Virus record (IMG/VR): IMGVR_UViG_3300048927_000816
Location: 1-30,494 of that record
Length of the DNA: 30,494 nt
Reading direction: 5' to 3' (one strand)
From: a virus
In this document: positions 1 through 30,494 of the stretch, piece after piece
Layout: each line of letters starts with the position of its first letter
How positions within the stretch are numbered: the stretch's first letter is position 1
Translations under genes and position numbers: made by a program
Notes under the pieces: model-generated
What the model was told of the DNA's origin: nothing
What the model saw: only the letters and a program-made list of their open reading frames with translations
The model's database searches: none

Positions 1-441
1 TCGGTTACAAGTCCTTCTGGTGGCGTGGTGTTAATTACCCCTTTGCTTATAGGCGGGGAGCTTCCGACGCAAGAATTGTTAGATAAGATTTTAAATATAT
101 GCGATCCAAAGGATAAGCGACCCTTAACAGATCATGTAACCGTCTCAGCGCCCGTTGTACGGTCTTTTGATATTGGTTTGACTTACTGGATAGACATTAA
201 TAACTCTGCTTCTGCGGTGGCGATACAGACGGCTGTAAACGAAGCTGTGCAGGCTTATATCTTGTGGCAAAAATCTAAGCTTGGACGTAATATAAACCCC
301 TCAGAGTTGACCAGGCTTGTTATGCAGGCGGGGGCTTATAGGGTGGATATTATAAACCCATCTTATACAGCTATTGCTTTTAACGAGGTAGCTATAGCCG
401 ATCAAGTAACGGTGACCTATGGAGGGTTTACCGATGATTAA
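1..441 (+). CDS. Baseplate J-like protein, C-terminal part (5' end outside window)
   Basis: The frame is open from the first base, so this is the last ~146 residues of a longer protein. Its C-terminus (ELPTQELLDKILNICDPKDK, then a hydrophobic strand-rich stretch and a final GGFTDD) has the pattern of P2 gpJ / PBSX XkdT baseplate proteins, which form the wedge of contractile-tail baseplates. The next gene is tail protein I, the usual partner of J, and overlaps it by 8 bases, which fits translational coupling. The family is inferred from the pattern and the neighbour; the N-terminal domain cannot be seen. Any start at GTG 25 would lie inside the protein, not at its true beginning. Confidence 0.85.
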   Translation, partial: SVTSPSGGVVLITPLLIGGELPTQELLDKILNICDPKDKRPLTDHVTVSAPVVRSFDIGLTYWIDINNSASAVAIQTAVNEAVQAYILWQKSKLGRNINPSELTRLVMQAGAYRVDIINPSYTAIAFNEVAIADQVTVTYGGFTDD

Positions 442-1087
442 ACTTGATCAGGTCAGTTTGGCTGATTTATTACCACCTAACTTGCTTAGTGATGCCAAAG
501 TGAGAGCTGCTGTTCAGGCGATTGACAAGGAACAGCAAGCGATCACAAAAGAGGCTAAAAAGCTTTCCCTCATGTCCAATTTAGATACTCTGGATGAGCA
601 ATGGATCAACGAGCTTATCTGGCAATTTCATGTGGAGGGTGCAGAGCTTGCAAGCACCTTGGACGAAAAACGAAACCTTATACGAAACTTTATTGACATC
701 CATAGAACTAAAGGCACAAGGTATGCGCTTGAGAGAGTCATAGATTTGCTTGGCATGAGAGCAATCATAAGCGAGTGGTTTGAGCATGGCGGTGATCCGT
801 ATACCTTCAGGATTGAGGTTCTGGAAGTCACAAACAAAGGGCTGACAGAGGAGAAGTTGAAGCTACTGGACAGGCTCATCATAGAATACAAGAACACCCG
901 ATCAAGGTTAACTTCTATTAGGGTCTATTTGTCGTCCAAAGGTAGCATGTTTTATGCAATCAACACTTCAAGCGGTGAGTCAATAACCATTTACCCTTGG
1001 AGTGTGGGAGAGATTGAAACTAGAGGTCAACTTAAAATTGGACAGGCAACTCAAACAACGGAGCTTATAACCGTTTATCCTAACTAA
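434..1087 (+). CDS. Phage tail protein I (P2 gpI-like)
   Basis: A 217-residue protein of the P2 gpI type, a baseplate wedge component acting beside baseplate J. The N-terminus contains a typical gpI stretch: LLPPNLLSDAKVRAAVQAID, helices, then DEQWINELIWQFHVEGAE and a basic segment ending GTRYALERVIDLLG. ATG 434 is preferred over ATG 419 because GGAGGG at 421-426 lies 7 bases before it. It overlaps the J-like gene by 8 bases and is followed after a short gap by the fibre gene, the standard order in contractile-tailed Firmicutes phages. Length is within the family range. Confidence 0.88.
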   Translation: MIKLDQVSLADLLPPNLLSDAKVRAAVQAIDKEQQAITKEAKKLSLMSNLDTLDEQWINELIWQFHVEGAELASTLDEKRNLIRNFIDIHRTKGTRYALERVIDLLGMRAIISEWFEHGGDPYTFRIEVLEVTNKGLTEEKLKLLDRLIIEYKNTRSRLTSIRVYLSSKGSMFYAINTSSGESITIYPWSVGEIETRGQLKIGQATQTTELITVYPN

Positions 1088-1104
1088 ACAAAGGAGGTCA
1101 TACA

Positions 1105-2805
1105 GTGGCAGAGTCATTTTATTCAATTCTAACTAACATTGGAAAAGCCAAGATTGCCAATGCCCACGTATTAGGAACTCAAGTTACGTTTACAACTATG
1201 GCCGTAGGTGATGGCGGTGGAAGTTACTATAATCCCGTCGAAACCAAAACCGCACTTAAACATGAAGTGTGGCGAGGTAACATTAATGAAATTAGTACAG
1301 ACCCAGACAACCCGAACTGGATTGTAATTAATACTGTGATTGTTTCTAATGTCGGTGGCTTCATGGTAAGGGAGGTGGGAGTGTTTGACGCTGAAGGTGA
1401 CATGATCGCTATCGGTAAAGTGCCTGAAACTTTCAAGCCTGTTTTAGATAGCGGAAGTGCAAAGGATTTATATGTACGCCTGGTAATTGAGGTTACCAAC
1501 ACATCAAGCGTTACTCTTAAAGTTGACCCATCTATTACACTCGCAACTAAAAAATATGTAGATGAAAAGATTGCTTTAGTTACTATCCCAGATGCATCTT
1601 TAACCCAAAAAGGAAAAGTTATGCTATCTAATGCAGTTGATAGCGATAGTGAGAGTCAGGCAGCCACACCAAAAGCAGTTAAGGCAGCTACTTTACAAGC
1701 TAAAGCCTATACTGACGATCAAATCAGTCTAGTCACAGCAACAGGCATTCCGAAGTTAGTGAGCTATCCTTTACAAGTGACAGCAACCGAAGCCAATCAA
1801 ACCACATTCGATATTCCACTAGATACGTTTGACGTAGCAACTGACACACTGATTGTCATCATTAATCGGGCGTTTCTGGATGCTTCTCATTACACTGTCA
1901 AGACAGGTACTCGGGATGAAGCTGGGGAACTGGTCAAACGTGCTGAGGTTGAGCTTGCTAGGGGCGTTACTGTAGGTTCTAAGTTGTCTCTTATCGTGCT
2001 GAAGAACGTTCCAACCGGTGCAGATGGCTCAATCAACGGGGCTGTACTAGCAACAGATAGTGTTCCGATCAATAGAGTTAATGGGCTACAAGACAAGCTA
2101 GACGAGGCTTTTCAAGCTGGCAATGAGCGGAAATCAGAGTTAGTTGCTGCGCTTATTGCCAAAGGTATACAAGCAACTACAGATGATTCATGGAACGATT
2201 TGTTAGACAAGGTTGATAGTATTGTTAAAGCTACTGGAAATGCTGCCGTAGGAGACATTAGACAAGGCAAAACAGCTACAACAGATGAAGGCAATGTAGT
2301 TGGCACGTTACCTGTTAGGACTGGAGGTGCAGTTACACCTAGTAAAACTACTCAAACTAAACAGGCAGGGATTTATGATAGCGATATTGTTGTAGAAGGT
2401 AGCAGTAATTTGGTAGCAGGGAATATTCGTAGTGGGGTTAATATGTTTGGGGTCGTTGGTAGTTATTCTGGAAATATAAGAATTCATTCGGGCACTTTAT
2501 TTATTCCAGCTGGTAGTACAGCTAGTGATTTTTATCCAAGTCCTCCTAAAATGTTATGGTTAAATGGAGCTACCTCAGCAAGTTATACTGGACAGTATTC
2601 TTTCGATAATACTGCTGTTTATATTTTGTACAGTGAATTAAATGTCGAGCCAAGTAGTCAATACAGACAATATAGTAATTATGGTTCGAGTTCAATAAGT
2701 CCAAATATTGTTTTGAATAGTCCATTATGGCAAACAAATCAGTTGGTTTATAGAAATCTAAATAGTAGCTTTGCACTATTTGTAAGAGGACTCGTAGTAT
2801 ATTAA
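1105..2805 (+). CDS. Tail fibre protein 1 (collar-type N-terminus)
   Basis: A 566-residue protein starting at GTG 1105 with AAGGAGG at 1091-1097. The first ~150 residues (FYSILTNIGKAKIANAHVLG, MAVGDGGG, then FMVREVGVFDAEGDMIAIG) match the phage tail-collar fibre N-terminal family that attaches a fibre to the baseplate. Residues 150-200 (KKYVDEKIALV, LTQKGKVMLSNAVDSDSESQ, ATPKAVKAA) are the usual fibre repeat. Residues ~380-454 form a block almost repeated in the next fibre gene. The last ~110 residues are rich in Ser, Tyr and Asn and unrelated to fibre 2, as expected for a receptor-binding tip. Function is host recognition, by family; the receptor is unknown. Confidence 0.88.
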   Translation: MAESFYSILTNIGKAKIANAHVLGTQVTFTTMAVGDGGGSYYNPVETKTALKHEVWRGNINEISTDPDNPNWIVINTVIVSNVGGFMVREVGVFDAEGDMIAIGKVPETFKPVLDSGSAKDLYVRLVIEVTNTSSVTLKVDPSITLATKKYVDEKIALVTIPDASLTQKGKVMLSNAVDSDSESQAATPKAVKAATLQAKAYTDDQISLVTATGIPKLVSYPLQVTATEANQTTFDIPLDTFDVATDTLIVIINRAFLDASHYTVKTGTRDEAGELVKRAEVELARGVTVGSKLSLIVLKNVPTGADGSINGAVLATDSVPINRVNGLQDKLDEAFQAGNERKSELVAALIAKGIQATTDDSWNDLLDKVDSIVKATGNAAVGDIRQGKTATTDEGNVVGTLPVRTGGAVTPSKTTQTKQAGIYDSDIVVEGSSNLVAGNIRSGVNMFGVVGSYSGNIRIHSGTLFIPAGSTASDFYPSPPKMLWLNGATSASYTGQYSFDNTAVYILYSELNVEPSSQYRQYSNYGSSSISPNIVLNSPLWQTNQLVYRNLNSSFALFVRGLVVY

Positions 2806-2820
2806 AAGGAGGAATTGATT

Positions 2821-3066
2821 ATGTTAGATTTCTTATCAAGTTATTTTATAGTTGATCGTCGTCAAACTAGAATTTATTTTACTAATACTTATTTAAATAA
2901 TGAAGGTGAAACTGTTTATTACGATATAATTGTTCCGATAGAAACTTTTATCTCAATGTTTGAAGAACAAATAAAAAGTGCAATGGAGAACGGAACAGAC
3001 CTTATGGATGAAATTAAAACCTGTGACCCAGAAAATAAGCTAGGATATAACAATTTAATCTTGTAA
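2821..3066 (+). CDS. Fibre-associated small protein, copy A
   Basis: An 81-residue protein with ATG 2821 behind AAAGGAGG at 2806-2812. It begins MLDFLSSYFIVDRRQTRIYF and ends DPENKLGYNNLIL, and has two paralogues in this window (3962-4195 and 4334-4579) with the same N- and C-terminal signatures around a variable middle. I do not recognise the family. Its position directly after a fibre gene, repeated for copy B, suggests a fibre assembly chaperone or small accessory tip subunit. No signal peptide or membrane segment is evident. The function is inference from context only. Confidence 0.8.
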   Translation: MLDFLSSYFIVDRRQTRIYFTNTYLNNEGETVYYDIIVPIETFISMFEEQIKSAMENGTDLMDEIKTCDPENKLGYNNLIL

Positions 3067-3089
3067 ATTTAAGGGAGGGGCCTGTATAC

Positions 3090-3965
3090 ATGGATGGAAT
3101 CACGCTTCAAGAAATGTCTGACGAGACAGTTCAGCAGCTTCATGCTAATTATGTCCGTCAACCTGCATTCGCTCATACAGAAGGTACAGCAGCAGACTAT
3201 GCGGTTACGTTAGAACCTGCACCTACAAGTTTGGTAGATGGCTTCGGGATTACTATAGTGCCGCACGTAGCTAATGCAGATAATCCAACACTAAATATTA
3301 ATGGACTTGGTGATATTGCTCTTAAAGATCAAAAGGGCAATCCTTATGTAGCAGGGAAGTTGCAGATAGGTAAGCCCTACACCTTCCGCAAAGTCGGTAC
3401 AGATTTTTTGGCAGATAGCTCTGGTGGGTCAGGTGATGCAGTAGCAGGAGACATCAGAGCAGGAAAAACAGCAACAACGGATAATGGGGATGTAGTTGGT
3501 ACATTACCTGTAAGGACTGGCAGTACAGTTACACCTAGTACAGTAAACCAAACAAAGCAAGCAGGGATTTATGATAATGATATTGTGGTACAGGGTAGTT
3601 CTAATTTAGTTGCAGGGAATATTAAGAAGGGGACGAATATGTTTGGGGTGGTGGGCACGTATGAGGGGAAGTCGGTTGGTACAATGTCATCGGCAGAGTA
3701 TTTATATGTTCCTGTAAGTTCGACAGTAAGTGTTCCAACGCCTTCGACAATGGATTTTGTATATGGGTGTCGTTATGGTTTTTCTTCTAGTTTAGCCGTA
3801 GGAATGTATGATTCTAATAATAATCAAGGACAGAGTTGTTCCATTCATAACGGTCGAGATGTTGTAAGAATTCTCATTAATTTATCGGGTGCATGTAGCA
3901 TTCAGAATAATGCTGATAGTTCTATTGCGGGATACTATATAATTACTGGGAGGAATAAAGTATGA
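3090..3965 (+). CDS. Tail fibre protein 2
   Basis: A 291-residue protein starting at ATG 3090 with GGGAGGGG at 3073-3080. It lacks the collar N-terminus of fibre 1. Residues 1-40 are helical, ~40-110 (DGFGITIVPHVANADNPTLN, LKDQKGNPYVAGKL) resemble short phage fibre/head-decoration repeats, and ~116-191 repeat the block of fibre 1 (RAGKTATTD, GTLPVRTG, KQAGIYDNDIVV, GSSNLVAGNIK, NMFGVVG). The tip, ~195-291, is a distinct sequence with GRDVVRILINLSGACSI. It overlaps the next gene by 4 bases. It is probably a second receptor-binding or adaptor fibre that shares a stalk module with fibre 1. Confidence 0.8.
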   Translation: MDGITLQEMSDETVQQLHANYVRQPAFAHTEGTAADYAVTLEPAPTSLVDGFGITIVPHVANADNPTLNINGLGDIALKDQKGNPYVAGKLQIGKPYTFRKVGTDFLADSSGGSGDAVAGDIRAGKTATTDNGDVVGTLPVRTGSTVTPSTVNQTKQAGIYDNDIVVQGSSNLVAGNIKKGTNMFGVVGTYEGKSVGTMSSAEYLYVPVSSTVSVPTPSTMDFVYGCRYGFSSSLAVGMYDSNNNQGQSCSIHNGRDVVRILINLSGACSIQNNADSSIAGYYIITGRNKV

Positions 3966-4195
3966 ATGAATTTTTATCGAACTATTTTATCATGGATCGT
4001 AGACAAACAAGGATATATTTTATTGTAGTTTCGCCAGATGGAACTGAATTTGATGGGACTGTTATGGTTGACAAATTCATTGAATTGTTTGAAATACCTC
4101 TTCAAAAAGCCATTGACAACAACACTGAACCAATGGACGAAATCAGAGCTTTTGATCCAGAAAACAAGCTAGGCTATAACGAGTTAATCGTCTAA
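3962..4195 (+). CDS. Fibre-associated small protein, copy B
   Basis: A 77-residue paralogue of the gene at 2821-3066. It starts MNEFLSNYFIMDRRQTRIYF and ends DPENKLGYNELIV. ATG 3962 overlaps the stop of fibre 2 (ATGA), so translation is probably coupled to that fibre. The middle (FDGTVMVDKFIELFEIPLQK) diverges from copy A more than the ends do. The fibre-then-small-gene pairing occurs twice, which supports a joint function such as specific fibre folding or trimer capping. The family is not recognised. Confidence 0.78.
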   Translation: MNEFLSNYFIMDRRQTRIYFIVVSPDGTEFDGTVMVDKFIELFEIPLQKAIDNNTEPMDEIRAFDPENKLGYNELIV

Positions 4196-4333
4196 GAACT
4201 AATTGCCCCACTGAGTTCTTCAGGAGGGTAATTTCTATGTGAAATTTTTGCCAAAAAAGTTGAGAATTTTTGCCATAAATTTTGCGCCGCTACAGAAATT
4301 GAGACGGATATTTCAGACGAACGTGTACAGGAA
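4196..4333 (+). other. Probable deletion scar where a third fibre gene would stand
   Basis: By analogy with copies A and B a fibre gene is expected here, but only 138 bases remain. AGGAGGG at 4222-4228 is followed by ATG 4237 that meets TGA at once, so the start leads nowhere. A 33-codon frame from GTG 4239 ends at 4340, overlapping the next start; it is rich in Lys, Phe and Arg and looks accidental. Two near-copies of GAATTTTTGCCA (4241-4252 and 4263-4274 areas) lie inside. I read this as the junction left after loss of a fibre gene. A short leader peptide coupled to copy C is the alternative. Confidence 0.45.
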
Positions 4334-4579
4334 ATGTTAGATTTTATATCAACTTATTTTATAATGGATCGACGTAAGACTAGAATATATTTTATTGGTC
4401 ATGCAGAGGATGACAAAGGCAATGTTGTTGAATACGACATTATCTCTGATGCAATTCCGTTCGTTAAGATTAAGTTAATTCCAATCACTAAATCAATGAA
4501 AAACGGAACTGATTTAATGAATGAGATTAGGCTACATGATCCAGAGAATCAACATGGTTTCAATAATCTGATATTATAG
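4334..4579 (+). CDS. Fibre-associated small protein, copy C
   Basis: An 81-residue paralogue of copies A and B, beginning MLDFISTYFIMDRRKTRIYF and ending DPENQHGFNNLIL. Unlike the other two it has no fibre gene in front and no good ribosome binding site near ATG 4334. Expression may depend on coupling to the short frame ending at 4340. It closes the structural operon: a hairpin and T-run follow at 4586. It may be a relic of a third fibre cassette kept because of recent duplication, or still functional; the reading frame is intact. Confidence 0.68.
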   Translation: MLDFISTYFIMDRRKTRIYFIGHAEDDKGNVVEYDIISDAIPFVKIKLIPITKSMKNGTDLMNEIRLHDPENQHGFNNLIL

Positions 4580-4585
4580 CAGACA

Positions 4586-4604
4586 GCGCCTAAAGGCGTT
4601 TTTA
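4586..4604 (+). terminator. Probable rho-independent terminator after tail genes
   Basis: CGCC (4587-4590), loop TAAA, GGCG (4595-4598) and a run of five T. The stem is short but GC-only, placed directly after the last small fibre-associated gene. It may only partly terminate, letting some transcripts continue into the lysis genes. Confidence 0.5.
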
Positions 4605-4608
4605 TTTT

Positions 4609-4631
4609 GCCCTCTGAGCCGATCAGGGGGC
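4609..4631 (+). other. Hairpin before the lysis cassette
   Basis: GCCCTCTGA (4609-4617) pairs with TCAGGGGGC (4623-4631) with one G-T wobble and a five-base loop. There is no strong T-run behind it, so an mRNA-stabilising or processing hairpin between tail and lysis genes is as likely as a terminator. Confidence 0.45.
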
Positions 4632-4656
4632 AATTTTAGTGGAGCGAGGGATGAGG

Positions 4657-4944
4657 ATGGAGTTTTCAGTTATTCTTGCTGTTATTACGGCTCTTAGTGG
4701 TATGGCTTTAGGATGGATGGGCAGGACACGCACAATTCGGCAGGATGCAGCCCACGATGCAGGCACAGTGTCAGCCCTTCAAACAGACCTAGAGTATATT
4801 AGACGCGGTGTGGATGATATTAGGTTAGATCAGCGTGTACAAAGTCAACGTATTGACGTATTAAGTGAACGTGTCACACGAATTGAAGAATCTAGTAAGT
4901 CGCTTCACAAGCGTACTGATGAGTTGAGGAATTTAATAAGTTAA
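4657..4944 (+). CDS. XhlA-like membrane-anchored lysis protein
   Basis: A protein of about 95 residues. Residues 1-20 are a hydrophobic helix (EFSVILAVITALSGMALGWM), followed by a long charged helical region with coiled-coil spacing (LQTDLEYIRRGVDDIRLDQR, VLSERVTRIEES, LHKRTDELRNLIS). This is the architecture of PBSX XhlA, a small membrane protein that works with holin and amidase in host lysis. ATG 4657 has GAGGG at 4646-4650; GTG 4639 and ATG 4651 are other possible starts. The amidase starts 15 bases after the stop. The assignment rests on topology and position rather than motifs. Confidence 0.7.
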   Translation: MEFSVILAVITALSGMALGWMGRTRTIRQDAAHDAGTVSALQTDLEYIRRGVDDIRLDQRVQSQRIDVLSERVTRIEESSKSLHKRTDELRNLIS

Positions 4945-4958
4945 ATGGAGGGTCTACA

Positions 4959-5873
4959 TTGGACAAAACCAAATACAAAATTGAACGTCGCTACATTACT
5001 AAGCGTTCCAATACAAGACCAGGTACTCGGTTAAAAACGGGTAGCCCGGTCTTTTTTGTTGCCCACGATACAGGCAATCCGGGCGCAGGAGCAGAAAATC
5101 ACTATAGCTACTTTAACACACAAAAAGATAGAAGCGCCTCGGCACATGTCTTTATTGATGACAAAATGATACTAGAAATCATCCCAACAGGAACTGGAGG
5201 TGATCCTGCGGAAAAAGCATGGCACGTACTTTACAATGTGACGACAGATAATGAACGTTTTGGATATGACAGCAATGATGCCGCATTAGGGATTGAGTTA
5301 TGTTATGGGGCTAATAAAAATAACAGCATCAATTTCGACGAAGCCTATAAACGCTTTGTTTGGTATCTAGCTTACTGCTGTGATAAGTGGGGCAAGAATC
5401 CTTTTGTACACATTCCGTCGCATAAGCAGTTAGATCCTGCCCGTAAACGTGATGTAGATCAGGCACTGGCTTTATACGGTAAGACATTAAAGGATTTATT
5501 GAATGATGTGGCAGCGGAACTTAAAGCAGTACCACAAGTCACATTAGACTTTGTACCACTTGATAAGAGCATAGCTGAGTCACTGATTAAGGAATATATT
5601 TCTCCTGCTTGGTTTGCGTATAAAGGGGATAAAGATGGGCAACAGCATTTCCACAACTTGGCCAACAATTTAAGACTTAATGCAGGTCTGCCTGTAAATG
5701 GTGTTGTATCACCATTAGCTAAGCTTCACAAGAGCAATGCACAGGAGATAATTTTTAGGTGGCTATCTCCTGCTTGGTTTGCTGCAAAAGAAGCTGGCAA
5801 CAGCGACACAGCCAATCAATTAAATACTACAGCTAACCAGTTAAGACGTGCTGCTGGATTACCTATTGAGTAA
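4959..5873 (+). CDS. N-acetylmuramoyl-L-alanine amidase (endolysin) with two C-terminal repeats
   Basis: The 304-residue phage endolysin. It cleaves the amide bond between N-acetylmuramic acid and L-alanine in peptidoglycan. Start TTG 4959 has GGAGGG at 4947-4952. Residues ~30-170 are an Amidase_2/PGRP-type zinc domain: FFVAHDTGNPG with H36, AWHV with H89, ALGIEL with E113, and HKQLDPARKRD with H155 and D165; H36 and H155 are the likely zinc ligands. Residues ~212-248 and 267-304 are tandem repeats sharing SPAWFA, then NxLR and AGLP, probably a wall-binding module. It has no signal peptide, so export relies on the holin. Confidence 0.92.
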   Translation: MDKTKYKIERRYITKRSNTRPGTRLKTGSPVFFVAHDTGNPGAGAENHYSYFNTQKDRSASAHVFIDDKMILEIIPTGTGGDPAEKAWHVLYNVTTDNERFGYDSNDAALGIELCYGANKNNSINFDEAYKRFVWYLAYCCDKWGKNPFVHIPSHKQLDPARKRDVDQALALYGKTLKDLLNDVAAELKAVPQVTLDFVPLDKSIAESLIKEYISPAWFAYKGDKDGQQHFHNLANNLRLNAGLPVNGVVSPLAKLHKSNAQEIIFRWLSPAWFAAKEAGNSDTANQLNTTANQLRRAAGLPIE

Positions 5874-5897
5874 ATAATATTGAGAGGATTGAGTGAA

Positions 5898-6176
5898 ATG
5901 GAAAATCAAAATTTAACAGAAGTATTTGCTTTTGCTTCTTTGTTATCAGTGTTTGTACTAGCCATAGTACAATTAGTTAAAGTTGCCGTTAACGTGCCCA
6001 AAAATATTTTACCTCTTGTAGGTTTAGGGGTTGGATTAGTAATTGGTCTAGTCTCCTTTCCATTTACTGATTTAGAGCTTGTATTACGTTTGTGGGCTGG
6101 AGGATTGGCAGGACTAAGCGCAACGGGATTATTTGAACTTGCTTTTAATAAGCGAAATGGAAATACAAAAGAATAA
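5898..6176 (+). CDS. Holin
   Basis: A 92-residue protein with a hydrophobic segment at ~8-30 (VFAFASLLSVFVLAIVQLVK), a second at ~38-58 (ILPLVGLGVGLVIGLVSF) and a third, weaker one around LRLWAGGLAGLSATGLFEL, ending in a charged tail (KRNGNTKE). Size, topology and position behind the amidase are those of phage holins, which permeabilise the membrane and release the endolysin. ATG 5898 is preferred over TTG 5880; GAGAGG lies at 5882-5887, and spacing is slightly long. It closes the plus-strand lysis cassette. Confidence 0.8.
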   Translation: MENQNLTEVFAFASLLSVFVLAIVQLVKVAVNVPKNILPLVGLGVGLVIGLVSFPFTDLELVLRLWAGGLAGLSATGLFELAFNKRNGNTKE

Positions 6177-6180
6177 ATTC

Positions 6181-6212
6181 TATAGCTCACATACTCAATT
6201 CAGTGAGCTATA
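6181..6212. terminator. Inverted repeat between convergent genes
   Basis: A perfect 10-base inverted repeat, TATAGCTCAC (6181-6190) and GTGAGCTATA (6203-6212), lies exactly between the holin stop and the stop of the minus-strand gene. A bidirectional terminator is likely from position; T-runs are poor on both sides. Confidence 0.55.
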
Positions 6213-6221
6213 GTTACTAAA

Positions 6222-6896
6222 TTATCCAAATATTCTTATTACTTCATTAATAACTTTTAATCCTGGAAGATAATCTTCAAGTACACTATTCATCAATTGG
6301 GCTATTAATATATCTCTTTGTTCTTCCAACTTTTCTTCTAGTTCTTTACGTTTGTTTTCAGGATAGTCATTGTTTGATTCAGGCTTGAAGTCAAATGAAG
6401 GAACTTCAATTTTTGATACATCTTGTGTTATATTTACAACTAAACGTGTTATCCACTCTGTCCTATATAAATCTTGTGAGACATTTCGCAGAATGATATG
6501 GATTAGAATTTGACATGAGATTTCTTTCCCGTCAAATCCCAAGTTTACTTTAGGTATACCTCTAAGACCAAGGTCTAAAAGAAATTGAAGTTTATCTTCT
6601 AGATATGTTTCACAGAAACTTTCTGCCTTCTCAAGTATCTTTCTTTTTAATTGTTCTTGATCGAGTGTAGAGTTTAACACATCAAGTCTTTTAACAGTTT
6701 CTTCAAGATAACGTTTTCCTTCTTCGGTAAGCTGTTTTTCACCTTCGTCTTTTGCTTTCTCAATGACTTTAGCAAAATCCTTGGAAGACACCTGTTTTCC
6801 TTGTTTTAATGCGTCATTAAGATTACCAACAACACCTCCAAATGTACCATTAAACACATTACCCAGACCTCTTCCAAGATCACCTAAATTAGGCAT
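6222..6896 (-). CDS. Unrecognised 224-residue protein (moron candidate)
   Basis: A single minus-strand gene between the plus-strand lysis cassette and the late terminator at 7023-7057. The first ~35 residues are glycine-rich and amphipathic (LGRGLGNVFNGTFGGVVG), with GxxxG spacing. A charged helical stretch (~45-105) follows, then a strand-rich middle (IPKVNLGFDGKEISCQILIH) and a helical Glu/Lys-rich C-terminal part (ENKRKELEEKLEEQRDILIA). No classical signal peptide. AAAGGATGTGAGG lies just upstream of the ATG; a TATAAT box is at 6927-6932. I do not recognise the family. Its strand and position suggest a lysogeny-expressed cargo gene. Confidence 0.82.
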   Translation of the reverse strand: MPNLGDLGRGLGNVFNGTFGGVVGNLNDALKQGKQVSSKDFAKVIEKAKDEGEKQLTEEGKRYLEETVKRLDVLNSTLDQEQLKRKILEKAESFCETYLEDKLQFLLDLGLRGIPKVNLGFDGKEISCQILIHIILRNVSQDLYRTEWITRLVVNITQDVSKIEVPSFDFKPESNNDYPENKRKELEEKLEEQRDILIAQLMNSVLEDYLPGLKVINEVIRIFG

Positions 6897-7022
6897 TGCC
6901 TCACATCCTTTTGTTTTAATCTTTCGATTATAGAATTTCCTGATTACTGGATATTATTCTTGAAGATATTTATAGTCCATCCTAATAAACTATTATTTAA
7001 TTAAATACGAAGCATAGGTAAA

Positions 7023-7057
7023 GCCCATCATCCTTAAATGGTTGGTGGGCTTTTTTT
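7023..7057 (+). terminator. Strong rho-independent terminator
   Basis: GCCCATCA (7023-7030) and TGGTGGGC (7043-7050), a stem with one internal wobble, followed by seven T (7051-7057). It is oriented for plus-strand transcripts, yet the nearest plus-strand gene upstream is the holin, ending 850 bases earlier. It is probably the original end of the late operon, separated from it by insertion of the minus-strand gene at 6222-6896. Confidence 0.8.
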
Positions 7058-7062
7058 AGTTA

Positions 7063-7091
7063 TTGAAGTAGGAACGTTTGTTCTATATAAT
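7063..7091 (+). promoter_or_regulatory. Promoter with LexA-type SOS box in the spacer
   Basis: TTGAAG (7063-7068), a 17-base spacer and TATAAT (7086-7091). The spacer contains GAAC-GTTT-GTTC (7072-7083), which matches the core GAAC-N4-GTTC of the Bacillus LexA (DinR) box; the outer bases and one inner base differ from the full consensus CGAACRNRYGTTYG. LexA bound here would block the promoter, so the downstream gene is predicted to be DNA-damage inducible. Confidence 0.75.
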
Positions 7092-7126
7092 TAGGTACTA
7101 GATAATTTATTTTGAACGGAGTGTTT

Positions 7127-7408
7127 ATGATGCTTCAAGATATTGAACGAAAATTACTAAGAGTACTATACAACTTTAGCCGAATGAAGCACAGGATGCC
7201 CATGTGGGTAGAGCTAGAGCACAAGATGGGGCACAATAAACCTGTCATTCAGGATGCTTTACGAGGGTTAGTAGAAAAACAATATATTTTCTATCCAGAC
7301 AATCCTGATCTAAGTACCTTAGTAATTTTAAAGACAGAGTATCAGGAGGATTTACCAACTAAGAAAAGCGGGACATCAAGTAACATAGATTATTGGACAA
7401 AGTACTAG
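7127..7408 (+). CDS. Small winged-helix protein, predicted SOS-inducible
   Basis: A 93-residue protein with its own promoter containing a LexA-type box, flanked by terminators at 7023-7057 and 7418-7449, so a monocistronic unit. Residues ~3-65 (DIERKLLRVLYNFSR, MPMWVELEHKMGHNKPVIQD, ALRGLVEKQYIFYPDN) have the helix-turn-helix then wing layout of LexA-type N-terminal domains, with no protease domain. ATG 7127 or 7130 may be the start (GGAG at 7118-7121). A role as an SOS-induced regulator or antirepressor that triggers prophage induction is plausible but inferred from the promoter and fold only. Confidence 0.75.
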   Translation: MMLQDIERKLLRVLYNFSRMKHRMPMWVELEHKMGHNKPVIQDALRGLVEKQYIFYPDNPDLSTLVILKTEYQEDLPTKKSGTSSNIDYWTKY

Positions 7409-7417
7409 CCAATAGAT

Positions 7418-7449
7418 AAGACCACACAATCATAATGACGTGTGGTCTT
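7418..7449. terminator. Bidirectional terminator
   Basis: A perfect 10-base inverted repeat, AAGACCACAC (7418-7427) and GTGTGGTCTT (7440-7449), between the converging genes 7127-7408 and 7448-7666. It overlaps the minus-strand stop codon. Confidence 0.7.
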
Positions 7450-7666
7450 ACTCCGTAAACCTACTCTTTAACCATATTGGACGCCCCTCAAACATCCCAT
7501 CGGGTACATACTCCCAATTACCTCTATAGGTGGGTTTAAGACTTGCTAAAGCGGACTTAGTAACGTTTTGACGTGTTGTACCAAGCCACTCTGCAAGCCA
7601 TGTAGCGCCGACATACTCAAGGGGCGGTGTTACTTTAAACGAGTGATACCAGCAGGATTGTCCCAA
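7448..7666 (-). CDS. Small helix-turn-helix protein, possibly made by -1 frameshift from the gene upstream
   Basis: The recognisable part starts around PPLEYVGATWLAEWLG and continues TRQNVTKSALASL, GNWEYVPDGMFEG, a helix-turn-helix of the kind used by small phage DNA-binding proteins. The only start in frame is TTG 7666, inside the preceding gene and without a good ribosome binding site; no standard start lies between it and the HTH. The end of the preceding gene carries TTTAAAG (7633-7639) next to its stop, and a -1 shift there enters this frame exactly. So it may be the C-terminal half of a frameshift product, or the product of an indel. The separate-protein reading is the conservative one. 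Confidence 0.55.
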   Translation of the reverse strand: MGQSCWYHSFKVTPPLEYVGATWLAEWLGTTRQNVTKSALASLKPTYRGNWEYVPDGMFEGRPIWLKSRFTE

Positions 7667-7869
7667 TCACATGAAGTTGATTCATCTGTGGTTTCAAAGT
7701 CGATTACAGACCAAGCAATGATGTATTCATTTCCTTGTGCATCCAAAGCAGGAGCAGTATACATATCTCCATTATCGTTAACATAAGGGTCTTGTGTAGT
7801 ACGTAATTCTTTGCCTTCCCATGTGATGATTGTTGAGTTTGTTTCATTCAATTCGTTATAAGTTTCCAT
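7630..7869 (-). CDS. Small acidic phage protein (79 residues)
   Basis: Starts at ATG 7869 with AAAGGAG at 7879-7885. The protein is acidic and strand-rich (NSTIITWEGKELRTTQDPYV, MYTAPALDAQGNEYIIAWSV, STSCDWDNPAGITRLK). Small proteins ending in a CDWDNP-like motif are common in Firmicutes phages and plasmids, from general familiarity; their function is not known to me. It has its own promoter with a palindrome over the -35 box and lies in front of the HTH frame, which it may feed by frameshifting. It is on the minus strand, opposite to the lytic genes. Confidence 0.78.
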   Translation of the reverse strand: METYNELNETNSTIITWEGKELRTTQDPYVNDNGDMYTAPALDAQGNEYIIAWSVIDFETTDESTSCDWDNPAGITRLK

Positions 7870-7918
7870 TTTAATATCTCCTTTGAGTTTATTTTCCGTA
7901 TCTCTTGCTGTTGATATA

Positions 7919-7949
7919 ACTATAACATAAAAGGTTGCGTTACGCAACC
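7919..7949 (-). promoter_or_regulatory. Promoter with palindromic operator over the -35 box
   Basis: On the minus strand: TTGCGT (7942-7947), a 17-base spacer and TATAGT (7919-7924). An 8-base perfect inverted repeat with one central base, GGTTGCGT-T-ACGCAACC (7933-7949), covers the -35 box, so a dimeric repressor is expected to control the gene at 7630-7869. Confidence 0.7.
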
Positions 7950-7970
7950 ATAAATATAAAAATAGTGATG

Positions 7971-8003
7971 AAAAAATAATCCCCACCGCCTAAGTAGTGG
8001 GGA
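7971..8003 (-). terminator. Terminator of the minus-strand microprotein operon
   Basis: On the minus strand TCCCCAC, a 10-base loop, GTGGGGA (7980-8003 area) and then TTATTTTTT. It is a strong stem with a T-run, placed 10 bases after the stop of the 26-residue gene. Confidence 0.82.
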
Positions 8004-8012
8004 TTTACTCAT

Positions 8013-8093
8013 TTACTTTTTTCGTTTTTTAGCAAGTGCCCCTAGTGTAATAGCTAAGGCGACTAAGCTCATCATGATTATTAATGTATCCAT
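8013..8093 (-). CDS. 26-residue single-span membrane peptide
   Basis: ATG 8093 has AAGGAGG at 8101-8107. The peptide begins MDTLIIMMSLVALAITLGAL and ends in a basic tail AKKRKK, so it is one membrane helix with an inside-positive C-terminus. Peptides of this shape are known as type I toxin peptides or holin-like toxins, or as small regulators of membrane complexes; which applies here is unknown. It is the last gene of a five-gene minus-strand operon ended by the terminator at 7971-8003. The strong ribosome binding site argues that it is translated. Confidence 0.65.
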   Translation of the reverse strand: MDTLIIMMSLVALAITLGALAKKRKK

Positions 8094-8096
8094 AGA

Positions 8097-8264
8097 TTAA
8101 TCCTCCTTATCTTCATATACATTACAATCCGAAATTAGAGAGCTTAACTCTTTACCACACTCACAATACCCATAAACGATATCATCAATATCTGGTTCGG
8201 TTTCGCTTTGGTGTGTACTTAAAACTAACTCCCCACACTTGCATTTTTTGTGTAATTCGATCAT
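8097..8264 (-). CDS. 55-residue zinc-ribbon microprotein
   Basis: The protein begins MIELHKKCKCGELVLST and continues to YGYCECGKELSS and SDCNVYEDKED. Two CxCG knuckles ~24 residues apart form a likely zinc ribbon. ATG 8264 and TTG 8270 are both possible starts; AAGGAGG at 8279-8285 suits TTG 8270 better. It belongs to the minus-strand microprotein operon, with its stop 4 bases from the next start. The partner and role are unknown. Confidence 0.7.
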   Translation of the reverse strand: MIELHKKCKCGELVLSTHQSETEPDIDDIVYGYCECGKELSSLISDCNVYEDKED

Positions 8265-8287
8265 GAACAATTCTATTTCCTCCTTAT

Positions 8288-8304
8288 AGGGGCATATAGC
8301 CCCT
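8288..8304 (-). other. Intergenic GC hairpin 1
   Basis: AGGGGC (8288-8293), loop ATATA, GCCCCT (8299-8304), between 8322-8552 and 8097-8264. It stands just before the AAGGAGG of the next gene and has no T-run, so it is unlikely to be a terminator. A segmental mRNA stability or translation control element is likelier. Confidence 0.5.
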
Positions 8305-8321
8305 TATATTAGTTAGTGTTG

Positions 8322-8552
8322 CTATTCAACGAATACGAAATATTCTGTTAATGTATCGCTCCAGAGCAGGCTATATTTCAAGTCATCTTCACCCGTAACT
8401 TCATCCACGAATACAGCATCTTCCCAACACTGCTCCCCGTAGCGTATTAAAAATTCACTTAGGTTTTGATACACCCATATATTTTCAAGTTCTTGCTGAT
8501 AACCAGTTTCTATATCTCTGCTTGTATAAAATTTCATTTCGTTGATTGTCAT
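8322..8552 (-). CDS. Unrecognised 76-residue acidic protein
   Basis: ATG 8552 has GGAGG upstream (8560-8564). The protein is acidic and rich in aromatic residues (ELENIWVYQNLSEFLIRYG, DAVFVDEVTGEDDLKYSLLW), with alternating helix and strand pattern; no membrane segment. It is the third gene of the minus-strand microprotein operon and is flanked on both sides by GC hairpins. I know no family. A cytosolic regulator or antitoxin-like partner for the neighbouring membrane peptides is conceivable but unsupported beyond context. Confidence 0.7.
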   Translation of the reverse strand: MTINEMKFYTSRDIETGYQQELENIWVYQNLSEFLIRYGEQCWEDAVFVDEVTGEDDLKYSLLWSDTLTEYFVFVE

Positions 8553-8579
8553 TGTTTAAACCTCCAACTCTTTATTTAG

Positions 8580-8597
8580 GAGGGGCTTGCGCCCCCT
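8580..8597 (-). other. Intergenic GC hairpin 2
   Basis: GAGGGGC, loop TTGC, GCCCCCT on the plus strand between the genes 8600-8806 and 8322-8552. It has the same design as hairpin 1: after a stop, before the next ribosome binding site, no T-run. Confidence 0.5.
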
Positions 8598-8599
8598 TG

Positions 8600-8806
8600 T
8601 TATGCGTTTATAGTTTCATATATTTCATTAGTCATGATTGCCATAGCTTCTGGATTATTTGCTATAGCCATCATAAGGATTGTTTTTCTAGCTTCCGCGT
8701 ATTCCTCACCGATCATGCCTTCACTTTCAGCAGCTTCTTCAAATCGTTTTAGAAATAATCTTGCTTGTTCATCCTCGTTTAAGAGTGCAATGATCTTTTC
8801 GCTCAT
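8600..8806 (-). CDS. Unrecognised 68-residue helical protein
   Basis: ATG 8806 has GGGAGG upstream (8817-8822). The protein is predicted almost entirely helical (MSEKIIALLNEDEQARLFLK, FEEAAESEGMIGEEYAEARK, ILMMAIANNPEAMAIMTNEI), acidic, without a membrane segment. It is the second gene of the minus-strand operon. It has the look of a small phage-encoded binding protein, but no family is recognised. Confidence 0.7.
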   Translation of the reverse strand: MSEKIIALLNEDEQARLFLKRFEEAAESEGMIGEEYAEARKTILMMAIANNPEAMAIMTNEIYETINA

Positions 8807-8852
8807 TGTTCATACCTCCCAATATTGTATAAATCCATTCCTTTATGTTAAG

Positions 8853-8889
8853 ATTGGGGGAGAGGTGAGAAAGCATCTCCCTCTCCAAT
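8853..8889 (-). other. Intergenic hairpin 3
   Basis: ATTGG at 8853 and CCAAT at 8885-8889 close a longer imperfect stem containing GAGAGG and CCTCTC, between the genes 8900-9025 and 8600-8806. It is the largest of the three intergenic hairpins of this operon. Confidence 0.4.
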
Positions 8890-8899
8890 GGGAACCTGT

Positions 8900-9025
8900 C
8901 TAACGTCTGCGTCCAAAGCGTCGTTTAGTGGTTCCTTTTTTGTTGCACTCTTTACGGTTTAGCGTGATTGCAGTTAGTAGCTGTACAATCGCCGTAAGGA
9001 GCAAGACCCAATCTCTAAGTTCCAT
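8900..9025 (-). CDS. 41-residue single-span membrane peptide, first gene of the microprotein operon
   Basis: ATG 9025 lies behind AAGGAGG (9038-9044), slightly far. The peptide begins MELRDWVLLLTAIVQLLTAI, one membrane helix, and ends with a strongly basic tail (NKKGTTKRRFGRRR). This resembles the putative holin-like toxin peptides of Firmicutes in size and charge layout, though I cannot confirm homology. It is transcribed from a near-consensus promoter (TTGACA, 17 bases, TATAAT) that carries repressor-site repeats and faces away from the HTH gene at 9159-9383. Confidence 0.68.
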   Translation of the reverse strand: MELRDWVLLLTAIVQLLTAITLNRKECNKKGTTKRRFGRRR

Positions 9026-9052
9026 TCTCTTTGTTCACCTCCTTATATATTC

Positions 9053-9138
9053 ATTATACAACGATATATGCGTATTGTCAACGAATATTGCGTAAATAAA
9101 ATGTATTTATTGAATTGTTTACGATATGTGCGTATAAT
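9053..9138. promoter_or_regulatory. Divergent promoters with three ACG-N7-CGT operators
   Basis: Minus strand: TTGACA (9076-9081), 17 bases, TATAAT (9053-9058). Plus strand: TTGAAT (9110-9115), 17 bases, TATAAT (9133-9138). Three 13-base dyads of the form ACG-N7-CGT lie at 9061-9073 (spacer of the minus promoter), 9081-9093 (at its -35 edge) and 9121-9133 (spacer of the plus promoter). Their starts are 20 and 40 bases apart, two and four helical turns, so bound dimers would sit on one face. The likely ligand is the HTH protein encoded at 9159-9383. Confidence 0.8.
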
Positions 9139-9158
9139 GGAGATGGGAGGTGATCAAT

Positions 9159-9383
9159 ATGGACGTGAACCTAAATAAATGCACAATAGACGAGGCTTTG
9201 CAACTCATGATTGCTCAGTCCAAAATAAAGGGCAAGACGGCATTAGCAAAAACATTAGAGATAGCGCCTAGTACATTTCATTCTTCTATTGACAGAGAAT
9301 CTATTCGCTTAGTTGACTTTATAAAAGCGGCTGAAGCACTTGGATTTGAGATTGTCGCAATCAAAAAAACCACAGAAGCATAA
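9159..9383 (+). CDS. Small HTH regulator, divergent from the microprotein operon
   Basis: A 74-residue protein; ATG 9159 with GGGAGG at 9145-9150. Residues ~8-65 (CTIDEALQLMIAQSKIKGKT, ALAKTLEIAPSTFHSSIDRE, VDFIKAAEALGFEIVAIKK) follow the five-helix XRE/lambda-repressor-like pattern, with the recognition helix near PSTFHSSIDR. Its own promoter contains one of the three dyads and the divergent promoter the other two, so it probably represses both. It is a stand-alone unit ended by the terminator at 9366-9401. Confidence 0.8.
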   Translation: MDVNLNKCTIDEALQLMIAQSKIKGKTALAKTLEIAPSTFHSSIDRESIRLVDFIKAAEALGFEIVAIKKTTEA

Positions 9384-9401
9384 TAGCTAATGTGGTTTTT
9401 T
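9366..9401. terminator. Bidirectional terminator overlapping the HTH gene stop
   Basis: AAAACCACA (9366-9374) pairs with TGTGGTTTT (9391-9399). T-runs appear on both strands (A-run 9363-9369, T-run 9396-9401), so it can serve the HTH gene and the convergent lipoprotein gene. Confidence 0.8.
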
Positions 9402-9416
9402 ACTATATAATAGCTT

Positions 9417-9941
9417 TTATTCTTTAGGAGTAGAGAACTTAGCTCTAACTTCGTCAAACGCTTTTTGTGTTTCTGCCTTTTCGGATGGTGTGTAGCCAAA
9501 TGCAACTTTATCATCTGCTACTAAAATAATAATTTCTTTATTATCCTCTGATTTTAAAAGCACCAATGAACCTGTTTTTCCTTGGCTTTCAAAAGGTGTA
9601 GATTCGATAACTTCTGGGTTCTTGTATTTTTTCTCTTCTGGGGTATCGGCTGAAGCACCAAGCTCGAACAAGGATTTAACATCGGGATGAACATTTTCCT
9701 CAACAAACTTCTTTTTGCTTTCTTTATCGCTGTTGAGATAGTCATTTATGTATGCCAGTGCTAACGTCTCATCCGATGATAGTTCTTTTGGTTTTTCAAC
9801 TGGTTCTTGTGTTTCTTCCCCTTTATTGTCCGTAGAGGTGACCTCGGATGTGCTTGTCACATCTTTATTGGGGGAGTTAGAGTTGCACCCAGAAACTAAT
9901 ACAGATAAAGCGATAAAACAAACTAATATAAGTTTTTTCAA
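9417..9941 (-). CDS. Lipoprotein (moron, function unknown)
   Basis: A 174-residue protein starting at TTG 9941 with AAGGAGG upstream. The first 19 residues are a lipoprotein signal peptide: KK, a hydrophobic stretch, and the lipobox LVSGC with C19 as the lipidated residue. A low-complexity Ser/Thr/Glu/Lys linker (~20-55) precedes a folded domain (LALAYINDYLNSDKESKKKF, HPDVKSLFELG, TGSLVLLKSEDNKEIIILVA). It would be anchored on the outer face of the membrane. Prophage lipoproteins of this sort often exclude other phages or alter the host surface; that role is inference. It is on the minus strand with its own promoter. Confidence 0.85.
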   Translation of the reverse strand: MKKLILVCFIALSVLVSGCNSNSPNKDVTSTSEVTSTDNKGEETQEPVEKPKELSSDETLALAYINDYLNSDKESKKKFVEENVHPDVKSLFELGASADTPEEKKYKNPEVIESTPFESQGKTGSLVLLKSEDNKEIIILVADDKVAFGYTPSEKAETQKAFDEVRAKFSTPKE

Positions 9942-9966
9942 AATAATTCCTCCTTAGATCATATGG

Positions 9967-9996
9967 TATATAGTCTACCAGAACTAGGAAATTCAA
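9967..9996 (-). promoter_or_regulatory. Putative promoter of the lipoprotein gene
   Basis: On the minus strand TTGAAT (9991-9996), an 18-base spacer and TATATA (9967-9972), 26 bases before the start codon. The -10 and spacer are near but not at consensus. Confidence 0.5.
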
Positions 9997-10346
9997 TCTA
10001 TAGATTTTGGAAAACTTTACATCCTCAAAATTATCTGTTAATATACATTTCATACCTTATTAATTCTAATTAATTTACTCTGGGCAAGCGCCGAAAGAGT
10101 TTTAAGTATTTTTAATTCTCATGGCATAGCCAGAGCTGTGTATTTTAATCGCTCATTGAGAGCCTTTAAATTATTTTTTATTTTCTTTGTCGTTTGATAA
10201 TCGACAGAGACGGGATTACAAAAACTATAAGAACTAGAACGCCTATATAAGCCGTTGAAGTTCGAGGAATCAGTGAAATTACTTTTAAAAAAACGATTAT
10301 TTGAAATATCATATCGTACGATATGATATAGCACTAATCAATTTTA
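9997..10346. other. Gene-poor gap
   Basis: About 350 AT-rich bases without a convincing gene. A 71-codon minus-strand frame at 10119-10334 has no ribosome binding site and unusual composition. The only clear structure is the perfect 24-base palindrome at 10306-10329. It may include the regulatory region of the LytTR gene downstream or a relic of lost genes. Confidence 0.5.
10306..10329. repeat. Perfect 24-base palindrome
   Basis: The half-site ATATCATATCGT is followed directly by its reverse complement, with no spacer. Its core ATATCGT-ACGATAT reuses the ACGATAT half-site seen in the operators at 9061 and 9121. With no loop it is a poor RNA hairpin, so a protein-binding site is more likely. 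Confidence 0.75.
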
Positions 10347-10493
10347 ATGGTAATGGATCTAAAATTACTCGAACTGCAACGGCTTTTTTTGCGTTCTCTT
10401 AGAGGTATACGAAACTTTGAAAGGAGGGATGATTATAAGGATGTAACAACGAGAGGAGACAGACATCATGAAAATACCATTGATAACAAGTGA
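10347..10493 (+). CDS. Possible 48-residue protein before the LytTR gene
   Basis: A frame from ATG 10347 (or 10353) that begins MVMDLKLLELQRLFLRSLRG and overlaps the start of the LytTR gene by 26 bases. The N-terminal half has a believable amphipathic helix pattern. No ribosome binding site is visible, and the C-terminal half comes from the ribosome binding site region of the next gene. I list it as doubtful. Confidence 0.2.
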   Translation: MVMDLKLLELQRLFLRSLRGIRNFERRDDYKDVTTRGDRHHENTIDNK

Positions 10494-10788
10494 AGGTAAG
10501 CCAGTATGGATAGATGCAAGTAAGATAATTGCAATGGAGTCGGTCAACAATGACTTAACGTTTTATAGCTATGATGAAGAGTATACAACGCCTAAAAATC
10601 TAAAAGAGTGGGAGTTATTGCTTGCTCATTATGGGTTTGCGATAGCTTCAAGATCAGCAATTGTTAACACAACTCTAGTTCAAAAGTATGACGAAAAAAA
10701 GAAATTTATTGAGTTCGACAGGATTCGGGAGGTTAAGGGAATACAAGTGGCAAGGAGAAATTCGAAGAAAATAAAAGACATGTTGTAG
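10468..10788 (+). CDS. Stand-alone LytTR DNA-binding regulator
   Basis: A 106-residue protein; ATG 10468 behind GAGAGGAG. Residues ~25-106 carry the LytTR pattern: FYSYDEEY strand, KNLKEWELLLAHYGFAIASR, then SAIVNTTLVQKYD and a C-terminal VARRNSKKIKDML, corresponding to the usual F-x-R-x-H-x-S-x-x-VN and SR-x-x-x-x-L positions. There is no receiver domain and no neighbouring kinase, so control must come from expression or a ligand. Small LytTR proteins occur in Firmicutes prophages as regulators; the targets here are unknown. It is transcribed away from the minus-strand lipoprotein. Confidence 0.82.
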   Translation: MKIPLITSEGKPVWIDASKIIAMESVNNDLTFYSYDEEYTTPKNLKEWELLLAHYGFAIASRSAIVNTTLVQKYDEKKKFIEFDRIREVKGIQVARRNSKKIKDML

Positions 10789-10836
10789 TTGGTTTGCCGT
10801 TCGCAGGTGGTGAGTGGTAAATTGCTATAGACCTAG

Positions 10837-10857
10837 TTCGACAAACATTTTGTCGAA
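10837..10857. repeat. Inverted repeat between converging LytTR and XRE genes
   Basis: TTCGACAAA (10837-10845), loop CAT, TTTGTCGAA (10849-10857): perfect 9-base arms. It is placed between the LytTR stop and the XRE stop, suited to a terminator, though no T-run follows. It also resembles the TTGACAAA half-sites of the immunity region with one extra change. Confidence 0.5.
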
Positions 10858-10943
10858 TTGATGATAAGCTTGTAATTAAGAACATTCAAGAACTCCTGAG
10901 TTCTCATTCAATCCGGGGGAGTGCGTTAATCCGCACAACCTGC

Positions 10944-11162
10944 TCAATCGGCTGAAATCTTCCATTGGTACAGTTGTTCCATTGGTATTTCCAAAATCAC
11001 AGCAGCGGTGTACATAGCTTCTACGCTCATCAAACGATCGTCGTTGCAATAGTGAGAGATCATACGCTTTGACCATCCAGATTTACGAGCAAAATCAGCT
11101 TGAGTCATTCCGCGCTTTTTCAGCCAATATCTAAGCAGGCAACTCCCACGGGAGTATGCCAC
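10944..11162 (-). CDS. XRE-family regulator behind a LexA-type box
   Basis: A 72-residue protein starting at GTG 11162 with AGGAGG at 11174-11179. Residues ~8-66 form an XRE helix-turn-helix (LLRYWLKKRGMTQADFARKS, GWSKRMISHYCNDDRLMSVE, AMYTAAVILEIPMEQLYQWK). The box GAAC-GAAT-GTTC (11186-11197) stands 24 bases before the start, downstream of the promoter, so LexA would block transcription. An SOS-induced Cro-like or antirepressor role fits. It is transcribed in the same direction as CI but from a separate promoter at 11221-11248. Confidence 0.8.
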   Translation of the reverse strand: MAYSRGSCLLRYWLKKRGMTQADFARKSGWSKRMISHYCNDDRLMSVEAMYTAAVILEIPMEQLYQWKISAD

Positions 11163-11185
11163 TTAAAAATATTCCTCCTCTTAGC

Positions 11186-11248
11186 GAACGAATGTTCTTG
11201 TTTTTTATTACCGATATGGTATTATGTTTTTAGTGATTTGTTCGGCAA
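11186..11248. promoter_or_regulatory. LexA-type box and face-to-face promoters
   Basis: CGAAC-GAAT-GTTCT (11185-11198) matches 13 of 14 positions of the Bacillus LexA consensus CGAACRNRYGTTYG. Minus promoter: TTGCCG (11243-11248), 16 bases, CATAAT (11221-11226). Plus promoter: TTGTTT (11198-11203), 16 bases, TATTAT (11220-11225). A dyad TACC-GATAT-GGTA (11209-11221) lies in the shared spacer, possibly the site of the XRE protein itself. Confidence 0.72.
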
Positions 11249-11273
11249 AATTACATCATGGGAGTGATGACTT

Positions 11274-11438
11274 ATCAGCAAAAAGGTAATTGATTTAAAG
11301 GTATTGTCAATAATCTTAGGAAAATCACCTGAGTTTTTAGAAGAAGTTATTCAGAACCCTTCAATTGGCGCTCAAAGCGAACAGTCGCAATCATTCGCAA
11401 ATACTCATCCTCGGTTAGTTCACGACCGTCAATCTTGA
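11274..11438 (+). pseudogene. Truncated plus-strand frame without a proper start
   Basis: The frame reads SKKVIDLKVLSIILGKSPEF and LEEVIQNPSIG, a sensible small-protein N-terminus, preceded by GGGAGTGATG at the right distance, but the start position is ATC (11274-11276). After ~30 codons it runs antisense through the end of the CI gene. A plus promoter exists at 11198-11225. It is probably a gene remnant cut at a recombination junction, or a gene using a very rare start. Confidence 0.35.
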
Positions 11439-12180
11439 GATCATAACGTTCTTTTATCTCTTTATCTGATAAATCTAATGATCTATCGAAAAGCTCTTTC
11501 TCGGCACTATACGAGGAAGGGCTTTCTTTGATTAAATATTTTGAATGTTCAATTTGATGATGAGAACAAAACTCCAATAATTCTTTCCAGAATACATCAA
11601 GATCTTTCTTTAAGACAATGAACCTATCCAAGTTTTGGAGTCCCTTTTTTATTGTACGGTAGTTATAAAATGTATTAAACCCTTCAACAGCATCTCTCTC
11701 ATCACTTAATGATTTTTCGTCATCTTCCTTTTCTAAAAACTCTTTGTACCACTTATCAAATGCGTGGGAATTTTGAAATGGAGATCTCTCATATACCTCG
11801 TTATCATCAGCATAGCCTCCAAAAATGTTGAAAATCTCTGGATGGTATTTAGCAATAAATAAGTTTTCGTCCGTGGTTATTTTTTTTAGCAATAAACATA
11901 TTTCATTCAGCAATACTTGTTCATCATAATAAATACTACTTAGGACAGTAGTGTCTTGGGTGTCTTTATCCCAGTAGCCAGCTGCGATCATTAGATCTCC
12001 ATATGGAACATCCAAGACTTTGGATAGTTTGCTTAGCACAGGTGCTTTTGGAGGGTTCCTTTCTCCGCTTTCAATTCTAGATAAGTGAGAATGACTTATT
12101 CCTACGGATAGCCCTACTTCTGTTAGAGTAAGATTTTTCTTTTCTCTGTAAGATTTAATTAGTTCACCAAATGTATTCAA
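11347..12180 (-). CDS. CI-like XRE repressor of the lysogenic state
   Basis: A 277-residue protein. Residues ~3-65 are an XRE helix-turn-helix (FGELIKSYREKKNLTLTEVG, SVGISHSHLSRIESGERNPP, LSKLSKVLDVPYGDLMIAAG). The remaining ~200 residues are helical and charged and end DGRELTEDEYLRMIATVRFE. I see neither a LexA/S24 Ser-Lys protease domain nor an HEXXH peptidase, so RecA-stimulated self-cleavage is not expected. TTG 12180 is taken as start; GTG 12189 is also possible. It faces away from the Cro-like gene across a region of TGTCA/TGACA operators and presumably represses that early promoter. Confidence 0.85.
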   Translation of the reverse strand: MNTFGELIKSYREKKNLTLTEVGLSVGISHSHLSRIESGERNPPKAPVLSKLSKVLDVPYGDLMIAAGYWDKDTQDTTVLSSIYYDEQVLLNEICLLLKKITTDENLFIAKYHPEIFNIFGGYADDNEVYERSPFQNSHAFDKWYKEFLEKEDDEKSLSDERDAVEGFNTFYNYRTIKKGLQNLDRFIVLKKDLDVFWKELLEFCSHHQIEHSKYLIKESPSSYSAEKELFDRSLDLSDKEIKERYDLKIDGRELTEDEYLRMIATVRFERQLKGSE

Positions 12181-12219
12181 AACAAACACCCACCATTTTT
12201 TTATTCTTAGTATTTTCCC

Positions 12220-12390
12220 TTTGACAAAAGTAATTATACACGCATTTTGTCAAAAAGCAAAGGTATTCAATGAGAAATATGTGTCAAATGACAAAAACGC
12301 TGGAATATGAATCCAGAAGAAGAAATATAGCTATTTTTAGAGCTTTGCTAAATGACACAAAAAATATATGATTAATTGTGTCAAATGACA
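12220..12390. promoter_or_regulatory. Immunity switch: promoters for repressor and early operon with TGTCA-AA-TGACA operators
   Basis: Full dyads TGTCA-AA-TGACA stand at 12282-12293 and 12379-12390. Half-sites are TTTGACAAA (12220-12228), TTTTGTCAAAA (12246-12256) and TGACA (12353-12357). Repressor promoter (minus): TTGCTT (12255-12260), 16 bases, TATAAT (12233-12238), with a half-site in the spacer and another just downstream. Early promoter (plus): TTGCTA (12345-12350), 16 bases, TATGAT (12367-12372), with a half-site in the spacer and a full site right after it. A further full site is inside the Cro-like gene. Confidence 0.8.
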
Positions 12391-12410
12391 AACGAAAGGA
12401 GGTGCTTAGA

Positions 12411-12680
12411 ATGGGTAAAATTGCAGTGCTAGACACAGAAAAGCTTCAGGACTACATTAATCAACAAAACATTAATGCTTCTAAGTTAGCAGCTAATATA
12501 GGTGTATCTCCTGCCTGTATGTCAAGAGTTTTAAATAACAAGCGTGAACCAAGTGGCTTAGTGTGGTCAGGCTTAATTGGTCTTATGGGAAAAAAAGTTT
12601 TTGACTATATTTTTTTTGCTGACAATGTGTCAAATGACACAAATGGAGGAGGAGCAAATGAACCAACAACAAATTTTTGA
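12411..12680 (+). CDS. Cro-like XRE regulator, first gene of the early operon
   Basis: An 89-residue protein; ATG 12411 with AAAGGAGGTG just before. Residues ~10-65 form the helix-turn-helix (DTEKLQDYINQQNINASKLA, ANIGVSPACMSRVLNNKREP, SGLVWSGLIGLMGKKVFDYI). Position divergent from CI, with shared operators, is that of Cro. The C-terminal codons for NVSNDTNGG contain a full 14-base operator (12627-12640), and the end overlaps the antirepressor start by 23 bases. Confidence 0.82.
   Translation: MGKIAVLDTEKLQDYINQQNINASKLAANIGVSPACMSRVLNNKREPSGLVWSGLIGLMGKKVFDYIFFADNVSNDTNGGGANEPTTNF
12627..12640. promoter_or_regulatory. Operator inside the Cro-like gene, before the antirepressor
   Basis: GTGTCA-AA-TGACAC, identical in core to the switch operators and the longest dyad of the set. 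It lies 17 bases before the antirepressor start, next to its GGAGGAGGAG ribosome binding site. Repressor bound here could block elongation into the early operon. Confidence 0.7.
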
Positions 12681-13389
12681 TTTTCATGGTAACCAAGTAC
12701 GCACCATCGAAAAGGACAATAAGCCATGGTTTGTGCTGAAAGACGTATGCGAATCACTTGGAGATTTATCACCGAGGGTTGTAAGACAACGACTAGATGA
12801 TGACGTATGTACAACATACCCCATCCCAGATTCAATGGGTCGAGTGCAAGAAACTACTTTCATTAATGAAGACGGCTTATACGATGTCATTTTGGAAAGC
12901 CGTAAACCAGAAGCAAGGACATTCCGCAAATGGATTACCAGTGAAGTCCTACCAACAATTCGCAAAACTGGCGGTTATGTAGCCAATGAAGATTTATTCA
13001 TCGAAACCTATCTACCAAATGCTGATGAACCCACGAAACTTATTTTCAAAGCAACCCTAGAAACGGTCAGAAAAGCAAATGAGCAGATAGCAATCATGCA
13101 ACCTAAAGCAGAATACTTTGACACTTTGGTTGACAAGAACCTGCTCACTAACTTTAGAGACACAGCTAAAGAACTGAAAATCAAAGAACGTGAATTTATT
13201 AATTGGTTGTTAGATCACAAATATGTATTTCGTGATGGTAACGGAAAACTCAAACCTTATGCTCAGCACGTACCAGATTTGTTCAACATTAAGGAGTGGG
13301 GGAAAAACAACAAGGCTGGCACACAAACCCTCATCACTCCAAAAGGAAGAGAAACATTCCGTTTGTTATTAGTTAAGCAAGTATCGTAA
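12658..13389 (+). CDS. Antirepressor, BRO-N plus KilA-C type
   Basis: A 243-residue protein; ATG 12658 behind GGAGGAGGAG. The N-terminal ~105 residues are a BRO-N domain (IFDFHGNQVRTIEKDNKPWF, VLKDVCESLGDLSPRVVRQR, FINEDGLYDVILESRKPEAR, FRKWITSEVLPTIRKTGGYV). Residues ~125-240 match the KilA-C/ANT DNA-binding region (DTAKELKIKEREFINWLLDH, KYVFRDGNGKLKPYAQHV, QTLITPKGRETFRLLL). Such proteins antagonise or bind phage repressors and promote lytic growth. It overlaps the Cro-like gene by 23 bases and belongs to its operon. Confidence 0.9.
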   Translation: MNQQQIFDFHGNQVRTIEKDNKPWFVLKDVCESLGDLSPRVVRQRLDDDVCTTYPIPDSMGRVQETTFINEDGLYDVILESRKPEARTFRKWITSEVLPTIRKTGGYVANEDLFIETYLPNADEPTKLIFKATLETVRKANEQIAIMQPKAEYFDTLVDKNLLTNFRDTAKELKIKEREFINWLLDHKYVFRDGNGKLKPYAQHVPDLFNIKEWGKNNKAGTQTLITPKGRETFRLLLVKQVS

Positions 13390-13447
13390 GCATCACCTGC
13401 CCTTTGAAAACAAAATAAGCATCAAAAATAAAAGAAAGGAGCCTAGC

Positions 13448-13681
13448 ATGAAGAGTAAAAGAAATTGGTTCAACATCCTTTGTATCATCATGATTACATG
13501 CAACTTGATTGGTTTAGTCTACGGGGTAAAGGTTGATTGTCAAAGAGAAAAACTCAACCAACGCTATGAAGAATTGATTGAATTAAGGATGGATCAATAC
13601 CGGGAGTTAGAAAGATCGTTAAAGGATCTTCAGCTTCTGAAAGATAGGCTATGGAGTCTTCTAAATAAAGGGAAGGAGTAA
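13448..13681 (+). CDS. Single-span membrane protein with coiled coil
   Basis: A 77-residue protein; AAAGGAG just before ATG 13448. One membrane helix at ~8-27 (FNILCIIMITCNLIGLVYGV) is followed by a charged heptad-patterned helix (REKLNQRYEELIELRMDQYR, LERSLKDLQLLKDRLWSLL). The fold resembles spanin-like or holin-accessory small proteins but its place in the early operon suggests an early membrane function such as host modification or superinfection exclusion. Family not recognised. Confidence 0.72.
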   Translation: MKSKRNWFNILCIIMITCNLIGLVYGVKVDCQREKLNQRYEELIELRMDQYRELERSLKDLQLLKDRLWSLLNKGKE

Positions 13682-13685
13682 TCCA

Positions 13686-13964
13686 ATGAACAAAAACCAA
13701 CAATGCCTGCAAGCACTTATTAACTTTTTCGTTGATCTTGAACAACGCATGTTACGCAAAGGTCGCCTAGTAATTGCTCTATATGCTAACAAGCAACAAC
13801 TTAAATATCGTAAAGAGTTATTTTGCACCTATGGTGAGGATAAACAACTTGATAACCTAGCCATCTACTTCCAACATTTCAACATCCAAGATCGCTATAA
13901 GATCACCTTTGAGTCCTTTGTCAGACAGGTACAGCAAGGTACATGGGAGGCGAGGCTAGCATGA
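13686..13964 (+). CDS. Unrecognised 92-residue early protein upstream of MazF-like toxin
   Basis: A basic, helical protein (ALINFFVDLEQRMLRKGRLV, YANKQQLKYRKELFCTYGED, FQHFNIQDRYKITFESFVRQ). Its stop overlaps the MazF-like start (ATGA), a typical antitoxin-toxin arrangement, but it shows no MazE-like AbrB fold or other known antitoxin motif. It could be an unrelated early protein or a novel partner of the toxin. Confidence 0.72.
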   Translation: MNKNQQCLQALINFFVDLEQRMLRKGRLVIALYANKQQLKYRKELFCTYGEDKQLDNLAIYFQHFNIQDRYKITFESFVRQVQQGTWEARLA

Positions 13965-14299
13965 GCGCCTATAAACGCGGGCAAGTCTGGTACGCCGATC
14001 TAGGCAGGGGTAAAGGCAGTGAGCAAAGCGGCGATCGTCCAGTACTAATCATACAAAACGACATAGGTAATCATCACAGTACAACCGTTATCGTTGCTGC
14101 TATGACGGACAAGCATAAGCCGCGTATTCCAACTCATGTAAAGCTCGATAAGGTGGTTGGAGTATCAGCTACTACTATCGTGTTGCTTGAGCAGATTCGT
14201 ACAGTAGACAAACTCAGGTTGAGTAATTGCATAGCAACATTGCCTAAAGAAGCGATGGAGCAAGTAGATGCTGCTTTAGCAATAAGCATTGGATTATGA
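13961..14299 (+). CDS. MazF/PemK-family endoribonuclease, no recognised antitoxin
   Basis: A 112-residue protein; ATG 13961 with GGGAGG at 13944-13950. The MazF signature is clear: YKRGQVWYADLG, GSEQSGDRPVLIIQNDIGN, STTVIVAAMTDK, PTHVKLD, STVVLLEQIRT-like QIRTVDK. R26 in GDRPVLI and the TVIVAAMT strand hold the usual catalytic Arg and Thr. MazF toxins cleave mRNA at short sequences. The neighbours are a helical protein (overlap 4 bases) upstream and a zinc-ribbon microprotein downstream; neither is MazE. In an early phage operon it may degrade host transcripts, or be a stabilisation toxin. Confidence 0.9.
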   Translation: MSAYKRGQVWYADLGRGKGSEQSGDRPVLIIQNDIGNHHSTTVIVAAMTDKHKPRIPTHVKLDKVVGVSATTIVLLEQIRTVDKLRLSNCIATLPKEAMEQVDAALAISIGL

Positions 14300-14323
14300 A
14301 AACTTGGGGGGGAGGTGAGAACA

Positions 14324-14440
14324 ATGGGTGATATTTCAGAAATGATCATGGAAGGTTTGTTGTGTCAAGTCTGTGGGGGAGTTATTGATGAAGAATCAAC
14401 TGGCTACCCACGGAGCTGTGAAGATTGCGAAAACGAGTAG
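14324..14440 (+). CDS. 38-residue zinc-ribbon microprotein
   Basis: ATG 14324 has a very strong site, GGGGGGGAGGTG, just before. The peptide contains LLCQVCGGVIDEE and YPRSCEDCENE, two CxxC pairs 18 residues apart, a minimal treble-clef or zinc-ribbon. It follows the MazF-like toxin by 24 bases. Small zinc-ribbon peptides are common in phage early regions; function not known. Confidence 0.72.
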   Translation: MGDISEMIMEGLLCQVCGGVIDEESTGYPRSCEDCENE

Positions 14441-14495
14441 GCCTATATTTTTTTTGCCAAAATCGGGGTTTTGACCCTAAAAAGGAGTGATTTAA

Positions 14496-15104
14496 GTGAG
14501 CGTACTAAAAGTTGAGTTGGAATTAGATTGGTTTGACGGAGAGAACGGAACTGTCTCTGACGATCTTAAAAATCAGGTTATAAGAGGGCTGCAAGATCGC
14601 TTGATTAACAAGGTTGAGCAGGGAATAAAAGAAACGATTGAATTGAAAATCAATGAAGCAGCTGAAAAGGTAACCAGTGACTTGCTAATTAATATCTTTA
14701 ACGAGCGCCTTCAAAATACCAAGATTCCTTACAAAACGAGCAGTTGGGATAGCCAACCAAAAGAGCTAACCCTAAGTGAATTTGTTGGGATGAAATACGA
14801 TGACTTTCTAAAGCGCAAAGTGCTTGATGAACGTGGCGAGTATAGCCAGTATAAGCGTGATGCTAAATTTACAATTTGGGAGTATTTCGCCAAAGGCATG
14901 CTCGGTAAAGAACTTGAGAAGAAAGTTTCTAATCTTATTTCCGAAGCAAGGCAAAAGGCTGAAGACACTGTGCTCAAGACTCTTGAACAAAATTTACGTG
15001 AACAGCTCTCAGCAGATATTATTAATCGTTTAAACATCCCAGCGATGCTCAAGAGCTTACAGGAAAAGGCTGCTGAAATTGAAATGACTGGACAAGACAA
15101 ATAA
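14496..15104 (+). CDS. Unrecognised 202-residue helical early protein
   Basis: GTG 14496 with AAAGGAGTG just before. Predicted mostly helical and charged (LKNQVIRGLQDRLINKVEQG, LSEFVGMKYDDFLKRKVLDE, ELEKKVSNLISEARQKAEDT), probably oligomeric through coiled coils; no membrane segment. It begins a block of recombination genes, followed by a small gene and the SbcC-like ATPase. Homologues are common hypothetical proteins of Bacillales phages, as I recall; a nucleic-acid metabolism role is guesswork. Confidence 0.78.
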   Translation: MSVLKVELELDWFDGENGTVSDDLKNQVIRGLQDRLINKVEQGIKETIELKINEAAEKVTSDLLINIFNERLQNTKIPYKTSSWDSQPKELTLSEFVGMKYDDFLKRKVLDERGEYSQYKRDAKFTIWEYFAKGMLGKELEKKVSNLISEARQKAEDTVLKTLEQNLREQLSADIINRLNIPAMLKSLQEKAAEIEMTGQDK

Positions 15105-15110
15105 AAAAAG

Positions 15111-15126
15111 CCACCCAAGAAGGTGG
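15111..15126. other. Short hairpin after the 202-residue gene
   Basis: CCACC (15111-15115), loop CAAGAA, GGTGG (15122-15126). No T-run follows, so readthrough into the ATPase genes is expected. Confidence 0.35.
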
Positions 15127-15178
15127 ACAAAGAAAAACTAAGTTAAAGCAATATTAACACGGAAAGCGGTGAACGACA

Positions 15179-15358
15179 ATGAACGAATTAATTCAAAAGA
15201 TTCAGGGATGCACAACCATGCCTCAACTTGATGCGTTACGGCTTGAACTTGTGAGTGTTGGAAAGGAAGATGTACAAACGTTCACGACCTTACAGCAAGC
15301 ATTTATCAAGAAAAAGAACCAACTCAAGCGCGTTCCGCTGAAAGATCGCACTTGGTAG
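15179..15358 (+). CDS. Unrecognised 59-residue helical protein
   Basis: ATG 15179 with GGTGA nearby. The protein begins MNELIQKIQGCTTMPQLDAL and contains KEDVQTFTTLQQAFIKKKNQ, an all-helical two- or three-helix bundle with a basic end (LKRVPLKDRTW). It is placed 31 bases before the SbcC-like ATPase and may be its small partner, which is inference from position. Too short for confident family placement. Confidence 0.6.
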   Translation: MNELIQKIQGCTTMPQLDALRLELVSVGKEDVQTFTTLQQAFIKKKNQLKRVPLKDRTW

Positions 15359-15389
15359 TTCAAATAGAAATGTAAACGGAGGATTGCAA

Positions 15390-16982
15390 ATGGCTAGAGT
15401 GATTAAGTTCAAGCGACTCACCTTAAAAAACTTTGCTGGCTTGAAGTGCGCAGAAGTGAATTACAGCGATGTGACACGCCTTGAAGGTCAAAACGGTGAA
15501 GGTAAAACAACCATTGGAACTGGTCCCGTTTGGACTTTATATGGTACCGATATTTACGGCAACAAGTACAATCCCACTCCAACAACATATGAGTTTGACA
15601 ACGTGGTTTCGACTCTAATTCTCTCAGTTGATGGATCTGAATTAGAACTTACACGAGAGATCAATGATAAGGGCGCTAACCTCTTCTATGTCAATACAGT
15701 ACCAGTTAAAGCAAAAGAGTTTGAATCTGCTGTAGCTGATCTGTTCGACAAAGAAATGTTCCTATCTCTCTACAATCCAAGCTACTTTTTTACTCAACAT
15801 TGGAGCAAGCAACGTGAACAGATATTGAGGCACACAACGCCTCCTGCACGTTCCGAAGTGCTTACCGAAATGAGTCGTATCAATCCAGATCAAAAGAAAA
15901 AAGAGATTACCTTAAACCCTGCTGCTTCTAAATTGGAAGAGCTACTTAAAAAGCATTCACTTGATGATCTACAGAAGATTCATAGCGGTACTGGTGGGCA
16001 AAAGTCCAAGCTTGAGAAGCAACACATTGCCGATCAGAGTCGCACAAAGACACTGCAGGAGCAGTTAGACAGATTACCTGTTGTATCTCCAAGCGAAAAC
16101 GTGGCTGGCTTGCAAAGTGAATCAGATCAGTTAGCACAACAGATCAAAGAAATCCAAGACTCTATTGAATCTGCTAAAAAAGTTAATGAAAAACATGCAT
16201 CTGTTAAAAGCGACCACAACACTACCATGCAACAAGTTTCTGACGCCAAAGACCGGTACATGAAGGTGTTCAATGAGCCGATTGAGGACACTTGTCCAAC
16301 CTGTCAACGTTTGCTAGACGAGGACTCTATCAAAGCGGTGACAGACACCAAAGAGAAGCGAAAAGAGGAACTTCGCAAAGAACATGCTGACTTGGTAGAA
16401 AAACGCAAAACGTTAGAGGCTGAACTAGCTGAAATCGAATTTGTTGACGTATCCGAGAAATGGGAGCAGATACGGTCACTAGAGCAAAGACGTGATGAGC
16501 TACAAGACATCATTAATGCTCAATCAGATAGAGACAAGCTTCAAACGGATGTACAAGCAGCTAAGGAAACCGAAACTGCAACTCTAGCCAGCCTCAAGGA
16601 CTCTATCTTTATCCTAGACGCAATCAAGGCTTACAAAGCTAAAGAAGCAGAGTTGCAAGCTGAGAAAGTCCAATCACTCTTTACTACATTGCAGATCAGA
16701 TTATTCAAATATGTGAAAACCAAAGATGAATACGAGCCTGATTTTAGTATCCAGATGAACGGCAAGGACTATGCCACTCTATCAACTGGAGAAAAGATTA
16801 AAGCTGGTCTTGAACTTACTGAGGTACTGTTCAAGCAATCCGAACTTATAACTCCTACATTTATTGACGGTATCGGTGAGTACACAAGCAAAGTTGCAGT
16901 TTATGGGCAGTTGATTACAGCGCGAGCAATAGAGGACAAAACACTAGATATCAAAACTATTAATCACAAATCGGAGGAATAA
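15390..16982 (+). CDS. SbcC/Rad50-like ATPase with zinc hook (AAA_23 type)
   Basis: A 530-residue protein; ATG 15390 with GGAGG at 15378-15382. Residues ~1-60 hold the ABC N-lobe with Walker A GQNGEGKTT (33-41). Long coiled coils (~195-290 and ~315-410) flank CPTC (C302, C305), the zinc hook that joins two molecules. LSTGEK (~463-468) is the ABC signature and TFIDGIGEY (~490) the Walker B/D-loop region. Rad50/SbcC proteins process DNA ends with a SbcD/Mre11 nuclease; none is encoded nearby. The lengths are short for SbcC, as in phage versions. It starts the recombination block that leads to RecT. Confidence 0.88.
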   Translation: MARVIKFKRLTLKNFAGLKCAEVNYSDVTRLEGQNGEGKTTIGTGPVWTLYGTDIYGNKYNPTPTTYEFDNVVSTLILSVDGSELELTREINDKGANLFYVNTVPVKAKEFESAVADLFDKEMFLSLYNPSYFFTQHWSKQREQILRHTTPPARSEVLTEMSRINPDQKKKEITLNPAASKLEELLKKHSLDDLQKIHSGTGGQKSKLEKQHIADQSRTKTLQEQLDRLPVVSPSENVAGLQSESDQLAQQIKEIQDSIESAKKVNEKHASVKSDHNTTMQQVSDAKDRYMKVFNEPIEDTCPTCQRLLDEDSIKAVTDTKEKRKEELRKEHADLVEKRKTLEAELAEIEFVDVSEKWEQIRSLEQRRDELQDIINAQSDRDKLQTDVQAAKETETATLASLKDSIFILDAIKAYKAKEAELQAEKVQSLFTTLQIRLFKYVKTKDEYEPDFSIQMNGKDYATLSTGEKIKAGLELTEVLFKQSELITPTFIDGIGEYTSKVAVYGQLITARAIEDKTLDIKTINHKSEE

Positions 16983-16985
16983 TCC

Positions 16986-17261
16986 ATGAAAAATACTAAT
17001 CGCTTTGCTAACCCAAAAGACGCTCTAAAAGCTTCGTTACAAGCTGGTGCAGCTCATGATTATGCGGTTGTTAAATCAGGTCGTCGCTATAAAAAAGAAG
17101 CATCAACTAAAAAGGCTTATGAGCCTGGCACAATCGGATCGTCTCAAGTTGTACAGGATATTAAGGAGGTTTGGCATGGTCTAGTTCCTTCCCGTTGTGA
17201 GCGTAGGATGCTCTCAAAAATGCATGACGTACCATTCCAACGCTTCTATTCGGGGGTGTGA
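16986..17261 (+). CDS. Unrecognised basic early protein, 91 residues
   Basis: Starts 3 bases after the SbcC-like stop behind GGAGG. A Lys/Arg-rich N-terminal half (FANPKDALKASLQAGAAHDY, VVKSGRRYKKEASTKKAYEP) precedes a helical part (VVQDIKEVWHGLVPSRCERR, MLSKMHDVPFQRFYSGV). The basic charge suggests DNA or RNA contact. Its end overlaps or abuts the next gene at 17258-17264. No family is recognised. Confidence 0.72.
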   Translation: MKNTNRFANPKDALKASLQAGAAHDYAVVKSGRRYKKEASTKKAYEPGTIGSSQVVQDIKEVWHGLVPSRCERRMLSKMHDVPFQRFYSGV

Positions 17262-17263
17262 GT

Positions 17264-17656
17264 ATGTCAGTCAAGCTAGTGACAATTGCTAACGGTAGAT
17301 TGTTTGGTGGAGCGACTTCCGATGCTATTATTCTTCGCCGCTTGAATTGGGAATCTGGATCAATTGAGATAGCTCTACCTTTTCAAGAGGACACGCCTAA
17401 CATGTTCCTGAGTATGTCGGAAGCTCTTTACCTTCGTGATGCATTGGACGAGTTAGTCGGAGTTATCCCAAGATTAGAACCAGCTAAACAAGTGTTATTC
17501 CCTGAAACATTCATCTCTCCATCGGATCAGAGCGCGCTTAGTGGGTTGCTTGATAAGTACCCTCAGGACACCGAAGCGCACCTTACAGCACGTAAAGCTA
17601 TTCAGCAAGCTATCAATCTATTAGGACTCAAAACGGGAGGTTACGAGGTCTTATGA
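17264..17656 (+). CDS. Unrecognised 130-residue early protein
   Basis: ATG 17264 (GTG 17258 is an alternative overlapping the preceding stop); GGGGG lies upstream. Strand-rich N-terminal part (VKLVTIANGRLFGGATSDAI, ILRRLNWESGSIEIALPFQE) and helical end (LTARKAIQQAINLLGL). It overlaps DUF6906 by 4 bases. No family known to me; it sits between the DNA-end-processing ATPase and RecT. Confidence 0.72.
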   Translation: MSVKLVTIANGRLFGGATSDAIILRRLNWESGSIEIALPFQEDTPNMFLSMSEALYLRDALDELVGVIPRLEPAKQVLFPETFISPSDQSALSGLLDKYPQDTEAHLTARKAIQQAINLLGLKTGGYEVL

Positions 17657-17805
17657 AACAAGGACGCAACCCAACACGCCGACAACTAAAAATTCTTACC
17701 GATCACGTAGCAACACCTTCTGACTGGCTTATCAGCAAGATGGAGCCTGATAGATGGACATTGATTCACCGTAACACCAATCAAACAAAAATCATTTATA
17801 TCTAG
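17653..17805 (+). CDS. DUF6906-like small protein (50 residues)
   Basis: ATG 17653 overlaps the previous stop (ATGA). The protein MKQGRNPTRRQLKILTDHVA then PSDWLISKMEPDRWTLIHRN fits the small phage family DUF6906, whose members have a basic PTR-x-Q/L start, NWL and a VHR end. Function of the family is not known. It is followed by GGGGGA and RecT. Confidence 0.7.
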   Translation: MKQGRNPTRRQLKILTDHVATPSDWLISKMEPDRWTLIHRNTNQTKIIYI

Positions 17806-17819
17806 GGGGATTTAATTAT

Positions 17820-18845
17820 ATGGCTAACAACCAAGTTGCAATTATCCAAAAAGACATTACAGACGATGTTAATAACAGTCTTGCAAGACTACAAAATGAC
17901 GGTCTAGTTCTACCTCCAAACTACAATGCTTCCAACGCACTAAAGAGCGCGTTTTTCAAACTGCAAGAGGTTACGGATAAGGCAGGGAAGCCAGCGCTTG
18001 AAGTTTGCACCAAAGAGTCCATCGCTAATGCTCTGTTGGATATGACTGTGCAGGGTTTAAGTCCAGCCAAGACACAATGCTATTTCGTTGTGTATGGCAA
18101 CAAGCTCCAACTTAACCGTTCCTACTTTGGTACACAGGCAGTTATCAAACGACTTTCTAATGTTGAGGACATTTGGGCAAATGTAATCTTTCAGGGTGAT
18201 GTGTACGAATACGAGGTCGTAGGTGGTCGCGAGCGACTAATCAAACACGAGACGGAATTTATCAATCGTGACAATGACATCATAGGAGCTTATGCAATTG
18301 TCAAGAAAACCGATGGAGAGGAAATATTGACCTCAATGACCCGAAAAGAGCTTGAGGCATCTTGGAGCCAATCTAAGACAAGCCAAGCTGTTCATAAGAA
18401 ATTCCCTCAGGAAATGGCGAAGCGTACTGTTATCAATCGTGCTGCTAAGGCTTATATCAACACCAGTGATGACAGCGATTTGCTTGTCGATGCAATTAAC
18501 CGCTCGACCGAAAACGAGTATGACAATGGTCGCATTGATGTGACCCCAGAAACAGAGCCACAACGACGTGACATCACCAACGAAGCAACATCTAATCCAA
18601 AAGATGAACCCAAGGAGAAACCGTCTGTAGATGATTCCAAAGAATTTGAACGCTTAAAGGCAGAGATGAAACAAAAACATGTTCAACTTGGACTTACTAC
18701 TAAAGATGATATGCAGAATCATATGGAGCAGTATTGCAAACGAAAAGGCGAAACTCCAACAAATTCTGAAATGAAAGCTTATCTTAAAGTCTTGGATATG
18801 CACATTGCCGAGAAACAACAGGCCGATGATGAACTTCCAGTGTGA
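17820..18845 (+). CDS. recT: RecT-family single-strand annealing protein
   Basis: A 341-residue protein, ATG 17820 behind GGGGGA. Residues ~1-235 carry the RecT core: NALKSAFFKLQEVTDKAGK, CTKESIANALLDMTVQGLSP, TQCYFVVYGNKLQLNRSYFG, FPQEMAKRTVINRAAKAYIN. RecT anneals complementary single strands in phage recombination and replication restart. The C-terminal ~100 residues are acidic and charged (NPKDEPKEKPSVDDSKEF) and less conserved. It is followed by an MBL-fold hydrolase a few genes on, the common substitute for a RecE exonuclease. Confidence 0.93.
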   Translation: MANNQVAIIQKDITDDVNNSLARLQNDGLVLPPNYNASNALKSAFFKLQEVTDKAGKPALEVCTKESIANALLDMTVQGLSPAKTQCYFVVYGNKLQLNRSYFGTQAVIKRLSNVEDIWANVIFQGDVYEYEVVGGRERLIKHETEFINRDNDIIGAYAIVKKTDGEEILTSMTRKELEASWSQSKTSQAVHKKFPQEMAKRTVINRAAKAYINTSDDSDLLVDAINRSTENEYDNGRIDVTPETEPQRRDITNEATSNPKDEPKEKPSVDDSKEFERLKAEMKQKHVQLGLTTKDDMQNHMEQYCKRKGETPTNSEMKAYLKVLDMHIAEKQQADDELPV

Positions 18846-19017
18846 GATTTACACTCGCCTGCCTGATTGTCAGATATGCGATATGGAGATAAACCCTCAT
18901 AAAGACAAGATACTCCGTGATAAAAGAGTTTGCCCTAGATGCTATAGAGAGTTAGGAGGGTGGAGACGTGGCAAGTCCAAAGCAACTAGACCTGTTCGAC
19001 CTATTGGCTCAAGATGA
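18829..19017 (+). CDS. Zinc-finger microprotein (62 residues)
   Basis: A frame from ATG 18826/18829 inside the end of RecT. It contains DCQICDMEINP and RVCPRCYRELGGW, two CxxC pairs ~22 residues apart, then a basic tail. No clear ribosome binding site, so coupling with RecT is likely. It overlaps the next gene by 50 bases in another frame. The well-placed cysteine pairs argue that it is real. Confidence 0.6.
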   Translation: MNFQCEIYTRLPDCQICDMEINPHKDKILRDKRVCPRCYRELGGWRRGKSKATRPVRPIGSR

Positions 19018-19201
19018 GGTCCCTAAGACGTCCTCTCTTGCTCCATCGGGCAAGGTGACCCTAAACGGTATGTATTACGAGAAAAGCACCGGTTTATTTG
19101 TCTCTTATGTGCTTGGTCGTAGACATTTCGAGGTCACTCCCGATGAGTGTCTGGGATTGAAAGAATGGAAGAAAAGAACGATGAAGGAGCGGAGCATATG
19201 A
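18968..19201 (+). CDS. Unrecognised 77-residue early protein
   Basis: GTG 18968 with GGAGGGTGGAG just before. The N-terminus has SPKQLDLFDLLAQDE, a DLFD-like start, resembling short peptides that bind the sliding clamp (QxxLxLF-type) : QLDLFD at residues 6-11 is a good match. The rest (VTLNGMYYEKSTGLFVSYVL, EVTPDECLGLKEWKKRT) is unrecognised. A phage sliding clamp is encoded at 24292, so clamp recruitment is plausible. Confidence 0.65.
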   Translation: MASPKQLDLFDLLAQDEVPKTSSLAPSGKVTLNGMYYEKSTGLFVSYVLGRRHFEVTPDECLGLKEWKKRTMKERSI

Positions 19202-19443
19202 TCGAATTTTTAGAACCAGAAGCAACGATGAATATCTATGCCCAAAAGGACCACAAAGTACGATTTCTAAATAAAAATGGACACACCAACGAGCCGGAAA
19301 ACGCCTGTGTAATCGGATTAATTGAAGGGGCTGTCTACACAGTAGAAAAGACCGTGGTACACAGTTGGAGCACGGAAGTATATCTGCAAGAGTTCCCAAG
19401 TTATAGCTTTAACTCAGTGATGTTTGAGGATGTTGTCTCATGA
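19198..19443 (+). CDS. Unrecognised 81-residue protein
   Basis: ATG 19198 overlaps the previous stop and follows AAGGAGCGG. The protein has a strand pattern (TMNIYAQKDHKVRFLNKNGH, ACVIGLIEGAVYTVEKTVVH) like small beta-barrel or SH3-like proteins. It overlaps the MBL gene by 4 bases, so the two are probably translated together. Family not recognised. Confidence 0.68.
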   Translation: MIEFLEPEATMNIYAQKDHKVRFLNKNGHTNEPENACVIGLIEGAVYTVEKTVVHSWSTEVYLQEFPSYSFNSVMFEDVVS

Positions 19444-20198
19444 AAGTAACCATTCTTGCTACAGGGTCAGATGGTAACTGCATTCATTTGCAAAGCGGTG
19501 ACACAGGCATCCTCATAGATGCTGGCAAATGGAAACGGGATCTTGAAAAACGGATGCTTGCACAAGGCATCAATGCCGCTACTGATGTGCAAGCCATATA
19601 TATCACACATGCTCATGGGGACCACATAAAAGGACTTACTTTAGCTAACAAGTACCACATTCCAGTTTACGCTACTGAAGGCGAATGGAAGGGTATTTCA
19701 GGGGTAGAGGATGAGTTACAACACAACCTTGAAATCACCTTCAGCAAGTATGATCCAGTCACCACAGGAGAGCTTACTGTACACCCATTTAAGGTACATC
19801 ATGACTCATATGAGCCAGTAGGTTATGCCATAGAGGATAACGAGGGAAATCGTGCTTGCGTGGTCTTTGATACAGGTCACCTTGACGATGACATGCTCAA
19901 AATGATGGAGGGCAATATTTACATCGTCGAGGCAAACCATGATGTGTACATGCTCCAAAACGGTTCATATGATGCATACCTTAAAGATCGTATTGCCGAC
20001 CCACATAGAGGGCATTTGAGCAATGATCAAACAGCAGAGGCTTTGCAAAAGCTTGTTAAGGGGCAAGGTGAGAGGATTTATATCACGCACTTATCCAGTA
20101 ATAATAATACGCCTGTGCTTGCCGCCGAAACTATTAAACTAGCACTTTTTGATAAGGGATTTGTAAATAAAAAACACTACCATTTGGAGGTTAAGTGA
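19440..20198 (+). CDS. MBL-fold metallo-hydrolase, probable nuclease (YycJ/WalJ-like)
   Basis: A 252-residue protein. LATGSDGNCIHLQSGDTGIL is the YycJ-like N-terminus; THAHGDHIKG at ~56-64 (H57, H59, D61, H62) is the metal motif; GYAIEDNEGNRACVVFDTGH and VEANHDVYML supply further ligands, and ITHLSSNNNT the last His. YycJ-type MBL proteins have 5'-3' exonuclease activity in related systems, and in many Firmicutes phages the gene sits with RecT. I infer that it supplies single-stranded ends for RecT. It starts with a 4-base overlap. Confidence 0.88.
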   Translation: MKVTILATGSDGNCIHLQSGDTGILIDAGKWKRDLEKRMLAQGINAATDVQAIYITHAHGDHIKGLTLANKYHIPVYATEGEWKGISGVEDELQHNLEITFSKYDPVTTGELTVHPFKVHHDSYEPVGYAIEDNEGNRACVVFDTGHLDDDMLKMMEGNIYIVEANHDVYMLQNGSYDAYLKDRIADPHRGHLSNDQTAEALQKLVKGQGERIYITHLSSNNNTPVLAAETIKLALFDKGFVNKKHYHLEVK

Positions 20199-20201
20199 CC
20201 A

Positions 20202-20888
20202 ATGAAAATAAAAGTGATCAGGGATACAAAGATAAGTTCTGGTTGGATTAAAACTGGTACAGACCACGAAGCTAGAGAAGTTGGTTTTTTCCCAAATCGC
20301 AGATTCCAAATAATAGAGGGGAAGTTTCAAGGGGAGTTTGTCCCTGAGAATAATGCTATCCGGCTACCAGATGAACCAACTTATTCGGAGCATCAATACA
20401 ACGCATTAAAACAAAATTTTTATGAAACGTGTAAACAACGTGACAAAGTTATAAAAGACTTGGCTACTCACGCTCAAACAATTGTTGATTTGCAAAAGGA
20501 TAAGTTGCTTCTACTACAACAGATTGAGTCAGAGGTTGATAAGGCTTCGCTTGTGGAGATTCCGGCTAATGTAGCACAGGCAATTAATTATTTGAGAGAG
20601 CACAGTTTCACCAATGAAGAAATCTATGAGTTATCCACTAGCCCTAATGATAGTGCTCATGCAAAAGTATTGAATCATTGGTCTGATACAGGTAGTGGTG
20701 ATGGCAACATACTGATGGAAGCTCTGGTAAATGGCTATGTAATTGAACGGGTTCCAAAGGAACTTCTACGAGAATCAATAAGAATATGCCTTAAAACATG
20801 GAAAATAGGCGGTTACCCTGTCGGCACTGTTCCTGATAGTTTATTGGACAATCTAGAAGGTATTGCAGAGGGATATAAATTAACCTGA
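20202..20888 (+). CDS. Early phage protein with DUF1642-like middle
   Basis: A 228-residue protein, ATG 20202 with TGGAGG upstream. The N-terminal ~50 residues are strand-rich (WIKTGTDHEAREVGFFPNRR, FQGEFVPENNAIRLPDE), then a helical segment (TIVDLQKDKLLLLQQIESEV), and a portion IPANVAQAINYLREHS ... ILMEALVNGYVIER that resembles DUF1642 of streptococcal-type phages. No catalytic motif is evident. It links the recombination block to the initiator. Confidence 0.68.
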   Translation: MKIKVIRDTKISSGWIKTGTDHEAREVGFFPNRRFQIIEGKFQGEFVPENNAIRLPDEPTYSEHQYNALKQNFYETCKQRDKVIKDLATHAQTIVDLQKDKLLLLQQIESEVDKASLVEIPANVAQAINYLREHSFTNEEIYELSTSPNDSAHAKVLNHWSDTGSGDGNILMEALVNGYVIERVPKELLRESIRICLKTWKIGGYPVGTVPDSLLDNLEGIAEGYKLT

Positions 20889-20904
20889 ACGTTGGTGAGG
20901 AGGA

Positions 20905-21861
20905 ATGAGCGGGTTTATCCCAATAGGTAGGGAGTTACAGAACCACTGGTTGAGGAAAGATCGTGATTACTGGATGGTATTTTGCGAAATGTACTTTCTT
21001 GCTCGTTTCTCTGAAAAACCAGAAACCCGAAACTACGAGGGATACGAGGTAACAATCAATCAAAAAGAATTTATTTTCGGTAGATTGTCTTGGAGCAACC
21101 GACTAGGTATATCCGAAAGGAGACTGAGGACATTGATTAAAAAGCTGGTTGAAGAGGGCTTCATTAAACAGCGGTTTAAACATAGTAAGTTCACTGTTTA
21201 TTCGTTTGAATATGTGCCTGAAATGAACCTCCAAAGCGACCAGCAGAATGTCCAGCAGAATGTCCAGCAGGATTTTAAAAAACGACCAGCAGAACTCCAA
21301 GCAGGACAAGGGATTTCAGGCACAAGCGACCAGCAAGAATTTGCAAAGCGACCAGCAGAATGTCCAGCAGAGCGACCACAGAAAGAAGAAGGTATTAAAG
21401 AAGAAGGTTATAAAGGAGAATGTTTAAATAATATGCCGAGTGAAAATAACAAACCAATTGCTAAAGAAATCCTCTCCTACCTTAATCAAAAAACGAATAA
21501 AAAATTTAGAGCTACGGACAACACTTTGAAATACATTATGGGGAGATTAGGAGAAGGTTACACTCAGGAAGATTGTGTCCATGTCATAGATGTTAAGTGT
21601 GCTGAATGGTTGGGAACTAAGCAAGAGCAATATTTGGATTATGAAACACTATTTAGACCAACTAAGTTTCCTAAGTATCTTCAGCAACAACTCAGTGTAA
21701 TTAATCAGCCAGATAGCAGCTCTTCTAATCTAACTAGATCCCAGAGGGCAAATGCTATTTTAGACCAGGAGTTAAGAAAGGAAGGTGAACGGGGTGAATC
21801 GGGAAGACGTGATATCACTCATGAAGCTAATCACGAACGTTTACCAGAATTTCGAGATTAA
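20905..21861 (+). CDS. Replication initiator with conserved phage C-terminal domain
   Basis: A 318-residue protein, ATG 20905 behind GAGGAGGA. Residues ~1-110 form a winged-helix DnaD-N/RepA-like region (LQNHWLRKDRDYWMVFCEMY, FGRLSWSNRLGISERRLRTL, KLVEEGFIKQRFKHSKFTVY). A Gln/Pro linker (~112-165) is coded by the iteron-like DNA repeats. Residues ~180-255 (KEILSYLNQKTNKKFRATDN, LGEGYTQEDCVHVIDVKCAE, LFRPTKFPKYL) are the conserved phage C-terminal domain (Phg_2220_C) that binds the replisome. It is followed by loader and helicase, giving a complete initiation module. Confidence 0.88.
   Translation: MSGFIPIGRELQNHWLRKDRDYWMVFCEMYFLARFSEKPETRNYEGYEVTINQKEFIFGRLSWSNRLGISERRLRTLIKKLVEEGFIKQRFKHSKFTVYSFEYVPEMNLQSDQQNVQQNVQQDFKKRPAELQAGQGISGTSDQQEFAKRPAECPAERPQKEEGIKEEGYKGECLNNMPSENNKPIAKEILSYLNQKTNKKFRATDNTLKYIMGRLGEGYTQEDCVHVIDVKCAEWLGTKQEQYLDYETLFRPTKFPKYLQQQLSVINQPDSSSSNLTRSQRANAILDQELRKEGERGESGRRDITHEANHERLPEFRD
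21235..21377 (+). repeat. Iteron-like repeats inside the initiator gene: candidate replication origin
   Basis: CGACCAGCAGAA-type units occur at 21237, 21283, 21327 (with one insertion) and 21349; TGTCCAGCAG units at 21249, 21261 and 21361. One 24-base string is perfectly repeated at 21235-21258 and 21347-21370, 112 bases apart. Arrays of this kind within the initiator's linker are the origin in lambda and many Firmicutes phages. The protein linker reads as DQQ/VQQ and KRPAE/ECPAE repeats. Confidence 0.7.
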
Positions 21862-22156
21862 TGATGTCCTTAAAATTGATGTTTGGTATGGAATATTAAG
21901 AGAAATGGACTTTGCTACTGCGAAACGGAATCTATTAGAGCATTGCAGGATTAGCAAATTTCCACCAACGCCAGCAGATATTATTAAAGCTGAAAATCAA
22001 GAAACCTCCTACTATGCGCTACTGAGACAAGAGGAGCAACAAGAACAACTTGCCCTTGCTGCTTACAACGAGGAAGCAGTGCCTATGCCCGATCACATCC
22101 GAAAGAGACTTGAATCATTAGTCCAGAAACGGAAGGTGAACCAACATGAGCGTTGA
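21794..22156 (+). CDS. Replicative helicase loader (SPP1 G39P-like)
   Basis: A 120-residue helical protein; GTG 21794 with AAGGTGA upstream, inside the initiator's end in another frame. It has the G39P pattern: REDVISLMKLITNVYQNFEI, VWYGILREMDFATAKRNLLE, HCRISKFPPTPADIIKAENQ. G39P delivers the DnaB-type helicase G40P to the origin protein G38P in SPP1. The disordered C-terminal part (LLRQEEQQEQLALAAYNEEA) would contact the helicase. It overlaps the helicase gene by 11 bases. Confidence 0.85.
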   Translation: MNREDVISLMKLITNVYQNFEINDVLKIDVWYGILREMDFATAKRNLLEHCRISKFPPTPADIIKAENQETSYYALLRQEEQQEQLALAAYNEEAVPMPDHIRKRLESLVQKRKVNQHER

Positions 22157-23480
22157 AGCACAGCAAACGGTACTAGGGGCATTGTTACAAAAGTCGGACT
22201 TGATGGATGATTGTTACCTTCAATCTGCTGACTTTACAGATGTACATCAAACTATTTTCAAGATGCTTCAATGGGCGTATGAGCATCATTCAGACAAGCC
22301 AGATCCCTTCGACATCGTACTACTGATGCAAGAGTGGGGAAATGAAATTCTTAACGTTGGTGGAGGCAGCTACCTTCGTGATCTTAAAGATGCGGTCCCT
22401 ACGCTTTCCAACTTTGATTACTATCAGCAGTTGGTAAGGAATTCTGCTATCCAACGCAGGGCAGTAGATACACTTTCTGAGGCTCTGCATAACGGCGCGG
22501 TTGACATAGTTACCGTTAAGGAACAGCTTGAGTCTCTACAAGAGCTACAAAGCCAAAGTAAAAAAGACGGCATGATGTGGGTTCCAGATATTCTCGAAGG
22601 ACATCACAAAGAAATCATGAACCGTTCTACTCGTAGCACAGTGACAGGTGTTAAAACGGCAAGTGCGGACTTTGACGAGATGTCAGGCGGTCATCAGCGT
22701 AAGAAGTTGACCATTGTCGGAGCTAGACCAAGTATAGGTAAGTCAGCATTTTTTGTAGCAGACTCTCTCAACGCTGCCCTATCAGGTTATACAGTGCTTA
22801 TGTTTTCGGCAGAAATGCCAGCTATGGACGTTGCGGAACGTTACATTTGCAATATAAGCGGTATTGATAACCGCAAGATACAAAAAGGGCGACTCACGGA
22901 AAACGATTGGGATAGCTATAGCAAAGCTTTAGAGGTGCTGGATCGTTTGCCAATCTATATTGATGACACTCCAGGTATGACCATTGAATACATTTGGCGC
23001 CAAGTAAAGGCGATGAAAAAAAGGTTTCCTAATTTGATTGTTTATATTGACTACCTGCAGTTGATAGACAGCGAGAAAAGATTTTCTAAAACTATCGATA
23101 AAGTGAACTATGTATCTTCTAAGCTCAAGCAATTAGCCAATGCATTTGATACCCCTGTGTCGGCTATATCTAGTGTTGGTCGTAAATGTGAAGAACGTAA
23201 TGACAAACGTCCGATGATGTCTGACTTGAAGGAGTCAGGAAACATTGAGTTTGATGCAGATATCATTATCTTTCTTTATCGGGATGACTATTACTATCCT
23301 AATGCTGTTCTCAAGGGCGTCATAGAGCTGATTGTTGCTAAAGGCCGCTCTATCGGCACTGGAACAATACAAATGATGTTTGATCGCAAGAATGGGCGTT
23401 TCATGAACTTGACTCAATATGACAAAGAACAACTAGCCGAGAAGGTGAGAGAGCATGAGCAGAGTCATAAAAGACGATGA
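22146..23480 (+). CDS. dnaB: Replicative DNA helicase, DnaB family
   Basis: A 444-residue protein. Residues ~1-105 are the DnaB N-terminal domain (AQQTVLGALLQKSDLMDDCY, FDIVLLMQEWGNEIL). RecA-like core from ~175: VTGVKTASADFDEMSGGHQR, Walker A GARPSIGKS (~193-201), LMFSAEMPAMDVAERYI, LIVYIDYLQLID (Walker B), RPMMSDLKESGNIEFDADII (motif H4). It unwinds the fork 5'-3' as a hexamer and is loaded by the preceding protein. Length matches bacterial and phage DnaB. Confidence 0.95.
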   Translation: MSVEAQQTVLGALLQKSDLMDDCYLQSADFTDVHQTIFKMLQWAYEHHSDKPDPFDIVLLMQEWGNEILNVGGGSYLRDLKDAVPTLSNFDYYQQLVRNSAIQRRAVDTLSEALHNGAVDIVTVKEQLESLQELQSQSKKDGMMWVPDILEGHHKEIMNRSTRSTVTGVKTASADFDEMSGGHQRKKLTIVGARPSIGKSAFFVADSLNAALSGYTVLMFSAEMPAMDVAERYICNISGIDNRKIQKGRLTENDWDSYSKALEVLDRLPIYIDDTPGMTIEYIWRQVKAMKKRFPNLIVYIDYLQLIDSEKRFSKTIDKVNYVSSKLKQLANAFDTPVSAISSVGRKCEERNDKRPMMSDLKESGNIEFDADIIIFLYRDDYYYPNAVLKGVIELIVAKGRSIGTGTIQMMFDRKNGRFMNLTQYDKEQLAEKVREHEQSHKRR

Positions 23481-23844
23481 AGAGTTAGAGCGTGCTAGAT
23501 CAGGTATGTTCCTTCTAGCTGCAAAACTTGACAAGCCTAATAATGGTATGAGCCCACAGGAACGTGAGAAGCAGATGAAAATCTATGATCGTACTGTGGA
23601 GCTTATCCAAAAATATGAACGTGGGCAGATGGTTTTGAAATACCCGGGATTACGTGAAGCCTATCAAAAATTAGGTCATGAAATACAAGAGTTTGATATA
23701 GGCGAAAATGAGCCGATTACAGAGGTTCCAACCTCAACGGGCTCAATTACACCACCACCCACAGAAACACCGCCAAAAACGAAGCAGGAACCTATTAAAA
23801 GCGAATCAAAACCCAAAGCGAACTTCAGTTCGTGGTTGGATTAA
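23455..23844 (+). CDS. Unrecognised 129-residue protein with low-complexity tail
   Basis: ATG 23455 lies inside the end of the helicase gene (26-base overlap), behind GAGAAGGTGAGAG. The N-terminal ~80 residues are helical (DEELERARSGMFLLAAKLDK, YDRTVELIQKYERGQMVLKY). Residues ~85-120 are a Pro/Thr/Lys linker (ITPPPTETPPKTKQEPIKSE) ending NFSSWLD. The short C-terminal motif after a disordered linker suggests a peptide that binds a replisome partner. Family not recognised. Confidence 0.72.
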   Translation: MSRVIKDDEELERARSGMFLLAAKLDKPNNGMSPQEREKQMKIYDRTVELIQKYERGQMVLKYPGLREAYQKLGHEIQEFDIGENEPITEVPTSTGSITPPPTETPPKTKQEPIKSESKPKANFSSWLD

Positions 23845-23854
23845 GAGAGGGGAT

Positions 23855-24295
23855 ATGAGCTTGGCAGAAACTAAATTCAATGAATTCCGCGGCATCTGCA
23901 TTGCTGAAGGTGAGTTAAAAGGTAAATGGGTATACGGCAACCTCATACGAAGCAAAGATTTGCCGTTTCCTAAATGGTACATCCATCCTCTAGTGCAGAG
24001 AGTCAATGTCGAAAAGCATCTAGGTAGGTTGGTAGTCATGCATGAGGTTGACCCCGAAACAGTAGGACAACACATTGGCAGAACTGATGATAACGGAAAT
24101 AAATTGTATGACAAGCAGCGTGTTAAGTTTACCAACATTTCATTAGGGAGATTCACCAAAGACGAGGTTTGGGCTGAAGGTGTCATTGCATATAACAAAG
24201 ACTCGGCATCGTTTTATATCAAGCAGTCAGAGGATTACGGATGGAACCTACATCATTCTAGCGTCCAAGTCTTAGAGGAGGAACAAATCAAATGA
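23855..24295 (+). CDS. YopX-family protein
   Basis: A 146-residue protein; ATG 23855 behind GAGAGGGGA. It matches the YopX family: FRGICIAEGELKGKWVYGNL at the start, a middle IHPLVQRVNVEKHLGRLVVM, then DETVGQ-like PETVGQHIGRTDDNGNKLYD, and VWAEGVIAYNKDSASFYIKQ. YopX proteins of SPbeta-like phages are of unknown function. It overlaps DnaN by 4 bases. Confidence 0.88.
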   Translation: MSLAETKFNEFRGICIAEGELKGKWVYGNLIRSKDLPFPKWYIHPLVQRVNVEKHLGRLVVMHEVDPETVGQHIGRTDDNGNKLYDKQRVKFTNISLGRFTKDEVWAEGVIAYNKDSASFYIKQSEDYGWNLHHSSVQVLEEEQIK

Positions 24296-25416
24296 AAATA
24301 ACCCTACCTAAAAACGAACTTAACCAAGCTATACAACAGGTATCTAAGGCGGTCAATAGCAAGGCAACCGTTCCTATCCTGACAGGCGTTAAGCTTGATG
24401 TAACAGCGACTAGGGTAACTCTAACAGCAAGTGATATGGATACATCCATTCAAGCCACGATCCCTGTTACAGATGATATAAAAATTGAGCGTTCAGGTAG
24501 CGTAGTATTACCAGCTAAATTTTTCGTTGAGATCATCAAGAAACTGCCTAAAGACACAGTAGACATCGAGGTTGATGAGGGATTCAAGACACGTATCAAA
24601 TCGGGTAGAACCAAACTGGATATGGTGGGATTAGATCCTGAGGAGTATCCCGCATTGCCAAGAATCGATGAAGATCAGGTGCTGTCATTACCGGGCAATC
24701 TCTTACGCAAAGCGATCAAATCAACGTCCTTTGCAGTATCAACTAACGAATCATCACCAGTGCTTATGGGCGTACTGTTTAACCTACATGATGGAGTACT
24801 CAAACTACTATCAACTGACCGTCATAGATTGGCTACAATCCAATTGGATGTTGAGGATGCAGAGGGTGTAGAGATTACAAACATCCCCATTGTCGGTAAG
24901 ACATTAAACGAGCTGTATAAGCTTATCCCAGACAGCCACGAGCTGATTGACATCATAGTCGCTAACCAGCAAGTGTTGTTCAAGATAGATAACATTCTTT
25001 TTTACTCTCACATATTGGATGGCACGTTTCCAGATACCTCCAAGATCATTCCTAGCACTTTTAAAACTGAGGTTACTATTAACACCCAATCTTTAATAGA
25101 GTCGCTAGACAGAGCCTACTTGCTGTCCAAAGAGGGGACATCGAACATTGCTAAGTTTGACATTTCCTCCGAAGTAATTGAGGTGTCGTCGAATGGTGAA
25201 TCAGGTAAAGTGAGCGAAGAATTAGAGGTCGTTGAAAAAATAGGTGAAGACCTCAGAGCATCATTTAACGCTCTCTACATGCTTCAAGCGTTAAAAGAGA
25301 TTGGCAGTTCCCAGGTACACATCGGATTTACTGGTCCCATGAGTCCCATCATTATTAAGCCAGTGCAAGGAGATAAAAGCTTATATCTTGTCTTGCCATA
25401 TCGGACGGCTAACTGA
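24292..25416 (+). CDS. dnaN: DNA polymerase III beta subunit (sliding clamp)
   Basis: A 374-residue protein beginning MKITLPKNELNQAIQQVSKA and NSKATVPILTGVKLDVTATR, the DnaN N-terminal domain, and ending with GPMSPIIIKPVQGDKSLYLV LPYR-like residues, the usual P-(M/I)-R end region. Three clamp domains are covered over the expected length. The phage has no polymerase in this window, so the clamp would serve the host PolC/DnaE or a phage polymerase elsewhere, and proteins with QLDLF-type motifs such as 18968-19201. Start by ATGA overlap. Confidence 0.93.
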   Translation: MKITLPKNELNQAIQQVSKAVNSKATVPILTGVKLDVTATRVTLTASDMDTSIQATIPVTDDIKIERSGSVVLPAKFFVEIIKKLPKDTVDIEVDEGFKTRIKSGRTKLDMVGLDPEEYPALPRIDEDQVLSLPGNLLRKAIKSTSFAVSTNESSPVLMGVLFNLHDGVLKLLSTDRHRLATIQLDVEDAEGVEITNIPIVGKTLNELYKLIPDSHELIDIIVANQQVLFKIDNILFYSHILDGTFPDTSKIIPSTFKTEVTINTQSLIESLDRAYLLSKEGTSNIAKFDISSEVIEVSSNGESGKVSEELEVVEKIGEDLRASFNALYMLQALKEIGSSQVHIGFTGPMSPIIIKPVQGDKSLYLVLPYRTAN

Positions 25417-26081
25417 TGCGTATCGTAGGTATTGATCCAGCAACACACACTGGATTTGTAGCACTTGGACCAGATGGAAATCTAGCAGGATGGACTGAGT
25501 TTGTCGGCAAGGGCGACACAGCACCAACTAGGATTAACTTCATTCTTAATGAGTTGTATCGCTACCTAAAACCAGATGATTATGTCTGCATTGAAGGCTT
25601 CGCAATGGAGGCTAAATTCGATACCAATAAGGTTTCAACAGGTTTCAACTGGGCCGCTAGACTTGCAACTGATCGGAAAGTCGGTAGCTTTATCTCAGCA
25701 ACACCTAACCAGTTAAAAAAGTTTGTAGATGTCTCTGAATGGGAAGGAGAGTCTGGAAGCAAGGTTAGGTTGGATGGCAAAGAGGTAAAACGAAGGGTTA
25801 TGGTTGCTGTTCAAGCTCATTGGGGTGATAAGCCAAAGACCGAAAATATAGCAGATGCATATGTGCTTGCTAGAATTGCGGAAGCTGTTTACAAGGTGAA
25901 GCATGGTCATCCTTTGGATGCATATCCTTCTTATCAGCAGGAAGTAATAACCGCAATTATTGATCCTAAAGCAGCTAAGAAATCTAAGAAGACAACAAAA
26001 TCAAAAACGAACAAACGCCCAGGAAAGCCTGCGGCGAAGGATAGTCATACCCAAAATGAAGAACAGACGTGCTTGTTTTAG
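25416..26081 (+). CDS. RuvC-like Holliday junction resolvase (RNase H fold)
   Basis: A 221-residue protein. RIVGIDPATHTGFVAL gives D7 in the first strand, YVCIEGFAME gives E60, and NIADAYVLARI gives D147 with E143 beside it: the acidic residues of RuvC/Pox A22-like resolvases. A Lys-rich tail (KAAKKSKKTTKSKTNKRPGK) follows and ends QTCLF, a possible clamp-binding peptide. It resolves branched DNA during recombination or packaging. It overlaps the clamp stop by one base (TGATG). Confidence 0.85.
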   Translation: MRIVGIDPATHTGFVALGPDGNLAGWTEFVGKGDTAPTRINFILNELYRYLKPDDYVCIEGFAMEAKFDTNKVSTGFNWAARLATDRKVGSFISATPNQLKKFVDVSEWEGESGSKVRLDGKEVKRRVMVAVQAHWGDKPKTENIADAYVLARIAEAVYKVKHGHPLDAYPSYQQEVITAIIDPKAAKKSKKTTKSKTNKRPGKPAAKDSHTQNEEQTCLF

Positions 26082-26098
26082 TCGGAAAGGAGAACGAA

Positions 26099-26536
26099 AT
26101 GAGAGATTCGGACGTTGAAAGTCGGATTCAATGGCTCTTGGATGAACAGTGGATAACGGGTGAAGAAGCGGACGTTATGCAGATTTACTTTAGGACAAAA
26201 ACAATCAAAAAGGCTGCTGAAATTATAAATATGAAGTTGGAGTCCTTTCACAAGATTTTAGCAATTTTGGTACGCAAGAAGGTATTGATTAGGGAAAAAC
26301 GTGGGCAATATTCTTTGTCCACAGAACTTCCAAAACATTTAGTAATGCAACAACCTGTTTTACCAGATGCTATGAAGCAACCGCTAGTAATCACGCCTGA
26401 TGAGCGTAAGTGGATGAGGCAAAATTATCATAAGTACTCACGCTCTGAGGTGGCGAAGATTCTAGGGCGTAGCAAGTTTGATGTTAACCGCATGGCTATG
26501 TCCTTAAAAATTGATTCAGGAAAAAAACATTTATGA
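26099..26536 (+). CDS. Helix-turn-helix early protein, 145 residues
   Basis: ATG 26099 with AAAGGAG upstream. An N-terminal sigma/HTH-like part (DVESRIQWLLDEQWITGEEA, TIKKAAEIINMKLESFHKIL, VLIREKRGQYSLSTEL) and a second HTH at the C-terminus (ITPDERKWMRQNYHKYSRSE, VAKILGRSKFDVNRMAMSLK), the latter of the Myb/SANT-like type found in phage endonuclease-like proteins. A DNA-binding transcriptional or methylation-related role is inferred. It overlaps the methyltransferase remnant by 4 bases. Confidence 0.72.
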   Translation: MRDSDVESRIQWLLDEQWITGEEADVMQIYFRTKTIKKAAEIINMKLESFHKILAILVRKKVLIREKRGQYSLSTELPKHLVMQQPVLPDAMKQPLVITPDERKWMRQNYHKYSRSEVAKILGRSKFDVNRMAMSLKIDSGKKHL

Positions 26537-26662
26537 TCAACAGCATTATAAATGCTGATTGCTTTGATATATTCCCTCAGATACCAGATAGCAGCTAATT
26601 GGGATCGGTTTGCAGTTGCTAAAGAGGTTACAAGCGAGGTTGAGCAGTTGACGTTGTTTTAG
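26533..26662 (+). pseudogene. Deletion scar of a DNA methyltransferase gene
   Basis: ATG 26533 overlaps the preceding stop (ATGA) and reads MINSIINADCFDIFPQIPDS before a stop at 26596-26598. That is the N-terminal motif of N6-adenine/N4-cytosine DNA methyltransferases (the stretch before DPPY). In another frame, 26590-26662 reads NWDRFAVAKEVTSEVEQLTL then F, a typical methyltransferase C-terminus. The ~700-base middle is gone, with a frame change. The intact C5 methyltransferase follows 15 bases later and may have replaced it. Confidence 0.7.
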
Positions 26663-26676
26663 GAGGAGAGCCTATC

Positions 26677-27681
26677 ATGTTAAAAATACTAGAATTATTC
26701 GGAGGGATTGGCGCTCCTAGAAAAGCATTAATCAACTTGGGAGTAGAGCATAAGTGCATTGATTACGTTGAGTGGAAGGCTAACAGAGTTCGAGCGTACA
26801 ACGCACTTTATGATCACCTGCATCATCCTCAAGATGTTAGGACATGGAATCTACGTCCTGATATTGCAGTGCACGGCTCACCTTGCCAAGACAATAGCAA
26901 AGCAAATAAAAAACGCAAGGGTGCTGCTAAGGGTTCCCGATCACAACTTTTGAATGAGACGTTAAGAATTATTAAAGAAATGGGGAACTGGCGACCTAAA
27001 GTTGTTATTTGGGAAAACGTTACGGGTGTTCTTGATAAAGATGTTTTCCCTATATTTAATCACTACATGCAGGTGATGCGGGGTCAAGGCTACACCAACG
27101 CATATGATGTGCTTGACGCTAGAGATTTCGGCATTCCCCAAGCTCGTGAGAGAGTCTTCTGTGTGTCTATATTAGGTGATAAAGTCTTTGATTTCAGTAA
27201 ATTACAGCTACAACCAATGAGGGATATAAAAGAATTTTTGGAGTACGGACCTCAAGACGATATTCCACAACAATACCTCATCAATATACCCTCAATGCTG
27301 AGCAAAATAACAGAGTTTAATCCTAATCCTACAGGCAGTTATAAGAGACGGTTAGATGTAATAGATTCGTTCTGTTACACGATTTCTGAACGTCAAGACA
27401 GGTGTCCAAATGCAGGTATCATCCGCTTGGACAGACCTGAATACCGCTACTTAACAGAGCGTGAATGTTGGAGATTGTTAGGATTCGACGATGAAGACTT
27501 TGATTTAATGCTAAAAGAGTTCCCCTCTAAAGAGGGAAAGCGAAACGCAACTCTTTATGCATTAGCAGGCAACAGCATTGTAGTGCAGGTATTAGAAGCT
27601 ATTTTTAAAGTGATCATCGACGAAGATTACGGAACGGATTTAACCACTGATATGAATGGACAAATTCAACTGGCTTTTTAG
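26677..27681 (+). CDS. DNA (cytosine-5) methyltransferase
   Basis: A 334-residue protein; ATG 26677 with AGGAGGAG. ILELFGGIGAPRKALI is motif I (SAM binding), HGSPCQDNS has the catalytic C70 (motif IV), IWENVTGVL has E113-N-V (motif VI), PQARERVFCV has QAR (motif VIII), and LAGNSIVVQVLEAIF is motif X. The target recognition domain lies between ~190 and ~290. It probably protects phage DNA from host restriction or marks origins. No restriction enzyme is nearby, so it is an orphan methylase. The recognition sequence cannot be read from the sequence. Confidence 0.93.
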   Translation: MLKILELFGGIGAPRKALINLGVEHKCIDYVEWKANRVRAYNALYDHLHHPQDVRTWNLRPDIAVHGSPCQDNSKANKKRKGAAKGSRSQLLNETLRIIKEMGNWRPKVVIWENVTGVLDKDVFPIFNHYMQVMRGQGYTNAYDVLDARDFGIPQARERVFCVSILGDKVFDFSKLQLQPMRDIKEFLEYGPQDDIPQQYLINIPSMLSKITEFNPNPTGSYKRRLDVIDSFCYTISERQDRCPNAGIIRLDRPEYRYLTERECWRLLGFDDEDFDLMLKEFPSKEGKRNATLYALAGNSIVVQVLEAIFKVIIDEDYGTDLTTDMNGQIQLAF

Positions 27682-27714
27682 ATAGAGGGTGGAGGGCGAG
27701 CATATATCATACTA

Positions 27715-27897
27715 CTACCCCCATCCGTTTAGCTTCATTAAGTTATACATTTTCTGAGCTAACCTATACTCATTTTGTGGGTCTTCAGCTACCCTCAGTG
27801 TTGCCATTGTCCATTGATTTAATAGTGGTGTGTACTCAGGGTACTCCAATACAAATTTGCTGAAGTACTTTCTATCGTTTTCGTTTACAAGTCTCAT
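27715..27897 (-). CDS. Small minus-strand protein inside the early operon
   Basis: A 60-residue protein, ATG 27897 with AAAGGAGG at 27909-27916, spaced slightly long. It reads MRLVNENDRKYFSKFVLEYP then TPLLNQWTMATLRVAEDPQN and EYRLAQKMYNLMKLNGWG: helical, charged, no membrane segment. All other genes between 12.4 and 30.5 kb are on the plus strand. A weak promoter (TTAATC, 17 bases, TATACT on the minus strand, about 27940-27970) lies upstream. An independent, lysogenic or antisense-regulated function is possible. Family not recognised. Confidence 0.65.
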   Translation of the reverse strand: MRLVNENDRKYFSKFVLEYPEYTPLLNQWTMATLRVAEDPQNEYRLAQKMYNLMKLNGWG

Positions 27898-27916
27898 AAT
27901 ATACGAGACCTCCTTT

Positions 27917-28100
27917 CGAGTAATTGACTAAAGCAGTATAAGTACGAAGATTACCGGGATTAACATTTGTATGAAATCGGCTTAAAAACCGGGAATTCGT
28001 CGTCGCTGTAATTGCTTTGTACTTGAATTATAGAGAGTAATAGAGTTTTAATAACGCTGTTTTGGTTCGAGTAAGTTCAAGCTAATGGGGAGATGGAAAA
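27917..28100. other. Intergenic region upstream of MazG-like gene block
   Basis: About 180 bases without a recognised gene; it would contain the promoter of the minus-strand gene and perhaps a plus promoter for the following genes, but no near-consensus plus promoter is visible. No repeats or hairpins stand out beyond a short ATCGGCTTAAAAACCGGGAA imperfect stem. Confidence 0.4.
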
Positions 28101-28154
28101 ATGAATGTAGTAGATACAAAGAAACTACTTGATTGGGTGCTAATAAATGTCTAG
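28101..28154 (+). CDS. Possible 17-residue leader peptide
   Basis: ATG 28101 with GGGGAGATGG upstream, reading MNVVDTKKLLDWVLINV and overlapping the next start by 8 bases. It is too short to support alone; it may only raise translation of the zinc-ribbon gene that follows. Confidence 0.3.
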   Translation: MNVVDTKKLLDWVLINV

Positions 28155-28326
28155 CGGATCAATCATAGGTGATTGTCCGTATTGCAGGAAGTTAATCTTT
28201 GAAGACGATTGGACGCTAGACAAGTATGGTGAGCTTGCTCATGTGATGTGTGATTACAAGGCAATGCTCATGCGAGCACGGGATGAATTTAAATCAAAGG
28301 AGATTGATATAAATGAAAAGCATTAA
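28147..28326 (+). CDS. Zinc-ribbon microprotein (59 residues)
   Basis: ATG 28147 coupled to the short frame before. GDCPYCRKLIFEDDWTLDKY and HVMCDYKAMLMR give CxxC plus a later Cys, one or two ligands short of a full ribbon. Charged and helical end. It overlaps the MazG-like gene by 14 bases. Unknown function. Confidence 0.62.
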   Translation: MSSGSIIGDCPYCRKLIFEDDWTLDKYGELAHVMCDYKAMLMRARDEFKSKEIDINEKH

Positions 28327-28927
28327 CGAATTAGTAGTAAAAGCTCATGCCAATGCAGTGAATAAAGGTTGGTGGGAAGAAGATAGAACCTATGGTGAAT
28401 TGATTTCTCTTGTACACTCCGAAGTGTCCGAAGTTCTGGAAGACTATCGGAATGGGAGAAAGATTGACGAAGTATGGTACGAGCATAAATATCCTTTTAA
28501 TGATGAAACTTTAATTGAATCAGAATTCATTGTGGAAAACGAACTGCATAAATCGATAGGTAAACCATGTGGAATCCCTTCGGAATTAGCTGACATTTGC
28601 ATTCGTATTTTTGACATTGCTGGTAAATATGATTTTGGTCCAAGACTGGAAAGAAGCGTCCATGAGTGTGAGGAAAACTGCTTTAGTAGTTCTAAAGCAA
28701 TTGAATTTTTTGCAGAACACTTAACAGAGATTCATTATGAGCTTTCTCAATCTTGGAATAGTAATCTTCAGCAACATTCGAATAACAATATAATGCACTT
28801 GGCTTATGCAGTAAACGTGGTTAAATATATTTCCCAAAAACATAAAATTGATCTTGAAAAAGCAATTGATGAAAAAATGAAGTACAACGCAACTCGACCA
28901 CAACGCCATGGTGGGAAGGTGATCTAA
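28313..28927 (+). CDS. MazG-like nucleotide pyrophosphohydrolase
   Basis: A 204-residue protein; ATG 28313 behind AAAGGAG. HSEVSEVLEDYR (E37, E40) and ELADICIRIFD (E91, D94) form the EExxE-and-ExxD metal sites of all-alpha NTP pyrophosphatases; the end KMKYNATRPQRHGGK is typical of the MazG-like phage branch. It hydrolyses (d)NTPs to monophosphates or lowers ppGpp, and in phages can help to keep the host active. Expanded linker compared with dUTPase-like short forms. Confidence 0.85.
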   Translation: MKSINELVVKAHANAVNKGWWEEDRTYGELISLVHSEVSEVLEDYRNGRKIDEVWYEHKYPFNDETLIESEFIVENELHKSIGKPCGIPSELADICIRIFDIAGKYDFGPRLERSVHECEENCFSSSKAIEFFAEHLTEIHYELSQSWNSNLQQHSNNNIMHLAYAVNVVKYISQKHKIDLEKAIDEKMKYNATRPQRHGGKVI

Positions 28928-29152
28928 ATGTCAGACAACGTAAATCATCCATCACACTATACATCAGGGGCAATAGAGTGTATTGACGCAATCGGAGCTG
29001 CTACAACTAACCTAAAAGGTATCCAAGCTGTATGTGCTGCTAATGTAATTAAATATGTTTGGAGATTCAGCGAAAAGAACGGACTGGAAGACTTGAAAAA
29101 GGCTGGATGGTATCTGGACAAGTTAACTCAGGAGGTAGCAGCAGATGCATGA
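28928..29152 (+). CDS. DUF3310 family protein
   Basis: A 74-residue protein, ATG 28928 after GGGAAGG. VNHPSHYTSGAIECIDAI and AANVIKYVWRFSEKNGLEDL, KAGWYLDKL are the signature of DUF3310, a small family in many phages (T7 gp1.7 region relatives are nucleotide kinases). The exact activity here is not known. It overlaps the next gene by 8 bases. Confidence 0.88.
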   Translation: MSDNVNHPSHYTSGAIECIDAIGAATTNLKGIQAVCAANVIKYVWRFSEKNGLEDLKKAGWYLDKLTQEVAADA

Positions 29153-29318
29153 CAACAGCGTAAAAACAGAGATTTGGTCTAAGGAGAAGATAGAAGCTCA
29201 CCTTAAAGCAATCAAAGCAGGACCGCCACCTAAGAAGGGATATGTTGATGCAACAATTACAGGTGCTCAAATGGGTTTCAACGGTAAGTATATCAAGAAG
29301 GGCGGGGCGAGCTGGTGA
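29145..29318 (+). CDS. Unrecognised 57-residue early protein
   Basis: ATG 29145 with GGAGG at 29131-29135. MHDNSVKTEIWSKEKIEAHL and KAIKAGPPPKKGYVDATITG, ending NGKYIKKGGASW: basic and partly helical. It overlaps both neighbours, a packed operon arrangement. Function unknown. Confidence 0.62.
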   Translation: MHDNSVKTEIWSKEKIEAHLKAIKAGPPPKKGYVDATITGAQMGFNGKYIKKGGASW

Positions 29319-29506
29319 GTAGGAAATTGGGTTTTGCAGTCGTAATCGAACCGCCAGCAATTGTTCAAGTAGGCGATACAGTTCGCTATGACGGGAAATC
29401 AATTCTAGTCAGCAACATCGATAAGGTTGAGTTTGTGAATAACACAGCAGTTCTTATTGGTGGCAGAGGGACTATTTTAACTAATATCCGAGAGGGGCAA
29501 TTATAA
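29315..29506 (+). CDS. Unrecognised 63-residue small beta protein
   Basis: GTG 29315 overlaps the previous stop (GTGA) and follows GGCGGGGCG. FAVVIEPPAIVQVGDTVRYD, GKSILVSNIDKVEFVNNTAV, LIGGRGTILTNIREG suggest a compact beta-barrel. It stands one base before the acidic-tail protein and may be a partner of it. Function unknown. Confidence 0.65.
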   Translation: MSRKLGFAVVIEPPAIVQVGDTVRYDGKSILVSNIDKVEFVNNTAVLIGGRGTILTNIREGQL

Positions 29507-29995
29507 ATGGCTATTACTATTAAAGCGGGATTTAACAAACAAACGAAGGATTCAAAAAAAGAATCTGTGCAGTTTTATGTAAAAGGTGAAGATGAGCATA
29601 AGCAGGAGCTTAACGAAATGACGCGTTCTGTAGTTCATCTGAGTATTGAGGGTGTGGAGCAGCAACTTACAGCGGAGTTCAAGAAGTCTACCAAGGGTCC
29701 CAAGAAGACTGTGCTTGACTTTGAAGTTAAGGGCGATGCTTCAGCAGAGAAGTCATATGAGTTTTATAAAAAGGCTGGGCATGATGTGGTCCTCACCATT
29801 ACTGAGTCTGAGGAAAGTATTGAGGAGTTTGAGGATCATCAAAAGAAATATCGCGAAGGTTTAAAAGGAAAAATCAATGGAGATGGCACAGCAGAAGTGG
29901 ATGACCCCAATCAAGTGACCTTTGATGACGTGGAGGGCGATCCTGATTCAGACCCAAAGGTTGGTGTAGAGGATGAAGATGATCTTCCGCTTTGA
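29507..29995 (+). CDS. Acidic-tailed protein resembling a single-strand-binding accessory protein
   Basis: A 162-residue protein, ATG 29507 behind GAGAGGGGCAA. The N-terminal ~110 residues are strand-rich and charged (VQFYVKGEDEHKQELNEMTR, VVHLSIEGVEQQLTAEFKKS, VLDFEVKGDASAEKSYEFYK). The end is strongly acidic, DVEGDPDSDP through VEDEDDLPL; this copies the acidic tip of SSB proteins (DDDLPF), used to bind replication enzymes. No canonical SSB is seen in the window. An SSB-like or SSB-mimic role is inference. Confidence 0.7.
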   Translation: MAITIKAGFNKQTKDSKKESVQFYVKGEDEHKQELNEMTRSVVHLSIEGVEQQLTAEFKKSTKGPKKTVLDFEVKGDASAEKSYEFYKKAGHDVVLTITESEESIEEFEDHQKKYREGLKGKINGDGTAEVDDPNQVTFDDVEGDPDSDPKVGVEDEDDLPL

Positions 29996-30011
29996 TTGAT
30001 ATAGATGTTTG

Positions 30012-30031
30012 TCCCTGGCTTCGGCTGGGGA
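30012..30031 (+). other. UUCG hairpin in the ArpU leader
   Basis: TCCCTGGC (30012-30019), loop TTCG, GCTGGGGA (30024-30031): eight pairs with two wobbles in RNA, closed by the very stable C-UUCG-G tetraloop. It is 22 bases before ArpU and has no T-run. Possibly an mRNA stabiliser, attenuator or processing site at this junction. Confidence 0.6.
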
Positions 30032-30053
30032 ACTCCAAATTAGGAGTGGTGAA

Positions 30054-30494
30054 ATGCAGATAAGCTTCGATTTTCCAGAGGTCCCCGAGTTTGATAAAAA
30101 GAAGCTTAGGGCTGAAATGGAGAAGGTCTTCAACAGGTATAGGACGTTTAAGTCTGTTTCAAGTTTTAAACGTAAAGAAGCCACAATAACGCAGGCGTAT
30201 GTCGAGAGGTTCCATGGTCCAACAAATCAAACTACAGATCAAACTGCTGAGGTTGCGATAAAGAATGTGGATGAACAAGAGAAAAGGCGAGTCTACTGTG
30301 AGTTGATCGAAACAGCGGTCGCTGAGTTGGATGATGAGGAACAGTTCTTGATCAAGGAACGGTATATGAAAAACGGTAGAGTGCATGACCTTAACGTGTA
30401 TACCTTTAAATTTGATCCGCCGATTAGTTGGGGAACTTATGATGCAATACGGCAGACAGCATTTCAAAAATTAGCTTTATTCTTGGATTTATGA
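30054..30494 (+). CDS. ArpU-family late transcription regulator
   Basis: A 146-residue protein; ATG 30054 with GGAGTGGTGAA upstream. MQISFDFPEVPEFDKKKLRA, EMEKVFNRYRTFKSVSSFKR, VYCELIETAVAELDDEEQFL, IKERYM and AIRQTAFQKLALFLDL follow the ArpU pattern, with a sigma-like helix-turn-helix near the C-terminus. ArpU proteins sit at the end of early operons and activate packaging and late genes. The stop TGA is the last codon of the window, so the gene appears complete. Confidence 0.88.
   Translation: MQISFDFPEVPEFDKKKLRAEMEKVFNRYRTFKSVSSFKRKEATITQAYVERFHGPTNQTTDQTAEVAIKNVDEQEKRRVYCELIETAVAELDDEEQFLIKERYMKNGRVHDLNVYTFKFDPPISWGTYDAIRQTAFQKLALFLDL

Follow-up and report, generated by a model that had tools for sequence, protein, structure and literature searches.

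The virus record analysed here, a window of 30,494 bases with the last of the tail genes at its left end, carries three related genes for small, mostly acidic and, by prediction, partly helical proteins, which we infer to be partners of tail-fibre tips. Judged by gene order in the window and in related phages, the family of these genes (here called companions) sits behind fibres of one architecture. Their position, size and modular conservation, together with precedent, lead us to regard the companion as a probable fibre assembly helper or tip cap, which would work like Tfa, Pam3 gp25 or V22 gp27. The features on which this analysis is based are collected in Table 1, and related phage loci are referred to by number (L005 and so on).

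Table 1. Fibre genes, companions and neighbouring features in the window
Feature	Position	Strand	Remarks
Tail_P2_I protein	419-1087		Upstream of fibre 1
Fibre 1, 566 aa	1105..2805	+	PF12571 E 2.2e-62, PF03406 E 7.4e-13
Shaft block of fibre 1	2250..2459	+	Matches fibre 2 block; putative left edge of exchange unit
Companion 1, 81 aa (81 codons)	2821..3066	+	In frame of fibre 1, 15 nt past fibre 1 stop, good SD
Fibre 2, 291 aa	3090..3965	+	Own N-terminal block, shaft block, ~102-aa tip
Shaft block of fibre 2	3446..3655	+	blastn matches to fibre 1 and relatives
Tip of fibre 2	3671..3948	+	Compared by blastn with 8 other cassettes
Companion 2, 77 aa (77 codons)	3962..4195	+	ATGA overlap with fibre 2 stop
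5' region of companion 3	4222..4333	+	SD 4222-4228, ATG 4237-4239, TGA 4240-4242
Companion 3 (orphan), 81 aa (81 codons), from ATG 4334	4334..4579	+	No fibre gene directly upstream
Two terminator-like hairpins closing the fibre block	4585..4633	+	

Fibre 1 consists, in order, of an N-terminal collar-fibre domain, a fibre repeat, the shaft block and a tip of ~114 aa, the tip being cut by motif. When both fibres were examined as collar-fibre proteins, the N-terminal PF12571 domain was present in fibre 1 (Table 1) and absent from fibre 2, which gave no Pfam match at E up to 1; by tblastn, residues 6-202 of fibre 2 are 37.6% identical to the tail fibre of phi OH2. DNA related to the two hairpins comes after the last tail gene in L005, L011, L012, L013 and L017, and past the hairpins of the window lie a phrog_1863 gene, then an amidase and then a holin. 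The best matches of this amidase among phage records are those of Brevibacillus phages, at ~50%. Elsewhere in the window, a PemK/MazF-like toxin gene (PF02452, E 6.3e-31) is found at 13943-14299.

That the window holds three homologous genes of ~80 residues was predicted from its sequence, and identities, E-values and shuffles agree on this point. Companions 2 and 3 share 52-53% identity with companion 1 (E 1.7e-21 or better), 29 of the 81 alignment columns are invariant in all three, and the pairwise local scores of 169-211 compare with maxima of 46-53 over 1000 shuffles each. The two motifs said to be shared by the three proteins hold in part: MLDF..DRR is found in companions 1 and 3, but companion 2 starts with MNEF, and DPENxxGYN is found in companions 1 and 2, but companion 3 has DPENQHGFN. 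Related phages contributed five further members (L005, L011, L012, L013 and L014), giving eight intact companions from six records.

Seven of the eight start no more than 25 nt from a fibre stop or overlap it, the exception being companion 3, and these placement counts rest on few independent phages (8 intact members, 6 records). Companions 1 and 2 do follow fibre genes, as originally predicted (Table 1); the ATGA overlap of companion 2 recurs in L011 and L012, i.e. in three of the eight copies, and the gap between fibre stop and companion start is 23 nt in L005, 17 nt in L013 and 4 nt in L014. Companions lying far from fibres in related phages would speak against such a link; searches of 12 whole records found no companion away from a fibre, and exactly one companion in 6 of the 12, that of L021 being truncated.

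The family is unnamed in the libraries that we searched, and by sequence it fails the test for Tfa. None of the eight companions had a convincing match in Pfam, PHROGs or NCBIfam, and the weak matches of single members (Lsr2 at 0.0044 and UPF0102 at 0.0049 in Pfam, phrog_19501 at 0.01, MsrB at 0.097) were at chance level. There was likewise no convincing match among PDB sequences (best E 1.1). Against 50,697 phage records one search was empty and another gave a single match at E 3, and of two plasmid searches one gave a match at E 0.9, which is not credible, and the second was empty. Scans of genome contigs returned 74 and 30 stretches, none of which was confirmed. A candidate relative in L004 (HMM E 0.014) was rejected, as it comprises 23 residues on the strand opposite a 1081-codon ORF. 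Among the papers found by literature searches, none describes the family, as judged by title and the start of the abstract.

Conservation within the family is distributed unevenly. Residues 21-40 form the variable part, with a mean pair identity of 0.19, and residues 58-68 and 69-81 form the conserved part, with pair identities of 0.61 and 0.75; residues 9-20 are likewise conserved (0.58). In the C part pN is low and pS is mostly saturated over the 28 pairs, which argues for constraint at the protein level. The idea that the companion 3' end is kept merely as a recombination site was dropped, since protein constraint accounts for most of the conservation. Room remains for recent exchange, as a few pairs have lower pS (0.30 for companion 1 with L012, 0.42 for companion 1 with L005 and for companion 2 with L011). 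The AlphaFold2 model of the companion (pLDDT 85.2, pTM 0.68) contains a helix, a hairpin and two helices, with helices at residues 40-57 and 61-68. When the fibre 1 tip and companion 1 were folded as a read-through, the companion part reached pLDDT 74-95 by blocks, but the tip did not fold (under 50), leaving no interface to assess.

Fibre genes with an adjacent cognate helper, swapped as modules, are already known, according to the excerpts available of three papers (PMC10579305, PMC7289586, PMC9608196). In Mu Tfa and Pam3 gp25, the variable N part is described as binding the fibre and the conserved helical C part as trimerising (excerpt of PMC9608196). The companions resemble these fibre helpers in lying directly behind a fibre gene (7 of 8 copies) and in their layout of a variable N part (residues 21-40) and a conserved helical C part (residues 58-81). 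They differ from the Tfa kind in being half as long (~80 aa versus 162 for gp25), and no Tfa-type sequence or tail-fibre assembly family was matched by any of the eight members at E up to 5. With respect to an N-terminal beta-sandwich fold, the companion model shows one hairpin plus helices, and its fold searches gave no significant match (E up to 0.001; best VIA Z 2.5). A second precedent is gp27 of Alteromonas phage V22, a non-homologous chaperone that is encoded directly downstream of the fibre (excerpt of PMC7289586) and that, together with A5 gp9, represents a non-Tfa chaperone module found in distant phages (excerpts of PMC7289586 and PMC10579305). With its 21.8 kDa, gp27 differs from the companion, which is set beside it by description. 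The tail fibre of A5 is reported to work without its chaperone gp9 (excerpt of PMC10579305), so that a helper may serve as a cap without being required.

If the companion acts as a helper or cap, the product of this gene, encoded immediately after the fibre, would bind the nascent C-terminal tip and would help it to fold and trimerise, or would cap it, and it may leave afterwards. Contact with the tip would be made by the variable hairpin (residues 21-40), and a common task, e.g. self-assembly, would fall to the conserved helices together with the DPENxxGYN tail. The identical gene position and the high variability of residues 21-40 are also compatible with a companion that remains in the fibre tip permanently, as a bound adhesin or accessory subunit, and helps to choose the receptor besides folding, just as Mu Tfa remains on the fibre and S16 gp38 on the tip (excerpt of PMC7289586). 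We consider such a lasting subunit unlikely, given that the conserved half is the C-terminal one, that the proteins are short, and that the L017 phage lost its companion but retained the fibre.

Evidence for movement of companions together with tips comes from nine cassettes, all 36 pairs of which were compared by blastn. The shaft blocks of fibres 1 and 2 are 78.6% identical over 210 nt (227 nt at 77% in a second comparison) and no match covers the tips, which confirms the predicted internal block shared by two fibres with different tips. Stretches overlapping the fibre 2 shaft block have 82-86% DNA identity in L011, L012, L013 and L017, the tip of fibre 2 is covered by a match in none of its eight pairwise blastn comparisons with other cassettes, and the 3' end of companion 2 matches that of L012 at 86.9% over 99 nt. 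As proteins the tips are nearly unalignable: of nine tips, taken from the 9 of 14 fibres in which the motif was detected, those of L011 and L012 alone match each other (E 5e-5). Both L022 fibres, fibre 1 of L011 and fibre 2 of L005 and of L021 thus stand outside the tip comparison, for which alignment A10 was used; A8 and A9, where tips were mixed with companions, were excluded. Since the shaft and the companion 3' end are conserved and the tip between them is variable, tip plus companion looks exchangeable as a unit. Recombination within the conserved shaft and the companion 3' edges would swap both at once, and a right-hand junction outside the old companion would leave that companion stranded. 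The match between tip and helper may be loose, because companion 2 and the L011 companion are 66% identical despite tips that have no blastp match.

In the Mu fibre/assembly-gene pairs S-U and S'-U', tip and helper are exchanged together. With regard to a Mu-like inversion, a scan of 10 of the window's ORFs detected no invertase family, and inverted repeats of at least 18 nt were absent from window 1000-4700.

The original prediction explained the three copies by tandem duplication of the fibre-companion pair within the phage lineage and subsequent deletion of a third fibre. Consistent with this are the shaft block shared at 78.6% and the 85% identity of companions 1 and 3 over their first 61 nt, which is one sign of local mixing. 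However, every copy is closest to the companion of another phage (copy 1 to L005, 60%; copy 2 to L011, 66%, and L012, 63%; copy 3 to L013, 58%), and the window companions are only 47-53% identical among themselves. In the tree of the eight companions, in which three of the five inner branches are drawn open, copy 3 pairs with L013 at 98/96, and both group with copy 1 and L005 at 91/92, apart from the remaining four, copy 2, L011, L012 and L014, whose order is weakly resolved. Being nearer to other phages' companions than to their window neighbours, the copies arrived or diverged before those phages separated, and judged by identities and tree the three are not products of recent local triplication.

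The region before companion 3 bears on the supposed third fibre. The scar of SD, ATG and TGA noted there is present in its bases (4222-4242), but the stretch is more than an empty scar. Copy 3 has no stop in its frame as far back as 4232 (115 codons open), and upstream of ATG 4334 this frame encodes TEIETDISDERVQE, which is like PDREEEISEERMTA of the L013 companion; this similarity score was reached by 26 of 5000 shuffles, and the other two frames were negative. Moreover, the DNA at 4215-4272, with its SD-ATG (4222-4239), was compared with 14 starts and is most similar to that of the L013 companion (1 of 500 shuffles, which becomes ~0.03 after correction for the 14 starts compared); it resembles none of 7 fibre starts. 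No remnant of a fibre is seen before copy 3. Both this region and the tree make tandem duplication with deletion of a third fibre quite unlikely. Under the simplest reading, 4222-4333 would be companion 3's own 5' end, whose start has come to lie in another frame than the body. At 4243 and 4265 there is a direct repeat of 20 nt, which is imperfect, and an imperfect palindrome, AAGAACT...AGTTCTT, is located at 4194-4220, directly behind companion 2 and ahead of the companion 3 SD. The SD of ATG 4334 is poorly spaced, and a 33-codon GTG frame ends over this ATG; copy 3 may be translated from ATG 4334, via coupling to the GTG frame, or not at all. Most likely, companion 3 is a relic of the lineage found behind a fibre in L013, and a displaced old tip whose companion was left behind would explain copy 3 without any third fibre. 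It is very doubtful, though conceivable, that this is a new non-Tfa helper family exchanged with the receptor-binding tip, whose orphans, companion 3 among them, continue to be produced and function in trans. A phage having three helpers for two fibres could then bias which fibre matures, or could put a new tip to use immediately.

Cassettes have been gained as well as lost, and in relatives companions have been truncated or lost, as indicated by remnants in L021, L017 and L013. Behind fibre 1 of L021, the last 48 codons of a companion remain. In L017, nothing but TTAATCGTATAA stands between a fibre of this architecture and the terminator, and these letters are identical to those that end the L012 companion. 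In L013, a mini frame MGNLIV (NLIV-stop) lies behind the intact companion; its 3' part clearly matches companion ends, and the best match of its 5' part, to the start of window fibre 2 (12 of 1000 shuffles, 17 tests), is non-significant after correction. The fibre kept in L017 without a companion suggests that the partner is not always needed, or that another tip was brought in. The dedicated fibre partner of the original prediction is therefore upheld by position in relatives as a companion of fibre genes, but not as a strictly dedicated one, since companions are far more alike than tips and the L017 fibre has outlived its companion.

The slot behind fibres is often occupied by other small genes, which were listed for 14 of 25 related loci; the companion HMM, run over all loci, found nothing in these. 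The second fibres of L005 and L021 have a tip of a different kind and are followed by other small genes. Small coiled-coil genes of related phages (phrog_3321 and others) take the same slot after fibre 1 or fibre 2, but their profile is unlike that of the companions, and several end in a ...KQAIAELTMMI helix that companions do not have. As distant companions, the other small genes were rejected on four hhalign probabilities, all <1%, among them 0.2% for companions versus A12, an alignment whose first member hits phrog_3321 at 9.1e-41.

Several further gene arrangements were observed around these fibres. At L009 5938-6312 and L025 7658-8059, there is a small gene behind fibres that in phi OH2 and in phrog_3321 bears the label rhodanese-related sulfurtransferase. 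This label may be wrong, since both the place of the gene and the helix at its C-terminus point to a fibre helper. In L012 (2635-4942), L013 (2579-4859) and L017 (2565-4836), fibre 1 is shortened to 189 codons, and after it come genes of 105-109, 338-353 and 102 codons, the second of which carries beta-propeller repeats (PF06739) in L017; these genes are a further receptor-binding module at this position. In L005 (6498-7105), the glycine-rich fibre 2 is followed by a 156-codon gene without Pfam match and by an XkdX gene (PF09693), the final codons of which run into the shared terminator. Downstream of the holin in L012, 8784-10148 encodes a 454-aa protein with HTH_3 and weak TPR matches, which could, we presume, be a peptide-responsive phage regulator.

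That the companions are late-operon passengers (regulator, immunity or anti-defence genes) whose position reflects insertion sites and not interaction would agree with the absent family and fold matches and with a presence that is not universal, but it is highly improbable in view of the three copies out of eight that overlap the fibre by ATGA, of 12 records with no companion elsewhere, and of unrelated small genes in the same slot behind other fibres.

If the companion is indeed a fibre assembly helper or tip cap, an unnamed helper family would be added to phage fibre assembly in Gram-positive hosts, and small unannotated genes behind fibres would be explained. An intact pair, a truncated helper, a last-codon remnant and a stranded helper would then form a visible record of tip swapping, and the family would predict which small gene to include when such fibres are expressed.

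Follow-up and report, generated by a model that had tools for sequence, protein, structure and literature searches.

Antiviral systems carried by prophages and their satellites are known to collect in hotspots, which have been described for P2/P4, for Vibrio K139-like prophages and for a Bacillus prophage (Rousset et al. 2022, PMC9122126). The Bacillus hotspot is located between a regulator and a peptidase, beside the integrase. Accessory genes linked to a lysis module have also been described: PdpSau, a 278-residue protein of Staphylococcus aureus prophages, is encoded right behind the amidase and acts through an abortive infection in which the membrane is damaged (Kuntova et al. 2023, PMC10127798).

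Here we analyzed a linear IMG/VR virus record (IMGVR_UViG_3300048927_000816) over its 30,494 bases, hereafter the window, in which the original prediction had pointed to a minus-strand gene, here called the cargo gene, at a site typical for lysogenic-conversion genes. Like the hotspots of Rousset et al., the locus is small and variable (about 1-5 kb), has conserved phage anchors, and holds unrelated defence systems. Unlike them, its anchors are a holin on the left and a winged-helix (wHTH) gene with an SOS promoter on the right, it belongs to another group of phages, and the cargo of the window is an unclassified gene, known here from sequence alone. The cargo gene shares with PdpSau its link to a lysis module and a similar size, and PdpSau has an N-terminal membrane-binding helix. 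The two differ in that the cargo protein lacks the true transmembrane helix and the OB-like domain of PdpSau, and in gene orientation: PdpSau shares its strand with the lysis genes, whereas the cargo gene lies on the opposite one. Homology between the two was rejected (BLASTP E 0.21; hhalign probability 0.1). By analogy, PdpSau may serve as a model of how the cargo protein functions.

Results

Organization of the locus

The left part of the window carries, on the plus strand, tail genes, an amidase endolysin, and a Hol118-type holin. The features from the lysis cassette to the SOS-controlled gene are collected in Table 1.

Table 1 Features between the endolysin and the SOS-controlled gene, with positions given as those of the window
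Feature	Position	Strand	Evidence
Endolysin (Amidase_2, N-acetylmuramoyl-L-alanine amidase), lysis cassette anchor	4959-5873	+	PF01510 E 6.7e-13; phrog_833 E 1.2e-30
Hol118-like holin, left anchor of the slot	5880-6176	+	PF06946 E 7.5e-8; phrog_1299 E 2.2e-17
11-bp inverted repeat in the gap between holin and cargo gene	6180-6213		Fold -15.6 kcal/mol (plus), -16.6 kcal/mol (minus); z about -5 (plus -5.7)
Cargo gene, 224 residues, rare unnamed family	6222-6896	-	ORF list; homologues; no known-family match
RBS-like sequence before the cargo ATG	6899-6911	-	AAAGGATGTGAGG
Candidate cargo promoter (putative, weak)	6927-6954	-	Perfect TATAAT at 6932-6927, poor -35; 8/12 matches in a script scan
Strong intrinsic terminator	7020-7057	+	Stem 7020-7053, seven T at 7051-7057; -20.2 kcal/mol, z -5.1
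SOS-type promoter, right anchor of the slot	7063-7091	+	TTGAAG, LexA-like box GAACGTTTGTTC (7072-7083), TATAAT
orf7112, small winged-helix-like protein, 98 residues, SOS-controlled	7112-7408	+	phrog_3502 E 2.4e-10

The original prediction placed a minus-strand gene of 224 residues between the holin and a strong plus-oriented terminator with seven T, and each of these elements was found. In the folding analysis, shuffled sequences were never as good as the terminator. The terminator had also been said to stand without a gene of its own, which agrees with our finding of no plausible RBS-led gene on the plus strand between 6177 and 7020. The hairpin behind the holin had been called weak; this is true of it only as a terminator, because it has no T-tract in the plus direction. 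It is a leaky stop for late transcription and, lying downstream of the cargo gene without a clear T-tract, possibly the end of the cargo transcript.

An AT-rich stretch of 123 bases separates the cargo ORF from the terminator. The cargo gene itself has a GC content of 32.7% (GC3 0.196), compared with about 40% (39.9%) for the window; since the holin is likewise AT-rich (35.4%, GC3 0.20), this composition is weak evidence that the gene is a moron.

Empty sites in related phages

We compared the locus with 55 other holin relatives from viral contigs; in about 30 cases the contig continues beyond the holin for 1 kb or more. None of the 55 holin loci, these longer ones included, has a cargo homologue, and the cargo gene is therefore not a structural constant of these phages. 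The only other contig that bears it is a near-identical metagenome virus (L002/L003), which ends inside the gene. A large group of viral contigs of about 17 kb (L013, L020, L022, L023, L027, L029-L034, L036-L038, L040-L042, L050, and L051) ends 3-9 bases past the holin; this group, which shares the holin family, looks like phage-tail-like clusters of the PBSX or bacteriocin type with their ends trimmed.

As had been anticipated for phages that lack the gene, holin and terminator are adjacent in L006, L008, L014, L018, L025, L039, and L045, with the terminator lying within about 10-45 nt of the holin. The terminator of L006 (AAAGCCCTACTAACC...GGTTGGTAGGGCTTTTTTT) begins 9 nt past the end of the holin match and is nearly identical in design (AAAGCCC...AACC-loop-GGTTGGTRGGGCTTTTTTT) to that of the window. 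In L039, the holin, the terminator, a promoter of the form TTGAAT-LexA box-TATAAT, and the orf7112 homologue all lie within 98 nt. The same block of terminator and LexA-box promoter is found in L012, where it precedes a different gene. The order holin, terminator, LexA-box promoter, which spans less than 100 nt in L039 and L012, matches window positions 7020-7091, and the window keeps this order with 843 bases (6177-7019), which hold the cargo gene, inserted between holin and terminator. ORF 6222-6896 is thus very probably an accessory (moron) cargo gene in a variable slot. The window terminator could be the displaced holin terminator or, as a relic, the terminator of an earlier plus-strand cargo; the latter could be the case because L025 has terminators behind both its holin and its cargo.

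The slot between the holin and the SOS-controlled gene

Homologues of orf7112 stand behind the slot in L005, L007, L014, L025, and L039, and 49 further matches were found. A LexA-type box occurs no more than 400 nt upstream in 47 of these 49, when about 1 would be expected from shuffled sequences. The orf7112 family (phrog_3502; L068-L116) appears to consist of widespread, apparently uncharacterised SOS-controlled prophage regulators, and in some cases (L007, L045, L112, L115) a wHTH gene resembling the N-terminus of LexA precedes the orf7112 homologue.

Where the holin was found, the distance from it to orf7112 ranges from 98 to about 4900 nt (4888), and the genes in between are unrelated to each other. 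Several are known or candidate defence or toxin-antitoxin genes, in keeping with the suggested nature of the site: a DRT8 reverse transcriptase (E 2.5e-139) followed by an OLD/AriA-like AAA ATPase in L052, AbiD/Abi_2 (E 6.5e-37) in L054, an FRG protein of the PADLOC candidate defence family PDC-S15 in L014, an SLFN_AlbA_2 (Schlafen) protein in L010, a HigB-like toxin paired with an HTH-M78 protein (PD-Lambda-2_B, E 1.9e-32) in L048, RelA_SpoT and SocA_Panacea proteins in L043, and an antitoxin-type Panacea protein in L025. The L043 pair, a RelA/SpoT-domain toxin candidate and then a Panacea antitoxin candidate, directly follows the holin (L043:5558-6995). The slot genes of other relatives are not all defence genes and also comprise tail-fibre-like proteins, lipoproteins, small ORFs of Spo0E/HTH type, and proteins of unknown kind. 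The conservation profile around the holin shows turnover downstream; taken alone it is weak support, because there is turnover upstream in the tail-fibre region too and the loci were chosen by their holin.

Temperate Brevibacillus/Paenibacillus-type phages thus have a hotspot in the slot between the holin and the SOS-controlled regulator gene. In the literature searched, the coverage of which is incomplete, we found no published description of this holin-adjacent slot as a hotspot. Since the same slot holds different anti-virus and toxin-antitoxin genes in relatives, the cargo gene of the window is probably a host-protecting passenger. The slot, in which several phages have recognised systems and others have genes that are unrecognised, the window cargo among them, offers an addressable place for seeking new anti-phage systems in prophages of this type.

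The cargo family and its mobile homologues

The gene had been described as unrecognised, and we likewise obtained no family match in Pfam, PHROGs, PADLOC, or NCBIfam; PADLOC gave PDLC03672 at an E-value of only 0.009. Sequence searches of these collections and of the PDB returned chance-level matches only (tape-measure, SPOUT methyltransferase, YjdP repeat, homing endonuclease); where these touch the N-terminal half, they reflect its helical composition. A C-terminal domain (residues about 55-224) follows an N-terminus that is, as predicted, glycine-rich and amphipathic, with 8 Gly among the first 25 residues and a moderate moment of 0.46 (residues 2-19).

Two homologues were identified. The first, WP_257127154.1, is a hypothetical protein of the mobilizable Paenibacillus polymyxa plasmid pYS18 (NZ_CP085683.1), matched over the C-terminal 170 residues of the cargo protein (tblastn E 2e-6, 25% identity). 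It differs from the cargo protein in its longer, Ala/Glu/Lys-rich helical N-terminus and in its plasmid setting by parM partition genes. The second, retrieved with a two-sequence profile, is encoded on a prophage contig (IMGVR_UViG_2537562209_000003, L062), where no further gene follows before the contig stops; it lies on the same strand as the lysis cassette, directly behind it at a distance of about 190 nt. That cassette consists of XhlA, Holin_SPP1, and a VanY-type endolysin and is unrelated to the cassette of the window. In their C-terminal part the two homologues are about 60% identical to each other, and each is about 25% identical to the window protein; the N-termini of both are Ala/Glu/Lys-rich amphipathic helices instead of Gly-rich.

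The same frame is kept in these three diverged sequences, which confirms that the ORF is coding. Since one homologue is on a plasmid and the other in a prophage, the family passes between phages and a plasmid; on two occasions it has come to lie behind lysis genes. A tblastn search of 50,697 phage records with the cargo protein and both homologues gave no match, and two pattern scans of GTDB genome contigs, a method that requires near-exact peptides, confirmed no relative. A blastn search with window positions 4-8.5 kb did not find a similar plasmid, and its phage matches were limited to 92 bp of the endolysin. The family is unnamed and rare; the kind of location, a prophage accessory slot, is already known.

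Predicted structure of the cargo protein

AlphaFold models of the cargo family were of low confidence (mean pLDDT 51 and 59), and both consist of a long helix, four strands forming a curved sheet, and a second long helix. When these two models (pLDDT 51-59) were compared with known structures by VIA-align, TULIP proteins came out on top with Z 9.2-9.5 against a noise level of 7-8, Aha1 being nearly equal. The top neighbours were SPLUNC1, BPIFA1, and BPI or LBP, followed by CETP, Der p 7, JHBP, and YceB. The TULIP superfamily (SPLUNC1/BPIFA1, BPI, CETP, Der p 7, JHBP, E. coli YceB) would thus be like the cargo protein in its arrangement of helix, curved four-stranded sheet, and helix, as predicted for the latter; no sequence match between the two was found. 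We treat this likeness as a lead, because background comparisons often reach Z-scores of 7-8 and nothing significant came from Foldseek by itself (E 0.25). From these models, a TULIP fold for the cargo protein is possible but rather doubtful.

An amphipathic N-terminal helix is present in all three family members. In the L062 homologue, the N-terminal helices have a periodicity of 98.5 degrees, near the 11/3 repeat of lipid-binding amphipathic helices, and none of 1000 shuffled sequences had an equally strong periodicity. We tentatively suggest that the cargo protein acts at the membrane or binds lipid.

Discussion

A lysogeny-expressed gene that may protect the host

We hypothesize, with a probability of about one half, that the cargo is a membrane- or lipid-associating superinfection-exclusion or abortive-infection protein that resides in a variable slot, is expressed in lysogeny, and is shut off by late antisense transcription. 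In the lysogen, a leftward transcript would start at the gene's own promoter near 6927-6955 and end at the hairpin at 6180-6213 or nearby. The gene faces the late operon, and the strong terminator stands beyond it, so that late read-through would be antisense over the gene and its putative promoter. Upon induction, late transcripts passing the holin, where the hairpin has no T-tract, would run across the whole cargo gene to the terminator at 7020-7057. Such antisense transcription would silence the gene, fitting a function needed only in lysogeny; the layout thus predicts expression in the lysogen and silencing after induction. This convergent arrangement also yields a hypothesis, open to testing, for how such a gene could stay active in a lysogen yet be switched off when the phage enters lysis.

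The product would be cytosolic and probably membrane- or lipid-associating, with amphipathic N-terminal helices and a domain of helix, curved sheet, and helix. Its most likely role would be to shield the lysogen from other phages, either through superinfection exclusion or through abortive infection. Judging from the location, we lean slightly towards an anti-phage function; this role is a predicted one, and no homologue has an experimentally assigned function. A simple expression assay could make a new defence or exclusion family of the cargo family.

Alternative readings of the cargo gene

The best surviving alternative, which we nevertheless consider unlikely, is a lysogenic-conversion gene other than defence: one for envelope or lipid modification or stress fitness, or for a bacteriocin-like or immunity protein. 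The slot of L006, L012, and L039 also holds lipoproteins and small membrane proteins of unknown kind, the predicted lipid-binding-like fold would suit an envelope role, and the plasmid homologue indicates that the gene travels without a phage. Against this reading, the identifiable slot genes of relatives are mainly defence or toxin-antitoxin genes. In addition, no signal peptide, lipobox, or transmembrane segment was found in the cargo protein (the maximum 19-residue Kyte-Doolittle mean is 0.89, with none near the N-terminus), and nothing therefore marks it clearly as a surface protein or a secreted bacteriocin. For bacteriocin-like activity in particular, nothing speaks beyond the amphipathic N-terminus.

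A role within the lysis module, as a regulator or membrane partner of holin or endolysin, has only a small probability. The amphipathic helices and membrane-like features would be compatible with it, as would the position of the gene, which adjoins the holin in the window and stands directly behind the endolysin on the same strand in L062. However, the cargo gene is on the strand opposite to the lysis genes of the window, about 30 related phages that share the holin do not have it, its family occurs with two unrelated lysis cassettes, and the plasmid of its homologue has no lysis cassette among the listed genes. The analysis gave no ground for regarding the antiparallel gene as a lysis gene.

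Slightly less probable again is a mobile-element maintenance or toxin-antitoxin system in which the cargo protein would be the toxin or the sole effector. No partner ORF is present in the slot of the window or beside the L062 homologue, and the protein has no toxin-family match, even though toxin-antitoxin pairs occupy the slot of L043 and L048, a Panacea-type antitoxin gene that of L025, and the plasmid homologue adjoins parM partition genes. A structural or tail-related gene is hardly credible, as the weak tape-measure matches (PF20155 E 0.044, phrog_167 E 0.027) are at chance level and restricted to the coiled-coil N-terminal part, the late operon is on the other strand, relatives do not have the cargo gene, and a homologue is on a plasmid; the PF20155 match reached 13.9 bits against a curated cut-off of 41, and the tape-measure assignment was rejected.

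The exclusion or abortive-infection protein that we favor can be extended to a bolder proposal, in which the cargo would found an undescribed family of mobile-element proteins (prophage and plasmid) that combine an apolipoprotein-like amphipathic helical tail with a TULIP-like lipid-binding domain. Acting at the membrane, these proteins would exclude competing elements or abort infection by them, and late antisense transcription would shut the gene off once its own phage is induced. We regard this combination as improbable.

Other genes in the window

As a second candidate for lysogenic conversion, a putative lipoprotein gene (MKKLILVCFIALSVLVSGC; 9417-9941, minus strand) lies between the slot and the repressor region. 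Near the lysogeny control region, the plus strand encodes a protein with a LytTR DNA-binding domain (10468-10788; PF04397 E 1.6e-11), a homologue of which is found at L006:2503-2847. A second LexA-like box, CGAACGAATGTTC, is located at about 11185-11197 between the divergent HTH genes at 10944-11162 (minus) and 11347-12189 (minus). The early region contains a plus-strand gene for a toxin of the PemK/MazF family (13943-14299; PF02452 E 6e-31), with no obvious antitoxin ORF directly upstream. Further right, with no evident restriction partner gene adjoining, positions 26677-27681 of the plus strand encode a protein that by eye resembles a DNA cytosine methyltransferase.
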